Assembly: GCF_900115545.1 (NCBI RefSeq) | Contig: NZ_FOWV01000001.1 | Span: 868,001-932,000, forward strand | DNA: 64,000 nt | Source of the DNA: Ralstonia sp. NFACC01 | Lineage (GTDB): Bacteria > Pseudomonadota > Gammaproteobacteria > Burkholderiales > Burkholderiaceae | Reading direction: 5' to 3' | In this document: positions 1 to 64,000 of the stretch, piece after piece | Layout: every line of letters begins with the position of its first letter | Position numbering within the stretch: position 1 is the stretch's first letter | Notes under the pieces: model-generated | Told to the model about the DNA's origin: nothing | Databases searched by the model: none | The model's input: only the letters and a program-made list of their open reading frames with translations | Translations under genes and position numbers: made by a program

Positions 1-1
1 C

Positions 2-451
2 GAAGCGTGGCCCGAAGATGTCCCCCGAGACGCCCTCATCGCCCGGGCGTTCCGCACCCGGCATCCCGACGAATCGCACCGCGTGCGACTGCGCGTGGAG
101 ATGGGGCGTTTGCGCACGGCACTTGGTGCGTTGGGTACGGTCAAGGCGACCAAGCAAGGATTCGCGCTGCAACCCCACGCGGCGCAAAAGGTGGTGGTGC
201 TCGCGCAACCCGTCGACGAGCAATACGCCGCCGTGCTGGCGTGCCTGGCCGATGGGGAATCGTGGTCCAGCTCTGCATTGGCATTGGCCCTCGGGGCCAG
301 CCAGCGCACCGTACAGCGCGCGCTCGACGCATTGGCCGCCACCGGCAAGGTGCAGTTCTTCGGACGCGGGCGCGCGCGCCGCTGGGTGACGCCGCCGGTA
401 CCCGGATTCGCGACCACCTTGTTACTCCCCGCACCGCTGCCAAGTGACTAG
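2..451 (+). CDS. Helix-turn-helix transcriptional regulator, C-terminal part (5' end outside window)
   Basis: The reading frame is open from the left edge to a TAG at 449-451, so only the C-terminal 149 residues are visible. The last 80 residues contain a helix-turn-helix-like stretch (SSSALALALGASQRTVQRAL) followed by an arginine/glycine-rich wing and a basic RARRW segment, as in winged-helix DNA-binding proteins. This suggests a transcription factor whose DNA-binding domain is at the C-terminus; any N-terminal domain lies outside the window. The next gene starts 36 bp downstream on the same strand and probably shares the transcript, so it may be a target or partner. The family cannot be named from what is present. 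Confidence 0.6.
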   Translation, partial: EAWPEDVPRDALIARAFRTRHPDESHRVRLRVEMGRLRTALGALGTVKATKQGFALQPHAAQKVVVLAQPVDEQYAAVLACLADGESWSSSALALALGASQRTVQRALDALAATGKVQFFGRGRARRWVTPPVPGFATTLLLPAPLPSD

Positions 452-487
452 GATGAAGGCTCCACAACCGACCCCAGCGAGTCCAAC

Positions 488-1132
488 ATGAAACGATCCA
501 CCGCCGAAGTCGTGCGCGAATACGGCCCATTCCCTGGCGCAGAGAACGTCGGCGGCGTGACCTACGATGGTCAACACGTCTGGTTTGCTGCCGGCGGTCA
601 GTTGAAGGAACTTGACCCCGACAGCGGCAAGACGCAGCGCTCCATCGACGTGCCGGCCCATGCCGGTACCGCGTTCGATGGACGGCACCTGTTCCAGATC
701 GCCGAAGACCGCATCCAGAAGATCGATCCGCAAACCGGCGCCGTGCTCGCCACGATTCCCGCGCCAGGCGCGGGCGGAGACTCGGGCCTCGCCTGGGCCG
801 AAGGCACGTTGTGGGTCGGTCACTACCGTGAGCGCAAGATCCGCCAGATCGATCCGGAAACCGGCAAGGTGTTGCGCACCATCGAATCCAACCGCTTCGT
901 AACTGGTGTCACGTGGGTCGACGGCGAACTCTGGCACGCCACATGGGAAGGCGATACGAGCGAGCTGCGGCATATCGATCCGCAAACCGGCGAAGTGCTG
1001 GAGCAGCTTGACATGCCAGCCGGCATCACTGTGTCAGGACTCGAGTCGGATGGCGCCGATCAGTTCTTCTGCGGCGGCGGCACCACCGGAAAGATTCGCG
1101 CGGTACGGCGGCCCCGCAAGCAGGCGGCATAG
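488..1132 (+). CDS. Beta-propeller-like protein (glutamine-cyclotransferase/SMP-30-like repeats)
   Basis: The protein has 214 residues and no obvious signal peptide. It carries about four repeats built on an IDPxTGxVL motif (KELDPDSGK, QKIDPQTGAV, RQIDPETGKV, RHIDPQTGEV) spaced roughly 45 residues apart, alternating with G-x-LW/W-V strands. This is how blades of a YVTN/SMP-30-type propeller look, although four blades are few for a closed ring. It may be a small propeller or a shortened member of the glutaminyl cyclotransferase-like group. No catalytic residues can be assigned, so its substrate is unknown. It follows the helix-turn-helix gene by 36 bp and is followed by an intrinsic terminator, so the two probably form one transcription unit. 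Confidence 0.6.
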   Translation: MKRSTAEVVREYGPFPGAENVGGVTYDGQHVWFAAGGQLKELDPDSGKTQRSIDVPAHAGTAFDGRHLFQIAEDRIQKIDPQTGAVLATIPAPGAGGDSGLAWAEGTLWVGHYRERKIRQIDPETGKVLRTIESNRFVTGVTWVDGELWHATWEGDTSELRHIDPQTGEVLEQLDMPAGITVSGLESDGADQFFCGGGTTGKIRAVRRPRKQAA

Positions 1133-1158
1133 TAGCGATACCGCACACGGAAGGAACG

Positions 1159-1188
1159 AGGCCCGCTCAAATGCGGGCCTTCTTGTTT
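1159..1188 (+). terminator. Intrinsic terminator after the propeller-like gene
   Basis: AGGCCCGC (1159-1166) pairs perfectly with GCGGGCCT (1173-1180) across a 6-nt loop and is followed by a T-rich TCTTGTTT. It lies 27 bp after the stop codon of the upstream gene and separates it from the MarR unit. Confidence 0.8.
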
Positions 1189-1209
1189 GCGTGGCCCGCG
1201 CATAACATT

Positions 1210-1235
1210 ACAGCTTAACTGCACAGTTAAACTGT
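1210..1235. promoter_or_regulatory. 26-bp palindrome, probable MarR operator
   Basis: Arms 1210-1221 and 1224-1235 match at 11 of 12 positions around a CA spacer. The inner TTAACTG/CAGTTAA is a perfect 7-bp inverted repeat. It ends 20 bp before the marR start codon, where an autorepressor would block transcription. Size and symmetry fit binding by a MarR dimer; the binding itself is inferred. Confidence 0.6.
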
Positions 1236-1255
1236 ATTGATGCTATGCTCGCGGC

Positions 1256-1708
1256 ATGGCTAAATCACCCTCCTCCACCGAGCCCGCGCCGCCCGCCGCG
1301 CTGGCCGGCGATCTGCGCATTGCGCTCGGCAAGCTGTCCCGGCGCCTGCGCGAACAAGTCCACCCAAACGATCTCACCCACGCGCAAAAGTCGGTTCTGC
1401 TGCGCCTGGACCGTGATGGCCCGGCCACCGTGTCTGCGCTTGCGCGGGCCGGCAGTGTGAAGCCGCAGTCGATGCGGGTCACCGTTGCAGCACTGGAAGC
1501 AATGGGCGCAGTTGTCGGCAAGCCCGATCCGACGGATGGCCGGCAAACGCTCATCGAATTGACGCCGGGCTTTCGGAAAGCACTCAGGGAAAGCCGCGCC
1601 GCGAAGGACGATTGGCTGTTCCGCGCACTGCAGGCGCAACTGTCCGCCGCCGAGCAAGCTGAGCTGGCAAAGGCCGTGACGTTGCTGCAACGGCTGGCAG
1701 AGTTTTGA
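1256..1708 (+). CDS. MarR-family transcriptional regulator
   Basis: The protein has 150 residues, the usual length for MarR proteins. The winged helix lies at about residues 38-100: a recognition region VSALARAGSVKPQSMRVTVAALE followed by the wing residues DPTDGRQTLIELT, where D-x-x-D-x-R is the conserved wing signature. The ATG at 1256 directly follows a palindrome that is the probable operator. The gene lies 34 bp upstream of a small membrane gene and an MFS exporter on the same strand. This is the standard layout in which MarR represses itself and an efflux gene until a small, often aromatic, ligand binds. The ligand cannot be deduced. Confidence 0.88.
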   Translation: MAKSPSSTEPAPPAALAGDLRIALGKLSRRLREQVHPNDLTHAQKSVLLRLDRDGPATVSALARAGSVKPQSMRVTVAALEAMGAVVGKPDPTDGRQTLIELTPGFRKALRESRAAKDDWLFRALQAQLSAAEQAELAKAVTLLQRLAEF

Positions 1709-1742
1709 GCCTCTTTTACTGTTCCTGATCCGGAGTGTCGGC

Positions 1743-2088
1743 ATGGCATGGTCGCATCTCATCTCTTGGTTTTTCGGCGGCGCATTCCTCGCCAACGCTG
1801 TGCCGCACTTCGTCTTCGGTATCGCAGGCAAACCATTTCAGAGCCCATTCGCAACGCCGCCCGGCGAAGGTCTTTCGTCTTCTACGGTGAATGTGCTGTT
1901 GGGGGGGGGCGTTCAATCTGGCCGTCGGTTACGTCCTCGTCCTGCGGGTTGGTGATTTCCACCTGCGAAACACAACCGATGCCGTTGCGATCGGGTTGGG
2001 CATCCTGGCGCTCGGCGTGCCGCTGGCACGGCGCTTTGGCCGGTTCAACGGAGGCAATCTCGGCAGCGGTCTGCCGGAACACCAATGA
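1743..2088 (+). pseudogene. Small membrane protein gene with a frameshift in a G9 tract
   Basis: Translation starts at ATG 1743 behind a GGAG and reads a hydrophobic N-terminus (MAWSHLISWFFGGAFLANAV). The frame is lost in a run of nine G at 1901-1909. The downstream frame continues with AFNLAVGYVLVLRVGDFHL and further hydrophobic helices to a TGA at 2086-2088. With eight G residues the two parts join as one protein of about 114 residues with three to four membrane helices. It sits between marR and an MFS exporter; its stop overlaps the exporter start (ATGA). The family is not recognised. The break could be a sequencing error, a true inactivation, or slipped-strand phase variation. Confidence 0.6.
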
Positions 2089-3353
2089 ACACATCGGCAA
2101 GTACGCCAGCAACAGGCGTCTTCCGCTCACTGCGGGTTTTCAACTACCGCTTGTGGGCCGTGGGGTCGCTTGTGTCCAACGTGGGCACGTGGATGCAGCG
2201 CACCGCACAGGACTGGCTGGTGCTGACGCAGCTCACGCACCACAACGCTTCTGCGGTGGGCACGGTGATGGCGCTGCAGTTCGGCCCGCAGCTTCTGCTG
2301 TTGCCGTGGACGGGCGTTGCCGCAGACCGCTACAACCAACGCAAGCTGCTGATGGCCACCCAGGCGACATCGGGCGTACTGGCGCTGATTCTCGGGCTGC
2401 TGACCGTGACGGGCATTATTCAGCTCTGGCACGTCTACCTGCTGGCGTTTCTATCCGGGTGCGCGTCGGCGTTCGATGCCCCGGTCCGCCAGACGTTCGT
2501 GGCAGAACTGGTGGGCGACGGCGATCTGCCCAATGCGGTTGCGCTCAACTCGACCTCGTTCAACGCGGGTCGCATGGTCGGGCCAGCAGCGGCGGGCATG
2601 GCCATCGCCACCATCGGTACAGGCTGGGCATTCCTGGCCAATGGGCTTTCGTTCATCGCCGTGCTGACTTCGCTCTTTTTCCTGCGCAAATCCGAACTGC
2701 GCCCGAATGCGCGGGCACGGCGCTCGCAAGGCGGCTTTGCCGAGGCCATCCGTTACGTGTGGGCTCGCCCCGATCTCAAGGCCATGCTGGTCATGCTGTT
2801 CCTGATTGGCACATTCGGGTTGAACTTCCCAATCTTCATCTCGACAATGGCCGCGAGCGTCTTCCACTCGGATGCGCGCGGCTACGGCGTGTTGTCGTCG
2901 ATGATGGCGATCGGCACGATATCCGGCGCGCTTTTCGCCGCGGGGCGCAAGCGGCTGGAGTTCAAGTCGCTGCTGATCGGCGCTGCGATGTTCGGGCTGG
3001 GGTGCACGTTGGCGGCCATCGCACCGGGCTATTGGCTGTTTGCTGCCGCGCTCGTCATCACCGGCATGGCGGCGCTGACCTTTACCAACACGAGCAACAG
3101 CCTGATGCAACTCTCGACTGAACCTGCCATGCGTGGTCGGGTGATGGCGTTGCGCGTGGCCATCGCGTTGGGCGGCACCCCGATCGGCGCGCCGATCGTG
3201 GGCTGGGTGGCAGACCATCTCGGCCCGCGCTGGTCACTTGGTGTGGGAGCGCTCTCGGGCCTGCTTGCGGCAGCGGTTGCCGTCTATGTGATGCGACGGC
3301 AGATTCACCTACCGCGGCAAGAGCCTCCGACGCTGGGGCAAAGCGCGTCTTGA
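2085..3353 (+). CDS. MFS transporter, probable drug/secretion-effector type exporter
   Basis: The protein has 422 residues with about twelve hydrophobic helices and the MFS loop 2-3 motif after the second helix (GVAADRYNQRKLL). The N-terminus (FRSLRVFNYRLWAVGSLVSNVGTWMQRTAQDWLVL) is typical of the DHA3/MFS_3 group that includes enterobactin and macrolide exporters. It is the last gene of the MarR unit and starts in a 4-bp overlap with the broken membrane gene, so its translation may be coupled to that gene. Expression is probably controlled by MarR acting at 1210-1235. The exported compound is unknown. A bidirectional terminator follows. Confidence 0.85.
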   Translation: MNTSASTPATGVFRSLRVFNYRLWAVGSLVSNVGTWMQRTAQDWLVLTQLTHHNASAVGTVMALQFGPQLLLLPWTGVAADRYNQRKLLMATQATSGVLALILGLLTVTGIIQLWHVYLLAFLSGCASAFDAPVRQTFVAELVGDGDLPNAVALNSTSFNAGRMVGPAAAGMAIATIGTGWAFLANGLSFIAVLTSLFFLRKSELRPNARARRSQGGFAEAIRYVWARPDLKAMLVMLFLIGTFGLNFPIFISTMAASVFHSDARGYGVLSSMMAIGTISGALFAAGRKRLEFKSLLIGAAMFGLGCTLAAIAPGYWLFAAALVITGMAALTFTNTSNSLMQLSTEPAMRGRVMALRVAIALGGTPIGAPIVGWVADHLGPRWSLGVGALSGLLAAAVAVYVMRRQIHLPRQEPPTLGQSAS

Positions 3354-3372
3354 GCAGATCGACGTTGTGTCG

Positions 3373-3402
3373 AAAAAAAACCCCGCGATGCGGGGTTTTT
3401 TC
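3373..3402. terminator. Bidirectional terminator between the MFS gene and cspA
   Basis: CCCCGC (3381-3386) and GCGGGG (3390-3395) flank a 3-nt loop. The hairpin is preceded by eight A and followed by a T run, so it can end transcripts from either strand. Confidence 0.9.
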
Positions 3403-3421
3403 TTGGCAGATGAACGACCGA

Positions 3422-3625
3422 TCAGATCGCTTCGATCTTCGTGGCAGCCGGGCCCTTCTGGCCAACGCCTGCAACGTAGCGAACCTTCTGGCCCTCTTGG
3501 AGGGACTTGAACCCGCTACCCTGAACTTCAGAGAAGTGAGCGAAGAGATCGTTGCCGCCTGCGTCCGGGGTGATGAAGCCGAAGCCCTTGGAGTCGTTGA
3601 ACCACTTTACTGTGCCGGTTTCCAT
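3422..3625 (-). CDS. cspA: Cold-shock protein, CspA family
   Basis: The 67-residue single OB-fold protein has both RNA-binding motifs of the family, KGFGFI (RNP1, about residues 13-18) and DLFAHF (RNP2, about 27-32). Proteins of this type bind single-stranded nucleic acid and act as RNA chaperones. The start MxxGTVKWF is canonical. The gene has a long leader: a probable promoter lies about 145 bp upstream, giving a 5' UTR of roughly 135 nt, as in cold-inducible csp mRNAs whose leader controls stability and translation. Whether this paralogue is cold-induced cannot be read from the sequence. Confidence 0.95.
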
Positions 3626-3766
3626 GTTGGATATCCTAAAAAGTTCTGCATGAGCCTGTGCTCATCAGGCACGACAATCAAGGAAGAAACATGGAGCAAA
3701 GGAAGCACCGCTTGGTGTGACAACCCAGAACATCGGAGTAACTGCTTGAAGATCCTGCGAGGATGG

Positions 3767-3795
3767 TTTCTACAGATATTTCAGACCCGCGTCAA
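3767..3795 (-). promoter_or_regulatory. Probable sigma-70 promoter of cspA
   Basis: On the minus strand a TTGACG (-35, complement of 3790-3795) is followed by a 17-bp spacer and TAGAAA (-10, complement of 3767-3772). Transcription would begin near 3760 and produce a leader of about 135 nt. The rest of the 3626-3891 gap shows no gene. Confidence 0.5.
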
Positions 3796-3891
3796 CAAAT
3801 AATTGGATAAGCTGCACCTTTGACCTACCCCTGCTCCCCACCGTTGAGCCAGCGCGCCCCAGTTGGCATGCCCCTTGAGAGACCCATCAGC

Positions 3892-4104
3892 ATGACACTC
3901 TGCTCGGCTTGCGCCGCAATCGAACTCCATAAGCGCGGCGCGCCAGGCCATGCTTTGCTGAGAATCACCGACACGCAGCGCATCAAGTCCCCCTCCGCGC
4001 GCCCGGTCACGATCAGCACGTTCTCGTGCCCCACATGCGGCGCACGGTGGGTCTACCGTGACGAAAAGAACGTGGACAACCAAGGCTGGTCGCTGGAGGT
4101 GTAG
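3892..4104 (+). CDS. Small CxxC...CxxC zinc-ribbon-like protein
   Basis: The 70-residue protein starts at ATG 3892 behind a GAGAG; an in-frame ATG at 3820 would add 24 residues that look non-coding. It has two cysteine pairs, CSAC near the N-terminus and CPTC near residue 47, the latter followed by GARWVYRDEKN. Two CxxC knuckles separated by about 40 residues fit a single zinc ribbon. The terminal WSLEV is short and polar. It stands alone between cspA and the guaA terminator and has no operon partner. I do not recognise the family; the zinc-ribbon reading is an inference from cysteine spacing. Confidence 0.55.
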   Translation: MTLCSACAAIELHKRGAPGHALLRITDTQRIKSPSARPVTISTFSCPTCGARWVYRDEKNVDNQGWSLEV

Positions 4105-4155
4105 ACGCCATTCCGGTAGCTTCTCGGCAGGCGCTGGACAGCCAACTGTAAGGAC

Positions 4156-4180
4156 AAAAAAAAGCCCGCATAACGCGGGC
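4156..4180 (-). terminator. Intrinsic terminator of guaA
   Basis: GCCCGC (4164-4169) and GCGGGC (4175-4180) flank a 5-nt loop. The A run at 4156-4163 becomes the U tract of a minus-strand transcript ending 25 bp after guaA. Confidence 0.85.
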
Positions 4181-4204
4181 TTCTTCCGACGTGGGAGGTG
4201 AATC

Positions 4205-5824
4205 TCACTCCCACTCGATCGTCGCAGGCGGCTTGCCCGACACGTCATACACGACCCGGCTCAACCCGCGCACTTCATTGATGATGCGGTTCGACACACG
4301 GCCCAGCAGCGTGTACGGCAGATGCGCCCAATGTGCGGTCATGAAATCGGTGGTCTGCACAGCACGCAGCGCAGTGACGTAGTCGTACGTACGGCCATCG
4401 CCCATCACGCCGACGGACTTGATCGGCAAGAACACGGCAAACGCCTGGCTGGTCAGGTCGTACCAGCTCTTGCCGACATCGCCTTCACCGCACAGGCCGG
4501 CGGCCGCGTCTTGCACCGTAGCCTTGGTGCCACGCAGTTCTTCGATGAAGATGGCGTCGGCACGGCGCAGCAGGTCTGCGTATTCACGCTTGACCTCGCC
4601 CAGAATGCGCACGCCCAGACCCGGCCCCGGGAACGGATGGCGATAGACCATCTCGTGCGGCAGGCCCAGCGCCACGCCAAGCTCACGCACTTCGTCCTTG
4701 AACAGATCGCGCAGCGGTTCGAGCAGCTTCAGCCCCAGCGTTTCCGGCAGGCCGCCCACGTTGTGGTGGCTCTTGATCGTCGTCGCCTTCTTGGTCTTGG
4801 TGCCGCCCGATTCCACCACGTCCGGGTAGATCGTGCCCTGCGCCAGCCACTTGGCGTTGCTGAGCTTCTTGGCTTCGGCTTGGAACACTTCAACGAACTC
4901 GCGGCCGATGATCTTGCGCTTGGCTTCCGGGTCCGTCACGCTGGCCAGGTGGCCGAGGAACTGCTCGGAGGCGTCCACGTGCACGACCTTGGCGTGCAGG
5001 CGGCCGGCGAACATGTCCATCACCATCTTGCCTTCGTCAAGACGTAGCAGGCCGTGGTCGACAAACACGCAGGTGAGTTGGTCGCCAATCGCACGGTGAA
5101 TGAGCGCCGCTGCCACCGATGAATCCACACCGCCCGACAGGCCGAGGATCACCTCCTCATCACCGACCTGCTCGCGGATGGCCTTGACGGCTTCGTCGAT
5201 GTGGTCGCGCATGACCCAGTCGGGCTTGGCACCGGCAATTTCCAGAACAAAGCGCTCGAGCATCGCGCGGCCTTGCACGGTATGCGTAACTTCCGGGTGA
5301 AACTGCACGGCGTAATAGCCACGTGCCTCATCGGCCATACCGGCGACCGGGCAGCTCGGCGTCGAGGCCAGCAGCTTGAAGCCGGGCGGCAGTTCCGTAA
5401 CCTTGTCGCCGTGGCTCATCCAGACCTTGAGCATGCCGTGGCCTTCCGGCGTGGCGAAGTCCTGGATGTCCTTGAGCAGACGCGTGTGGCCATGTGCACG
5501 CACTTCGGCGTAACCGAATTCGCGGTGGTCACTCCACTCCACCTTGCCGCCCAGCTGCACGGCCATGGTCTGCATGCCGTAGCAGATGCCGAGCACCGGC
5601 ACGCCCAGGTCCCACACGGCCTGCGGGGCGCGCAGCTGATGGTCTTCGTACGTGCTGGCATGGCTGCCGGACAGGATGATCGCCTTGGGCGCGAACTCGC
5701 GCACGAAGGCGTCGGACACGTCGTTCGGGTGGATCTCGCAGTAGACGTGTGCTTCACGCACGCGCCGCGCAATCAGTTGCGTGACCTGCGAGCCGAAATC
5801 AAGGATGAGGACTTTGTCGTGCAT
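4205..5824 (-). CDS. guaA: GMP synthase (glutamine-hydrolysing)
   Basis: The 539-residue enzyme converts XMP to GMP with glutamine and ATP. The class I glutamine amidotransferase domain fills the first 200 residues, with the nucleophile in GICYGMQ and the partner histidine and glutamate in QFHPEV. The ATP-pyrophosphatase P-loop follows ([15 protein letters not shown]), and the C-terminal dimerisation domain ends with the conserved TTDFMTAHW...PPATIEWE. The start [13 protein letters not shown] at 5824 is canonical; the frame stays open further upstream but the extra residues are not GuaA-like. The upstream membrane gene overlaps it by 26 nt, and guaB lies before that, so the three are probably co-transcribed. 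Confidence 0.98.
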
Positions 5825-6377
5825 GTTGTGGAGGGATGGAATCGGCAATCGTGTCGACTTCAGTGCCGGGGCCGTAGCCCGGAGGCGGCATGTAGCCAGG
5901 TTCTTTGCGTTGCGCCTTTTCTGCGCGTTCGCGTTCGCGCGCGGCCGCGGCGTCTTCCCGGGCCTTTTGCGCGCGCACGCGCTCATGGGTGCGCACACGG
6001 CGCGAGGCGGGAATCTGCACAGCGGAAAACGCCGCCAGCACCGCAGCAAACGTCGGCAGCCAGATGCGGCCGGCGCCGTCCACCGGCAAGTGGAAGAACA
6101 GCAGCCAGGCGATCACCAGCACGGCGACCGCCAGGTTCACATGACCGACCACCTGCGCCACGGCGGTCGTCAGTTGCCCGTTGACGGTGGCGTGCCACAG
6201 CAGCCAGGCCACGCCAATCAGCGTGACACCGAGCAGCTGGCCGTACATCGCCGGCTCCGGCTGCGGCAATTGCAGCGCGCCGAAGATGGACGTCATTGGT
6301 GAAGCCAGCAGGACGAGACCGACGCACAGTGCGACAGCCGCATCCAGAAACAGAACGAGTCGCAAAAGCGCTTTCAT
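5799..6377 (-). CDS. Membrane protein with basic coiled C-terminus, between guaB and guaA
   Basis: The 192-residue protein has about four hydrophobic helices in the first 125 residues (for example [17 protein letters not shown] and [16 protein letters not shown]). An alanine/arginine/glutamate-rich coil follows (about residues 127-160), then a Pro/Gly-rich tail. The start at 6377 is chosen because a GGAG sits six bases upstream; an adjacent ATG at 6380 would be too close. The end overlaps the guaA start by 26 nt, which suggests translational coupling. The family is not recognised, and a link to purine synthesis rests only on position. Confidence 0.6.
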
Positions 6378-6498
6378 CATCGTCTCCAGTTGCGGGCGGC
6401 CGCCCGTGCTTCGGCCACCGGTTGATTCGGCCGGAGCGCCCGCGCCCCGGCGGCAGTACTGCGTGCCTTCTATCTTGTATGCGGTGATCGGCAACCGA

Positions 6499-7962
6499 TC
6501 AGTCGCGGTGATAGTTCGGCGCTTCCTTCGTGATCTGCACGTCGTGCACATGCGATTCGTTCATGCCGGCAGCGGTGATCTCGACAAACTGGGCCTTCTC
6601 GTGCCATTCGGCAATCGACGCGCAACCGCAGTAGCCCATCGACGAGCGAACGCCGCCCGTGAGTTGATGCACGATCGGCAACGCGGAGCCCTTGTACGGC
6701 ACGCGGCCCTCGATGCCTTCGGGCACCAGCTTGTCGACGTTGGCGGTGTTGTCTTCCTGGAAGTAACGGTCGGCAGCGCCGTCCTTCATCGCGCCCACCG
6801 AGCCCATGCCGCGGTAGCTCTTGTACGAGCGACCTTGGAACAGGAACACCTCACCTGGGGATTCGTCCGTACCGGCAAACATGCCGCCCATCATCACGGT
6901 GTGCGCGCCGGCAGCCAGGGCCTTGGCGACGTCGCCCGAGTAACGGATACCGCCGTCAGCGATAAGCGGAACGCCGGTGCCCTTCAGTGCCTCGGCCACA
7001 TTGGACACGGCAAAGATTTGCGGCACGCCCACGCCAGCGACAATCCGCGTCGTGCAGATCGAGCCCGGGCCGATACCGACCTTGACGCCATCTGCGCCGT
7101 GGTCGACCAGCGCCTTGGCTGCGTCGCCCGTGGCAATGTTGCCGCCAATCACCTGCACTTGCGGATAGTTGTCCTTGATCCAGCGCACGCGGCTCAGTAC
7201 GCCCTGGCTGTGGCCGTGCGCAGTGTCCACCACGATCACGTCCACACCGGCCTTGACCAGCAAATCGATACGCAAATCGTTATCCGGGCCCACGCCCACC
7301 GCCGCACCCACGCGCAGCGAACCGCGTTCGTCCTTCGACGCCAGCGGATATTCGGTGGCCTTCTGGATGTCCTTGACGGTGATCAGGCCACGCAGCTCGA
7401 AAGCCTCGCCCACCACCAGCACACGCTCCAGGCGGTGCTTGTTCATCAGGCGCTTGGCCTCTTCCAGCGAAGCGCCTTCCTTGACGGTGACGAGCTTCTC
7501 GCTCGGCGTCATCTTGGCGCGCACCGGGGCGTCCAGTTCTTCTTCGAAACGCAGATCGCGGTTGGTGATGATGCCCACCACCTTCTTGCCTTCCAGCACC
7601 GGGAAACCCGAAATGCCATGCTGTGCCGACAGCGCCATCACGTCGCGGACCTTCATGTCCGGACCGATGGTGATCGGGTCGCGCAGCACGCCCGATTCAA
7701 AGCGCTTGACCTTGGCGACTTCGCGCGCCTGTTCTTCGGGCTTCAGATTCTTGTGGACGATACCGATGCCACCTTGCTGCGCCATGGCGATGGCGAGCCG
7801 CGCTTCCGTAACCGTATCCATGGCGGCGGAGACGAGCGGAATGGCAAGTTCGATCGAACGGGTGAGCTTGGTGCGAAGGGACGTATCGCGGGGCAGGACG
7901 GCCGAATAGGCCGGGACGAGCAGCACATCATCGAACGTGAGTGCTTTCTGGACAAGACGCAT
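6499..7962 (-). CDS. guaB: Inosine-5'-monophosphate dehydrogenase
   Basis: The 487-residue enzyme oxidises IMP to XMP with NAD, the first committed step to GMP. The N-terminal [12 protein letters not shown] is diagnostic. A CBS-domain pair lies at about residues 93-205, inserted into the TIM barrel. The catalytic loop is [18 protein letters not shown] with its nucleophilic Cys, and the flap carries the RYFQED segment. ATG 7962 has a strong GAGGAA six bases upstream, so the frame-open extension of seven residues is not used. A TATAAT lies 28 bp before the start. It heads the guaB-membrane gene-guaA unit. Confidence 0.98.
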
Positions 7963-7989
7963 AGCAATTTCCTCTAGGCGCAAAATCGG

Positions 7990-7995
7990 ATTATA
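7990..7995 (-). promoter_or_regulatory. -10 element of the guaB promoter
   Basis: A perfect TATAAT on the minus strand lies 28 bp from the guaB start, predicting a leader of about 20 nt. No good -35 sequence is visible at the expected distance, so the promoter may need an activator. Confidence 0.5.
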
Positions 7996-8116
7996 CGGGA
8001 ATTCGCCCCACGGTTGTAGAGACCCGTGCTATGCTCGATAAATTTTTCTTCGCGCACGCACCTCCAGCGCCCTGCGCCACCAGCGGCCGCGCCGAATCAG
8101 CCTCGCGAGTGTTCGA

Positions 8117-9061
8117 ATGGGAATTGGCGTATTGTGCGCCCTGCTGGCTGGGGCGATGTGGGGCATGGTCTTTATTGCACCCCGCGCGCTACCTGCGTTT
8201 TCACCGTGGGAACTGACCCTCGGCCGCTACCTCGCCTACGGCGCCATCGCAGTCATTGCCGCTGCTCCAATCCTTCCCCGCATTGCCCGTAAGATTACCC
8301 GCGCCGATTGCCTGGCGCTGGTGATGCAATCCTGCAGCGGCAATCTTGTTTACTTCGTTCTCGTGGCGTTTGGCGTGCAACTGGCTGGCGTTGCACCCAC
8401 CTCACTCATCGTTGGCATCCTGCCCATCACGGTGACCATGCTTGGCCGGCGCGATCACGGCGCCGTGCCGCTCTCCCGGCTGATCTGGCCGCTATTGGTT
8501 GTCGCTGCTGGCATCGTCTGCATCAACGTCGATCTATTTGGCCATCAAGCAGAAACGGCAGCCACGAACGTCCGGCCGGTCTGGCAACGCATTGCCGGCA
8601 TCGCTTGCGCAGTGGGCGCGCTTTGCAGCTGGACCTGGTATGCCGTAGACAATGCCCGCTACCTGCAGCGCAATCCGCATTTCTCCAGCAACGAATGGTC
8701 TGCGTTGTACGGCATTTCGAGCGGCATTCTGTCGGCCGCTTTGACCTTGATGGCCCTGCTCTCGGTTGGTACAAGCTGGATGAATACCGGCGGACGTGAC
8801 TGGAGCACGTTCTGGGCGGTCAATGCCGCCGTAGCACTCGGCGCGTCGCTGATCGGCAACAACTTGTGGAACATCGCCTCCCGACGGCTGCCGCTTACGC
8901 TGTCGGGCCAGATGATCGTGTTCGAGACGCTGTTCGCGCTGGCATATGGCTTCGTGTATGACGGCCGCTGGCCGCGTCTGCTTGAGATGGCCGCAATCGC
9001 CTTGCTGATTGCGGGTGTCGGCTGGTCGGTGCGCTTGCACGCCAACGACAAGTCTGCATAA
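8117..9061 (+). CDS. DMT-superfamily permease (EamA-like)
   Basis: The 314-residue protein has about ten hydrophobic helices arranged as two repeats of five, as in drug/metabolite transporters. The N-terminal helix (GVLCALLAGAMWGMVFIAPRAL) carries the typical W-G-x-x-F/Y motif of EamA domains, and the second repeat begins near residue 155 (IAGIACAVGALCSWTWYAVDNARYL). It is transcribed divergently from guaB and stands alone. Its substrate could be an amino acid, nucleoside or other metabolite; nothing here decides between them. Confidence 0.8.
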   Translation: MGIGVLCALLAGAMWGMVFIAPRALPAFSPWELTLGRYLAYGAIAVIAAAPILPRIARKITRADCLALVMQSCSGNLVYFVLVAFGVQLAGVAPTSLIVGILPITVTMLGRRDHGAVPLSRLIWPLLVVAAGIVCINVDLFGHQAETAATNVRPVWQRIAGIACAVGALCSWTWYAVDNARYLQRNPHFSSNEWSALYGISSGILSAALTLMALLSVGTSWMNTGGRDWSTFWAVNAAVALGASLIGNNLWNIASRRLPLTLSGQMIVFETLFALAYGFVYDGRWPRLLEMAAIALLIAGVGWSVRLHANDKSA

Positions 9062-9215
9062 ACTGGGCGCCTTGCCGGGGGGCGAGTCGACAGGCCAAGC
9101 CAGGCCGTCGGCCTAAATTGGCGAGTGGCGATCACGCCACCGGGCTCCCGTGCGCGTCGAGGGGCCGTCGTCGGGTCGGCCAGCGCGCCGTCGGCAGTCC
9201 ACGAACGAGAACTTC

Positions 9216-9755
9216 ATGAAACGACTGCACGTCCTGTTGCCTGCCACCGCCACCCTGATCGCCGTTGCTTGCCCGGTTGCCCAGGCGCAATGGGCTTGGC
9301 AATGGCGCGATGACAAGGGCCACATGGTCTACAGCGACGCCGCACCGCCGCCGTCGGTGCCACCCAGCCGCATCATCCGCAACCCGAACAGCCGCACGGC
9401 CACGGCCTACGAGGCGCTTTCCGCGCCGGCCTCGGGCGTCAAGGCAACAGACCCGAACGCCGCCGCGAAACCCGGCCAGGCGGCCTCCGGCGTCGCTGCG
9501 TCCAACCCGGACGAAGAGCTGCGCAAGCGCATGGCCGACCGCGCCAAGAAGGAACAGGACGAAGCCAAGCAGGCGGAGCAGGCCCAGCGCAAGCAGGCAG
9601 AATGCCAGCGCCTTCGCGCCGACACCGCCTACCTGCAAGGCGGTCGCCGCTATGCCACGCCGCAGCCGGATGGGTCGCTTTCGTATATGGATGACAACCA
9701 GCGCGCCCAAGCCATTCAGCGTAACCAAGCTGTGCTGGACCAGAACTGCGGCTAA
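9216..9755 (+). CDS. Exported DUF4124-type protein
   Basis: The 179-residue protein has a signal peptide ending near ...CPVAQA-Q. A short domain WQWRDDKGHMVYSDAAPPP follows, the signature of DUF4124 (a W/Y-x-W-D-x-G-x-x-x-Y-S-D-x-P strand pair). After a Pro/Ala linker comes a charged coiled stretch (about residues 105-140; RKRMADRAKKEQDEAKQAEQ) with Cys143 near its end, paired with the final NCG. ATG 9216 was chosen over an upstream in-frame start because it opens the signal peptide. DUF4124 proteins are periplasmic and common in betaproteobacteria; their role is not established. Confidence 0.8.
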   Translation: MKRLHVLLPATATLIAVACPVAQAQWAWQWRDDKGHMVYSDAAPPPSVPPSRIIRNPNSRTATAYEALSAPASGVKATDPNAAAKPGQAASGVAASNPDEELRKRMADRAKKEQDEAKQAEQAQRKQAECQRLRADTAYLQGGRRYATPQPDGSLSYMDDNQRAQAIQRNQAVLDQNCG

Positions 9756-9758
9756 GAC

Positions 9759-10124
9759 TTACTCGAGGACGTCGTCTTTGGGCGGCGCCTCGTTGCGCAG
9801 CCACTTCAGCCCTTCGCGCGTGCCGGTGGCCCGCACCTTCTGCACACGCCGCCGGCGAGCCGTTTTCGGATCGGCGATCAGCGGACCCAGGATTTCCACC
9901 CGATCGCGCGCATGCAATGCGGCATCCGGCGTCTTGCGCTTGCCGTAAACGCCCAGCCGGCAGGTATCGATGGTCAGATCCAGGCCGTTGAGCAAGCCGG
10001 TCGCATGCACGGCGTCAGCCACCGTCGCCTGCGCCGGCACTTGCACACTGACGAGCCGCGGCGGCGTGACCGTCGCCAGGCAGACCATCACGTCGATCAC
10101 GACGTTGGAATCAGGATTCGCCAT
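9759..10124 (-). CDS. rnfH: RnfH family (UPF0125) ubiquitin-like protein
   Basis: The 121-residue protein has a beta-grasp core: VCLATVTPPRLVSVQVPAQATVADAV, then LGVYGKRKTPDAALHARDRVEILGPLIADPKTARRRR. The final LIADPKxxRRxR is the family signature. The start at 10124 overlaps the end of ratA by 14 nt, reproducing the ratA-rnfH (ratAB) pair described next to smpB in proteobacteria. Its biochemical role is not settled. A basic C-terminal tail of about 35 residues extends beyond the core. Confidence 0.9.
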   Translation of the reverse strand: MANPDSNVVIDVMVCLATVTPPRLVSVQVPAQATVADAVHATGLLNGLDLTIDTCRLGVYGKRKTPDAALHARDRVEILGPLIADPKTARRRRVQKVRATGTREGLKWLRNEAPPKDDVLE

Positions 10125-10548
10125 ACACCGTCTCAGCGCGTTTGACGAACGAATCGACAAAGGTGTTGGCAATCATGCTGAACACCGGACCGATCAGCTT
10201 TTCCAGAATCACGCTCGAAAACTCGTAATGCAGGTGGAAGTTGATCTTGCAGGCATCCGCGCGCAGCGGCGTGAAGATCCAGAAACCGGTGAACGACTTG
10301 AAAGGCCCATCTGCGAACGTCATATCAATGCGAGTGGGCCGTATTTGCACGTTACGCGTGCGAAAGAACTGATGAATGCCCTTGAAGGCGATGTCCACAC
10401 GCGCGTCGAGTGACGTTTCCGTCTGTTCGTAGATTTCAACGCCGCCGCACCATGGCAGGAAGTTCGGATAGTCCTTGACGTCGGTGACCAGGTCGAACAT
10501 CTGTTCGGCCGAGTAGCCTATCAACACGGTTTTTTCAACGTCTGCCAT
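10111..10548 (-). CDS. ratA: RatA-type START-domain protein (coenzyme Q-binding/COQ10-like)
   Basis: The 145-residue single-domain protein has the SRPBCC/START fold signature: VLIGYSAEQMFDLVTDVKDYPNFLPWCGGVEI at the N-terminus and the terminal helix PVFSMIANTFVDSFVKRAETVYG. E. coli RatA was reported to block 70S ribosome association and was paired with RatB (RnfH) as a putative toxin-antitoxin; homologues also resemble mitochondrial Coq10, which binds ubiquinone. The COQ10-like function is at least as likely here. It is divergent from smpB with 124 bp between them. Confidence 0.9.
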   Translation of the reverse strand: MADVEKTVLIGYSAEQMFDLVTDVKDYPNFLPWCGGVEIYEQTETSLDARVDIAFKGIHQFFRTRNVQIRPTRIDMTFADGPFKSFTGFWIFTPLRADACKINFHLHYEFSSVILEKLIGPVFSMIANTFVDSFVKRAETVYGES

Positions 10549-10672
10549 GCGTGATCCGAAAGCTTTGCGTGCCGCGTCCCGGCTGGGATTGCGGCGGATT
10601 TGTTAAACTCGCCATTTTATCGCAGCGCATGCAGGGATCGTCACCCCAAGCGCGCACCGCATATTCAAAAAT

Positions 10673-11119
10673 ATGACCATCGCCGACAACAAAAAGGCCT
10701 TTTTCGATTACTTCATCGAAGAGCGCTACGAAGCAGGCATGGCTCTTGAGGGCTGGGAGGTGAAAGCCATCCGGGCCAACCGTGCGCAGATCAAGGAAGG
10801 CTACGTCGTCATCCGCAACGCCGAACTGTTTCTGATCGGGGCCCATATCAGCCCGCTGCAATCGGCCTCCACGCATGTCAATCCAGACCCCGTGCGCACC
10901 CGCAAGCTGCTGCTGCACGCCGAAGAGATCAAGAAGCTCATCGGCAAGGTGGAGCAGCGCGGCTACACGCTCGTGCCGCTCAACCTGCACTACACGCGCG
11001 GCCGCGTAAAGTGCGAAATCGGCCTCGCTAAAGGCAAGAAACAGTTCGACAAGCGCGAAACCGAGAAGGACCGCGACTGGCAGCGCGAAAAAGCGCGCCT
11101 CATGCGCGAGAAGGCCTGA
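10673..11119 (+). CDS. smpB: SsrA-binding protein SmpB
   Basis: The 148-residue protein binds tmRNA and delivers it to stalled ribosomes in trans-translation. The core begins [29 protein letters not shown] and includes the oligonucleotide-binding loop. It ends with a lysine/arginine-rich tail ([21 protein letters not shown]) that enters the mRNA channel. Length and order match the family. The tmRNA gene is not in this window. It is divergent from ratA-rnfH, the usual arrangement in this group. Confidence 0.98.
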
Positions 11120-11139
11120 GCCCTCTCGCTTCCCGACTT

Positions 11140-12066
11140 TTACGCGTTCGGCCGTTGCTGCTTCACAATCGTCAACGCTGACGCAATCATCGTGCTCAGG
11201 TCGCCCATGTTGCCCGGCACGATGAGCGTGTTGCCCTGCTTGGCCAGGTTGCCGAACGCGCTGACATACTCTTCCGCCACCTTCAGGTTGACGGCATCGA
11301 CGCCGCCCTCGGTACGAATGGCCTGACCGATCTTCTGGATTGCCTGCGCGTTGGCTTCAGCCACCGCCAGAATCGCCGCCGCTTCGCCCTGCGCCTTGTT
11401 GATCGCGGCCTGCCGTTCCCCTTCTGATTTTTGGATGGCGGCCTCGCGCGCACCAGATGCCAGGTTGATCTGCTCCTGGCGTTTGCCTTCGGATGCGGCG
11501 ATCAGCGCACGCTTTTCACGCTCGGCCGTGATCTGCGCCTGCATGGCGTGCAGGATTTCCTTCGGCGGCGTCAGATCCTTAATTTCGTAGCGCAGCACCT
11601 TCACGCCCCAATTCGATGCGGCCTCATCCAGCGCATTGACCACGCTGTGGTTAATGAAGTCGCGCTCCTCAAACGTCTTGTCCAGTTCCAGCTTGCCGAC
11701 GACCGAACGCAGCGTCGTCTGCGCCAGCTGGGTGATGGCGATCACGAAATTGCTCGAGCCATATGAGGCCCGCATCGGGTCGGTCACCTGGAAATACAGG
11801 ATGCCGTCCACCTGCAGTTGCGTGTTGTCCTTGGTGATACAGATCTGGCTCGGCACGTCGAGCGGGATTTCCTTGAGCACGTGCTTGTAGGCCACACGAT
11901 CAACAAAGGGCAGCACGATGTTGAGCCCCGGCGAGAGCGTCGCGTGATACTTGCCCAGTCGCTCCAGAATCCAGGCGTGCTGTTGCGGCACGATCTTGAT
12001 GCCTTGCGCGATGAGCACGATGGCGGCAAACAGGACGATGATCGCGAGAGTCCCCAGCTCGAACAT
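11140..12066 (-). CDS. qmcA: SPFH/Band 7 (stomatin-like) membrane protein
   Basis: The 308-residue protein starts with a single membrane segment (ELGTLAIIVLFAAIVLIAQG), followed by the SPFH domain at about residues 25-185 (VPQQHAWILERLGKYHATLSPGLNIVLPFVDRV). A long Ala/Glu/Gln coil runs to about residue 255, with a small hydrophobic C-terminus. This is the QmcA/YbbK paraslipin architecture. It lies 39 bp downstream of an NfeD-like gene, and stomatin-NfeD pairs are a recurrent bacterial operon. Proteins of this group oligomerise at the membrane and are linked to quality control and lipid domains. The symbol is by similarity to E. coli QmcA. Confidence 0.88.
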   Translation of the reverse strand: MFELGTLAIIVLFAAIVLIAQGIKIVPQQHAWILERLGKYHATLSPGLNIVLPFVDRVAYKHVLKEIPLDVPSQICITKDNTQLQVDGILYFQVTDPMRASYGSSNFVIAITQLAQTTLRSVVGKLELDKTFEERDFINHSVVNALDEAASNWGVKVLRYEIKDLTPPKEILHAMQAQITAEREKRALIAASEGKRQEQINLASGAREAAIQKSEGERQAAINKAQGEAAAILAVAEANAQAIQKIGQAIRTEGGVDAVNLKVAEEYVSAFGNLAKQGNTLIVPGNMGDLSTMIASALTIVKQQRPNA

Positions 12067-12105
12067 AGAACCTCCGTGGTTGGGCTTGTTGGTTGTTGTT
12101 GGCGG

Positions 12106-12531
12106 CTACCTGGGCGCGACGACAAGCACGTTGCCACGCACTTCGACGATCCGGAATTCGCCAGCGGCGGCCGATGCGTGCGGTGCAAGTTCGACATCCC
12201 ATGCGGCGCCGCGATATTGCACGCGCGCGCGGCGCTCTGGCGACCAGGCATCGACACGCAACGTCTCGCCGATGTCCAGATTGACGTTGCGATTGCGCGC
12301 GGCACTCTCACGTGTGGTCCGTCCGTAGCGCGTGCGCCGCAGCCCGACGATGCCGAACACCGCCACGATGGCGGCCACGATGGTCTGAGCAGGAAACGCA
12401 AGGCCGATCAGCGCGGCGAGACCGCCAGCAACCAGCCCGATTGCCACCATCAGCAGATAGAACGTCCCCGTCATCAGCTCGCCGATGACGAGCAGCACGG
12501 CCAGAGAAAACCAGACGGTCTGAGCCGACAT
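12106..12531 (-). CDS. NfeD-like membrane protein (short form)
   Basis: The 141-residue protein has two to three membrane helices in the first 65 residues (FSLAVLLVIGELMTGTFYLLMVAIGLVAGG). A soluble OB-fold NfeD domain at about residues 75-141 ends in GEFRIVEVRGNVLVVAPR. This is the short NfeD1b/YbbJ type without the ClpP-like protease domain. The start at 12531 has a GGGAG just upstream. It precedes the stomatin-like gene by 39 bp, matching the ybbJ-qmcA pairing in E. coli. The pair probably forms a membrane complex. Confidence 0.85.
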   Translation of the reverse strand: MSAQTVWFSLAVLLVIGELMTGTFYLLMVAIGLVAGGLAALIGLAFPAQTIVAAIVAVFGIVGLRRTRYGRTTRESAARNRNVNLDIGETLRVDAWSPERRARVQYRGAAWDVELAPHASAAAGEFRIVEVRGNVLVVAPR

Positions 12532-12554
12532 ACTCCCTCTCCCGGAATCCCATG

Positions 12555-12588
12555 AAAAAACCCCCGCGACGCTGCACGTCTGCGGGGG
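12555..12588 (-). terminator. Intrinsic terminator downstream of ppsA
   Basis: CCCCCGC-GACG (12561-12571) pairs with CGTC-T-GCGGGGG (12577-12588), with a single T bulge and a 5-nt loop. The A run at 12555-12560 is the U tract for minus-strand transcripts arriving from ppsA. It lies just upstream of the NfeD-like gene. Confidence 0.85.
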
Positions 12589-12644
12589 CATGTCGCTCGG
12601 CCCCCGTCAGCGTTGGACGCTCTCGGGCACTTCGCGTTCTTGTT

Positions 12645-12670
12645 GGCGCGTACCCGTCAGGATACGCGCC
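12645..12670. terminator. Stem-loop in the ppsA 3' region
   Basis: GGCGCGTA (12645-12652) pairs perfectly with TACGCGCC (12663-12670) over a 10-nt loop. It lies 27 bp after the ppsA stop and before the stronger terminator at 12555-12588. It lacks a clean U tract, so it may protect the 3' end or act as a first pause site. Confidence 0.45.
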
Positions 12671-12696
12671 TTGTCTTACGACGCTCCAGGTAGGAA

Positions 12697-15084
12697 TTAA
12701 GCCGAACCCAGCTTCTGCCACGTGTCGATCACCGAATCCGGGTTCAGCGAGATCGACGAGATACCTTCCTTGGCCAGCCACTCGGCAAAGTCCGGATGGT
12801 CAGACGGGCCCTGGCCGCAGATGCCGACGTACTTGTCCATCGACAGCGCCGTGGAAATGGCACGCTGCAGCATGAACTTGACCGCCGGATCGCGCTCGTC
12901 GAAGTCCTTGGCCAGCAGCTCCATGCCGGAATCGCGATCCAGACCCAGCGTAAGCTGCGTCAAGTCGTTCGAGCCGATCGAGAAGCCGTCGAAATGCTGC
13001 AGGAATTGCTCAGCCAGGATCGCGTTGGACGGCACTTCGCACATCATGATCAGGCGCAGGCCGTTCTCGCCGCGCTTCAGACCGTACTTGGCCAGCAGCT
13101 CGACAACCTTCTCAGCCTGGCCGAGCGTGCGCACGAACGGCACCATCACTTCGACGTTGGTCAGGCCCATCTCGTCGCGCACGCGCTTCATGGCACGGCA
13201 CTCCATCTCGAAGGCTTCAGCGAAGTCTTCGGCGATGTAGCGCGAGGCGCCACGGAAGCCCAGCATCGGATTTTCTTCGTCCGGCTCGTAGCGCGAACCA
13301 CCGATCAGCTTCTTGTACTCGTTGGACTTGAAGTCGGACAGACGCACGATCACGGGCTTCGGATAAAACGCCGCGGCGATCGTGGCAATGCCCTCGGCCA
13401 GCTTGTCAACGTAGAACGCACGCGGGCTGGCATGGCCGCGAGCCACGCTTTCCACGGCCTTCTTCAGGTCGCTGTCAACCTGCGGGTAGTCGAGGATCGC
13501 CTTCGGGTGAACGCCGATGTTGTTATTGATGATGAATTCCAGACGGGCCAGGCCCACGCCGCCGTTCGGGATTTGGCAGAAGTCGAACGCCAGTTGCGGG
13601 TTGCCGACGTTCATCATGATCTTGGTGCTGATCGTCGGCATTTCGCCGCGCTGGACTTCCGTGATTTCGGTTTCCAGCAAGCCGTCGTAGATCTTGCCTT
13701 CGTCGCCTTCGGCGCACGAGACCGTCACGAGCGTGCCGTCCTTCAGCAGATCGGTTGCATCGCCGCAGCCGACCACCGCCGGCACACCCAGCTCACGCGC
13801 GATGATGGCCGCGTGGCAGGTACGGCCGCCACGGTTGGTGACGATGGCCGAGGCGCGCTTCATCACCGGCTCCCAGTTCGGGTCGGTCATGTCGGCAACC
13901 AGCACGTCGCCGGGCTGCACACGCTCCATTTCAGCCGGATCGTTGATCACGCGCACCGGACCCGTGCCGATCTTCTGGCCGATGGCGCGGCCGGTGGTCA
14001 GCACCGGTGCCGAGCCCTTCAGGCGGAAGCGCTGCTCAACCTTGCCGTGCGACTGGCTCTTCACCGTCTCCGGGCGTGCCTGAAGGATGTAGATCTTGCC
14101 GTCCTTGCCGTCGCGGCCCCACTCGATATCCATCGGGCGACCGTAATGCTTCTCGATGATGACGGCGTACTTGGCCAGCTCCGTCACATCCGCATCGCTG
14201 ATGGAGTAACGGTTGCGGAGTTCGCCCGGCACGTCGACGGTCTTCACGCGGCCTTCTTCGCCCGGCGCGGTGAATTCCATCTTGATCAGCTTGGAGCCGA
14301 TCGAGCGGCGGATGATCGGGTATTTGCCCGCGGCCAGCGTCGGCTTGAAGACGTAAAACTCGTCCGGGTTCACGGCACCCTGCACCACCGTTTCGCCCAG
14401 GCCGTAGCTGGAGGTGATGAAGACGACCTCCTGGAAGCCCGATTCGGTGTCGATCGTGAACATCACGCCCGAGGCGCCGCAGTCCGAGCGCACCATGCGC
14501 TGGATGCCGGCCGACAGGGCCACCACATCATGGGCGAAGCCCTTGTGCACGCGGTAGGAAATCGCACGGTCGTTGTACAGCGAAGCAAACACGTGCTTGA
14601 TCTTGTCGAGCACGTCATCGATGCCGAGAACGTTGAGATAGCTCTCTTGCTGACCGGCGAACGACGCGTCAGGCAAGTCTTCGGCGGTGGCCGACGAGCG
14701 CACCGCGAACGATGCCTCGGCGCCTTCGCGGGCCGACACGCGAGCGTACGACTCGCGAATCTCTTGCTCCAGTCGAGGCTGGAACGGTGCGGTGGCGACC
14801 CACTCGCGGATCTCCTTGCCGGCGGCAGCCAGCGCCTTGACGTCGTCAACGTCGAGGCTGGCCAGACGCTGCGAGATGCGCTCGGTCAGGTTGTTATGTG
14901 CAAGGAAATCGCGGAACGCCAGTGCCGTGGTGGCAAAACCGCCTGGAACGCGCACGCCGGCGCCATCCAGCTGGGAAATCATCTCGCCCAGCGAAGCGTT
15001 TTTACCGCCGACGACCTCAACATCGGTCATCCGCAATTGCTCGAACGGCAGCACATAGGCGCCGTCTTGCGACAGGTTAGTCAT
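12697..15084 (-). CDS. ppsA: Phosphoenolpyruvate synthase
   Basis: The 795-residue enzyme makes PEP from pyruvate and ATP, releasing AMP and phosphate, the entry step of gluconeogenesis. The N-terminal nucleotide-binding domain begins [16 protein letters not shown]. The swivelling domain carries the phospho-accepting histidine in [21 protein letters not shown], just after the threonine targeted by PpsR. The PEP/pyruvate barrel contains [19 protein letters not shown] and ends with the catalytic cysteine in [12 protein letters not shown]. Length and order match E. coli PpsA (792 residues). It is divergent from ppsR across 230 bp holding two 18-bp repeats. Confidence 0.98.
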
Positions 15085-15153
15085 ACAAGCCCCTAAACTA
15101 AGTGAAAAACCGGTCGGATGCGCACGGGGCTTTCTTCTTGTCGTCTGGCCGCG

Positions 15154-15245
15154 CGAATCGCTTGGCTAAACCATCCGGATGCCCTGCCAGGATTGCCGCC
15201 GTGGCGTTGCCCAGCAGGCGATAGGCCCGAATTGCTTAGCTAAAC
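15154..15245. repeat. Pair of 18-bp direct repeats in the ppsA/ppsR intergenic region
   Basis: Copies at 15154-15171 and 15228-15245 match at 16 of 18 positions (consensus CGAATYGCTTRGCTAAAC) and start 74 bp apart, about seven helical turns. Each holds a TTRGCTAA core that is palindromic in the second copy. Nothing else in the 15085-15314 gap is repeated. Their place between two functionally opposed genes suggests operator sites for a carbon-metabolism regulator. Confidence 0.5.
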
Positions 15246-15314
15246 GATCGCCGCTATTCTACCGTGCCGCAGCACGATTTCCTGCTGGCGTGCTGGAAAA
15301 ACCCCTCGTTTTCG

Positions 15315-16166
15315 ATGACCGACTTCGCCACCGCATCTCCCAACCGCACACCGTTCCGCACCGTTTTCATTGTGTCGGATGGCACCGGGATCACCGCAGA
15401 AACGTTCAGCCACTCGATCCTGGCGCAGTTTGAGATGAAATTCCGCCAGGTGCGGATTCCCTTTGTCGACACGATCGACAAGGCGCATGTTGCCGTCGCA
15501 AAGATCAACGAAGCGTTTCACGCCGAAGGGGTCAGGCCGATCGTCTTCACCACATTGGTGGATGCCGAGGCAAACGAGATCGTCCATCGGGCCAAGGCCA
15601 CCATCCTGGACATGTTCCAGACCTTCATCGAGCCGCTCGAGAAGGAGCTGAACCTCAAGTCGACCCACGCCATCGGCCGCTTTCACCAGAACGCCGACAC
15701 CGAGGCGTACAAAAACCGCATCGAAGCGATCAACTTTTCACTTGCGCACGATGACGGGCAGTCACACAAGAACTTGGCCGAGGCGGATGTGATCCTGGTG
15801 GGGGTATCGCGCAGCGGCAAGACGCCGACCAGCCTGTACCTTGCGATGCAATATGGCGTGAAATCGGCCAATTACCCGCTCATTCCAGACGATTTCGAGC
15901 GCGGCAAGCTGCCCACGGTGCTGTACGACTACAAGAGCAAGATTTTCGGGCTGTCGATCGATCCTCAGCGCCTGTCGGAAATCCGCAATGAACGTCGCCC
16001 AGGCAGCAAATATGCCGCCCTGGAAAATTGCCGCTACGAGATCAATGAAGCCGAATCGATGATGCGGCGCGAGGGCATCAAGTGGCTGTCGTCAACGCAC
16101 AAGTCGATCGAAGAGATTGCCACAACGATCCTGCAGGACGTCAAGATGGACCACAACAACTACTGA
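15315..16166 (+). CDS. ppsR: PEP synthase regulatory protein (kinase/pyrophosphorylase)
   Basis: The 283-residue protein of the DUF299 family inactivates PpsA by ADP-dependent threonine phosphorylation and reactivates it by phosphate-dependent dephosphorylation. The N-terminal [20 protein letters not shown] and the P-loop-like [15 protein letters not shown] at about residues 156-170 are diagnostic. ATG 15315 gives the normal length; an upstream in-frame ATG at 15264 would add 17 residues without family similarity. It is divergent from ppsA and followed by a terminator. Confidence 0.96.
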
Positions 16167-16195
16167 GCGCGCGGTACTCCCAAGCCTCAAACGCA

Positions 16196-16224
16196 ACGGC
16201 CGGCATTGCACCGGCCGTTTTGCC
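16196..16224 (+). terminator. Intrinsic terminator of ppsR
   Basis: ACGGCCGG (16196-16203) pairs perfectly with CCGGCCGT (16211-16218) over a 7-nt loop and is followed by TTTTGCCTTT. Confidence 0.85.
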
Positions 16225-16238
16225 TTTCTGCTGCCCAG

Positions 16239-17135
16239 TCAGGCGCGATCGCGCACCCAGTTGCCGCCATGCGCCGCGGCTTGCGCTGCTGGCGACGTTT
16301 CCAGATAGGCCAGCGCCTGCTCGGTCGAGCCTTCGTGATGCGGCGTATAACTGGGCCGGAAATAGCGCAACGCGGCCCCGAGCATTTTCCAGAACGATGG
16401 CAGGCAGTGACGCCGCGAGCCATGCCACCAGCCGCGGATAAAGCCAGGGAACTTGCCCGCCCCCGGATCGCGCTTGAACATGAAGCGGAAGCCCGTCACC
16501 AGGAAGTACAGCAGCAACAGGATCGTGGTCAGCATGTGGAAGCAGCGCTCAAGATACGAGCCGCCCATGTGCCGAAAGATGTCGAACGCGACGGTGCGGT
16601 GCTCAACCTCTTCTGCACCGTGCCAGCGCAGCAAGTCCAGCATGACAGGATCGGCGTGGGCGGCATCCAGCCCCTTTGCATTGAGCACCCAGTTGCCCAG
16701 ATAGCCGAAAAAGTGCTCAAGCGCAGCGATGATGCCGAGCTGCTGCCGCAGCCAGAAGCGCGTGTGGCCGATCCTCAGACCCAGCGGCTGTTCGCCAAGC
16801 ACCTGGGAGAACAGCCAGTCGAGGCGCTTGGTGAAAGGCTGGGTATCGATGCCGTGGTCTTTGTAGTAATGCGTCAGCACGCCGCCATGCGAGCGCGAGT
16901 GAACAGCCTCCTGGCGCAGGAATCCCTCGGCGTCGGCGCGCAGCTTGGTGTCGGTAATCAGCGGCAGCGCCTTGTTGTAGACGCGGCAAAACCACAGCTC
17001 ACCGGCGGGAAACAGCAGGTTCAGGATGTTGATGATGTGTGTGCTGGACGGGTCGCCCGGAATCCATTGGATGGGCGTGTCCTTCCAGTCGAAACGAACG
17101 TGGCGGGCCTTGATGAAGTAATCGGGCGCGGTCAT
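16239..17135 (-). CDS. Ferritin-like di-iron protein, usually annotated 'metal-dependent hydrolase' (PF10118 type)
   Basis: The 298-residue protein begins at ATG 17135 behind an AGGAG. Homologues are commonly labelled predicted metal-dependent hydrolases. The sequence itself shows a four-helix di-iron ligand pattern: Glu46 (AGELWF), Glu76-x-x-His79 (QEAVHS), Glu140 (AALEHF) and Glu176-x-x-His179 (AEEVEHR). The spacing E-30-ExxH-61-E-36-ExxH is that of desaturases and related oxygenases. A hydrophobic segment (MLTTILLLLYFLVTGFRFMF, about 201-220) suggests membrane contact. It is the last gene of a three-gene operon behind a fused hydrolase/SDR gene, which points to processing of a lipid or other hydrophobic substrate. 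The oxidative role is an inference. Confidence 0.7.
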   Translation of the reverse strand: MTAPDYFIKARHVRFDWKDTPIQWIPGDPSSTHIINILNLLFPAGELWFCRVYNKALPLITDTKLRADAEGFLRQEAVHSRSHGGVLTHYYKDHGIDTQPFTKRLDWLFSQVLGEQPLGLRIGHTRFWLRQQLGIIAALEHFFGYLGNWVLNAKGLDAAHADPVMLDLLRWHGAEEVEHRTVAFDIFRHMGGSYLERCFHMLTTILLLLYFLVTGFRFMFKRDPGAGKFPGFIRGWWHGSRRHCLPSFWKMLGAALRYFRPSYTPHHEGSTEQALAYLETSPAAQAAAHGGNWVRDRA

Positions 17136-17167
17136 GGTGGTCTCCTGATGTTCTTGCCTGCGCGGGC

Positions 17168-18976
17168 TCAATGCCCCGCCATGCTTACGCGCGCGATCAG
17201 CCGGCTGAGCCACTGTGCATAGCGCGAGATGAAGCGCGACGAGTGCGCCTCGATGCCAATCGTGACAACGGGCTTGTTGCGCTGAACCGCCCTGAACATG
17301 GCTTTCGCCACGGTCTCGGGCTTGAGGCCGCGCAACTGGTAGAGCTTGGTCGCGCGGGCGCGCAGCTGGGCCTGTTTCGCCTCGGTCGTGCCGGCGTAGA
17401 CGGTAGAGGCCATGATTCCGGTCTCGGCAAAACCGGGGCAGATGGCCGACACGCCGATGCCCTGGCCGGCCAGCTCGCCGCGCATGCATTCGGACAGCAT
17501 CAGCACCGCGGCCTTCGTCGTCGCATAGGCGGCAAGATCGCGCGATGGCGCAAAGGCAGCCGCCGATGCGGTGTTCAGGATGTGCCCGCCCTGCCCGCGC
17601 GCGACCATCTGTTTGGCGAACAGCCGGGCGCCATGGATCACGCCCCACACGTTCACGTGCAATATGCGTTGCCAATCGCGCTCGGACGTGTCGACAATGC
17701 CGCCCGCCATGCCGATGCCCGCGTTGTTGACGACGATGTCGGCGCCGCCGAGGTCCTTGCCGACCCAATCGACCAACGCTTCCATCTGCTCGGCATTCCC
17801 GACGTCGGCGGTACGCGCCCACGCCTTGCCGCCGGTGAGGCGAATGAGCTTGGCGGTGCGCTCTGCGTCTTCGGCTCGTATGTCGACGGCGACAATGGCT
17901 GCGCCTTGCTCCGCGAATTCCAGCGCCGCGCAACGGCCAATGCCGCTACCGGCCCCCGTGATGACAGCGAGCTTGCCGGAGAGCGGTTTGCGCTCGCCAT
18001 GCTGACGCGCGCGTTGCAGTGCTTCGGATTCCGGCTTGCCCTCGGCATGCTCGATCAGCTCGCGCGCCATTTCCGCCATGCGTGCGGCATGCGTGACGGG
18101 CAGCCAATGCCGCGCTACCACTTCACGGCGCCAATACTGCGGCACCCAGCGCGAGAGGTCTTCGGACAACGCGGGGCTGACGTACTTGTCCAGCGTAGGC
18201 ACGATCACCTGCACCGGCGCGTGGGCGACACGCTTGCGCGGCGTGAACAAGCTGCGGATGAAGTTGGCGCGATACAGCGACACACCGCGCACGCCATCGG
18301 CCGTCTGCGTGGCGCGCGGCACGATGGCGGTCTTCTCCACGCGACGCAGCACATGCGGCCACGCGCGCCCGAGCCACAGGCGCCAGCTCAGTTCCGGCAC
18401 GATCGGCAAATGAAACAGCAACACGTACCACGAGCGCACGAGCTGCCCCAGCATCTTGCCCAGCGACGACGGCGTGGGGTGCAGCAGTCGCGCGCGCATC
18501 CAGTAACCCACGTGGTCGAGGCACGGCCCGGAGCAGGATGTGTAGGAGGCAATGCGCCCGCGCAGGCGCTCCTCCGTCACGAATTCCCATGACTGGATCG
18601 AACCCCAGTCGTGCGCGATCAGGTGCACGGGCTTGCCTGGGCTCAGCGTATCGATCACGGCGATGAAGTCGTCGGTCAATCGCGCGAAGGTGTAATTGCG
18701 CATCCCTTTGGGCGAACTTGACTTGCCGGCACCACGCACGTCGTAGGCAATGACGTAGTAGTCGCGCGCGAGCAGCGGTGCCATCTCGTGCCAGACCTCG
18801 CTGTTGTCAGGGTAGCCGTGCACGAGTACGACGGTCGGATGCGCCGGGTCGCCCCAGGTCTTGACGGCGAGCGCGACGCTGCCGGACTGCACCGTCCGCG
18901 CCGAATAGTCTTTGGTTGAAACCGCTGCGGTCGATTCGAACAACGCCAGCGGAGCCTCTTCAAGCAGCGTTTTCAT
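17168..18976 (-). CDS. Fused epoxide-hydrolase-like alpha/beta hydrolase and short-chain dehydrogenase (EphD-like)
   Basis: The 602-residue protein has two enzymes in one chain. Residues 20-315 are an alpha/beta hydrolase with HGYP (53-56, oxyanion loop) and a His-Asp-Trp-Gly nucleophile elbow (Asp123). An aspartate there, with H290 as likely base, is the epoxide hydrolase/dehalogenase pattern, not the serine of esterases. Residues 333-602 are a short-chain dehydrogenase: TGAGSGIG (340-347), NNAG (417-420), Ser471, and Tyr484/Lys488. The order matches mycobacterial EphD, known for epoxide hydrolase activity and a link to mycolic acid metabolism. A GGAGG precedes ATG 18976, 17 bp after the M24 gene. 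An epoxide-to-diol-to-ketone route on a hydrophobic substrate is plausible but inferred. Confidence 0.85.
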   Translation of the reverse strand: MKTLLEEAPLALFESTAAVSTKDYSARTVQSGSVALAVKTWGDPAHPTVVLVHGYPDNSEVWHEMAPLLARDYYVIAYDVRGAGKSSSPKGMRNYTFARLTDDFIAVIDTLSPGKPVHLIAHDWGSIQSWEFVTEERLRGRIASYTSCSGPCLDHVGYWMRARLLHPTPSSLGKMLGQLVRSWYVLLFHLPIVPELSWRLWLGRAWPHVLRRVEKTAIVPRATQTADGVRGVSLYRANFIRSLFTPRKRVAHAPVQVIVPTLDKYVSPALSEDLSRWVPQYWRREVVARHWLPVTHAARMAEMARELIEHAEGKPESEALQRARQHGERKPLSGKLAVITGAGSGIGRCAALEFAEQGAAIVAVDIRAEDAERTAKLIRLTGGKAWARTADVGNAEQMEALVDWVGKDLGGADIVVNNAGIGMAGGIVDTSERDWQRILHVNVWGVIHGARLFAKQMVARGQGGHILNTASAAAFAPSRDLAAYATTKAAVLMLSECMRGELAGQGIGVSAICPGFAETGIMASTVYAGTTEAKQAQLRARATKLYQLRGLKPETVAKAMFRAVQRNKPVVTIGIEAHSSRFISRYAQWLSRLIARVSMAGH

Positions 18977-18993
18977 GTGAACCTCCTCGCACG

Positions 18994-19869
18994 TCAAGCG
19001 GCGCGCTGCTGCGCGAGCTGACGCTGGTGCCAGCGGCGCACGTGCGGCAGATCGTCGTCGAGCCAGTAGGCGTCGTCTTCGGTTATGACGAGCAACTCCT
19101 CGAACTTGGCCCCGACGCCGTGGAAGCCCAGGTGCGGTTCGACAGCCCACAGGCCCGGCACCGGCGCGTGTTCGGATCGACGGTCAATCGACCACAGCGG
19201 CGACCACCCTTCCTGCTTGCCACTGCGTACCTGGTCGAGGATCAGATTGCGCGTGGCATTCAACCCGAACCGCGCAACGAAACGCGGCTTGGATGGGCTG
19301 TCCAGCTTGGCCACGCGATGCGCCAGCACTTTGAACGGATACGCCTTGTGACGCGGCTCCACGCCCTGCTTCATGCAGAGCTGGTCCACCGCGCGTGCCA
19401 CGTCGGCCATCGACCGACGTTCGCGGATCATGCGCACGATCAGTTCGCGATGCGCCATCAGATCGTCCTGCAGTTGTTCGAGGATGGCGTTCTCGCCAAG
19501 GCACATGGCATAGCCCACATCGGCGATCACGCCATTGCGCACGGGCGCCACGTCCAGGATGACCGGCATGTTTTCCTCCAGCCGCCGCGACGACGGAAAG
19601 AACGCCAGGTTGAAGCCGGCCATGTGTGTGAGGCCCGAAAAGCCCTGGAACGCCGTGCGATCGCCAAACCAGGCGAACGGCTTGTGCAGCCAGTCCTGGA
19701 CGCCACGATCGCAGAGCCACTCAGTGAGCAGCTTGGCCGCGTCCTTCTCGGTCATGCCGGGGCGCAGCATCCCGCCGACGGCCTCGACGCACGCGTAGGC
19801 GAGTTGCTGGATTTCGCGGAACTGGGCGAGTTCGTCGACATGGACGCGCGCCAGGGTGGGGTTCGGCAT
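18994..19869 (-). CDS. M24-family (creatinase/aminopeptidase-like) metalloprotein
   Basis: The 291-residue protein has the pita-bread fold signature of M24: the metal-binding aspartates in VILDVAPVRNGVIADVGYAM (Asp106 and Asp117) and glutamates near the C-terminus (AVEPHLG, KFEELLVI). The N-terminal domain of full-length Xaa-Pro peptidases is missing, so it resembles stand-alone catalytic-domain members. It heads a three-gene operon with an EphD-like fusion and a di-iron-like protein; such company makes a role other than general peptide turnover likely. A promoter with an operator-like palindrome lies about 50 bp upstream. Whether all five metal ligands are intact needs an alignment. Confidence 0.8.
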   Translation of the reverse strand: MPNPTLARVHVDELAQFREIQQLAYACVEAVGGMLRPGMTEKDAAKLLTEWLCDRGVQDWLHKPFAWFGDRTAFQGFSGLTHMAGFNLAFFPSSRRLEENMPVILDVAPVRNGVIADVGYAMCLGENAILEQLQDDLMAHRELIVRMIRERRSMADVARAVDQLCMKQGVEPRHKAYPFKVLAHRVAKLDSPSKPRFVARFGLNATRNLILDQVRSGKQEGWSPLWSIDRRSEHAPVPGLWAVEPHLGFHGVGAKFEELLVITEDDAYWLDDDLPHVRRWHQRQLAQQRAA

Positions 19870-19919
19870 GCCGGTCTCCTTGAGTGTGGGTATCGGGGGC
19901 GCTCATTGGCACCGCGCTC

Positions 19920-19948
19920 AATGTTCCATTACTCAATGGCAAAGTCAA
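19920..19948 (-). promoter_or_regulatory. Probable promoter with operator in its spacer, for the M24/EphD-like operon
   Basis: On the minus strand TTGACT (-35, complement of 19943-19948) is followed by 17 bp and AACATT (-10, complement of 19920-19925). The spacer contains a perfect inverted repeat CCATT-4-AATGG (19926-19939). A repressor bound there would compete directly with RNA polymerase. No regulator gene is adjacent. Confidence 0.45.
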
Positions 19949-20011
19949 TGCGGGACTTTTCTGGCGTTTGAAAACGCCGTGTGACCGGTAATCGATAGAG
20001 AAAAAGAGGGA

Positions 20012-20794
20012 TTAGCCCGCGCGGCGTTGTCGCACGGCCTCAAACAGACAGATGGCTGCTGCGGCAGCCACATTGAGCGATTCCATGCCGCCCGGTTGCG
20101 GAATCGTCACAGGCGTCGTCACGGCAGAAAGCCATTCTTCTGACACGCCCGCGCCCTCGTTTCCGAACACCCAGCCGACGGGCGCCTTGAGCGGCACATC
20201 AAATACAGCCTGCTTGGCGTGCGACGACGTCGCCAACAGCGGCACTTGAAGCCGCGAATGCACGCTCTCGAACGTGCAGTGTTCAACGATGTTCAGGTGG
20301 AAATGCGCGCCCATGGCGGCGCGCAATGTCTTGGCCGACCACGCGAACGCGCAGCCCTGCGTCATGAACACATCACGCACACCGGCAGCAGCCGCACAGC
20401 GCAAGATTGAACCGACGTTGCCGGCATCCTGAATGCCATCAAGAATCACGCAATCCGCATCAATGGTTTGCGGCAACTTGCCTTCCGGCGTCTCGACCAG
20501 GGCCATCAGATCGACGCCGTTGACGACGGTGGTGAGCTGAGCAAACAGGTTGTCCGCCAGCAGAATGACGGTATCCGGATCAACGCGCTCGAGCACCGCG
20601 GCCACTTCCGGGTGCCGGATGTGGCGCTCGGAAACTAGGCATTGTGCCGGCATGTGGCCCGCATCCAGATACGCCGTGACCAGATGCACGCCATCGAGCA
20701 CGGATTGCCCCGCGCGCCGACGATGCTGCGTCGAGCCCGAAAGCGCCTTGAGATGCTTGAACACCGCGTTGTCGCGGGAAGTGATGTGCTTCAC
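20012..20794 (-). CDS. TrmH/SpoU-family RNA 2'-O-methyltransferase
   Basis: The 260-residue protein combines an N-terminal substrate-binding domain (MKHITSRDNAVFKHLKAL, DGVHLV) with a SPOUT catalytic domain. It shows the three SpoU motifs: DGIQDAGNVGSILR, GWVFGNEGAGVS and SLNVAAAAAICLFE. These enzymes 2'-O-methylate rRNA or tRNA; the position modified cannot be told from sequence alone. Translation starts at GTG 20794 with only a weak ribosome-binding site. The gene follows rnhB by 22 bp and is the last gene of the long envelope operon. Confidence 0.9.
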   Translation of the reverse strand: MKHITSRDNAVFKHLKALSGSTQHRRRAGQSVLDGVHLVTAYLDAGHMPAQCLVSERHIRHPEVAAVLERVDPDTVILLADNLFAQLTTVVNGVDLMALVETPEGKLPQTIDADCVILDGIQDAGNVGSILRCAAAAGVRDVFMTQGCAFAWSAKTLRAAMGAHFHLNIVEHCTFESVHSRLQVPLLATSSHAKQAVFDVPLKAPVGWVFGNEGAGVSEEWLSAVTTPVTIPQPGGMESLNVAAAAAICLFEAVRQRRAG

Positions 20795-20816
20795 GAATGG
20801 GCCCAGCAGAAAAAGG

Positions 20817-21515
20817 TCAGTCGTCCCAAGCGCTGCCTGCAGCGGTGGTTTCGATACTGATAGCGCTCATCCCTTCCAGCGCACGACGCACGGGCGCGAA
20901 CGAGCGGCGATGATGGGGTGTCACACCATGCAGGTCGATCGCCGCCAGATGCTGCGGCGTGCCATAGCCGGCATGGACGTCAAAACCGTAGAGCGGAAAC
21001 TCGATATGCAGCGCCGCCAGTTGGCGATCGCGCGTCACCTTCGCCAGGATGGATGCCGCTGAAATGGCCGGCACCAGCGCATCGCCCTTGACGATGGCCT
21101 CCACCGCAAACGCGATCTGTGGGCAGCGATTGCCATCCACCTGCACGAGATCGGGCAGCGTGCCCAACGCGGCCACGCCCTGCACCGCACGCTGCATGGC
21201 CAGCATGGTCGCGTGCAGGATGTTGATGCGATCGATTTCCTCGACGGTGGCTTCGGCCACGTGCCAGGCGAGCGCCTTTTCGACGATCTCGTCGTACAGC
21301 GCCTCGCGCTTCTTGGCGGTCAGGACTTTGGAGTCGGCCAAGCCCTTGATCGGCTTGCGCGGATTGAGAACGACCGCCGCAGCCGTCACCGGTCCTGCCA
21401 ATGGCCCGCGTCCAGCCTCGTCCACACCACAAAGGATGCGACGCGCACGCTTGGCCGCCGGCTCTTGCGAGAGCAGCAGGCCAAGCTGGTCGGGATTGGG
21501 TTTGCGGGACGCCAT
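20817..21515 (-). CDS. rnhB: Ribonuclease HII
   Basis: The 232-residue protein removes ribonucleotides from DNA and RNA primers. The catalytic carboxylates lie in [15 protein letters not shown] (Asp-Glu pair at about residues 31-32) and in [30 protein letters not shown] is the conserved C-terminal signature. ATG 21515 follows the lpxB stop by 4 bp. rnhB after lpxB is the standard order in proteobacteria. Confidence 0.97.
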
Positions 21516-21519
21516 GGGC

Positions 21520-22698
21520 TCAAAGCTTACCGCGACTGCGCAGCAGATCGACCACGACTTTCGCGCCGATCTCCGCCATGTTCTGCTTGAGCGTGAGGTG
21601 CATCTGCGTGAAGTGTTCCCGCAGGAACGTCGCGTTGCCATGGTCGCTCAACTGCAGCAACGTTTCACGCGCGAGTGCCTCGGGCGTTGCGTCATCCTGC
21701 AGCAATTCCGGTACGACAAAGCGGCCGGACAGGATGTTCGGCAGCCCCACGTACGGCAGATAACCCTTGCGCTTCATGATCTGCGCCGTCAGCCAGGGCA
21801 CCTTGTACGTGATGACCATCGGCTTCTTGTACAACGCCGCTTCCAGCGTGGCCGTACCGCTGGCCAGCAGGATGACGTCAGCCGCTTCCATGGCTGCGTG
21901 CGACTGGCCATCAACGACCCACAGATGCAGTCCTGGGTGCTCGGCGCACATCGCATCGATACGCTCGCGCAGCGTCGCATTGGCCGCGGGCAGCACAAAA
22001 GCCAGATCCGGTTCGACCGCCTGCATACGCGACATCGCCGCAAACAGCGTCGGCCCGAGATGCTTCACTTCGGAATTGCGGCTGCCCGGCAGCACTGCAA
22101 CGACTTTACGGCCCAACGGCAGGCCGAGGCGCGTACGTGCGCCTTCTACGTCCGGCTCCAGCGGAATCTCATCCGCAAGCGGATGCCCGACGTACGTGGC
22201 CGGAATGCCGGCCTTGGCGTAAATCTCGGGCTCGAACGGGAACAAGCAGAGGATATGGTCGACCGCGCGGGCGATCGTCTTGATACGGCCGGCACGCCAC
22301 GCCCAGATCGACGGACTCACGAAATGCACCACCGGCACACCCGCCTGCCGCATGGCGATCTCGACGTTGAAATTGAAGTCCGGCGCATCGACGCCGATGA
22401 AGGCCAGCGGCGGCCTCTCCAGCAGGTCTTGCTTGAGTTCCTTGCGGATCGTGAGAATCTCGCGCAGCTGGCCGAGCACTTCCACGTAGCCGTTGACCGA
22501 CAGCTTGTGCATCGGCCAGTTCGACTGGAAACCCTGCTCCGTCATGCGGGTCCCGCCGATTCCGTTGTAGGCGATATCGGCGGGCAGTTGTGCGTGCAAC
22601 CCCTTGAGCAGCAGCGAGGCCAACAAATCGCCGGAAGCCTCGCCGGCCACCATGCCGATGCGGCGCACCGGCGCGGTGTTCTGAAGCGACTCGCTCAA
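21520..22698 (-). CDS. lpxB: Lipid-A-disaccharide synthase
   Basis: The 392-residue GT19 glycosyltransferase joins UDP-2,3-diacylglucosamine and lipid X to give the lipid A disaccharide at the inner membrane. Signatures are [19 protein letters not shown] near the N-terminus, [14 protein letters not shown] for the nucleotide site and [22 protein letters not shown]. Translation appears to start at a TTG at 22698, in a 4-bp overlap with the lpxA stop; the first ATG (at Met16) would remove conserved N-terminal residues. It continues the lpxD-fabZ-lpxA order. Confidence 0.96.
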
Positions 22699-23510
22699 CG
22701 CACGATGCCGCGCTTGGTAGCGGCGATGAAATCAGCAAACGCGGTCAACACCTCGCGCGTGGGGGCGTCATCCGTCTGAGCGATCTGGGCGGCGATTTCC
22801 GCCTTGGCCTGATCAAAACTCAGATCGCTCTTGTAAAGCAGCTTGTACGCTTGGCGCAGACCAGTGATCTGCTCCGCGGTAAAGCCACGGCGGCGCAAGC
22901 CTTCCACGTTGATGCCGTGCGGTGCGGCCTTGTTGCCGCCCTTGTCGCTTGCAGCAATCACGAACGGCGGCACATCCTGCACTAGCGCCGATGCGCCACC
23001 GAGCATGGCATGCGCGCCGATACGCACGAACTGGTGCACGCCCGACATGCCGCCGAGAATCGCCCAGTCACCGACTTCCACGTGACCCGCGATCTGCGCG
23101 TTGCTCGAGAACACCGTGTGGTTGCCCACGCGGCAATCGTGCGCGATATGCACGTAGGCCATGATCCAGTTATCGTCGCCGATGGACGTGATACCGGCAT
23201 CCTGCGCAGTGCCGGTATGGATCGTGGTGAATTCGCGGATGGTATTGCGATCGCCGACGATCAGTTGCGTCGGCTCGTCGCGATACTTCATATCCTGCGG
23301 GCGGCCGCCCACCGATGCAAAGTGGCCGATGCTGTTGTCGCGACCCAGCGTCGTGTAGCCCTCGACCACCGTGTGGTGGCCGACGCGCGTGCCCGCACCC
23401 ATGCGCACGTTCGGGCCCACGACCGTAAACGCGCCGATCTCGACGCTCGAATCGAGTTCGGCCTTCGGATCAATCTGCGCGGTCGGGTGGATCTTCTGTG
23501 CTTGCGTCAT
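22695..23510 (-). CDS. lpxA: UDP-N-acetylglucosamine acyltransferase
   Basis: The 271-residue enzyme performs the first step of lipid A synthesis, transferring 3-hydroxyacyl from ACP to UDP-GlcNAc. The first 190 residues are hexapeptide repeats forming a left-handed beta helix ([28 protein letters not shown]). The catalytic histidine is in the [12 protein letters not shown] segment. The C-terminal helical domain follows ([28 protein letters not shown]). ATG 23510 overlaps the fabZ end by 4 bp. Confidence 0.97.
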
Positions 23511-24010
23511 GCCTCGCCCTTGGACTTGTCTTCGCGCACGGCACACATGATTTCGGCTTCCACGGCGACTTCGCCGTCAACCTTGCCGTACACCTTGAAC
23601 TTCCACATACCGCTCTTCGAGCGCAGCAGCTCAGCCGTCATCACAAGCTGGTCGCCCGGGATCACCTGCCGCTTGAAGCGTGCACCATCGATGCTCACGA
23701 ACAGGTAGAGCTGGTTTTCCTTGCGCTCGTGGTCCGCCTCGCCGAAAGTCAGCAGCGCTGCGGTTTGCGCGAGCGCCTCGAGCATCAACACGCCCGGCAT
23801 CACCGGATGGCCAGGGAAGTGCCCGTTGAAGAACGGCTCGTTGAACGTCACGTTCTTGATGGCCGTAATCGACTTGCGCGGCTCCAGCGAAATCACGCGG
23901 TCAACCAGCAGCATCGGGTAGCGATGCGGCAGCAGGTCGAGAATCTTCTTGATGTTGAAATCGCAGACGACGCTGGGGGTCGCGCTCGTCGCATTCGTTG
24001 CTTCGGTCAT
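23507..24010 (-). CDS. fabZ: 3-hydroxyacyl-ACP dehydratase FabZ
   Basis: The 167-residue hot-dog-fold dehydratase acts in fatty acid elongation. [14 protein letters not shown] and the active-site stretch [22 protein letters not shown], with the catalytic His and Glu, are present. The N-terminus is about 15 residues longer than in E. coli and is Ser/Thr/Ala-rich. It overlaps lpxD and lpxA by 4 bp on each side (ATGA), so translation of the three is probably coupled. This links fatty acid supply to lipid A synthesis, since FabZ and LpxA compete for 3-hydroxyacyl-ACP. Confidence 0.97.
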
Positions 24011-25080
24011 GATTGTTGCTGCAGGTCTTTGACCCGCTGTTCCAGTTGTTGCAACCGTTCGCGCATGCGCGTCAGGCCTCGGACGATGGCTGCGTTACGC
24101 TCCCAGTCGCCGTGCGGCATGAATGGGAAAACGCTGGTGAAATGGCCACCGGGCTTGGTGATGGATTTGGTAATGGAGGTGCCGCCCGAGACGGTCACGC
24201 GGTCCGCGATCGTCAGATGGCCGGCAAAATTGGCGGCCCCGCCGATGATGCAGTAGCGCCCGATCTTTGTGCTGCCCGAAATGGCAGCGCAGCCGGCGAT
24301 AACGGTATAGGCGCCCACATGCACGTTGTGGGCGATCTGCACCTGGTTGTCGATCTTGCAGCCCTGCTCGACCACCGTATCGGCCATCGCACCTCGGTCG
24401 ATGGCAGTGTTCGCGCCGATCTCTACGTCGTCGCCAATCACGGCCCGGCCGATCTGCGGAATCTTCACCCATTCGCCGCCCTGCGGACCGAAGTCGGGTG
24501 CAAAGCCGAAGCCATCCGCGCCGATCACGACGCCGCTATGCACAATGCAGCGCGCACCGACCACGCAGCCGTGGTAAATCGAAACGTTCGCGTAGAGCAG
24601 CGTGTCATCGCCAATGCGGGCACCGGCGCCAACGAAACTGTTGCCCACGATGCGCACACGCTCGCCGAGCACCGCGCCAGCTTCGATGGTTACGTTCGGG
24701 CCAATGGAGCACGACGCTGGCACCGTGGCGCCCTCTTCCACGCTGGCAGTCCGGTGAATGCCAGGCACAACGGGGCGCGCCGCCAGCGCAACAAAGCGCT
24801 GGGCGACACGAGCAAACGCAGCATACGGGTTGGCAGCGATGAGCCAGTTCCGGCCAGCAGCGTGGCCTTGGCTTTCGAGCGTTTCCAGATCGCGGGGCGA
24901 CACGATGATCGCCCCCGCACCGGAACTCACAGCCTGATTGAGGTACAGCGGATTGGAGAGAAAAGCGAGCTGATCGGCGCCCGCTTGATCCAGCGGCGCG
25001 ATCGACTTGACGATCAGGCCTGCGTCACCCTGGACGGTCGCGCCGAGCGACGCAGCAAGTTCACCAAGCGAAAACGACAT
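24007..25080 (-). CDS. lpxD: UDP-3-O-(3-hydroxyacyl)glucosamine N-acyltransferase
   Basis: The 357-residue enzyme adds the second acyl chain in lipid A synthesis. It has an N-terminal uridine-binding domain ([21 protein letters not shown]), a hexapeptide-repeat beta helix from about residue 105, the catalytic histidine region [17 protein letters not shown], and a C-terminal helix of the ACP-binding type ([22 protein letters not shown]). It follows skp by 10 bp. Confidence 0.97.
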
Positions 25081-25090
25081 GCGAACAACC

Positions 25091-25642
25091 TCATTTGGCC
25101 GATTGCGAATTCAGCGACTTGAGCACTTCGTCCGTGATGTCGATGCGCGGGTTCACGTACACGGCTTCCTGCACGATCAGGTCGTACTTGCGCTGCTCTG
25201 CAATCGAACGGATCACACGGTTGGCGCGCTCGAGCACCTGGGCCAGCTCTTCGTTGCGGCGTTGGTTCAGGTCTTCACGGAATTCGCGCTGCTTGCGCTG
25301 GAAGTCGCGATCCAGGTCCGACAGTTCACGCTGACGGCGGGTGCGATCGGAATCGGCCAGCACGGCCGAATCCTTGTCCAGCTTGTCCGACATGCCCTTG
25401 AGCTTGGCGGCCATGTCCTGCAGCTCGCGGTCGCGCTTGGCGAACTCGGTTTCCAGCTTGGCCTGGGCGGCCTTGGCAGGCTGCGAGTCGCGCAGGATGC
25501 GCTCCGAATTGACGGCTGCGATGCGCGCTTCCTGCGCCGTGGCCGGCAGCGCAAAGCTGGCTGCGGCAAGTGCGGCGAAAGCAGCGGACGCGCCCATGCG
25601 GGACAACGTGATGCGCGTGGATTTCATGATGAATGCAGTCAT
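25091..25642 (-). CDS. skp: Periplasmic chaperone Skp/OmpH
   Basis: The 183-residue exported protein holds unfolded outer membrane proteins for BamA. The signal peptide ends at about ...[20 protein letters not shown]. The central helical hairpin ([22 protein letters not shown] to [21 protein letters not shown]) forms the tentacle, and the C-terminal strand region [22 protein letters not shown] closes the trimer core. The start at 25642 overlaps the bamA stop (TAATG); a second Met 15 bp later is also possible. Skp following bamA is the conserved order. Confidence 0.95.
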
Positions 25643-27939
25643 TAGAATGCAGTCCCAATCTGGAACTGGAAGCGTTGCGTTTGATCTTCGGTCTTGCGCT
25701 TGATCGGGAAGCCCATGCTGATCTTGAGCGGACCGATCGGCGACAGCCACGACAGACCGAAACCAGTCGAGTAGCGCATGTCGCCCAGCTTGTATGGCTG
25801 ACCTTCGGCGAACACGTTACCGTAGTCAAAGAACGTGAACAGGCGGACGGTGCGGTCCACGCCCGAACCCGGCAGCGGGAAAATGAATTCCACGTTGCCG
25901 ACGAACTTGCTGGCGCCACCGATGGCCACGCCGTTGGCGTCGCGCGGGCCCAGCGTGCTGGTTTCGTAACCGCGCACCGAGCCAATACCGCCGGCGTAGT
26001 AGTTCTTGAACACCGGGAAGTCCTTGCCGCCGTAACCGTGGCCGTACCCGATTTCGTTGTTGAACGCCATCGTGAACGACTTCGACAGCGGGTAGAAATA
26101 CTGGTGCTGATAGTACGCGCGGAAGTACTGCAGATCGCCGCCCGGAATACCGAACTCCAGGTTGGCCTGCTGATAGCGGCCACGCGTCGGCACCAGCGCA
26201 CTGTCACGCTGATCCTTCGACCAGCCAATGGTGATCGGAAAGTTGTTGGTGATACGGCCGTTCTTCGCGACGTAGTTCTGGTAGGCCAGCGGCGTGTTGG
26301 TTGTCACGTCGATAGTCGTGCGCTCGTAGCCAATGCCGAAGAAGACGGTATCGGTTTCCGAGAACGGCACGCCAAACTTGACGTTGCCACCCTGTTGCAC
26401 GACACGATAGTCTTGGTCACCCGTGTAGTACAGCGGGCGGTACGTGCGGTAGTACAGCTCGGTTGAACGACTGATGCCATCCACCGTGAAGTACGGATCG
26501 AACTGCGTCACAGCAATGGTGCGGTTCGACTTGGACGTGTTCACATCCAGGCCAAGGCTCGTGCCGGAGCCGAACACGTTGTCCTGACGGATACCCGCCG
26601 ACAGCACCAGCTTGTCGGTCGACGAGAAGCCCACGCCCAGGTTGATCTGGCCGGTCGGCTTTTCGGTCACGTTGACGTTCACATCGACCTGGTCGGTCGT
26701 ACCGGGCACGTCTTCCGTCGTGATGTTCGCATCGGTGAAGTAACCCGTACGGTTCACGCGGTTCTGCGAAAGCTGCAGCTTCTCGCCATCGAACCACGAG
26801 GCTTCCATCTGGCGCATTTCGCGGCGCACGACTTCGTCGCGGGTCTTGCTGTTGCCGACAACGTTCACGCGACGCACATACACGCGGCGGCCCGGATCGA
26901 CCACCAACGTGAGCGCAACCGTGCGGTCCTTCTGGTTGATCTGCGGCTGCGGATTGATGGTGGCGAAAGCGTAACCGTACGTGCCAAGCAAATCGGTAAT
27001 CGACTTGGTCGTCGACGACAGCTTGGCCGAAGAGAAGACATCGCCCTGCTTGAGCTTGATGAGCTTCTCCATCTCGGCCTGCTTGCCCAGCAGCTCGCCG
27101 GTCAGCTTGATGTCCGATACCTTGTACTGCTCACCCTCGTGGATGTTCAGCGTCAGGTAAATATCCTTCTTGTCGGGCGTGATCGATACCTGGGTCGACT
27201 CGATGGCGAATTCCAGGTAGCCACGATCCAGATAGAACGAGCGCAGCGCTTCCAGGTCAGCCGTGAGCTTCTGCTTGGAGTACAGATCGTTCTTGGTGTA
27301 CCACGACAGCCAGTTCGGCGTGGACAGTTGCATCTCGTCGCGCAGGTCGCCTTCCTTGAAGGCCTTGTTGCCGACGATATTGATCTGGCGAATCTTGGCG
27401 GTCGGACCTTCGTCCACCGTGAACGTGATCGACACACGGTTGGCATCGACCGGCGTAACGGTGGTCGTCACCTCGGCAGCGTAGTAGCCGCGCGAAACAT
27501 ACTGGCGCTTGATTTCCTGCTCGGCACGGTCGATGAGAGACTTGTCGTAGTAACGGGCCTCAGCCACACCCACGCCGCGCAGCGTGCGGCGCAGCGCTTC
27601 CTTGTCGAACTCTTTGAAGCCGATGAACTCAAGCTGCGAGATCGCCGGACGCTCTTCCACGCGCACCACCAGCACATTGCCTTCGGAGCGGATCTGAACG
27701 TCCTTGAAGAAGCCGGTGTTGTAGAGCGCGCGAATCGATTCCGCGCCCTTCTCGTCGGTGAAGGTCTCACCCACCTTCACAGGCAGATAGCCGAACACGG
27801 TGCCCGGCTCGACGCGCTGCACCCCCTCCACGCGAATGTCCTTGACGACGAACGGCTCCACTGCATGAGCCTGACCGGCAGTAACGGTCAGCACGGAAGC
27901 CGCCAGCACGCTGAGCGGGAAGCGATGTTGTCTGATCAA
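25642..27939 (-). CDS. bamA: Outer membrane protein assembly factor BamA
   Basis: The 765-residue protein folds and inserts outer membrane beta-barrel proteins. The signal peptide ([28 protein letters not shown]) precedes five POTRA domains up to about residue 420, then a 16-strand barrel with the conserved GSVRGYE segment (VRGF/Y motif of loop 6) and a terminal aromatic F. The only plausible start is a TTG at 27939 preceded by AGGGGA, because an in-frame TAG lies four codons upstream. A TTG start may limit expression. It lies between rseP and skp in the conserved block. Confidence 0.97.
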
Positions 27940-28054
27940 TCTAATCCCCTAGTTGGATTCAATCGGAATCCACTTCTGAGTGTTTTCAAAACCCTGAGTT
28001 GCCCGCTCACGCCGGTGGCAACGATGCAGCTAACCGACCCAGTTTGAATACGGT

Positions 28055-29443
28055 CTAGCCACGAGTCAGAAACAACCGACTCAAATCGTTGTACAGGGCG
28101 AGCGAAGTGAGAAGCAGGATGCAGGCGACGCCGATCTTCTGAAGGACTGCTTGCCAGGATTCCGGCACGGGTCGGCCAGTCAAAAATTCCACGCAATAAT
28201 ACAGCAAATGCCCCCCATCCAATACCGGAACGGGCAATAAGTTCAGCACGCCGAGGCTGACGCTGATCAACGCGAGAAAGCTCACAAACGTCTGCCAGCC
28301 AAGGCTTGCCGCCTTGCCGGCAAAGTCCGCCACCGTGATCGGTCCGCTCAGGTTCTGCAGCGATGCCTGACCGACGATCATCTTGCCCAGGACCTGCAGC
28401 GACAGCACCGAAGTCCGCCAGACCTCGCCCACGGCGTGACCCAAGGCGGCAACCGGCTCGTCTCGGATCATCGCCGTTTCCACCTTCTGGTTGAGCTGCG
28501 CGCCGAGCTTGCCGATCTTCGGCCCCGCGGGGTTCTTGGGATCGGCGTCGGCATCTGGGCGAACGGGCAACGTCATGGGCTGATCGTTGCGCAGAATATC
28601 GATCGACGCGTTTTGCTCAGGCATGGCGCGGATCTGGCGGATGAGGTCCATCGCCTGATCGGCGGGCTGGCCCGCGAAGCGAACGATCTGATCGCCGGCT
28701 TTCAACCCGGCGCGTGCCGCGGCACTGGCAGGAAGCACGTCGACAATGGTGACGGGACCGCCCAGCAGGCGCAAACCGATCTGGTCAATCACGTCTGCCT
28801 GCGGCGTACGGGCCGCGCTCGGCAAGCCGTGCAGACGGACGGTGCGCTCGGCACCATCGGTGCCGCGCACTTGTACAAGCGCGTCGCGCCCCGCGATGCC
28901 GGCCGAATACAACCGCATGCGGACATCGCTCCAGCTGCGCACGGGCGCAGGTGTTTCATCGTCCGTGCCGATTGCGATCACGCGGTCCCTGGCATGCAGG
29001 TCGGCCTGGGCGGCAATGCTGCCAGGTGGCGGAGCGCCGAGGATAGGCAACGGCTCGATTGCGCCGACCCATGCCAGCACTGCATAGAGCGCAATCGCGA
29101 GCAGGAAATTGGCGATCGGGCCAGCAGCCACGATGGCAAACCGCTTGTAGACCGGCTGTTGATCGAAGGTGCGCGGGAGGTCTTCGGGGAAGATGGGCGG
29201 GTCTTTCTCGGGGTCTCGCGATCCCTCGCCCAGCATCTTGACGTAGCCGCCCAGCGGAATGGCGCAGATCGCCCATTCGGTGCGGTCAGGGCCGCGGCCC
29301 ACATGGCGGAACAGCACCTTGCCGAAGCCAACGGAAAACCGGAGCACCTTCACGCCGCACAGGCGCGCGACGCTGTAGTGGCCCAATTCGTGAATGACGA
29401 TCAGTACCGCGATCGCAAAGACAAACGCTAAAACGGTCTGCAA
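28055..29443 (-). CDS. rseP: Site-2 protease RseP
   Basis: The inner membrane zinc protease performs the second cut of the anti-sigma-E factor RseA and clears signal peptides. HELGH (residues 19-23 of the 462-residue form) and NLLPVPVLDGGHLLYY near the C-terminus are the active-site motifs; the region between holds PDZ sequence (VLPASAAARAGLKAGDQIVRFAG). I place the start at TTG 29443, six bases after a GGAG, giving MLQTVLAFVFAIAVLIVIHELGH. A GTG at 29461 would add six residues and leave the GGAG inside the gene. It follows dxr. Confidence 0.95.
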   Translation of the reverse strand: MQTVLAFVFAIAVLIVIHELGHYSVARLCGVKVLRFSVGFGKVLFRHVGRGPDRTEWAICAIPLGGYVKMLGEGSRDPEKDPPIFPEDLPRTFDQQPVYKRFAIVAAGPIANFLLAIALYAVLAWVGAIEPLPILGAPPPGSIAAQADLHARDRVIAIGTDDETPAPVRSWSDVRMRLYSAGIAGRDALVQVRGTDGAERTVRLHGLPSAARTPQADVIDQIGLRLLGGPVTIVDVLPASAAARAGLKAGDQIVRFAGQPADQAMDLIRQIRAMPEQNASIDILRNDQPMTLPVRPDADADPKNPAGPKIGKLGAQLNQKVETAMIRDEPVAALGHAVGEVWRTSVLSLQVLGKMIVGQASLQNLSGPITVADFAGKAASLGWQTFVSFLALISVSLGVLNLLPVPVLDGGHLLYYCVEFLTGRPVPESWQAVLQKIGVACILLLTSLALYNDLSRLFLTRG

Positions 29444-29529
29444 AACCTTCTCCGGATGCACTGAAGGGCAGGCGCGGGGCTGCGCCGCGCGAAGCCGCTA
29501 TGTTACTCGCTTGCTCTGACAGCGCGCTT

Positions 29530-30720
29530 TCACGCGGCCGGCAGTTGCGCGCATACGGTCGCGATATAGCGTTCAGCCTGCAGACGCGCTTGGGCGTCGG
29601 CTTCAAAAACAGTGTCGAGCGAGTCGGCGGGCACGATGGAGGTACGGGAGAGCGTGTCGCCCACCACGGCTGCAATCTCGGTGAACCGGATGCGGCGCTG
29701 CAAAAATGCTTCGACAGCCACCTCGTTGGCCGCGTTCAGTGCAGCAGGTGCCGTACCACCGGCGCGCAGTGCGTCAAAGGCCAGCGCCAAGCAAGGGAAA
29801 CGCCGCAGGTCCGGCGCCTCGAACGTCAGCGCGCCCGTGGTGACAAGATCGAGCAGCGGAACACCGGCGTCGATGCGTTCGGGATATGCCAAGCCGTAGG
29901 CAATCGGCGTGCGCATGTCCGGGTTGCCGAGCTGCGCCAGCACCGAGCCATCGTCGTAGCCAACCATCGAATGGATGACACTCTGCGGGTGGATCAGGAC
30001 TTCGAGATGCTCGACAGGCACGCCGAACAGCCAGTGGGCCTCGATCACCTCCAGCCCCTTGTTCATCATGGTGGCGGAGTCGACGGAGATCTTGCGTCCC
30101 ATGACCCAGTTCGGATGCGCGCAAGCCTGATCTGGCGTGACATCCGCAAGGGACTCCACAGCGCGCGTGCGGAACGGGCCACCCGATGCCGTCAGCACGA
30201 TGCGCGACACGCCCCGCGCGAACTGCGGAACTTGCTGCGGCAAGCATTGGAAGATGGCGTTGTGCTCGCTGTCGATCGGGAGCACGGTGGCGCCATACTG
30301 ACGCACGGCGTCCATGAAGAGCGCGCCGGACATCACCAGCGCCTCCTTGTTGGCCAGTAGCACGCGCTTGCCGGCGCGCACGGCGGCAAGCGTCGGACGC
30401 AAGCCGGCCGCCCCAACGATAGCGGCCATCACAGCATCGCAGTCGGGGTGGGCGGCAGCCTCTTCCAAGGCCTCGGTGCCAGAACGGATTTCGATGCCGC
30501 CAGCATCTGCGCCAAGCTGGTCACGCAATGCCTCCGCCGTCGCGACCGAACCCAGCACCGCCATCTTCGGGCGAAACTCACGGCAGAGCACCGCGAGCTT
30601 GTCGGCCTGCGCGTTGGCGGTTAGTGCAAAAACGCTGTACTTGTCGGGATGACGGCGCACCACGTCGAGCGTGCTGTCGCCAATGGAGCCGGTGGCGCCA
30701 AGAACGGTCAAACGCATCAT
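29530..30720 (-). CDS. dxr: 1-deoxy-D-xylulose 5-phosphate reductoisomerase
   Basis: The 396-residue enzyme makes 2-C-methylerythritol 4-phosphate, the committed step of the MEP isoprenoid route. The NADPH site [19 protein letters not shown] opens the protein; [12 protein letters not shown] and [11 protein letters not shown] with the metal/substrate residues follow, and [19 protein letters not shown] lies in the catalytic domain. It stands between cdsA and rseP, supplying isoprenoids to the uppS product (undecaprenyl carrier) made by the same cluster. Confidence 0.97.
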
Positions 30721-30731
30721 GTTCAGACGCC

Positions 30732-31550
30732 TCAGGAAATCAGCAGCGCAGCCAGCGGAAACACCGGCAGCAGCGCGTCGATGCGATCGAGCACACCGCC
30801 GTGGCCGGGCAACAGGCCGCTGCTGTCTTTCATGCCGACCTGACGCTTGAGCAGGGATTCAAACAAATCACCGCCAATGCTTGCAGCGACGAGCAAGATG
30901 GTCAGCGCCAGAGCCGTGACCGCGCCGCGCTGGTCCAACTCGTACGAGAACCACGTCGGTGCAAACCAATGCGTGATGCCGGCCACGCTGGCGATCACCG
31001 CAACCAGCACGGCACCGCCGATTGCACCTTCCCACGATTTGCCCGGACTGATGGTCGGAGCAAGCTTGCGACGACCAATGGCCTTGCCGACAAAATACGC
31101 GCCAACATCAGCCGCCCACACGAGCAATGCCACCGAAAGCAAAAAGGCGACGCCATGCGTGCGTAATTCAATGGCGCCATGCACGAACGCGGGCAGCATC
31201 ACCAAGCCCAACAGCGTGAACACGACCCTGCGCGTGCCATGCAACTCGCGCACGCCGCCCGCCAGCAACGCCCAGGCGATCACCCATGCGATCACCGCGC
31301 CATGGAACAACGGCTGCACATCACCGCGAATGGGAATGTCGTGCCAGGCGATCGTCAGCATGACGACAACGACCGCATAGAGAATCGGCCCCCACCAGCC
31401 GGGCAGGCGCACGAGACGTCCCCACTCCCACGCGGCGAGGGCTGCAAATACCGTCACGAGCCCGGCCAGGCCGGCGGGCGGCGCGAAGAACAGAATGGGC
31501 AGGATGACAATCAGCAGGCAGACAGCGGTAATGACGCGAGTCAGCAGCAT
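30732..31550 (-). CDS. cdsA: Phosphatidate cytidylyltransferase
   Basis: The 272-residue inner membrane enzyme makes CDP-diacylglycerol, the precursor of all phospholipids. It has about seven to eight hydrophobic helices. The family signature [18 protein letters not shown] is followed by the characteristic end [34 protein letters not shown]. It follows uppS by 3 bp and precedes dxr by 11 bp. Confidence 0.97.
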
Positions 31551-31553
31551 GTG

Positions 31554-32330
31554 TCAGGCTCCGGCGGATAGCGCGGGGGGAACATCGGGCTCGAGCTGCG
31601 CGCTGGTACGGCCGAAGCGGCGCTCGCGGTTGCGATACCACGCAAAGGCGCGATCGAGTTCTGCGGCATCGAAGTCGGGCCAGTAGCGATCGGTGAAGTA
31701 CAGCTCGGAATAGGCAAGCTGCCACAGCAGAAAGTTGCTGATGCGCTGCTCGCCGCCGGTGCGGATAAACAGATCCGGCTCCGGCGCGTAAGACAGGGCC
31801 ATGTACGGCGCAAGCATTTCTTCCGTGATGGCGTCGGGTGCAATGCCCGGCTGCGCCGCCAACAAGGCGCGCATGGCTTGCAGGATGTCCCAGCGCCCAC
31901 CGTAGTTGGCGAGGATCGTGACAGTCAGACCGGGGTTGGCAGCCGTCTTGGTCTCAGCTTCGCGAATCAAAAGCTGGATGCGCGGGCTGAACGCCGACAA
32001 ATCGCCCACCACGCGCAGGCGGATGCCGTTGTCATGGAGCTTGCTCACTTCGCGGCGCAGGGCCGTCATGAACAGCTTCATGAGAAAGGTGACTTCCTCG
32101 GCCGGACGGCGCCAGTTTTCGGAGCTGAAGGCAAACAGCGTCAGGTAGCCGACGCCACGTCGCGCAGCAGCTTCAACAGTGGCACGTACGGCGTCGAGGC
32201 CGCGACTATGCCCCGCCACGCGCGGCAGATGCCGTTCGGTGGCCCAGCGGCCGTTACCGTCCATGATGACGGCAACGTGGCGCGGCGTATCGGCGGTGTC
32301 AGGCACCGCAAGTGTGGAACTAATATGCAT
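31554..32330 (-). CDS. uppS: Undecaprenyl diphosphate synthase
   Basis: The 258-residue cis-prenyltransferase builds the C55 carrier lipid used for peptidoglycan and O-antigen. [19 protein letters not shown] carries the catalytic Asp and phosphate-binding residues. [18 protein letters not shown] follows, and the end has [27 protein letters not shown]. It starts the uppS-cdsA-dxr-rseP part of the cluster, 52 bp after frr. Confidence 0.97.
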
Positions 32331-32382
32331 GAATCGGGCTTCCCGCCACCTGCGCCCAATGCGCCGGCGGCGGGAGACGGCC

Positions 32383-32943
32383 TTACACCGTCATGATTTC
32401 CTTGTCTTTCTCGGCGACCAGCTTGTCGATCTCGGCGACGAACTTGTCGGTCAGCTTCTGAACGTCGTCTCCGCCGCGACGCTCGTCGTCTTCCGAGATG
32501 GCCTTGTCCTTCACCAGCTTCTTGAGCTGTTCGTTGGCATCGCGACGCAGGTTGCGCACGGCCACCTTGGCATCTTCGCCCTCACCCTTCACGACCTTGG
32601 TCAGTTCCTTGCGACGCTCCTCGGTCAGTGCGGGAGTCGGCACGCGAATGATGTCACCCATGGTTGCGGGGTTCAGGCCGAGGTCCGCTTCACGGATGGC
32701 CTTCTCGACGGCTTGCACCATCTTCTTTTCCCACGGTTGCACGCCAATCGTGCGTGCATCCACCAGGGTCACGTTGGCCACCTGGCTGATCGGCACCATC
32801 GAGCCGTAGTAGTCGACTTGCACGTGATCGAGCAGACCGGTGTGGGCACGGCCAGTACGGATCTTGGCCAGATCCGTCTTGAGAGCCTCGATCGACTTCT
32901 GCATCTTCTGCTCGGCATTCTTTTTGACATCGGCGACGCTCAT
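32383..32943 (-). CDS. frr: Ribosome recycling factor
   Basis: The 186-residue two-domain factor splits post-termination ribosomes with EF-G. The helix bundle begins [25 protein letters not shown] and carries the conserved [13 protein letters not shown]. The second domain holds [21 protein letters not shown], and the end is [30 protein letters not shown] 32943 has an AGGAAG upstream; the further in-frame extension is not RRF-like. It is separated from pyrH by 175 bp with an intrinsic terminator. Confidence 0.97.
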
Positions 32944-33083
32944 ACTTCCTCCGAACGATAACGGCGGCCTGCCAACTTGCGCCCCGGAAAACGACACAGG
33001 GCACCGGCAAGACCAAAAAGACAATAGGCGATTTTACATGGAAGCCGCTCGCCAACGCCATTTACGCAGGGTCAGCGAACGGT

Positions 33084-33106
33084 AAAAAAGGTGCCTGCAA
33101 GCAGGC
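33084..33106 (-). terminator. Intrinsic terminator of pyrH
   Basis: GCCTGC (33093-33098) and GCAGGC (33101-33106) form a stem. The A run at 33084-33089 gives the U tract of a minus-strand transcript. It ends the pyrH transcript before frr, or lets only part of it through. Confidence 0.75.
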
Positions 33107-33118
33107 TCGCCGCTGGCT

Positions 33119-33829
33119 TTAGACGTGCACCAGCGTGCCTTCGTCTTCACCCAGGATCACCCGCTTGAGTGCGCCCGGTTTCTGGATCGAGAACACCTTG
33201 ATTGGCAGCTTCTGATCTCGGCACAGCGCAAATGCAGTCGCATCCATCACCTGCAGGTTGCGCGAGATGGCTTCGTCGAACGTGATGGTGGTGTAGCGGG
33301 TGGCGCTCGGGTCCTTCTTCGGATCGGCGGTGTACACGCCGTCCACCTTGGTGGCCTTGAGGACGATCTCAGCACCGATTTCCGAGCCGCGCAGTGCAGC
33401 GGCGGTGTCGGTCGTGAAGAACGGGTTGCCGGTGCCGGCGGCGAAAATCACGATCTTCCCTTCTTCCAACTGGCGGATCGCGCGGGGACGGATATACGGC
33501 TCGACCACTTGGTCCAGCCGCAGCGCCGATTGCACACGGCCTTCGAGGTTGGCATGACGCATGGCGTCTTGCAGGGCCAGGGCGTTCATCATGGTGGCCA
33601 GCATGCCCATATAGTCGGCCGTGGCACGGTCCATGCCTGCGGCGCCGCCCGCGACACCGCGGAAGATGTTGCCGCCGCCGATCACCACTGCCACCTGCAC
33701 GCCCAGCTTCACGATTTCGGCGATATCGTTAACCATCCCTTCGATGGTGCTGCGGTTGATGCCAAAGGCATCGTCGCCCATCAGGGCTTCGCCGGAAAGT
33801 TTGAGTAGAACGCGCTTATAGGCAGGCAT
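33119..33829 (-). CDS. pyrH: Uridylate kinase
   Basis: The 236-residue bacterial UMP kinase of the amino acid kinase fold is hexameric and unlike eukaryotic UMP/CMP kinases. [21 protein letters not shown] opens the protein; [16 protein letters not shown] binds phosphate and [21 protein letters not shown] lies in the ATP site. ATG 33829 follows a GAGGA-like site; upstream open sequence is not conserved. It sits between tsf and frr, each separated by a stem-loop. Confidence 0.97.
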
Positions 33830-33995
33830 GGAGATCCTCGTGACGATTCCTGGTACGGGAAACAGGAAAAGGGAAATGACGCTGCGGATATGACAACGAT
33901 GCGCAAAGCGGGGACTTCGCACATCCCGCAACCTTCTTGCGCGGAAGCCGTCAGAAAACACCCCCGACGATGCCCGCGCAAGCAGGCTGCACCTG

Positions 33996-34025
33996 CAAAC
34001 AGGGCACCTTTCGGTGCCCTGTTTG
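33996..34025. terminator. Perfect 13-bp stem-loop between tsf and pyrH
   Basis: Positions 33996-34008 pair perfectly with 34013-34025 around a 4-nt TTTC loop. The base of the stem is A/T-rich (CAAAC/GTTTG). It lies 97 bp after tsf. A U tract is weak on the minus strand, so it may act as a partial terminator or an RNA-stabilising element. Confidence 0.6.
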
Positions 34026-34121
34026 TTCGGCATTATACGGCTGCGCCAATGGTGGAAACGACACCTCCCGGCCTGCGCCGGGGTGTGAATCGCCGCACCA
34101 TCGAAAACGGCCGTCGCAGCA

Positions 34122-35000
34122 TTACGCCTGTTGCTTGGCAGCGGCCACCTGGGCAGCCACTTCAGCAGCGAAGTCGTCTTGCTTCTTCTCGATGCCCTCG
34201 CCCACCACGTACAGCGTGAAAGCCTTCACGGTCGTGTTGGCAGCCTTGAGCATTTGCTCAACGGTTTGCTTGTCGTTCTTCACGAACGGCTGGTTCAGCA
34301 GCGAGACTTCCTTCAGGTACTTCTGCACGCTGCCTTCCACCATCTTGGCAACGATTTCAGCCGGCTTGCCCGATTCCGCGGCCTTCTGTTCAGCAACGCT
34401 GCGCTCCTTGGCAACCAGCTCGGCCGGCACGTCATCAGCCGACAGCGACACCGGCTTCATGGCGGCAGCCTGCATTGCTGCATCCTTGGCCGCCACTTCG
34501 TTGCCTTCGAATGCCACCATCACGCCGATGCGAGTGCCGTGCAGGTACGAAGTCAGCTGGGTGCCTTCAAAACGCTGGAAGCGGCGGATCGTCATGTTCT
34601 CGCCGATCTTGCCGATCAGGCGGGTACGCACGGCCTCAACGGTTTCGTCGCCGATCGACAGCGCCGACAGGGCAGCCACGTCAGCCGGGTTCTTCTGAGC
34701 GATCAGCTTGGCAACATCGTTGGTGAAGGCCAGGAAATCGTCGTTCTTCGAGACGAAGTCGGTTTCGCAGTTCACTTCGACCAGGGCGCCCGTGGTGCCC
34801 TCGACGAACGCGGCAACCACGCCTTCAGCGGTGACGCGGCTCGAAGCCTTGCCGGCCTTGTTGCCCAGCTTCACGCGCAGGATCTCTTCGGCCTTTTCCA
34901 GGTTGCCTTCGGCTTCGGTCAGGGCCTTCTTGCATTCCATCATCGGCGCGTCGGTCTTCGCGCGCAGTTCTGCAACCATGCTTGCGGTAATTGCCGCCAT
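34122..35000 (-). CDS. tsf: Elongation factor Ts
   Basis: The 292-residue protein regenerates EF-Tu-GTP. The N-terminal UBA-like module contains [29 protein letters not shown] with the family signature, and the core has the TDFVSKN nucleotide-exchange motif ([15 protein letters not shown]). ATG 35000 gives MAAITASMV. It follows rpsB with a terminator-like hairpin between, the standard rpsB-tsf arrangement in which part of the transcripts end after rpsB. Confidence 0.97.
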
Positions 35001-35132
35001 TCTCATGCTCCTTGTTTCAGATCGTCGTCCGGTCGCAAGCGGAATCTTCGCCTCGCGCCGGCCTGTCGTCCGGTTTCCATCCGGCCGCCCCACGAAATAC
35101 GACGCGCGTGGGACATCCGCATGACAAATTTC

Positions 35133-35161
35133 AAAAAAAAGGGGCGTTTGTTACGCGCCCC
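35133..35161 (-). terminator. Terminator/attenuator between rpsB and tsf
   Basis: GGGGCG (35141-35146) pairs with CGCCCC (35156-35161). The run of eight A at 35133-35140 is the U tract for the rpsB transcript. It probably trims tsf expression relative to rpsB. Confidence 0.75.
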
Positions 35162-35250
35162 TGTCTGGCCATCGGCCCCGATGCGTTGCACCAGGTGCGG
35201 CCTGGCACACGTCCCGCGCATTCAAGCCGCGGGCGCACGCCTTCTTGTCT

Positions 35251-35994
35251 TTAGCCTTCTTGGACTTCGACGAAGTCGTCGCCACCGCGAGCAGCTTCAA
35301 CCACTTCCTGAACCGCATTGGCGCGGCCTTCCAGGATCGCGTCTGCCACGCCGCGCACGTACAGTGCAACAGCCTTGCTCGAGTCGTCGTTACCCGGGAT
35401 GACGTAGTCGATGCCTTCCGGCGAGTGGTTCGTGTCAACCACGCCGATCACCGGAATGCCCAGCTTAGCGGCTTCGGTCACGGCAATCTTGTGGTAGCCA
35501 ACGTCCACCACGAAGATGGCGTCCGGAATGCCGCCCATGTCCTTGATGCCGCCAATGGACTTCACCAGCTTGTCCATTTCGCGCTCGAACATCAGTGCTT
35601 CCTTCTTGCTCATGGTTTCGGTCGCGCCGGCTTCCTTGGCGACTTCCATGTCCTTCAGGCGCTTGATCGAGGTCTTGACCGTCTTGAAGTTGGTCAGCAT
35701 GCCGCCGAGCCAGCGGCTGTCGACGAACGGCATGCCTGCGCGAGCCGCTTCTTCAGCCAGGATCTCGCGCGATTGACGCTTCGTGCCGACGAACAGAATG
35801 GTGCCCCGGTTGGCTGCCAGCTGGCGCACGTACTTCAGTGCGTCCTGGTACATCGGCAGCGTCTTTTCCAGGTTAATGATGTGAATCTTGTTGCGATGGC
35901 CGAAGATGAAGGGGGCCATCTTGGGGTTCCAGAAGCGAGTCTGGTGGCCAAAGTGGACACCGGCTTCCAGCATTTCGCGCATGGTCACGGACAT
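35251..35994 (-). CDS. rpsB: 30S ribosomal protein S2
   Basis: The 247-residue ribosomal protein shows [22 protein letters not shown] near the start, [17 protein letters not shown], and [53 protein letters not shown], all canonical for S2. ATG 35994 follows a CTGGAG. A consensus promoter lies about 135 bp upstream, leaving a leader of roughly 127 nt with a hairpin at 36016-36034. S2 is known to repress rpsB-tsf through such a leader in E. coli; the same is possible here. Confidence 0.98.
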
Positions 35995-36015
35995 GAAATT
36001 CTCCAGTCGGGTTAG

Positions 36016-36034
36016 GTCTGAAGCCGCCTCAGAC
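36016..36034 (-). promoter_or_regulatory. Stem-loop in the rpsB leader
   Basis: GTCTGA (36016-36021) and TCAGAC (36029-36034) form a 6-bp stem with a 7-nt loop, 21 bp upstream of the rpsB start. The position suits translational control by S2, but no specific match to a known leader motif is claimed. Confidence 0.35.
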
Positions 36035-36127
36035 ATCCGTTGCATGCGTTACGACGGACACCCGCGGTGAAGCGGCTCGCGATTTCAAGCGCCACCGACC
36101 ACACGGCCAGCGACTGCTTAGCCAGCG

Positions 36128-36157
36128 ATTATAGCGGCAAAAACCCAATCGACTCAA
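36128..36157 (-). promoter_or_regulatory. Sigma-70 promoter of rpsB
   Basis: On the minus strand TTGAGT (complement of 36152-36157) and TATAAT (complement of 36128-36133) are 18 bp apart. This is the best promoter match in the 35995-36298 gap, which otherwise holds the S2 leader, the map promoter and no gene. Confidence 0.75.
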
Positions 36158-36232
36158 GACCTTCCGAGCATTCGCAGCAAACGGGCCGAGGCTGGCGCCC
36201 AGCGCCCGAAAACCCCGGCAGGGGCGCTTTGG

Positions 36233-36241
36233 TGCGATAAT
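36233..36241 (+). promoter_or_regulatory. Extended -10 element for map
   Basis: TGCGATAAT on the plus strand is an extended -10 (TGn plus GATAAT) 58 bp before the map start. No convincing -35 is seen, which fits an extended -10 promoter. Confidence 0.4.
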
Positions 36242-36298
36242 TCACACTTTAGCCACGACGCGGCGCTTCGCGCGCTTGCGTGCAGAAAGAGTCACAGC

Positions 36299-37123
36299 AT
36301 GGCCGTTACCATTCACACCGCCGAAGACATTGCGCAAATGCGCGTGGCCTGCCGGCTTGCGTCCGAAGTTCTGGACTACATCACCCCGTTCGTAACTCCC
36401 GGCGTGACCACGGGCAAACTCAACGAGCTGTGCCACGCTTACATGCGTGACGTGCAAGGCACTGTGCCGGCGCCGCTGAACTATGCGCCACCGGGCTATC
36501 CGCCCTTCCCAGCATCGATCTGCACGTCGGTCAACGATGTGATTTGCCACGGCATTCCGGGCGACAAGGTGCTCAAGAGCGGTGACATCGTCAACCTCGA
36601 CATCACCGTCATCACCAAGGAAGGCTATTACGGCGACACCAGCCGCACCTTCGTCGTGGGTGAAGGGTCGATCCTCGCCAAGCGCCTGACCCAGGTGACA
36701 TTCGAATGCATGTGGAAGGGCATCGCCGCGGTGCGTCCCGGTGCACGCTTGGGCGACATCGGCCACGTGATCCAGCAACATGCTGAAGCCGCAGGATATA
36801 GCGTGGTGCGCGAATATTGCGGCCACGGCATCGGCAAGAAATTCCACGAAGATCCGCAGATCCTGCACTACGGCCGCCCCGGCACCGGGATGGAGTTGAA
36901 GGCCGGCATGATCTTCACGATCGAACCGATGATCAACGCGGGCAAGCGCGATATCCGCACGATGCCGGACCAGTGGACCGTCAAGACGCGCGATCGCAGC
37001 CTGTCGGCGCAGTGGGAACACACGCTTCTGGTGACGGAGACCGGCCACGAAGTGCTGACCGTGTCGGCGTTGACGCCGCCGGCACCGGAATTCGTACACG
37101 AAGGCTCACCGGCCACGGCCTGA
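36299..37123 (+). CDS. map: Methionine aminopeptidase, type I
   Basis: The 274-residue enzyme removes the N-terminal Met from new proteins. The metal ligands can be seen in order: Asp in VNLDITVITKEGYYGDTSRTF (two aspartates), His in YCGHGIGKKFHEDP, Glu in MIFTIEPMIN and Glu in SAQWEHTLLVTETG. The N-terminus lacks a zinc-finger extension, as expected for the bacterial short form. It is divergent from rpsB, the usual arrangement, and is followed by a stem-loop. Confidence 0.98.
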   Translation: MAVTIHTAEDIAQMRVACRLASEVLDYITPFVTPGVTTGKLNELCHAYMRDVQGTVPAPLNYAPPGYPPFPASICTSVNDVICHGIPGDKVLKSGDIVNLDITVITKEGYYGDTSRTFVVGEGSILAKRLTQVTFECMWKGIAAVRPGARLGDIGHVIQQHAEAAGYSVVREYCGHGIGKKFHEDPQILHYGRPGTGMELKAGMIFTIEPMINAGKRDIRTMPDQWTVKTRDRSLSAQWEHTLLVTETGHEVLTVSALTPPAPEFVHEGSPATA

Positions 37124-37196
37124 TCCTCGCGGGCGAGCCGCATCGTCAGCGGCAGCACCGTCGCGCTGATCTCGCCTCGCACCGGCTCAACTCTTG

Positions 37197-37222
37197 CAGC
37201 GACCGGCTCGTTCCGGTCGCTG
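37197..37222 (+). terminator. Stem-loop between map and glnD
   Basis: Positions 37197-37206 pair with 37213-37222 (10 bp perfect, core GCGACCGG/CCGGTCGC) over a 6-nt loop, followed by TTTCATTC. It can terminate map. It ends only 20 bp before the glnD start, so it may also shape glnD translation. Confidence 0.6.
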
Positions 37223-37241
37223 TTTCATTCACGCTCCACTC

Positions 37242-39830
37242 ATGCCCTCCGCTGCTGCCGCCCCTGCCGAAGAAGCCCATCCGCGCGACGCCCTGAAAGC
37301 TGAGCGCGCACACCTGTTCGCGCAGTTCGACCAGCACGCCAACGTTCAGCAACTCGTAACCAAGCTGGCGCGCGCGGTGGACCGTGCGCTGGTTCGGCTC
37401 TGGCAGGAAGAGCTGATGCCAGCCGACTGCGCGCTGATTGCAGTGGGCGGCTACGGGCGCGGCGAACTGTTTCCGCATTCCGATGTGGACATCCTCCTGT
37501 TGCTGCCGGGCACCGCAGACAAGGCATTGGAGGCCCGGCTAGAGGCCTTCATCGGCCGCTGTTGGGACATGGGGCTGGACATCGGCTCGTCGGTGCGCAC
37601 GGTCGACGAATGCATCAATGAAGCCGCACAGGACGTCACGGTACGCACGTCGTTGCTGGAAGCGCGCCTGCTGACCGGCGACGAAGGCCTGTACCGCACG
37701 TTCGAGACGCACTATCAAGGCCACCTCGACGCGGCAGATTTCTTCCAGTCGAAACTGCTGGAAATGCGCCAGCGGCATGCGAAGTACCAGGACACGCCCT
37801 ACTCGCTTGAACCGAACTGCAAGGAAAGCCCAGGCGGCCTGCGCGATCTGCAGGTGATTCTGTGGATGACGCGCGCGGCCGGTTTCGGTTCGAGTTGGAA
37901 TGAGCTGCTTGCCAACGGCCTGCTCACGCGCCGTGAAGCGCAGGAGTTGGCCAGCAATGAACGTCTGCTCAAAACCGTGCGGGCTCGGCTGCACTTACTA
38001 GCCGGGCGTCGCCAGGACGTTCTCGTATTCGACCTGCAGACGCAACTGGCCGAGTCGTTCGGCTACCGTCCGACCACCGCAAAGCGCGCCAGCGAACAGC
38101 TCATGCGCCGCTATTACTGGGTCGCCAAGGCCGTCACGCAGCTCAATACCGTGGTGCTGCAGAACATCGAAGCGAAGCTGTTCCCGAGCGAGCTGGGTAT
38201 CACGCGCAAGATCAACGATCGCTTTGTTGAACGGCAAGGCATGCTCGAAATTGCCGATGCCGATCTCTACCAGCGCGAACCGACGGCAATTCTTGAAACG
38301 TTCCTGCTGTACGAGCAGACGCGCGGCATCAAGGGATTGGCAGCCAGCACGATGCGCGCGCTGTACAACGCACGGACGTTGATGGACGCCAAATGGCGCA
38401 AGGATCCGGCCAACCGCGCGCTGTTCCTGTCGATCCTGCAGCAGCCGCAGGGCATCACACACGCTCTGCGCCTGATGAACCAGACCAGCGTGCTCGGCCG
38501 CTACCTGGTCAACTTCCGCCGCATCGTGGGGCAGATGCAGCACGACCTGTTTCACGTCTACACGGTCGATCAGCACATTCTGATGGTGGTGCGCAATATC
38601 CGCCGCTTCGCCATCGTCGAGCACACGCACGAGTTTCCGTTCTGCAGCCAGTTGATGGCGAACTTCGACAAGCCGTGGGTGCTGACCGTGGCAGCGCTCT
38701 TCCATGACATTGCGAAGGGACGCGGCGGTGACCATTCCGTGCTCGGCATGTCCGACGCGCGACGCTTCTGCAAGGAACACGGCATCGCCAAGGAAGACGC
38801 CGACCTGATCGTCTGGCTCGTCGAACACCATCTGACCATGAGCCAGGTCGCGCAGAAGCAGGACCTGGGCGATCCGGAGGTCATCCGTCATTTCGCCGAT
38901 CTGGTCGGCACCGAGCGTCGATTGACCGCGTTGTATCTGCTGACCGTTGCCGACATCCGCGGCACCAGCCCGAAAGTGTGGAACGCCTGGAAGGGCAAGC
39001 TGCTGGAAGACCTGTATCGCATGACGTTGCGCGTGCTCGGTGGTGCCACCACGGACCCGCACGCCGTACTCGAAGGCCGCAAGGAAGAAGCGCGCGCCCT
39101 ACTGCGTCTGGCCGCACTGGATGACACCGCGCACGAGGCGCTGTGGAAACAGCTCGACGTGGGCGTGTTTCTGCGCCACGACGCGCGCGACATCGCCTGG
39201 TTCACGCGGCACTTCTACAACCGCGTCGACACGACGATCCCGATCGTGCGCGCACGCATTTCACCGGCGGGCGTCGGCCTGCAGGTGGCGGTCTACTCGC
39301 CGGATCGGCCCGATCTTTTCGCACGCATCTGCGGCTACTTCGAGCGCAAGAGCCTGACGATTCTGGACGCCAAGATCCACACCACCAAACACGGCTACGC
39401 GCTCGACACCTTCCAGGTGGCCGACCCCAGCAGCGGCCTGGTGGAACCCGGCCATTACCGCGACATCATCACGCTGGTCGAACACGAACTGGCCGAGCAG
39501 ATCTCGCGCGAAACCGCCCTGCCCGAGCCGCCGCGTGGGCGCATCTCGCGGCAGTCGCGCAGCTTCCCGATCAAGCCCCGTGTCGACCTGCGTGCTGACG
39601 AGCGCGGCCAGTATTACCTGCTCTCCATTTCTGCGACAGACCGCACCGGTCTGCTCTACGCGATTGCCCGCGTGCTCGCACACCGTCGCGTGTCGGTGCA
39701 CACCGCGCGCATCAACACGCTCGGCGAGCGCGTGGAAGACATCTTCCTGGTCGACGGCACTCGCCTGACCCAGGACAACAAACTGCAGCTCGAGCTTGAA
39801 AGCGAGTTGCTTGATGCGCTCGCCATCTGA
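37242..39830 (+). CDS. glnD: PII uridylyltransferase/uridylyl-removing enzyme
   Basis: The 862-residue sensor of nitrogen status adds and removes UMP on PII (GlnB/GlnK) in response to glutamine. The nucleotidyltransferase motif [19 protein letters not shown] lies at about residues 68-86. The HD hydrolase motif [15 protein letters not shown] lies near residue 490. Two ACT domains occupy the C-terminal 170 residues ([23 protein letters not shown] and [23 protein letters not shown]). Length and order match the family. The map-glnD order is shared with many proteobacteria. Confidence 0.97.
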
Positions 39831-39855
39831 GCGCCAGCCTTACCGGTCTAGATTC

Positions 39856-41781
39856 ATGACTACCGATTCCGATGATTTTCCCGGCGACGACGACAAGCGC
39901 GGCGCCAGCGACCCGACTCAGCGCGCCACCCGCCCGGGCAAGCGTGCCACGCTCGGCGTGCGCCGCGACGACGAAGGCAATGCCGTACGTTCCACCGGCA
40001 AACCACTGCGCTCGTCTGACCTGAACCGCGAGCGCCAGCCCCTGCGCCCGTCGCAGCGCCGCCCCAAGCCGGAAGAAGGTGCCGGTAAGCCGCCGCGCCC
40101 CGCACGTCCTCCGCGACGCGACGACGATGGCCAGACGCGCGACGCCAAGCCGCGCCGCACGCAAGGCGATCGCCCACCGCGACGCTTTGATGACGAGCGG
40201 CCGCCTCGCCGATTCAGCGACGAGCAACGACCGCCCCGTCGCTCTGACGATGAGCGTCCGCCGCGACGCTTCGAAGATCGGCCGCCTCGCCGATTCGACG
40301 ACGAACGTCCCCCGCGTCGATTCGACAACGACCGCCCTCCGCGGCGCTTTGACGATGAGCAACGCCCGCCGCGCCGGTTCAATGACGATCAGCGCCCGCC
40401 CCGTCGTTTCGATGACGAACGCCCGCGCCGCTACGGCGACGATCAACGCGCACCGCGCCGTGAGGGCGATCAACGTCCTCCGCGACGTTTTGACGATGAG
40501 CGTCCGCCGCGCCGATACGGTGACGACCAACGCCCGCCACGCCGTTTCGATGACGAGCGTCCGCGACGCTATGGCGACGATCAACGCGCACCGCGCCGTG
40601 AGGGCGATCAACGTCCTCCGCGACGTTTTGACGATGAGCAACGTCCGCCCCGCCGTTTCGATGACGAACGCCCGCGACGCTATGGCGACGATCAACGCGC
40701 GCCCCGTCGTGATGGCGACCAACGTCCTCCGCGTCGCTTTGACGATGAGCGTCCGCCGCGCCGGTACGGTGACGACCAACGCCCGCCACGCCGATTCGAC
40801 GATGAGCAACGGCCGCCGCGGCGCTATGGCGACGATCAACGCGCACCGCGTCGTGATGGTGACCAACGCCCGCCGCGTCGTTTTGATAACGATCGTCCGC
40901 CGCGCCGCTTTGAAGATCGTCCGGCCCGTCCGCAACGGCTCGAGCGCGAGGAACGCGCTCCGCGTCATGCCGAGGAGCAGGCACCACGCCAGGCGCAGCA
41001 AAGCGAATCGAGCGGCTTGGTGCGTCTGTCCAAGCGCATGTCCGAACTGGGTCTATGCTCGCGCCGCGAGGCCGATGAATGGATTCCGCGCGGCTGGGTG
41101 CTCGTGGACGGCGAGCCGGTCACTGAGCTTGGATCGCGCGTCAAACCGGATGCGATCATCGAGATCCATCAGTCGGCGCGATCCGAGCAAGGCGAGCGCG
41201 TGACCGTGCTGATGCATAAGCCGGTCGGTTACGTGTCGGGCCAGGCAGAAGACGGCTATCAGCCGGCCGTTTCGCTGTTCGTGCCGGAAAACCAGTGGGA
41301 AGGCGACCCCACGCGCAAGCGCTTCGCGCCTTGGCAGCGCCGGGCGTTGGCGCCAGCCGGCCGACTGGATATCGACTCCACAGGCTTGCTGGTGTTGACG
41401 CAGGACGGCCGCGTGGCGCGCCACCTGATCGGCGAGGATTCGACGGTCGAGAAGGAATACCTGGTGCGCGTGGTATGGGATTCGCCCAACGGGTTGGTCG
41501 AGCGCGACATCTCCAAGGTCTTCCCGGAAGAGCTGATGGAGAAGCTGCGCTTTGGCCTGTCGCTCGACGGCGAAGAACTCAAGCCCGCGAAGGTGAGCTG
41601 GCAGAACGAAGAGCAGTTGCGCTTCGTGCTGCGCGAAGGCAAGAAACGCCAGATCCGCCGCATGTGCGAACAGGTGGGACTGGAGGTGGTAGGCCTCAAG
41701 CGCATCCGCATGGGCAGCATCGTGCTGGGCGACCTGCCGGTCGGCCAGTGGCGCTTCCTTGGGCCGTTCGAGAAGTTCTGA
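39856..41781 (+). CDS. rluF: RluF-like 23S rRNA pseudouridine synthase with long repetitive N-terminal extension
   Basis: The protein has 641 residues. The enzyme is confined to the last 254: an S4 domain (LVRLSKRMSELGLCSRREAD, from about residue 388), the RsuA/RluB/E/F catalytic motif AGRLDIDSTGLLVLT with Asp505, and a C-terminal LREGKKRQIRRMCEQVG. The SRREAD and RQIRRMCE motifs are closer to E. coli RluF than to RluB, whose label such proteins often carry. The first 387 residues are disordered, mostly tandem RPPRRFDDE-type units rich in Arg, Asp and Pro, likely an RNA-binding or condensate-forming arm. ATG 39856 begins MTTDSDDFPGDDDKR, 25 bp after glnD. The uridine modified is not proven. 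Confidence 0.85.
   Translation: MTTDSDDFPGDDDKRGASDPTQRATRPGKRATLGVRRDDEGNAVRSTGKPLRSSDLNRERQPLRPSQRRPKPEEGAGKPPRPARPPRRDDDGQTRDAKPRRTQGDRPPRRFDDERPPRRFSDEQRPPRRSDDERPPRRFEDRPPRRFDDERPPRRFDNDRPPRRFDDEQRPPRRFNDDQRPPRRFDDERPRRYGDDQRAPRREGDQRPPRRFDDERPPRRYGDDQRPPRRFDDERPRRYGDDQRAPRREGDQRPPRRFDDEQRPPRRFDDERPRRYGDDQRAPRRDGDQRPPRRFDDERPPRRYGDDQRPPRRFDDEQRPPRRYGDDQRAPRRDGDQRPPRRFDNDRPPRRFEDRPARPQRLEREERAPRHAEEQAPRQAQQSESSGLVRLSKRMSELGLCSRREADEWIPRGWVLVDGEPVTELGSRVKPDAIIEIHQSARSEQGERVTVLMHKPVGYVSGQAEDGYQPAVSLFVPENQWEGDPTRKRFAPWQRRALAPAGRLDIDSTGLLVLTQDGRVARHLIGEDSTVEKEYLVRVVWDSPNGLVERDISKVFPEELMEKLRFGLSLDGEELKPAKVSWQNEEQLRFVLREGKKRQIRRMCEQVGLEVVGLKRIRMGSIVLGDLPVGQWRFLGPFEKF
40168..40935 (+). repeat. 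Coding tandem repeats of the RluF extension
   Basis: About 770 bp of degenerate 24-30 bp units encode RPPRRF-DDE, RPRRYGDDQ and RAPRR(E/D)GDQ blocks. A higher-order unit beginning CGCTAYGGCGACGATCAACG recurs at 40429, 40567, 40678 and 40822 (steps of 138, 111 and 144 bp), and the first two copies are nearly identical for about 70 bp. This points to recent unit duplication, so copy number may differ between strains. Confidence 0.85.
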
Positions 41782-41801
41782 GACGGCTCTGCCTAAAGAA
41801 A

Positions 41802-41838
41802 AAAACCGGTCAACGCATTGCGCGCTGACCGGTTTTTT
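41802..41838. terminator. Bidirectional terminator between rluF and the lipoprotein hydrolase
   Basis: An 11-bp stem, positions 41802-41812 (AAAACCGGTCA) with 41826-41836 (TGACCGGTTTT), has A and T runs on either side and serves both converging genes. Confidence 0.9.
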
Positions 41839-41855
41839 TAACCCTGCCGCCTAGA

Positions 41856-42977
41856 TTACAGACGCGGAGCCTGGCAGGCTGCCCCGGTGGTGTTGGCCGA
41901 TGCGGGCATGCCAAACACCGCTTGCGCGCCGCAGCGCGAGCCGAACATCTTCGCTTGGTCGTGACCAACGCCGACCACTTCGTGCGCTTGGTGATTGACG
42001 CGCTTGCGCCCCGCCATGTGGTGCTCGTAGCGCCAGTAGTTGCGTGCGCGGTCGAGGCGCGTCGGGCCTTCGGCCTCGGCGCCGCAGAGCTTGTCGAGTA
42101 CGCGATGGTTCGGGTCGTTGTCGCTCGTGCCGGCCAGGTAGGTCACGTGGCGCTGCGCATATCGGTTGAACAACTGCCGGCCGGTCTTGCCGGCGGCATA
42201 CGGGACCATATCGACCATGCCGTACTTGTAGTGGTCATAGTCCGGGCAGACGCTGGTGCTGTAGCGTGCAAAGCCCTTGCCGCGCGGACGCTCCGGCGTG
42301 AAATACAGATACGACGACGGATTGGCGACCACATAGCGCAGGTCGATGCCGCGCTTGCGGATAGCCTCGTCCACGTTGTTGAGGACGGCGTAGCGTTGCA
42401 CAATCTGGCCGCCGCCCGAATGGCCTGCCACCGTGACGCGCTTGACGTTGGGCGCACGCGCCGGGTCCGTCACGTAGCCGATCAGGTCATCGAGCACCTT
42501 GAGCGAACTCAGGTCCGTGTATGGTGAGTTGGTCGCGTTGAAGCCGCCGATCCAGCCATCCACCGACCAAACCGGCATGCCGTCGAAACCCTTACCCTCA
42601 TCGGGCGTACCGGGAAAGTTCGGAGCAATCAGCAGGATCTCGTCGGGATTGCGGCCGCTGGTCTGGAGCAGATCTGCGCCAGCGGTGTAGTAATCGTTTC
42701 CGTTGCGCTGCAGGCCGTGCTGCACGAATACGACTTCGCGGATGCTGCTCAGATCACCATCGAGCGGATGGTTGGCGTAGACCGGGAAGTCGTAGGCCAC
42801 GGCATCCGCGCCCAGATGCACGCGTTGCCAGACCGGACCCTGCGGCTTCTGCGCAGCCGGTGCGGCCGCCGTGGTTTCGGGAGCCTGCGGCCCCGCGCAG
42901 GCAGCCAACCCAAGCATCGCCGTCATGGCGACCCCAAGCGCCAGCCGGCGCCAGCCCCTCAAACCATCGCGCTTCAT
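41856..42977 (-). CDS. Lipoprotein of the alpha/beta hydrolase fold
   Basis: The 373-residue protein has a lipoprotein signal peptide with lipobox LAAC (Cys27), so it is probably anchored in the outer membrane or periplasm. The hydrolase domain shows QHGLQRNGNDYY as the oxyanion region and GHSGGG with the likely nucleophile Ser188; a histidine near the end (VVGVGHDQAKMF) may complete the triad. It resembles exported esterases of unknown substrate. ATG 42977 is followed by the basic MKRDGLRGWRR. It lies 68 bp after def but is probably expressed separately. Confidence 0.7.
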   Translation of the reverse strand: MKRDGLRGWRRLALGVAMTAMLGLAACAGPQAPETTAAAPAAQKPQGPVWQRVHLGADAVAYDFPVYANHPLDGDLSSIREVVFVQHGLQRNGNDYYTAGADLLQTSGRNPDEILLIAPNFPGTPDEGKGFDGMPVWSVDGWIGGFNATNSPYTDLSSLKVLDDLIGYVTDPARAPNVKRVTVAGHSGGGQIVQRYAVLNNVDEAIRKRGIDLRYVVANPSSYLYFTPERPRGKGFARYSTSVCPDYDHYKYGMVDMVPYAAGKTGRQLFNRYAQRHVTYLAGTSDNDPNHRVLDKLCGAEAEGPTRLDRARNYWRYEHHMAGRKRVNHQAHEVVGVGHDQAKMFGSRCGAQAVFGMPASANTTGAACQAPRL

Positions 42978-43045
42978 ATCGTCTCCGTGGTGGATGAAAC
43001 ACGCGCCCACCCGCCCCCGCAGGTGCGACGCTCCCGCAGTCTCGA

Positions 43046-47242
<4,197 letters not shown>

Positions 47243-50200
47243 TTATGCTGCCTCCGCCATGGTCAGCGCGGCATCCATATCTACCGCCACGATCCGGGAC
47301 ACACCTTGTTCCTGCATGGTCACACCGATGAGCTGTTGCGCCATTTCCATCGCAATCTTGTTGTGAGAAATAAAAACGAATTGGGTCTTGTCGGACATGC
47401 GCTTGACCATATTGGCGTAGCGCTCAGTGTTGGCGTCGTCCAGCGGCGCGTCCACCTCGTCCAGCAAGCAGAACGGGGCCGGGTTCAACTGGAACATCGC
47501 AAACACCAGCGCAATGGCGGTCAGCGCTTTCTCGCCGCCCGACAGCAGGTGAATCGTCGAGTTCTTCTTGCCCGGCGGCTGCGCCATCACCTGCACGCCT
47601 GCGTCGAGAATCTCTTCGCCGGTCATCATCAGCTTGGCCTGGCCGCCACCGAACAGCGTCGGGAACAGCTCGCCAAAGTGATAGTTGACCTGGTCGAACG
47701 TGCCTTGCAGCAACGCACGCGTTTCCTGGTCGATCTTGCGGATGGCGTCTTCCAGCGTGGTGATGGCGTCGGTCAAATCGGCCGATTGGGCATCCAGGAA
47801 GCCCTTGCGCTCGCGCGCCGCTGCCAGTTCGTCGAGCGCGGCCATGTTGACCGGGCCCAGCGCGTTGATGGCGTTGTTGATGCGCGTGACTTCACCTTGC
47901 AGGTACGAAGGCTTCAGATCGCCTGTCAGGCGTTCAGCCAGCGCGGCTTCGTCCACATTGGCAGCGGTGAGCTGCTCGGTGAACTGCTCCTGGTTCAGGC
48001 GCGCAGCCTGCTCCTTCAACTGCAGTTCGGTAATGCGATCGCGCAGCGGTTGCTGGGCGCGCTCGGCAGTCAGGCGTTGCTCGTCATGCGTGCGCAGTTG
48101 CGCGGTCAGCGCATCCAGTTCCATGCGTGCCAGCCCGAGCTTCTCTTCCTTCTCGGCGCGGCGCTCCAGCGCTTCCTGCAAACCGGTGTGAGCGGTCTGC
48201 TCGTTGATGGTCTCCAGCTCGGCGCGTGCGTTCTCCAGCGTCAGCACGATCTGCTGCGCCTGATCGCTCGCCACCTGGATGTTGCGCTTCAGTTCTGCAA
48301 TGCGGTTCTGCAGATTGCGCTCGGCAAAGTGCGCTTCCTGTGCGCCGCGCTCCTGGTCGCGCAACGCGTTGCGCGCATCGCTCAAGCGAACTTCGAGCGC
48401 CTCGAACGCCTGCTGGCTGTCTTCAAAGCGCGCCTGCATGTCGGCGAGTGCCGCATCGTGCTGCTCGAACGTCGCTTCGGATTCTGCGCGGATGGCACGC
48501 TGCTCTTCGATCTGCGCGCGAATCTCGTCCAACTCGCTGTCGATCTGGCCACTGCGCGCGTTGTAGCGCTCCATCGCCTGCGACAGCTTGAGCACATCCA
48601 TCTGCAGCACATGCACGCGACGTGTGGCCTGCTCGGCGCGGGCCCGCACCTGCGTGAGGTTCTGGCTCGCTTGGCTGTAGGCCGCTTCGGCACGCACGGC
48701 ACCGCTCTTGGCTTCGTCGGCCAACAGCATCTGCGCACGCACCTGCTTGTGCAGGTTCTCGATTTCCTGGGCGCGTGCCAGCATGCCGGCCTGTTCGGAA
48801 TCGGGCGCGTACAACTGCACCGATGACCGGCCAATCAAGTGCCCTGCCTTGATGACAAACGTGCCGCCTTCCGGCAGCGTCTGGCGCGCAGCAAGCGCAG
48901 CCTGCATGTCGTCGGCGACATAGACGTCGGCCAGCCAGTCTTGCAGCACGGCGCGAATGCCTGGCTCCGTCACTTGCACCAGCGACATCAGCGGACGCAA
49001 ACCCGCCGGCGCCTCCACCGGAAGCGCTGCCGGCGGTGGCGCATAGAAGGCCAGCTTGGCCGGCGGCGCGTCGGCCGCAAACGCCTTGATCCAATCCAGG
49101 TTGGACACTTCGAGCGCGCCGAGCTTTTCACGCAGCACGGCTTCGAGTGCCGGCTCCCAGCCCTGCTCGATCTGCAGCTTCTTCCAGAAGCGCGGCAGCT
49201 CGCTCAGTTCATGCTTGGCAAGCCACGGCTGGACTTTGCCGTCGGTTTGCACGTTCTCCTGCAACTGCTTGAGCGCGGCAAGGCGGGCTTCCAGGCTGGC
49301 GATGGCGGCGGCTTCCGATTGCACGCGGTCTTGCGCGGCGCGGCGTGCCTCGTCGAGCAGCGGCACCTCTGTTTCGGTGTCTTCCAGCGCGGCTTGCGCT
49401 TCAGCCAGTACCTCTTCCTGCTCAGCCAGTTCGGCACGCAGCGTTTCGAGCTGCACGTCGTCCGGCTTGTCGAGACCGGATGACTCCTGCGTCAGACGTT
49501 CCCGGCGCTGCTCAAGCTGCAGCAGGGCTTGGTCGGCATTGCGCTGGTGCGCGGCTTCAAGTTTGAGCGCCTGCTCCGATTGAAGGATCGCAGCGCGCTG
49601 ATCGTTCAGCGTGGTCTGTGCGTCGCGCCATTGCGCTTCCATGGCTGGGAGTTCGTCGGCTTTGCGCGCAACGTCCTCAGCGGCCTGCGCGGCGCGCTCC
49701 TCGGCCATGGCGAGCTCTTCCTCGGCCGCCGCAAGGTCTTCCTGCGCCTGCTCGCCCTGCGTATGCCACTGCTCTTGCTGCGCGGTCAGCGTGGCGATCT
49801 GCTGCTGGATGCGATTGCGCGATTCCACCACGTAGCGGATCTCGGCTTCCAGGCGGCTGACTTCGGAGTTGGCTTCGTAGAGCGCGCCCTGCGCGGCGTG
49901 CATCGCATCGGACGAGGCGTAATGCGCAACGCGCATCGTTTCGAGTTCGGCCTCGATGTGGCGCAACTGCGCGGTCTGCGCTTCCAGGTCGATCTGCGCC
50001 TGCTCAATGGCACGCTGATGGCGTTCCTGCTCGCCCTGCGCTTCTCGCTTGCGCAGCAGCCACAGCAGGTGCTGCTTCTCTTCGCCGTCGGCCTGCAGCG
50101 CCTGGAAGCGTTGCGCAACTTCAGCCTGGCCCTCGAGCTTTTCGAGGTTGGAGCCGAGTTCGCGCAGGATGTCTTCCACGCGTGTGAGGTTTTCGCGCGT

Positions 50201-50758
50201 GTCGGAGAGGCGGTTTTCGGTTTCGCGGCGGCGTTCCTTGTACTTCGACACGCCCGCGGCTTCTTCCAGGAAGATGCGCATGTCATCGGGCTTGGCCTCG
50301 ATGATGCGCGAGATCATCCCCTGCCCGATGATGGCGTAGGCGCGCGGCCCAAGGCCCGTGCCGAGGAAGATGTCCTGGATGTCGCGGCGGCGCACCGCCT
50401 GGTTGTTGATGAAGTACGAGGAGGTGCCATCGCGGCTCAGCACGCGCTTGACCGCCACCTCGGCGTATTGGCTCCACTGGCCGGCGGCGCGGCCTTCCGC
50501 GTTGTCAAAGACGAGTTCGACACTGGCCCGGCCAGCCGGCTTGCGCTGGGTCGAGCCGTTGAAGATGACGTCCTGCATCGATTCGCCACGGAGTTCCGCG
50601 GCGCGTGATTCGCCGAGCACCCAGCGCACGGCGTCGATGATGTTGGATTTACCGCAACCGTTCGGACCGACGATGCCGACAAGCTGGCCCGGAACATGAA
50701 AATTGGTCGGATCGACGAAAGACTTGAAGCCTGCGAGCTTGATCGAAGAGAGGCGCAC
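47243..50758 (-). CDS. smc: Chromosome segregation protein SMC
   Basis: The 1171-residue condensin ATPase has Walker A GPNGCGKSN at residues 31-39, two long coiled coils (about 170-500 and 680-990) around a hinge near 520-640, the ABC signature HLLSGGEKALTAIALVFA, and Walker B PFCLLDEVDAPLDDAN. Translation starts at GTG 50758 (MRLSSIKLAGFKSF). It heads the smc-zipA-ligA-def operon linking chromosome organisation, division and replication. The scpA/B partners are not in this window. Confidence 0.97.
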   Translation of the reverse strand: MRLSSIKLAGFKSFVDPTNFHVPGQLVGIVGPNGCGKSNIIDAVRWVLGESRAAELRGESMQDVIFNGSTQRKPAGRASVELVFDNAEGRAAGQWSQYAEVAVKRVLSRDGTSSYFINNQAVRRRDIQDIFLGTGLGPRAYAIIGQGMISRIIEAKPDDMRIFLEEAAGVSKYKERRRETENRLSDTRENLTRVEDILRELGSNLEKLEGQAEVAQRFQALQADGEEKQHLLWLLRKREAQGEQERHQRAIEQAQIDLEAQTAQLRHIEAELETMRVAHYASSDAMHAAQGALYEANSEVSRLEAEIRYVVESRNRIQQQIATLTAQQEQWHTQGEQAQEDLAAAEEELAMAEERAAQAAEDVARKADELPAMEAQWRDAQTTLNDQRAAILQSEQALKLEAAHQRNADQALLQLEQRRERLTQESSGLDKPDDVQLETLRAELAEQEEVLAEAQAALEDTETEVPLLDEARRAAQDRVQSEAAAIASLEARLAALKQLQENVQTDGKVQPWLAKHELSELPRFWKKLQIEQGWEPALEAVLREKLGALEVSNLDWIKAFAADAPPAKLAFYAPPPAALPVEAPAGLRPLMSLVQVTEPGIRAVLQDWLADVYVADDMQAALAARQTLPEGGTFVIKAGHLIGRSSVQLYAPDSEQAGMLARAQEIENLHKQVRAQMLLADEAKSGAVRAEAAYSQASQNLTQVRARAEQATRRVHVLQMDVLKLSQAMERYNARSGQIDSELDEIRAQIEEQRAIRAESEATFEQHDAALADMQARFEDSQQAFEALEVRLSDARNALRDQERGAQEAHFAERNLQNRIAELKRNIQVASDQAQQIVLTLENARAELETINEQTAHTGLQEALERRAEKEEKLGLARMELDALTAQLRTHDEQRLTAERAQQPLRDRITELQLKEQAARLNQEQFTEQLTAANVDEAALAERLTGDLKPSYLQGEVTRINNAINALGPVNMAALDELAAARERKGFLDAQSADLTDAITTLEDAIRKIDQETRALLQGTFDQVNYHFGELFPTLFGGGQAKLMMTGEEILDAGVQVMAQPPGKKNSTIHLLSGGEKALTAIALVFAMFQLNPAPFCLLDEVDAPLDDANTERYANMVKRMSDKTQFVFISHNKIAMEMAQQLIGVTMQEQGVSRIVAVDMDAALTMAEAA

Positions 50759-50801
50759 GTTGTGTTCGTCTCGAAGGGATCAGAAAAGGGGGATAAAGCG
50801 G

Positions 50802-50876
50802 GCGCCCCAGGAACGCGCCTTTGTCATCACACCAACGCCGTGCGGCGCGGAGTGACAAGGCACGCCCCAGGGGCGC
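50802..50876. repeat. Imperfect inverted repeat upstream of smc
   Basis: GCGCCCC (50802-50808) pairs with GGGGCGC (50870-50876). Inside, CCTTTGTCA (50819-50827) pairs with TGACAAGG (50853-50860) with one bulge, giving a 75-nt hairpin-like element. It starts 44 bp before the smc start. The rest of the 50759-51009 gap shows nothing else clear. Confidence 0.4.
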
Positions 50877-51009
50877 GGATGGCGCCATCATACCATTCGC
50901 ACCCCGCCCTCCCGCCAATCAAATCGCTACAAAAATGGACGAAATTTGCGGCGCTAGAGAGCAAATTGCTGCAGTTTTGTAAGCAGTTTCGCCTTCATGG
51001 CAAATCACG

Positions 51010-52056
51010 TCAGTCCGGACGGCGCGTGCGCGAACGTTCCGGCGTGGCGAGCCAGTCGAGCAACGCATTGTGCAGCGCATCAGGATCCTGGATTTGCGGC
51101 GCATGGCCCGCGTCCGGGAATTCCACCAGCGTCGCGCGCGGGATGGCCTTGGCGGCGGCACGGCCCAGTTCGGGGTAATGCCCCAGCTGCGCCCGTGCTT
51201 CGGGCGGCGCAGCGTCCTTGCCGATGGCGGTGGTGTCTTTCTGGCCGATGAGCAGCAGCGTCGGCGGGCGCAACCGGCCGAACTCATAGACGACGGGCTG
51301 CGTGTAGATCATGTCGTACAGCAGCGCGGAATTCCACGCCACCAGATCGCGCCCCGGGCCGCGGTACATGCCGGCCAGCATCTGGACCCACGGTTCGTAT
51401 TGCGTGCGCCATTGCCCGGCGTAGTACGTGGATTGCTCGTAGGCGCGAATGCGCTCGGCGGTGGTTTGCTTCTCTCGCGCGAACCACTGGTCGACGCTCA
51501 AGGACGGCACACCCTTGGCCTTCCAGTCTTCCAGGCCGATTGGGTTGATCATTACCAGCCGGGACACCGCGTTCGGATACATCAGCGCGTAGCGCACCGC
51601 CAGCATGCCGCCCGTCGAATGGCCGATCATGATGGCCTGCTCGATCCCGAGCGACGCCAGCAACGCATGCGTATTGCTCGCCAGTTGCTGGAACGTGTAC
51701 TGATACGCGCGCGGTTTGCTCGATTTGCAGAAGCCGATCTGATCCGGGGCGATCACGCGGTAGCCGGCACCCGTCAGCGCGGCGATCGTGCCTTCCCAGG
51801 TGGCCGCGCAGAAGTTCTTGCCGTGCAGCAGCACCGCCACCTGACCGTTGGGCTGCTTGGGTGCGACGTCCAGATAAGCCATCTCCAGTGCACTGCCCTG
51901 CGACTCGAACTTGAAAAGCTTGACCGGCGCCGGGTAATCGAAACCTTCCAGGCGCGGGCCATACGCGGGGCCGGTCTCTGCAGGGGCGGCGTGCGCGGCC
52001 GCAGCGGCAGTCGACAGTGCAAACGTCAGCGCGATTGAAATCGAACGAAGCAACAT
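51010..52056 (-). CDS. Exported alpha/beta hydrolase
   Basis: The 348-residue protein has a signal peptide ending near AAAAHA-APAETG, so it is periplasmic or secreted. The hydrolase core has LLHGKNFCAATW (oxyanion), GHSTGG with nucleophile Ser147, and PDAGHAPQIQ with the catalytic His near the C-terminus. ATG 52056 has an AAGGAG six bases before it; an in-frame TTG two codons earlier is unlikely. It is close to esterases of the peroxidase/epoxide-hydrolase fold group, but the nucleophile is serine. The substrate is unknown. Confidence 0.8.
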   Translation of the reverse strand: MLLRSISIALTFALSTAAAAAHAAPAETGPAYGPRLEGFDYPAPVKLFKFESQGSALEMAYLDVAPKQPNGQVAVLLHGKNFCAATWEGTIAALTGAGYRVIAPDQIGFCKSSKPRAYQYTFQQLASNTHALLASLGIEQAIMIGHSTGGMLAVRYALMYPNAVSRLVMINPIGLEDWKAKGVPSLSVDQWFAREKQTTAERIRAYEQSTYYAGQWRTQYEPWVQMLAGMYRGPGRDLVAWNSALLYDMIYTQPVVYEFGRLRPPTLLLIGQKDTTAIGKDAAPPEARAQLGHYPELGRAAAKAIPRATLVEFPDAGHAPQIQDPDALHNALLDWLATPERSRTRRPD

Positions 52057-52092
52057 CGGCAACTCCTTGGTTGGTTTGCGAAACGCCGCAGC

Positions 52093-53022
52093 CTACTTGC
52101 GCCGCGACAGCCCCGACAGCGCCCCGGCCAGGATGATGCACGCGCCGCCCAGCATCTCCTGAGGGGACAGACGCTCAGCCGTCAGCAGCGCCGACGACAC
52201 GGCCGCGACCACGATTTCGAACAGCATCAGCAACGCCGCACGATTGGCCGGCAAGCGTTGCAGGCCGCGCTGCACCATCGCATTGCCGCCGACCAGCACG
52301 CAGGCCATGCCCGCCAGCAGCAGCCACGTATTGCCCTGTGAAAAAGCCGCCGGCACCGTGCGCACGCCATCGAGCAGCAGCGCAGCCGGAAAACCCACCA
52401 GCGCGCAACCTGTGAAGACAACCACGGTGCGCATTTCCGGGCGCATGGTCGGATGACGCTGCCCCGCCAAGCGGGACAGCACGTTGTTGCACGCAAAAGC
52501 GAGCCCAGCAACCAGCCCCGCCCATTCCGCCGCTGAACCCGGCCACGGCGTGCCGGCCTCGCCCGACCACAGCATCATCATCGCGCCCGACAGCGCCAGC
52601 GCGAGCAGCACACCGCCGCGCCACCCCAGCCGCTCGTGCAGCCACAGGCGCGCCAGCAGGGCCGTCCATACCGGGGTCAGATAGAACAGGAGCAGCACCC
52701 GCATGACCGTGCCGTGCACCGTGCCCCAGACGAAACCCGCGTTGGTGATACCCGCCGCGATCCCGAGCGCCGGAATCAGCCACGACCACTGGAACGTTGA
52801 AAAGTGACGACGCAGCACCACCGCGGCCAGCACGGCCGCAGCCGCACCCGTCATTGACGACGCCAGCATGCTGCCAAGACCCCAGCCGGCCAGCAGGCGA
52901 TACGGATACCAGGAAATGCCCCAGACCGACGCGCCCACAAGGATGAAGAGTGCCGCCGCCCATTGCGGCTCGTGATGGCAGGCGCTATCCGCTGCGGGCG
53001 CCGAAGAAGCAATCGTTGTCAT
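52093..53022 (-). CDS. EamA/DMT-family exporter
   Basis: The 309-residue protein has ten hydrophobic helices in two EamA repeats (ALFILVGASVWGISWYPYRLL in the first, WAGLVAGLAFACNNVLSRLAG in the second). The frame is open far upstream but only the part from ATG 53022 has membrane-protein composition. It is divergent from dapC across 153 bp and lies next to lysine/DAP synthesis genes. That hints at amino acid export, but this is only positional. The C-terminus is a short basic LSRRK. Confidence 0.85.
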   Translation of the reverse strand: MTTIASSAPAADSACHHEPQWAAALFILVGASVWGISWYPYRLLAGWGLGSMLASSMTGAAAAVLAAVVLRRHFSTFQWSWLIPALGIAAGITNAGFVWGTVHGTVMRVLLLFYLTPVWTALLARLWLHERLGWRGGVLLALALSGAMMMLWSGEAGTPWPGSAAEWAGLVAGLAFACNNVLSRLAGQRHPTMRPEMRTVVVFTGCALVGFPAALLLDGVRTVPAAFSQGNTWLLLAGMACVLVGGNAMVQRGLQRLPANRAALLMLFEIVVAAVSSALLTAERLSPQEMLGGACIILAGALSGLSRRK

Positions 53023-53106
53023 GTGACCAATAAAAAAAACGGCGGGAATCCGCCGCTTCCTGCAATGTCCGAGGTGACTGGCCACGCGGTAAGCACACGT
53101 TGGCCG

Positions 53107-53112
53107 TATAAT
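53107..53112 (+). promoter_or_regulatory. TATAAT -10 element upstream of dapC
   Basis: A perfect TATAAT lies 63 bp before the GTG start of dapC in the divergent gap. No good -35 is visible at 16-18 bp, so promoter strength is uncertain. Confidence 0.4.
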
Positions 53113-53175
53113 TTCGGGCTTCCCGGCAAGCGCCAAGCTTGCCCGCTGACCAGCCCAACACCGCCGCCCAACACC

Positions 53176-54375
53176 GTGAATCCGCGCCTGTCCGCCCTGC
53201 AGCCGTATCCGTTCGAGAAACTGAAAGCGCTCGTCAAGGACGTGACGCCCAGCGCCGTCCATACGCCGATCAGCTTCGGTATCGGCGAGCCCAAGCATCC
53301 GACGCCGGCCCTGGTGAAAGACGCACTGACGGCGGCGCTCGGCGGGCTGGCGAATTATCCCACGACGCTTGGCTCCGATGCACTGCGACAGTGCATCGCC
53401 GCATGGCTGGAACGCCGCTACGGCTTGCCCAAGGTCGATCCGGCCACCGAGGTCATCCCGGTCAACGGCTCGCGCGAAGCGCTGTTCTCGTTCGCGCAGA
53501 CCGTGATCGACGGCAGCAAGCCCGGCGCCCGCGTGCTGTGCCCGAACCCGTTCTACCAGATCTACGAAGGCTCGGCGCTGCTGGCCGGCGCCACGCCGCT
53601 GTTCGCCAACAGCGACCCGGCGCGCAACTATGCGCCCGATTTCGCTGCGATCACGCCCGAAGAATGGCGCAACGTGCAGCTCGTCTTCGTATGCAGCCCC
53701 GGCAACCCGACCGGCGCCGTGCTCACGCTCGAAGACTGGAAGCAGCTCTTCGCGCTGTCGGACGAATACGGCTTCATCATCGCGTCGGACGAGTGCTACT
53801 CCGAAATCTATTTCGACGAGGCCAACCCGCCGCTGGGCGCGCTGCAGGCGGCACACCAGCTGGGTCGCGGCTTTGATCGCCTGGTGATGTTCTCGAGCCT
53901 GTCCAAGCGCTCCAACGTGCCGGGCATGCGCTCCGGTTTCGTGGCCGGCGACGCCAAGCTGCTCAAGGCATACCTGCTGTATCGCACGTATCACGGCAGC
54001 GCGATGAGCCCGTCGGTGCAATCCGCTAGCATCGCGGCGTGGAACGACGAGACCCATGTGCGCGACAACCGCGCGCAGTACGTCAAGAAGTTCCAGCAGG
54101 TCACGCCAATGCTCGCCGAGGTGCTGGACGTGGCCCTGCCCGACGCAGCCTTCTACCTGTGGGCCAACGTCAAGCGCACGGGCCTGTCGGACACCGAATT
54201 CGCACGCCAACTGCTGGCGGCCAAGAACGTCGCCGTGCTACCCGGCAGCTATCTCGCCCGCGAGGCGCACGGTACGAACCCGGGCCAGGACTATGTGCGC
54301 ATCGCCCTGGTGGCCGGCGTGGACGAATGCCTGGAAGGCGCGCGCCGCATCGTCGAGTTCTGCCAGCAACGCTGA
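53176..54375 (+). CDS. dapC: Succinyldiaminopimelate transaminase DapC
   Basis: The 399-residue PLP aminotransferase of the class I/II fold converts N-succinyl-2-amino-6-ketopimelate to the diaminopimelate derivative in lysine/peptidoglycan synthesis. The N-terminus MNPRLSALQPYPFEKLKAL is typical of betaproteobacterial DapC. NPFYQIYEG, CSPGNPTG and the PLP lysine in SSLSKRSNVPGMRSGF are present. The start is GTG 53176 without a clear ribosome-binding site; a TATAAT at 53107-53112 lies upstream. It is followed by dapD at 42 bp. Confidence 0.95.
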   Translation: MNPRLSALQPYPFEKLKALVKDVTPSAVHTPISFGIGEPKHPTPALVKDALTAALGGLANYPTTLGSDALRQCIAAWLERRYGLPKVDPATEVIPVNGSREALFSFAQTVIDGSKPGARVLCPNPFYQIYEGSALLAGATPLFANSDPARNYAPDFAAITPEEWRNVQLVFVCSPGNPTGAVLTLEDWKQLFALSDEYGFIIASDECYSEIYFDEANPPLGALQAAHQLGRGFDRLVMFSSLSKRSNVPGMRSGFVAGDAKLLKAYLLYRTYHGSAMSPSVQSASIAAWNDETHVRDNRAQYVKKFQQVTPMLAEVLDVALPDAAFYLWANVKRTGLSDTEFARQLLAAKNVAVLPGSYLAREAHGTNPGQDYVRIALVAGVDECLEGARRIVEFCQQR

Positions 54376-54417
54376 CCCCTTACCCTTTTTCGAATTTCTC
54401 CTAGAGCGAACACAGCC

Positions 54418-55245
54418 ATGACGCAACAACTGCAATCCCTGATCGATCAAGCGTGGGAAGACCGCGCCAACCTGTCGCCCAAGGCCGCTCCGGCCGATGT
54501 CCGCGAAGCCGTCGCCAACGTGATCGGCCAGCTCGATCGTGGCGCGCTGCGCGTGGCCGAGAAGAAGGACGGTGAATGGATCGTCAATCAGTGGATCAAG
54601 AAGGCCGTGCTGCTGTCGTTCCGCCTGGAAGACAACGCGCCGATGGCTGCCGGCGGCTTCACGCAGTTCTACGACAAGGTGCCGAGCAAGTTCGCCAACT
54701 ACACGGCCGAAGACTTCGCGGCGGGTGGCTTCCGCGTGGTGCCGCCGGCCGTGGCGCGCCGTGGCTCGTTCATCGCCAAGAACGCCGTGCTGATGCCGTC
54801 GTACGTGAACATCGGCGCTTACGTTGACGAAGGCACGATGGTTGACACCTGGGCCACCGTCGGTTCGTGCGCACAGATCGGCAAGAACGTTCACCTGTCG
54901 GGCGGCGTGGGCATCGGCGGCGTGCTGGAGCCGCTGCAGGCCAACCCGGTCATCATCGAAGACAACTGCTTCATCGGCGCCCGCTCGGAAGTCGTGGAAG
55001 GCGTGATCGTTGAAGAGAACTCGGTGATCTCGATGGGCGTGTACCTGGGCCAGTCGACCAAGATCTACGACCGCGAAACCGGTGAAGTCAGCTACGGCCG
55101 TATTCCGGCGGGCTCGGTGGTGGTGGCGGGCAACCTGCCGTCGAAGGATGGCACGCACAGCTTGTACTGCGCTGTGATCGTCAAGAAGGTCGACGCGAAG
55201 ACGCGCGCCAAGGTTGGCCTGAACGAGCTGCTGCGCGGCGACTAA
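54418..55245 (+). CDS. dapD: Tetrahydrodipicolinate N-succinyltransferase
   Basis: The 275-residue enzyme succinylates tetrahydrodipicolinate with succinyl-CoA. A helical N-terminal domain is followed by a left-handed beta helix of hexapeptide repeats ([22 protein letters not shown] to [18 protein letters not shown]). Length and motifs match E. coli DapD (274). It sits between dapC and a small coiled-coil gene in the dap cluster; a strong hairpin follows 13 bp after its stop. Confidence 0.98.
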
Positions 55246-55257
55246 GCGCGAGCGCAA

Positions 55258-55286
55258 GGCATGCCTGCTAGTCTTGCAGGCATGCC
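55258..55286. terminator. Strong stem-loop after dapD
   Basis: Positions 55258-55268 pair perfectly with 55276-55286 (11 bp, both arms containing GGCATGCC) across a 7-nt loop. A U tract is absent, so it may be a 3' stabiliser or a partial terminator. It lies within the region that a longer version of the next gene would occupy, which favours the downstream start. Confidence 0.6.
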
Positions 55287-55305
55287 AACCACTTCAAGCG
55301 CAGCA

Positions 55306-55719
55306 ATGTCCGAACACCATGCCAAAGGCACCCGCTTCGGCAAGCTGCGTCAACGCATCATGGGTCTTGATCCAAACACCATCGGTACCGTCTTGTCGCT
55401 GCTGCCCACCATCCTGGAGCAGGCAAACAAGACCATCGACAAGTTCAAGAACCGCAAGAAAACCGGCACCGGACCTGCCCCCGCAGAAGGCGCCGCGCCC
55501 GACCCGAATACACGGATTGCCGAGCTGGAAGCGGCGATCCTGCAGCAGGCCGAATCCGTCAAGCTGCTGGCCGAACAACACGCGATCACCATCGATGCGC
55601 TGCGCGACGAAGCCGCGCGGCTGGAGCGCCGCCTCAAGCGCATGACGTGGCTGGCGTCTGTCGGTTTTGCCTTGGCCGTTGCCGCTCTCTCGCTTGCCCT
55701 GCAAGCCTCTCGACACTGA
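55306..55719 (+). CDS. Small coiled-coil protein with C-terminal membrane anchor
   Basis: The 137-residue protein starts MSEHHAKGTRFGKLRQRIMGLDPNT; the first Met upstream lies inside a hairpin. The central region from about residue 65 is a charged coiled coil (LEAAILQQAESVKLLAEQHAITIDALRDEAARLERRLKRM). A single hydrophobic C-terminal segment (LASVGFALAVAALSLALQA) would be a tail anchor. The family is not recognised. It lies between dapD and yffB-dapE on the same strand, so it is probably co-transcribed with lysine synthesis genes; a functional link is not shown. Confidence 0.6.
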   Translation: MSEHHAKGTRFGKLRQRIMGLDPNTIGTVLSLLPTILEQANKTIDKFKNRKKTGTGPAPAEGAAPDPNTRIAELEAAILQQAESVKLLAEQHAITIDALRDEAARLERRLKRMTWLASVGFALAVAALSLALQASRH

Positions 55720-55733
55720 TTGCGAATCCCACC

Positions 55734-57267
<1,534 letters not shown>

Positions 57268-57277
57268 GATTGCCCTG

Positions 57278-57796
57278 ATGGCGCGCAACGTCGAGATCAA
57301 GGCATGTGTGCGCGATGTGGCTGCGCTCATCGAGCGCGCGGCCGCCATCGCGGATTCCGGCCCCGAACGCATCGAGCAGGACGACACATTCTTCGCCTGC
57401 GCAAATGGGCGCCTGAAACTGCGGCAGTTCTCGCCTGAACGCGGCGAGCTGATCCACTACTTCCGCGCGAACAGCGCCGGCCCGCGCGTGTCGGACTACC
57501 ACATCGTTCCGACCACCGCGCCCGACGCCCTGCGCGACACACTTGCCGCCGCCATCGGCACAGCGGGCCGGGTCATCAAGGTGCGCCAGCTTTATCTCGC
57601 CGGCCAGACGCGCATTCATGTCGATGCAGTGAAAGACCTCGGCGATTTCGTCGAACTCGAAGTCGTGCTGCGCGATACGCAGTCCGAAGACGACGGCGTA
57701 AAGACCGCCCACCAACTGATGCACGCCCTCGGCATTGCCGAATCCGACCTGCTCGACGTGGCCTACGTCGACCTGCTCGCTGCCACCCAACGCTGA
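57278..57796 (+). CDS. CYTH-domain protein (class IV adenylate cyclase/thiamine triphosphatase-like)
   Basis: The 172-residue protein begins MARNVEIKACVRD, with the VEIK core of the CYTH N-terminal signature (ExExK in the classical form; here only one Glu of the pair is kept). The tunnel fold is suggested by the strands ANGRLKLRQF, GRVIKVRQLYLAGQTRIHVDAVKDLGDFVELEVVL. CYTH enzymes act on triphosphates; the substrate is open. It lies 10 bp after dapE and 19 bp before prmB. Confidence 0.8.
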   Translation: MARNVEIKACVRDVAALIERAAAIADSGPERIEQDDTFFACANGRLKLRQFSPERGELIHYFRANSAGPRVSDYHIVPTTAPDALRDTLAAAIGTAGRVIKVRQLYLAGQTRIHVDAVKDLGDFVELEVVLRDTQSEDDGVKTAHQLMHALGIAESDLLDVAYVDLLAATQR

Positions 57797-57815
57797 GCCA
57801 CATTTCACGCCACCC

Positions 57816-58718
57816 ATGACCACGCCAACCCTCCCCACCTCCCACCCGTTCACCACCGTGCGCGACCTGCTGCGCTACGCCGTGTCGCGTTTCACCGCTG
57901 CGGGCCTCGTCTTCGGCCACGGCAGCGAGAATGCCTACGACGAAGCCGCTTACCTGATCCTGCACACGCTGCACCTGCCGATCGACACGCTGGAGCCGTT
58001 CATGGACGCGCGCCTGCTGCCCGAAGAAGTGGCCGCCGTGCTGAAAGTGATCGAGCGCCGCGCTGTCGACCGCGTGCCCGCCGCGTACATCACGCACGAG
58101 GCATTCATGCACGGCATGCGCTTCTATGTGGACGAGCGGGTGATCGTGCCGCGCAGCTTCATCGGCGAATTGCTCGAAGACGGGCTGGAGCCGTGGATTG
58201 ACCAGGAGGACGGCCCGACCGATGTGCTGGAGCTGTGCACCGGCTCGGGCTGCCTGTCGATCCTGGCTGCGCTGCAATGGCCCAATGCGACCATCGATGC
58301 CGTGGATCTGTCGCCCGATGCACTGGTGGTGGCCAATCGCAATGTCGACGAATACCGCCTGCAAGACCGCATCCGCCTGCACGAGGGCGACCTGTATGCG
58401 CCGCTGCCGCCGGGCGTGCATTACGACGTGATCCTGACGAACCCGCCGTACGTAAACGAAGCGTCGATGCAGGCGCTGCCGCCCGAGTATCGTGCCGAAC
58501 CGCACATGGCGCTGGCCGGCGGCAACGACGGCATGGACATCGTGCGCCGCATCCTGGCCGATGCACCGCGCCACCTGAAGCCGCACGGCGTGCTGGTGGT
58601 GGAAATCGGCAACGAGCGTGAAAACGTTGAGGCGGCGTTCCCGGATCTCGACTTGATCTGGCTGCCGACAAGCGCGGGCGAAGACCAGGTGTTCTTGGTG
58701 ACGCGCGAGGCGCTTTAA
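57816..58718 (+). CDS. prmB: 50S ribosomal protein L3 glutamine methyltransferase PrmB
   Basis: The 300-residue SAM-dependent enzyme methylates a glutamine of L3. LELCTGSGCLSILAAL is the SAM site and LTNPPYVNE the NPPY motif that holds the glutamine amide. The N-terminal FTTVRDLLRYAVSRFTAAGLVFGHG and VPAAYITHEAFMHGMRFYVDERVIVPRSFIGELL are PrmB-like. ATG 57816 is chosen over upstream in-frame sequence lacking similarity. It ends 10 bp before the palindrome array at 58728. Confidence 0.94.
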   Translation: MTTPTLPTSHPFTTVRDLLRYAVSRFTAAGLVFGHGSENAYDEAAYLILHTLHLPIDTLEPFMDARLLPEEVAAVLKVIERRAVDRVPAAYITHEAFMHGMRFYVDERVIVPRSFIGELLEDGLEPWIDQEDGPTDVLELCTGSGCLSILAALQWPNATIDAVDLSPDALVVANRNVDEYRLQDRIRLHEGDLYAPLPPGVHYDVILTNPPYVNEASMQALPPEYRAEPHMALAGGNDGMDIVRRILADAPRHLKPHGVLVVEIGNERENVEAAFPDLDLIWLPTSAGEDQVFLVTREAL

Positions 58719-58727
58719 GCGAATGAG

Positions 58728-58981
58728 GTTCCGAACCGCACGCATGGGGTTCGGAACTCAGCAGGTTGGCGTTCGGAACGCCATGGTCCGGGTTGCGAAC
58801 GCCGTGTTTCTGGTTCCAAACGCCACAATTAGAGTTCAGAACTCGGTGTGTGGCGTTCGGAACGCCGGGTCTCCGAGTTCCGAACCCCACATATCAGGTT
58901 CTGGACTCGGTGATTGCCGTTCAGAACCTCATGCGCCGGGCTTTGAACCCCGCATTTGACGTTCGGAACCCGACGCGCCGA
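58728..58981. repeat. Phased array of twelve GTTC-N-GAAC palindromes, 21-22 bp period
   Basis: Core units start at 58728, 58749, 58771, 58792, 58813, 58834, 58855, 58877, 58898, 58919, 58940 and 58961. Eight match GTTC-N-GAAC exactly, three differ at one base, and the eleventh differs at two. Spacing is 21 bp nine times and 22 bp twice. Units 3 and 7 extend to the same perfect 15-mer GGCGTTCGGAACGCC (58768-58782 and 58852-58866). The 12-13 bp between cores vary. The array fills the gap between convergent prmB and the small lipoprotein gene. No complete gene fits: the two 22-bp steps break any heptapeptide frame. Confidence 0.9.
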
Positions 58982-59038
58982 CTGCAATACTCAGGCGAGA
59001 ACGCAACGGCCGCCATATCCGAAACAGCCGTCACAGCC

Positions 59039-59395
59039 TCAGGACTTCACCTCATCACAGGCGTCTTTCACGACGCAGATCGAAAAGCGCTTATCGAACA
59101 CTTGGCCGCTCGGGCAGTGGTCGAAGACGGCTTGCAACTGGGCGTCGCAGGTCGCGTAGGCGGTGGTGCAGTTGGTGCGCACGGGTTGCTTCGGACCGCG
59201 GTTGGTTCCGTCGTCGATCATGAAGCGGCCCGAGGGCGCGGGGCATTTGAATTCTGCGGCGGCCTTGGCGAGCGCGGCGGCAGCCTTTTCGGCCTTCGAC
59301 GTCTGCGGCGTGGGTGGGTTCGGGGATGGGCGACGGTCGCAAGCCGTTAGTGCTAGCGCACACAGCAGCATGCCGAGTGTGAGTGCGCGGGTCAT
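59039..59395 (-). CDS. Small lipoprotein with peritrophin-A (CBM14)-like cysteine pattern
   Basis: The 118-residue protein starts at ATG 59395 behind an AGGAGT. Its signal peptide ends in the lipobox LTAC (Cys19), so the mature protein is lipid-anchored. After a Pro/Ala/Lys linker, six cysteines lie at 51, 76, 83, 94, 107 and 113, spaced 24-6-10-12-5. The segment TTAYATCDAQLQAVFDHCPS and GQVFDKRFSICVVKDAC resemble the CxxG-xxF-D-x-x-x-x-x-C end of peritrophin-A chitin-binding domains. Chitin or peptidoglycan binding is inferred from pattern only. It points toward the palindrome array, which begins 57 bp past its stop. Confidence 0.7.
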   Translation of the reverse strand: MTRALTLGMLLCALALTACDRRPSPNPPTPQTSKAEKAAAALAKAAAEFKCPAPSGRFMIDDGTNRGPKQPVRTNCTTAYATCDAQLQAVFDHCPSGQVFDKRFSICVVKDACDEVKS

Positions 59396-59491
59396 GGGGG
59401 GACTCCTTCGAGGTTGGATGTCCTGAAGTTTACGCTGCGATGTGCGTTTTTGGTCCATCCCCCCGTTTCGTCCCCTGCCGGGGCCGACCTA

Positions 59492-59530
59492 CTTTCTTTG
59501 TCTTGCCAAAGAAAAGTGGGCAAAGAAAGG
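59492..59530. repeat. REP-like CTTTCTTTG/CAAAGAAAG element
   Basis: CTTTCTTTG (59492-59500) faces CAAAGAAAAG (59507-59516), and a second CAAAGAAAGG follows at 59521-59530, so two alternative hairpins can form. From memory, similar CTTTCTTTG...CAAAGAAAG sequences recur between genes in Ralstonia and Burkholderia relatives; that was not checked here. Together with the hairpin at 59554-59645 it fills most of the gene-free stretch 59396-59716. Confidence 0.55.
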
Positions 59531-59553
59531 CGCGCCCGAGATGGCGAAAGATT

Positions 59554-59645
59554 CCTTGAATTTATGTCGCAGAGAGGGGAAGGGAAAACTCGCTTCGCTC
59601 AGACAGTTTCCCTTCCTTTTTCCTCTCTGCAACAGAAATTCAAGG
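59554..59645. repeat. Long imperfect hairpin downstream of the REP-like element
   Basis: CCTTGAATTT (59554-59563) pairs with AAATTCAAGG (59636-59645). GCAGAGAGG (59569-59577) pairs with CCTCTCTGC (59622-59630), and GGAAGGGAAAACT (59578-59590) with AGTTTCCCTTCC (59605-59616). The 92-nt structure has a 14-nt loop and could be the 3' end of a transcript or part of a REP-type mobile element. Confidence 0.6.
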
Positions 59646-59716
59646 CGCCATCTAGGGCATGAACGGCCGAACCGTCGGGGCGCGTGCGCTGGCGCCGTGA
59701 GATGCCGAGCTGGTGC

Positions 59717-60532
59717 TTAACGCAGCATCGCCGACATGGCGGAGAGGCTGTTGAGCATGCGCACGGCATGTTCCACGGAGTCGGCGGCGAAGCGGAGCAT
59801 CGTGCCGTCGACGCGCTCCAGGGCGGGCCATTGGCAGAACAGGTCGGCCAATGCGGGCGTTTGCGTTTGCAGGCGGCACACGATCGGTGCCTGGAGGCGC
59901 AGCGGCATGCTGAAATGGCCTCGCCGCACCGTGGCTTTCACCGCTGCGTAGATGGCCTCGCACGACTGCTCGGGCGAGAGCGATGTGCCGGCGTTCTGCC
60001 CTTCGGCCTGCTTGGTTTCGACGAACGTGGTGTGCGGCAGCAGCGGCTTGGTTTCCTTGATGAACACATCGTCGCCGCTGGCAACGGCCACCGGCACGCC
60101 GCGCTCGCCGGCCAGGGCGCCGTAGAGGCCGGCTTCGCCCAGTTCCTGTTCGTTGAACCAGACGCGCGCAAACGCAAAGCTGTTGATGGTATGCGCCAGC
60201 ACACCGCGGCTGCCGGCACGGGCGTGGTAGCCGATCATGCAGACGGCATCGCAGCCGTCCACGCCGGCCATCATGCTCAGGTAACGCGGCTTGCCGAGAA
60301 CGAAGCGTGCGCGGCGGTCGATGGAATCGGGGATGAGGTTGCGGAAACCTCCGTGCGAATCGTTGACCAGCACGTCCGTAGCGCCACCGTCGAAGGCACC
60401 ACGCACGGCGGCGTCGGCTTCGGCGGTCATCCAGCGGCGGGCGCGTTCGTATTCGCCGTTGCCGGCGCGCGTCTGCTCGGGGTGGAACACGTTGGCCACG
60501 CCTTCGATGTCGGCGGAGATCAGGATTCGCAT
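59717..60532 (-). CDS. dppA: D-aminopeptidase, M55 family (DppA-like)
   Basis: The 271-residue zinc peptidase has the M55 metal ligands in place as known for Bacillus DppA: Asp8 and Glu10 (ADIEG), His60 (NDSHGG), His103 (GYHARAG) and Glu133 (LGEAG), with the catalytic-site His114 in AHTINS. Members cleave peptides with D-amino acids at the N-terminus, such as D-Ala-D-Ala. It lies 9 bp downstream of a P1 peptidase and the Gsi-type transporter, so it is likely the last step in use of imported D-peptides. The symbol follows Bacillus and is unrelated to E. coli DppA. Confidence 0.93.
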   Translation of the reverse strand: MRILISADIEGVANVFHPEQTRAGNGEYERARRWMTAEADAAVRGAFDGGATDVLVNDSHGGFRNLIPDSIDRRARFVLGKPRYLSMMAGVDGCDAVCMIGYHARAGSRGVLAHTINSFAFARVWFNEQELGEAGLYGALAGERGVPVAVASGDDVFIKETKPLLPHTTFVETKQAEGQNAGTSLSPEQSCEAIYAAVKATVRRGHFSMPLRLQAPIVCRLQTQTPALADLFCQWPALERVDGTMLRFAADSVEHAVRMLNSLSAMSAMLR

Positions 60533-60541
60533 GAGGTCAGG

Positions 60542-61567
60542 TCAGAGCAATTCGGTCAGTGCGCGGCGCGTGTTGCCGTCGCGGCCGGTGACGGCCGTCG
60601 CGTGGAACAGCGCGTGCGCGATGGCTTGTTCGACGCTGTCGGCGGCGGCCTGGAACAGCGGGTCGAGGTGCGATTCGTGTGTCATGGCGACGGCCGGCAT
60701 GGCGCGGCTGCCTTCGTGCGGCACGGTGTATGCGGTGGAGAATGCCAGCGCGATGTCGCCGCTGCCATGGCCGAAGACGGACCCGGTGCGTGCCAGACCG
60801 GCGCCCGCGCGCAAAGCGAGGCGGCGCAACTGGCGCGCGTCGAGCGGCGCGTCGGTGGCAAGCAGCATGATGATCGAGCCCTTCTCCGGCTCCGGTGTGC
60901 CGGCGGCCAGCGCTTTCGCTAGCGCCGCACCGACGTGGCGCCCAGCAAGCGTCAGGTTTTCCGTCACACCAAAGTTGGACAGCACCAGCGCGCCGACCGT
61001 GCGCTGCGCGCCGTCGGCGAGCGTCACCACGCGCGAAGCCGAGCCGATACCACCTTTCACGCCAAACGAGGACATCCCCCGCCCTGCCCCCACCGCGCCC
61101 TGCTCGAACGTTTCGGCTGCCGCAGCGCAGGCCGCATCGTAGTGCACATCCTGCACAGCAAATGCTTGCAGGTCGTTCAGGTAGCCGTCGTTGCATTCGA
61201 AGACGAGCGGATTGACGGTCGACCATGCGCGACCGATCTGCGGGTTGGCCGCAACCGCCTGGCGGATCTGCGCCTGCGCCACGGCGCCCACGGCAAACGT
61301 GTTGGTCAGCGCAATCGGCGTTTCCAGCACGCCCAGCTCATCCACCTGCACCAGGCCGATGCTCTTGCCGAAGCCGTTAAGTACGACGCTGGCGGCCGGC
61401 ACCTTGTCGAGGAACGGGTCCCCGGCGTGCGGGCGTACCACGGTCACGCCGGTCTGGATGTCGCCGCCGGCAATCGTGGCGTGGCCGACGGCGACGCCAG
61501 CCACGTCGGTGATGCTGTTGCGTGTGCCGGCCGGCAGAGCGCCAATGTGCGGAAGGCTCAAAGACAT
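60542..61567 (-). CDS. P1-family peptidase (DmpA/BapA-type aminopeptidase)
   Basis: The 341-residue N-terminal-nucleophile enzyme is probably self-cleaved. The expected cleavage is before Ser231 in EKG-SIIMLLATDAPL, generating two chains with the new N-terminal serine as nucleophile, as shown for DmpA. The protein begins LPAGTRNSITDVAGVAVGHATI and has GAGRGMSSFGVKGGIGSASRVV, both family signatures. P1 peptidases release N-terminal D- or beta-amino acids. Its place between an M55 D-aminopeptidase and the permeases supports a D-peptide or beta-peptide route. Confidence 0.9.
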   Translation of the reverse strand: MSLSLPHIGALPAGTRNSITDVAGVAVGHATIAGGDIQTGVTVVRPHAGDPFLDKVPAASVVLNGFGKSIGLVQVDELGVLETPIALTNTFAVGAVAQAQIRQAVAANPQIGRAWSTVNPLVFECNDGYLNDLQAFAVQDVHYDAACAAAAETFEQGAVGAGRGMSSFGVKGGIGSASRVVTLADGAQRTVGALVLSNFGVTENLTLAGRHVGAALAKALAAGTPEPEKGSIIMLLATDAPLDARQLRRLALRAGAGLARTGSVFGHGSGDIALAFSTAYTVPHEGSRAMPAVAMTHESHLDPLFQAAADSVEQAIAHALFHATAVTGRDGNTRRALTELL

Positions 61568-61577
61568 GCGAACCAAC

Positions 61578-62477
61578 TCAGCGGCGATCGATCTTCGGAT
61601 CCAGCGCATCGCGCAGGCCGTCGCCCAGCAGGTTGAATGCCAGCACGGTCAGGAAGATGGCCAGGCTCGGGAAGATGGCCACATGCGGCGCGGTCACCAT
61701 GTCGGCGCGCGCCTCGTTGAGCATCGCGCCCCACTCCGGCGTGGGCGGCTGGGCGCCCAGGCCCAGGAACGAGAGGCTCGCCGCGGTGATGATCGAGGTA
61801 CCGATCCGCATCGAGAAGTACACGACGATGGACGAAATCGTGCCCGGCAGGATGTGCCGCATGATGATTGTCCAGTCGGATGCGCCGATGCTGCGTGCGG
61901 CTTCCACATACGTCAGGTGCTTGAGCATGAGCGTATTGCCGCGCACCAGCCGCGCAAATGCTGGAATGCTGAACACCGCCACGGCGAAGATCACGTTGAT
62001 CATGCCGTTGCCCAGGATGGCCACGATGCCGATGGCCAGCAGAATGCCGGGGAAGGCGAACAGCACGTCGGAAATGCGCATGACGATGCGGTCCCACCAC
62101 CCTTCGTAGTAGCCGGCCAGCAGGCCGAGCATGGTGCCCACGATGGCGCCGATGATGACCGACACGAAGCCCGCTTCCAGCGAGATGCGCGTGCCCATCA
62201 GGATGCGGCTGAAGATGTCGCGGCCCAGCGAATCGACGCCGAACCAATGCTGCGCCGACGGGCCCGCGTTGAGCGCGTCGTAATCGAAATAGTTTTCCGG
62301 GTCGAACGGCACGATGTGCGGCGCGAGGATGGCGATCACCGCCAGCGCGATCACGAACACACCGGCGCCCATCGCCAGATGCTGCTTGCGGAACTTGCGC
62401 CAGAATTCGGTCCACGGGGTGCGGACAGGTTCGCTGGCGGCTTGCGGCACAACGGCCGGACTGGTTACCTGGGTCAT
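61578..62477 (-). CDS. gsiD: Peptide/glutathione ABC transporter permease, DppC/GsiD type
   Basis: The 299-residue inner membrane permease has an N-terminal helix ([23 protein letters not shown]), about five more hydrophobic segments, and the EAA-like loop [21 protein letters not shown] that contacts the ATPase. The C-terminal [17 protein letters not shown] is typical of DppC/OppC/GsiD. It pairs with the upstream DppB-type permease (10 bp before). The ATPase subunit gene is not in this window and probably lies beyond the right edge, as in gsiABCD. Confidence 0.92.
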
Positions 62478-62487
62478 GGCCGTCTCC

Positions 62488-63411
62488 TTACTTCTTGTAG
62501 CGGATGGTCGGGTTGATCACGGTGTACAGCATGTCCACCACCAGGTTGATCAGGATGAACTCCAGCGAGAACAGCAGCACCTCGGCCTGGATGACCGGGT
62601 AGTCGCGCATCTCCACCGCATCCACCAGCAGGCGACCGAGGCCCGGCCAGTTGAACACCTTTTCCACGACGATCGAGCCGCCCAGCAGAAAGCCGAACTG
62701 CAGGCCCATCATCGTCACGACCGGGATCATCGCATTGCGCAGGCAATGCTTGATGACCACTACCGTCTCGCGCACGCCCTTGGCACGGGCGGTGCGCACG
62801 AAATCTTCCTGCAGCACTTCCACAAACGATGCACGCGTGAAGCGCGCCATCACGGCGGCCACCGCAGCGCCCAGCGTGAGCGACGGCAGGACGTAGTGCT
62901 TCCAGGTGTCCGCACCGATGGACGGAAGCCAGCCGAGCTGCACCGAGAAGACTTCCATGAACAGCATGCCCAGCGCGAATGCGGGGAACGAGATGCCGGA
63001 CACGGCGAGCGTCATGCCCAGACGGTCCGGCCACTTGTTGCGCCATACGGCAGACGTGATGCCGATCACCATGCCGAAGATCACCGCCCAGACCATGCTG
63101 GCAATCGTCAGGTTGAGCGTGGGCCAGAAGCGCTCGCCAATCTCTTCGCTCACCGGTCGCTTGGTGCGGATCGAGTTGCCGAACTCGCCGCGCAGCGCGT
63201 TGGCGAAGAAGCGCACGAACTGCTCGTGCATCGGCTTATCAAGCCCGAGGTCAGCACGGACCAGCTCGACGGTGGCCGGGTCCGCTTCGGGGCCCGCAGC
63301 CAGTCGCGCCGGGTCGCCCGGCAACAGGTGCACGAACAGGAACACCAACACTGCCACGATCAGCAGTGTCGGGATCACGCCCAGCACACGTTTAATGAAG
63401 TAGTTCAGCAT
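62488..63411 (-). CDS. gsiC: Peptide/glutathione ABC transporter permease, DppB/GsiC type
   Basis: The 307-residue permease begins with the membrane helix [27 protein letters not shown], where L-P-G-D-P is the DppB signature. It has the EAA-like loop [31 protein letters not shown] and ends [21 protein letters not shown]. It forms the heterodimeric channel with the next gene. It follows the binding-protein gene by 70 bp. Confidence 0.92.
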
Positions 63412-63481
63412 GGCAAATCCACCGCAGGCGGCAATTCAATGGCCCGCGCAACAGGTGCGCGGGCCGGTACGGCAATGAGAC

Positions 63482-64000
63482 TTATTGCTTGATGTCGATG
63501 TCGTCGAAGCTGAACGAACCATCCGGTGCCACGTAGGCACCCGACAGACGCTTCGAGCGCGCGTAGACGATCTTCTCCGTCACCAGGAAGGCCCACGGTG
63601 CGTCTTCCCAGATGCGCTTCTGAGCATCGGTGTAGAGCTTCGACTTTTCAGCGCGATCGGTCGTGCGCAGTGCGCCGGCGATGTCGGCATCCACCTGCTC
63701 GTTCTTGTAGTACGCGGTGTTGAACGACTTGGGCGGCATGGCTTCGGATGCCAGCAACGGACGCAGCGCCCAATCCGACTCACCCGTAGACGACGACCAG
63801 CCTGCGTAGTACATGCGCACGCCGGCGTCTTCCGGCTTGGGCACGCTTTCCACGCGCTCGACGCGCTGGCCGGCTTCCAGCGCCAGCACCGAAGTCTTGA
63901 TGCCGACCTGGGCCAGTTGCTGCTGCACGAACTGGATGATCTTTTGTGCGGTCGTGTGGTTATAGGCCGACCACAGTTGCGTCTCGAAGCCGTCCGGATA
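63482..64000 (-). CDS. gsiB: Peptide/glutathione ABC transporter substrate-binding protein, C-terminal part (5' end outside window)
   Basis: The frame is open to the right edge (first visible residues YPDGFETQLWSAYNHTTAQK), so only about 172 C-terminal residues are seen. ARSKRLSGAYVAPDGSFSFDDIDIKQ is the usual end of family 5 binding proteins (GsiB, DppA), and IQFVQQQLAQVGIKTSVLALEAGQ and PWAFLVTEKIVYARSK are typical. It feeds the two permeases downstream. Glutathione or dipeptide specificity cannot be decided from this part. Confidence 0.9.
   Translation of the reverse strand, partial: YPDGFETQLWSAYNHTTAQKIIQFVQQQLAQVGIKTSVLALEAGQRVERVESVPKPEDAGVRMYYAGWSSSTGESDWALRPLLASEAMPPKSFNTAYYKNEQVDADIAGALRTTDRAEKSKLYTDAQKRIWEDAPWAFLVTEKIVYARSKRLSGAYVAPDGSFSFDDIDIKQ

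What the first reader, a model, noticed from the sequence alone, without database searches (positions are those of the whole stretch)
58728..58981. Helically phased array of twelve GTTC-N-GAAC palindromes between convergent genes
Twelve 9-bp palindromes start at nearly constant 21-22 bp steps (58728 to 58961; nine steps of 21, two of 22). Eight are perfect GTTC-N-GAAC and units 3 and 7 are the same 15-mer, while the 12-13 bp between cores vary. Conserved short palindromes at two helical turns put all sites on one DNA face, as in arrays bound by a spreading or cooperative protein (partition sites, nucleoid proteins, repressor arrays). It lies between convergent genes, so it is not an ordinary promoter operator. 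A decaying minisatellite is the main alternative.
Basis: partly seen in the sequence, partly recalled or inferred. Interest (0 to 1): 0.78.

Follow-up and report, generated by a model that had tools for sequence, protein, structure and literature searches.

The report
Phased palindrome arrays with partner protein
The twelve evenly spaced short palindromes are real and evolutionarily protected, and they belong to a widespread, apparently undescribed bacterial two-part system in which a small helical protein of unknown function sits beside such an array while further arrays of the same kind lie scattered round the chromosome.

Summary
In detail: 12 GTTC-N-GAAC units, 58728-58969, nine steps of 21 bp and two of 22. 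It is not a decaying minisatellite: between orthologous arrays behind prmB the cores are far more conserved than the spacers (G000 vs G077: 0/96 core against 24/146 spacer differences). The array is one of at least eight in this genome. GTTCNGAAC pairs at this spacing occur in 15 of 16 genomes of the genus (Ralstonia) and 0 of 283 others sampled from the family.

Searching neighbours of such arrays across bacteria exposed one unnamed ~160-aa helical protein family, here ANP, with no significant Pfam, NCBIfam, PHROG or PADLOC match. Chosen by protein, 22 of 30 Ralstonia genes have a 21-22 bp array on the 5' side and 45 of 49 genes in other phyla on the 3' side. The palindrome differs between gene lineages, and arrays of several such motifs lie elsewhere in the genomes. 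One Ralstonia ANP site is a gene-turnover site in seven genomes.

Best reading: a platform for a two-fold symmetric DNA-binding protein, perhaps ANP itself. Binding is inferred, and ANP shows no obvious DNA-binding feature.

The parts
58728..58969 (.). array of 12 GTTC-N-GAAC units, steps 21 or 22 bp; extended consensus TGGR-GTTCNGAAC-YCCA
   Evidence: extended consensus from 396 units in 34 arrays
58728..58736 (.). unit 1 GTTCCGAAC
58749..58757 (.). unit 2 GTTCGGAAC
58771..58779 (.). unit 3 GTTCGGAAC
58792..58800 (.). unit 4 GTTGCGAAC (one mismatch)
58813..58821 (.). unit 5 GTTCCAAAC (one mismatch)
58834..58842 (.). unit 6 GTTCAGAAC
58855..58863 (.). unit 7 GTTCGGAAC
58877..58885 (.). unit 8 GTTCCGAAC
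58898..58906 (.). unit 9 GTTCTGGAC (one mismatch)
58919..58927 (.). unit 10 GTTCAGAAC
58940..58948 (.). unit 11 GCTTTGAAC (two mismatches)
58961..58969 (.). unit 12 GTTCGGAAC
57819..58718 (+). prmB, 50S ribosomal protein L3 N5-glutamine methyltransferase; nine bases lie between its stop codon and the array (neighbour, not a system component)
   Evidence: TIGR03533, E 1.3e-122
59039..59458 (-). lipoprotein-like ORF, convergent neighbour, no Pfam or NCBIfam match (tested from the internal Met, 59039-59395)
   Evidence: 'lipoprotein-like' is my reading of the N-terminus

Best explanation
The array is one of several dispersed copies of a class-specific binding platform: 9-bp (extended 17-bp) two-fold symmetric sites set two helical turns apart, so that dimers bound to neighbouring sites sit on one face of the DNA and can touch. 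It belongs to a two-part system that I found here: a ~160-residue all-helical protein (ANP, my label) whose gene carries such an array beside it, 5' in the Ralstonia copies with a detectable array and 3' in most others, plus further arrays elsewhere in the chromosome. Shown: the array, its constraint, its family, the linkage to ANP genes, the lineage-specific motifs, dispersed copies of several motifs. Inferred: that a protein binds, that it is a symmetric dimer working cooperatively, that the binder is ANP (about 45 in 100 in my estimate; a host protein otherwise), and that the outcome is autoregulation next to the ANP gene and local chromatin or expression marking at dispersed sites such as the one behind prmB.
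For: Core versus spacer constraint at prmB and independently at the class I ANP gene (7/104 core, 46/158 spacer columns variable, p 7e-6); the central N varies like spacer in both (4/12 and 6/13). In a class II pair (L179, L180) the core phases differ at 34/186 and the rest at 84/244 (my sums). Changes in class I cores are strand-symmetric (T>C 74, A>G 81 over 396 units, orthologs included) and show no preference for an RNA hairpin partner. Steps are 21 (308) or 22 (52) of 362. ANP was found blind, as the neighbour family shared by the most taxon labels among array loci (6; the next, an ABC-type ATPase by my reading, 4). ANP occurs in 16 of 16 genus genomes and 1 of 283 others sampled from the family, in 2 of 398 sampled Pseudomonadota, but in 23 of 30 genomes reached through array loci. 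Protein-first loci carry 21/22-bp arrays: 22 of 30 Ralstonia and 46 of 49 in other phyla, 7 of the 8 further Ralstonia copies, and 3 of 3 in a genome found without reference to arrays. Ralstonia motif classes follow ANP clades. Motifs taken from gene-proximal arrays find arrays elsewhere in the same genome. In G158 the prmB site holds an array of another motif, and its best k-mer match among 29 Ralstonia gene-proximal arrays is that of the only ANP gene found in G158 (genome 88% complete).
Against: ANP has no recognisable DNA-binding domain: no significant Pfam hit, near-neutral charge (median 0, pI median 6.6, 77 proteins), no convincing fold match. No residue code linking ANP sequence to motif was found. 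The window's own genome has only a truncated class I ANP gene and two intact ones of other classes, yet its class I cores equal those of G077. G024, G121 and G151 show no class I gene among their copies but keep fairly intact cores, so class I ANP cannot be the only thing that protects them. Six of the 11 genomes with class II arrays show no class II gene. Core against spacer constraint is shown for Ralstonia only; in the Nostoc pair examined the units are near-identical, spacers included, as in a recent tandem expansion. Two single-copy ANP loci outside the genus have no clear array (L274 score 15, L341 score 16). No binding data exist.
Confidence: 0.55

Rival explanations
1. The arrays are binding platforms, but for a host DNA-binding protein. 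ANP is a partner that acts on the bound complex or merely travels with the array.
For: ANP looks unlike a DNA-binding protein; cores stay fairly intact in genomes without a class I ANP gene; arrays of one class occur without their gene.
Against: One host protein would have to recognise many unrelated palindromes (GTTCNGAAC, CGAGCTCNGAGC, GGACCTNNNAGGTCC and others), and the motif follows ANP lineage in Ralstonia.
Confidence: 0.22
2. RNA mechanism: arrays are transcribed and the repeats act as RNA, for example as guides or hairpins bound by ANP, in the manner of TIGR-Tas stem-loop arrays.
For: Repeat plus variable spacer layout beside a small protein gene; array 5' or 3' of the gene; repeats vary between loci, as reported for TIGR arrays (PMC12045711, passages); RNA folds of both strands of the window array are more stable than shuffles (z -7.1 and -8.6); the outermost spacer bases are complementary more often than shuffled (z 2.9).
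Against: The palindrome leaves a one-base loop. Double changes do not favour the hairpin partner: 25 (13.5 expected), against 32 (15.6) in the same unit, 27 (11.8) for the unit two along and 34 (14.4) for the reverse neighbour; spacer positions 2, 3 and 5 are less complementary than shuffled. Stability follows from any repeated palindrome. Period is 21, not 36. No Nop hit. The strictly variable part of the class I spacer is about 4 bases.
Confidence: 0.1
3. Selfish dispersed repeat: the arrays are non-autonomous copies spread by an ANP-dependent mobility, like REP elements with their RAYT transposase.
For: One gene-linked array and several dispersed copies per genome; no array behind prmB in 6 of 16 relatives; one ANP site is a gene-turnover site.
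Against: No transposase or nuclease signature in ANP; no target duplication was looked for; conserved cores with fast spacers are not what a recent copy shows; arrays at one site are shared by several species.
Confidence: 0.09
4. Neutral minisatellite that happens to hold a palindrome.
For: Tandem 21-bp layout. Some hits of the wide scan look like plain minisatellites: the two Saccharothrix, the Actinokineospora and the Nocardia genome tested lack ANP, and several of these arrays have nearly identical units. The Nostoc arrays also look homogenised.
Against: Core against spacer constraint at matched orthologous positions in Ralstonia and the genus-wide restriction.
Confidence: 0.03

Closest known systems
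Plasmid partition centromeres with auto-regulating centromere-binding protein (ParR/parC, ParG, StbA, KfrA type)
   Same: Array of short repeats at about helical spacing, sitting in the promoter region of a small protein gene; arrays differ between relatives (recalled, not from a call).
   Different: No NTPase partner as a rule (one ParA-like gene among the ten proteins scanned), chromosomal, dispersed arrays, no significant ribbon-helix-helix or HTH match in ANP.
REP elements with RAYT transposase
   Same: Dispersed intergenic palindromes related to one gene per lineage (recalled).
   Different: Strict 21/22-bp phased arrays of up to 33 units rather than single or paired hairpins; no transposase match in ANP.
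TIGR-Tas
   Same: Array upstream or downstream of a small protein gene; repeat sequence varies between loci (PMC12045711, passages).
   Different: 36-nt tigRNAs from two repeats and two spacers there, 21-22 bp steps here; Tas has a Nop domain, ANP gives no Nop hit; strand-symmetric, DNA-type constraint here.
Operator arrays and nucleoid-type spreading sites (parS clusters, LexA or Lsr2 type sites; recalled)
   Same: Conserved dyads on one DNA face.
   Different: Motif is private to each gene lineage while the 21-bp phase is kept across phyla.

Membership tests
Neutral minisatellite | Whole unit evolves uniformly | tested here: not met
   core 12/96 against spacer 55/146 variable columns in the six closest orthologs; 7/104 against 46/158 (Ralstonia class I; not shown for Nostoc)
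Partition system (par) | Centromere-binding protein with RHH or HTH fold | tested here: inconclusive
Partition system (par) | Adjacent ParA/ParM/TubZ NTPase | tested here: not met
   ten proteins from seven Ralstonia ANP loci scanned with Pfam (nine cargo, one gene X): one AAA_31 gene (L294); printed ORFs at the other sites look unrelated
REP/RAYT | Y1 (HUH) tyrosine transposase in the associated gene | tested here: not met
   no such Pfam or NCBIfam match for six ANP proteins
REP/RAYT | Dispersed intergenic palindromes | tested here: met
   eight array places in G000; in the simple gene model one (L030) overlaps the end of an ORF, seven overlap none of the ORFs listed
TIGR-Tas | Nop domain in the associated protein | tested here: inconclusive
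   no Pfam Nop hit up to E 1 for six ANP proteins; Tas Nop domains were not compared directly
TIGR-Tas | 36-nt unit with two repeats and two spacers | tested here: not met
   steps 21 (308 of 362) or 22 (52 of 362); definition from PMC12045711 passages
CRISPR | Near-identical repeats with unique spacers of about 25-40 bp (recalled) | tested here: not met
   spacers 12-13 bp; no Rfam match at 58000-60000
Operator array of the neighbouring protein | Neighbour protein binds the array | not testable with these tools
   needs a binding assay

The most novel reading that the evidence does not exclude
A previously undescribed, phylum-crossing two-part system: each lineage of a small helical protein (ANP) is paired with its own palindrome, set out at 21-22 bp in an array beside its gene and in further arrays in trans. 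The palindrome changes again and again while the phase does not (13 changes of the GTTC label on a 76-tip tree, at least 10 forced), as expected if protein and site co-diversify against something. In Ralstonia such loci sit where cargo, some of it defence-like, turns over. The system may mark, protect or regulate such regions.
Probability: 0.45. Interest if true: 0.9.

Novelty: categorically new. Interest (0 to 1): 0.8.

Why it matters
A protein family with no name in the libraries searched is tied, in genome after genome, to a highly regular DNA structure whose sequence changes while its geometry stays fixed. If ANP reads its array, this is a compact natural set of protein-palindrome pairs with many specificities, useful for learning how DNA recognition evolves. 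If another protein reads it, an unknown factor that works on one DNA face remains to be found. Either way, sequence now annotated as hypothetical ORFs or simple repeats becomes a testable system.

Tried and rejected

Defence cargo: the two nearest ORFs 3' of 24 Ralstonia ANP genes (48 ORFs) match 105 PADLOC models at E 1e-10, 48 ORFs on the other side match 2. The tool gives no count per protein; I can name at least four cargo proteins (a methyltransferase, ThsB-like TIR, NucC-like nuclease, Vsr), perhaps five with PDC-S15, against one, so enrichment is suggestive, not shown. A link between class I gene presence and array number is weak: GTTC pairs per genome 12, 28, 24, 7, 16, 13 with an intact class I gene (G043, G077, G067, G058, G129, G105), and 20, 13, 9, 8, 0, 11, 2, 14, 9, 12 without (gene class).

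Literature: searches for the motif string, for palindromic and tandem repeats with Ralstonia, Nostoc, Pedobacter, Bacteroidetes and cyanobacteria, for partition arrays and for defence hotspots gave nothing in their listings that describes this (listings and starts of abstracts only); the library holds open-licence PMC papers only. PMC6344855 (periodic repeats): passages for six terms, no mention. PMC12045711 (TIGR-Tas): passages only.

Rows dropped: L312 (its array stretch reads N) and L274 (weak, score 15) from the counts; eight loci with fewer than five chained units; G096 and G158 from the prmB alignment, as not alignable in register. The place listings were cut; the counts per genome are whole.

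Full report
OBSERVATION. The array is as described: 12 units from 58728 to 58969, nine steps of 21 and two of 22 bp, with 8 perfect GTTCNGAAC which are also the only 8 in the 64-kb window (0.98 expected). Nine bases separate it from the prmB stop codon, and a minus-strand ORF follows.

FAMILY IN THE GENOME. The window lies in contig C16 of a 5.37-Mb genome, G000. The pair pattern GTTCNGAAC-N11..13-GTTCNGAAC hits 20 times, its reversed form (also a palindrome) 0 times. The hits fall in eight places: C4:145101, C9:116091, C16:271452, C16:717637, C16:926728 (the window), C23:24680, C23:271570 and C24:8362; chained units number 11, 12, 7, 6, 12, 13, 2 and 8. Three follow a stop codon of the simple gene model by 9, 12 and 24 bases (window, L026, L029), one lies between ureC and ureE, the window's lies between convergent genes. 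C16:717637 runs into units of a second class, CGAGCTCNGAGC/CGAGCAAAAAGC, and C23:271570 is followed by similar units by eye.

DISTRIBUTION. 15 of 16 genomes of the genus have the pair, 0 of 283 other genomes sampled from the family; the control is 0 in every genome.

CONSTRAINT. prmB is present in 16 of 16 genus genomes. In the 400 bases behind it 9 carry 5 to 11 chained GTTC units, G158 carries a 21-bp array of another motif (score 51), and G058, G067, G105, G113, G129 and G144 carry none (scores 6 to 11). In the eight arrays that align in register, core columns vary in 32 of 96, the central N in 7 of 12 and spacer columns in 94 of 146 (Fisher p 3.4e-6); in the six closest, 12 of 96, 4 of 12 and 55 of 146 (p 1.6e-5). 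G000 and G077 differ at 0 of 96 core and 24 of 146 spacer positions. The same holds at the array beside the class I ANP gene in four genomes: 7 of 104, 6 of 13, 46 of 158 (p 7e-6), with spacers changing faster than third codon positions of the gene in five of six pairs. In 396 units of 34 arrays (orthologs included), the changes are strand-symmetric (T>C 74, A>G 81), and double changes show no preference for RNA hairpin partners, though the outermost spacer bases are complementary somewhat more often than shuffled (z 2.9). The consensus extends to a 17-bp dyad TGGR-GTTCNGAAC-YCCA. This is what a symmetric DNA-binding dimer would leave, and not what a minisatellite would. It is shown for Ralstonia; Nostoc arrays look like recent tandem expansions, spacers included.

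THE NEIGHBOUR FAMILY. I took all open frames of 80 aa or more from the array loci and compared all with all (3180 frames). The family in the most taxon labels (6) was an unnamed one of about 160 aa; the next had 4. A profile found it in 13 array loci: the array lies on the 3' side of the gene in ten, on the 5' side in the two Ralstonia loci, and one copy (L093) is broken at the array. I call it ANP, array-neighbour protein. Six members have no significant Pfam, NCBIfam, PHROG or PADLOC match. AlphaFold on 11 sequences gives an all-helical model, pLDDT 81, pTM 0.61, one helix of 52 residues, tail of low confidence.

LINKAGE TESTED FROM THE PROTEIN SIDE. ANP matches occur in 16 of 16 genus genomes, 1-4 each, pieces included, 1 of 283 other genomes of the family, 2 of 398 sampled Pseudomonadota (one is G000 itself), and 23 of 30 genomes reached through array loci (32 asked, 2 not held). 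The seven without it are Saccharothrix (2), Actinokineospora, Nocardia, Leptolyngbya, Thiohalocapsa and a Planctomycetaceae MAG. With a lag-20..23 self-match score of at least 20 in 700 bases, 22 of 30 Ralstonia ANP loci have a 5' array and none a 3' array; in other phyla 45 of 49 have a 3' array and 1 a 5' array; 12 of 231 700-bp windows of ten Ralstonia ANP regions reach 20, and 9 of those 12 hold the ANP gene's own array. Of the 8 Ralstonia copies not among the 30, 7 reach 20 on the 5' side. The genomes of the 49 were chosen for GTTC arrays, but the loci were chosen by protein. G359, found by protein alone, has arrays at 3 of 3 copies: one 5', two 3', with motifs GCCTTGCGCGCAAG, GAGTTCNGGACTC (near the GTTC type) and a third, weaker one. 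G228's copy (score 15) and the Thiodictyon plasmid copy (16) have no clear array.

MOTIFS. ANP lineages have different palindromes with the same 21-bp phase: GTTCNGAAC; CGAGCTCNGAGCTCG alternating with CGAGCAAAAAGCC; ACACTGGAGCTTCA; GGACCTNNNAGGTCC; TTGANCCTCAGAAGGTCAA; AGTTCNGARCT with AGATAAATCT; and others; a few arrays have 22-bp phase. On a 76-tip tree the GTTC label needs 13 changes, at least 10 forced by well supported branches, against a shuffled mean of 22.5 (0 of 500 as low); in Ralstonia the seven GTTC genes form one group next to the class II genes.

ACTION AT A DISTANCE. The class II pattern occurs in 11 of 16 genus genomes, 216 matches against 7 of the reversed control (my sums); class II genes were seen in G087, G113 (with a stop codon), G121, G144 and G151, and not in the other six. 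The GGACCT motif (39 matches, control 3) occurs in G129 beside its gene (C381) and on six other contigs, in G000 and G067 only beside their own ANP genes, and in G043 and G087 elsewhere. The ACACTG motif (control 0) occurs in G024 beside its gene, in G121 beside its gene and 563 kb away, and in G043, G151 and G077 elsewhere. At prmB, G158 carries an array that shares more 7-mers and 8-mers with the array of the one ANP gene found in G158 than with any other of 29 Ralstonia gene-proximal arrays (106 against 70 for the next, 7-mers). So one chromosomal place holds arrays of two classes in different species, the second matching the resident gene.

SITE. The downstream flank of the class I ANP locus is shared by G043, G067, G077, G105, G129, G121 (there with a class II gene) and G000 (there with a truncated gene); the upstream flank is shared by five of them, G105 and G129 being the exceptions in the stretch fetched. 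Synteny resumes after 1.2 to 5.1 kb that differ between the genomes: TIR-DnaB, ParA-like, DUF4238, a PAAR-like gene by my reading, and others. Another small gene (X, no Pfam or NCBIfam hit) stands divergent on the far side of the array in 20 of 26 Ralstonia ANP loci. Whether defence genes are enriched is suggested but not counted properly.

MECHANISM. I hold that the arrays are platforms for a symmetric DNA-binding protein that sits on one face of the helix, with ANP the leading candidate. The linkage, the private motifs and the matching arrays elsewhere speak for ANP; its neutral charge, its missing DNA-binding signature, and the fairly intact cores in genomes without the cognate gene speak against it, or for cross-recognition by paralogs. 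What binding would do is open: autoregulation next to the gene, marking or shielding of regions elsewhere.

KNOWN SYSTEMS. It works somewhat like an auto-regulated partition centromere and looks somewhat like REP/RAYT or TIGR arrays, but defining features tested for these were not met, or could not be decided. I found no description in the searches listed.

Noticed in passing
window 40171-40964: Long degenerate tandem repeats with period 27/54-57/111/138, apparently coding for an Arg/Asp/Pro-rich repeat (my reading).
   Followed up: no
window 59490-59650: Intergenic stretch with inverted CTTTCTTTG/CAAAGAAAG elements and a further inverted pair AGGGAAAACT/AGTTTCCCT, not part of the phased array; looks like another intergenic element.
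   Followed up: no
L029 (G000:C16:717637) and L031 (G000:C23:271570): Hybrid arrays in which class I (GTTCNGAAC) units run into class II-like units (CGAGCTCNGAGC/CGAGCAAAAAGC) (L031 by eye).
   Followed up: partly
L170, 3' of prmB in G158: Same chromosomal place as the window array but another 21-bp motif (GCAAAGC...AGCTCCAATC), best matched by the array of that genome's own ANP gene.
   Followed up: yes
L028 (G000:C16:271410): Class I array between ureC and ureE, in what looks like the urease operon, ending about 28 bp before the ureE start.
   Followed up: partly
L289, L290, L291, L296, L297 and others: Gene X, about 120-130 aa, C-terminus highly conserved, no Pfam hit, divergent from ANP across the array in 20 of 26 Ralstonia ANP loci.
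   Followed up: partly
L297 (G000:C24:8093-8203): The class I ANP gene of the window's own genome is truncated: only about the first 38 model positions match, followed by other cargo.
   Followed up: partly
L033, L034, L063, L095 and other Saccharothrix loci: 22-bp arrays with GTTCNGAAC in Saccharothrix; the two genomes tested have no ANP; may be plain minisatellites or a third kind.
   Followed up: no
Ralstonia ANP loci, about 30-60 bp before the ATG: Short inverted repeat like GTCGTGCC-N3..6-GGCATGAC between array and start codon in many copies (by eye); could be a leader hairpin.
   Followed up: no
L299 (G024:C1:3058000-3075000), about 4200-4900: A 21-bp-lag signal (score 21) about 1 kb before an ANP gene whose own 5' array seems to be cut off by an inserted element (L194); perhaps the displaced array.
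   Followed up: no
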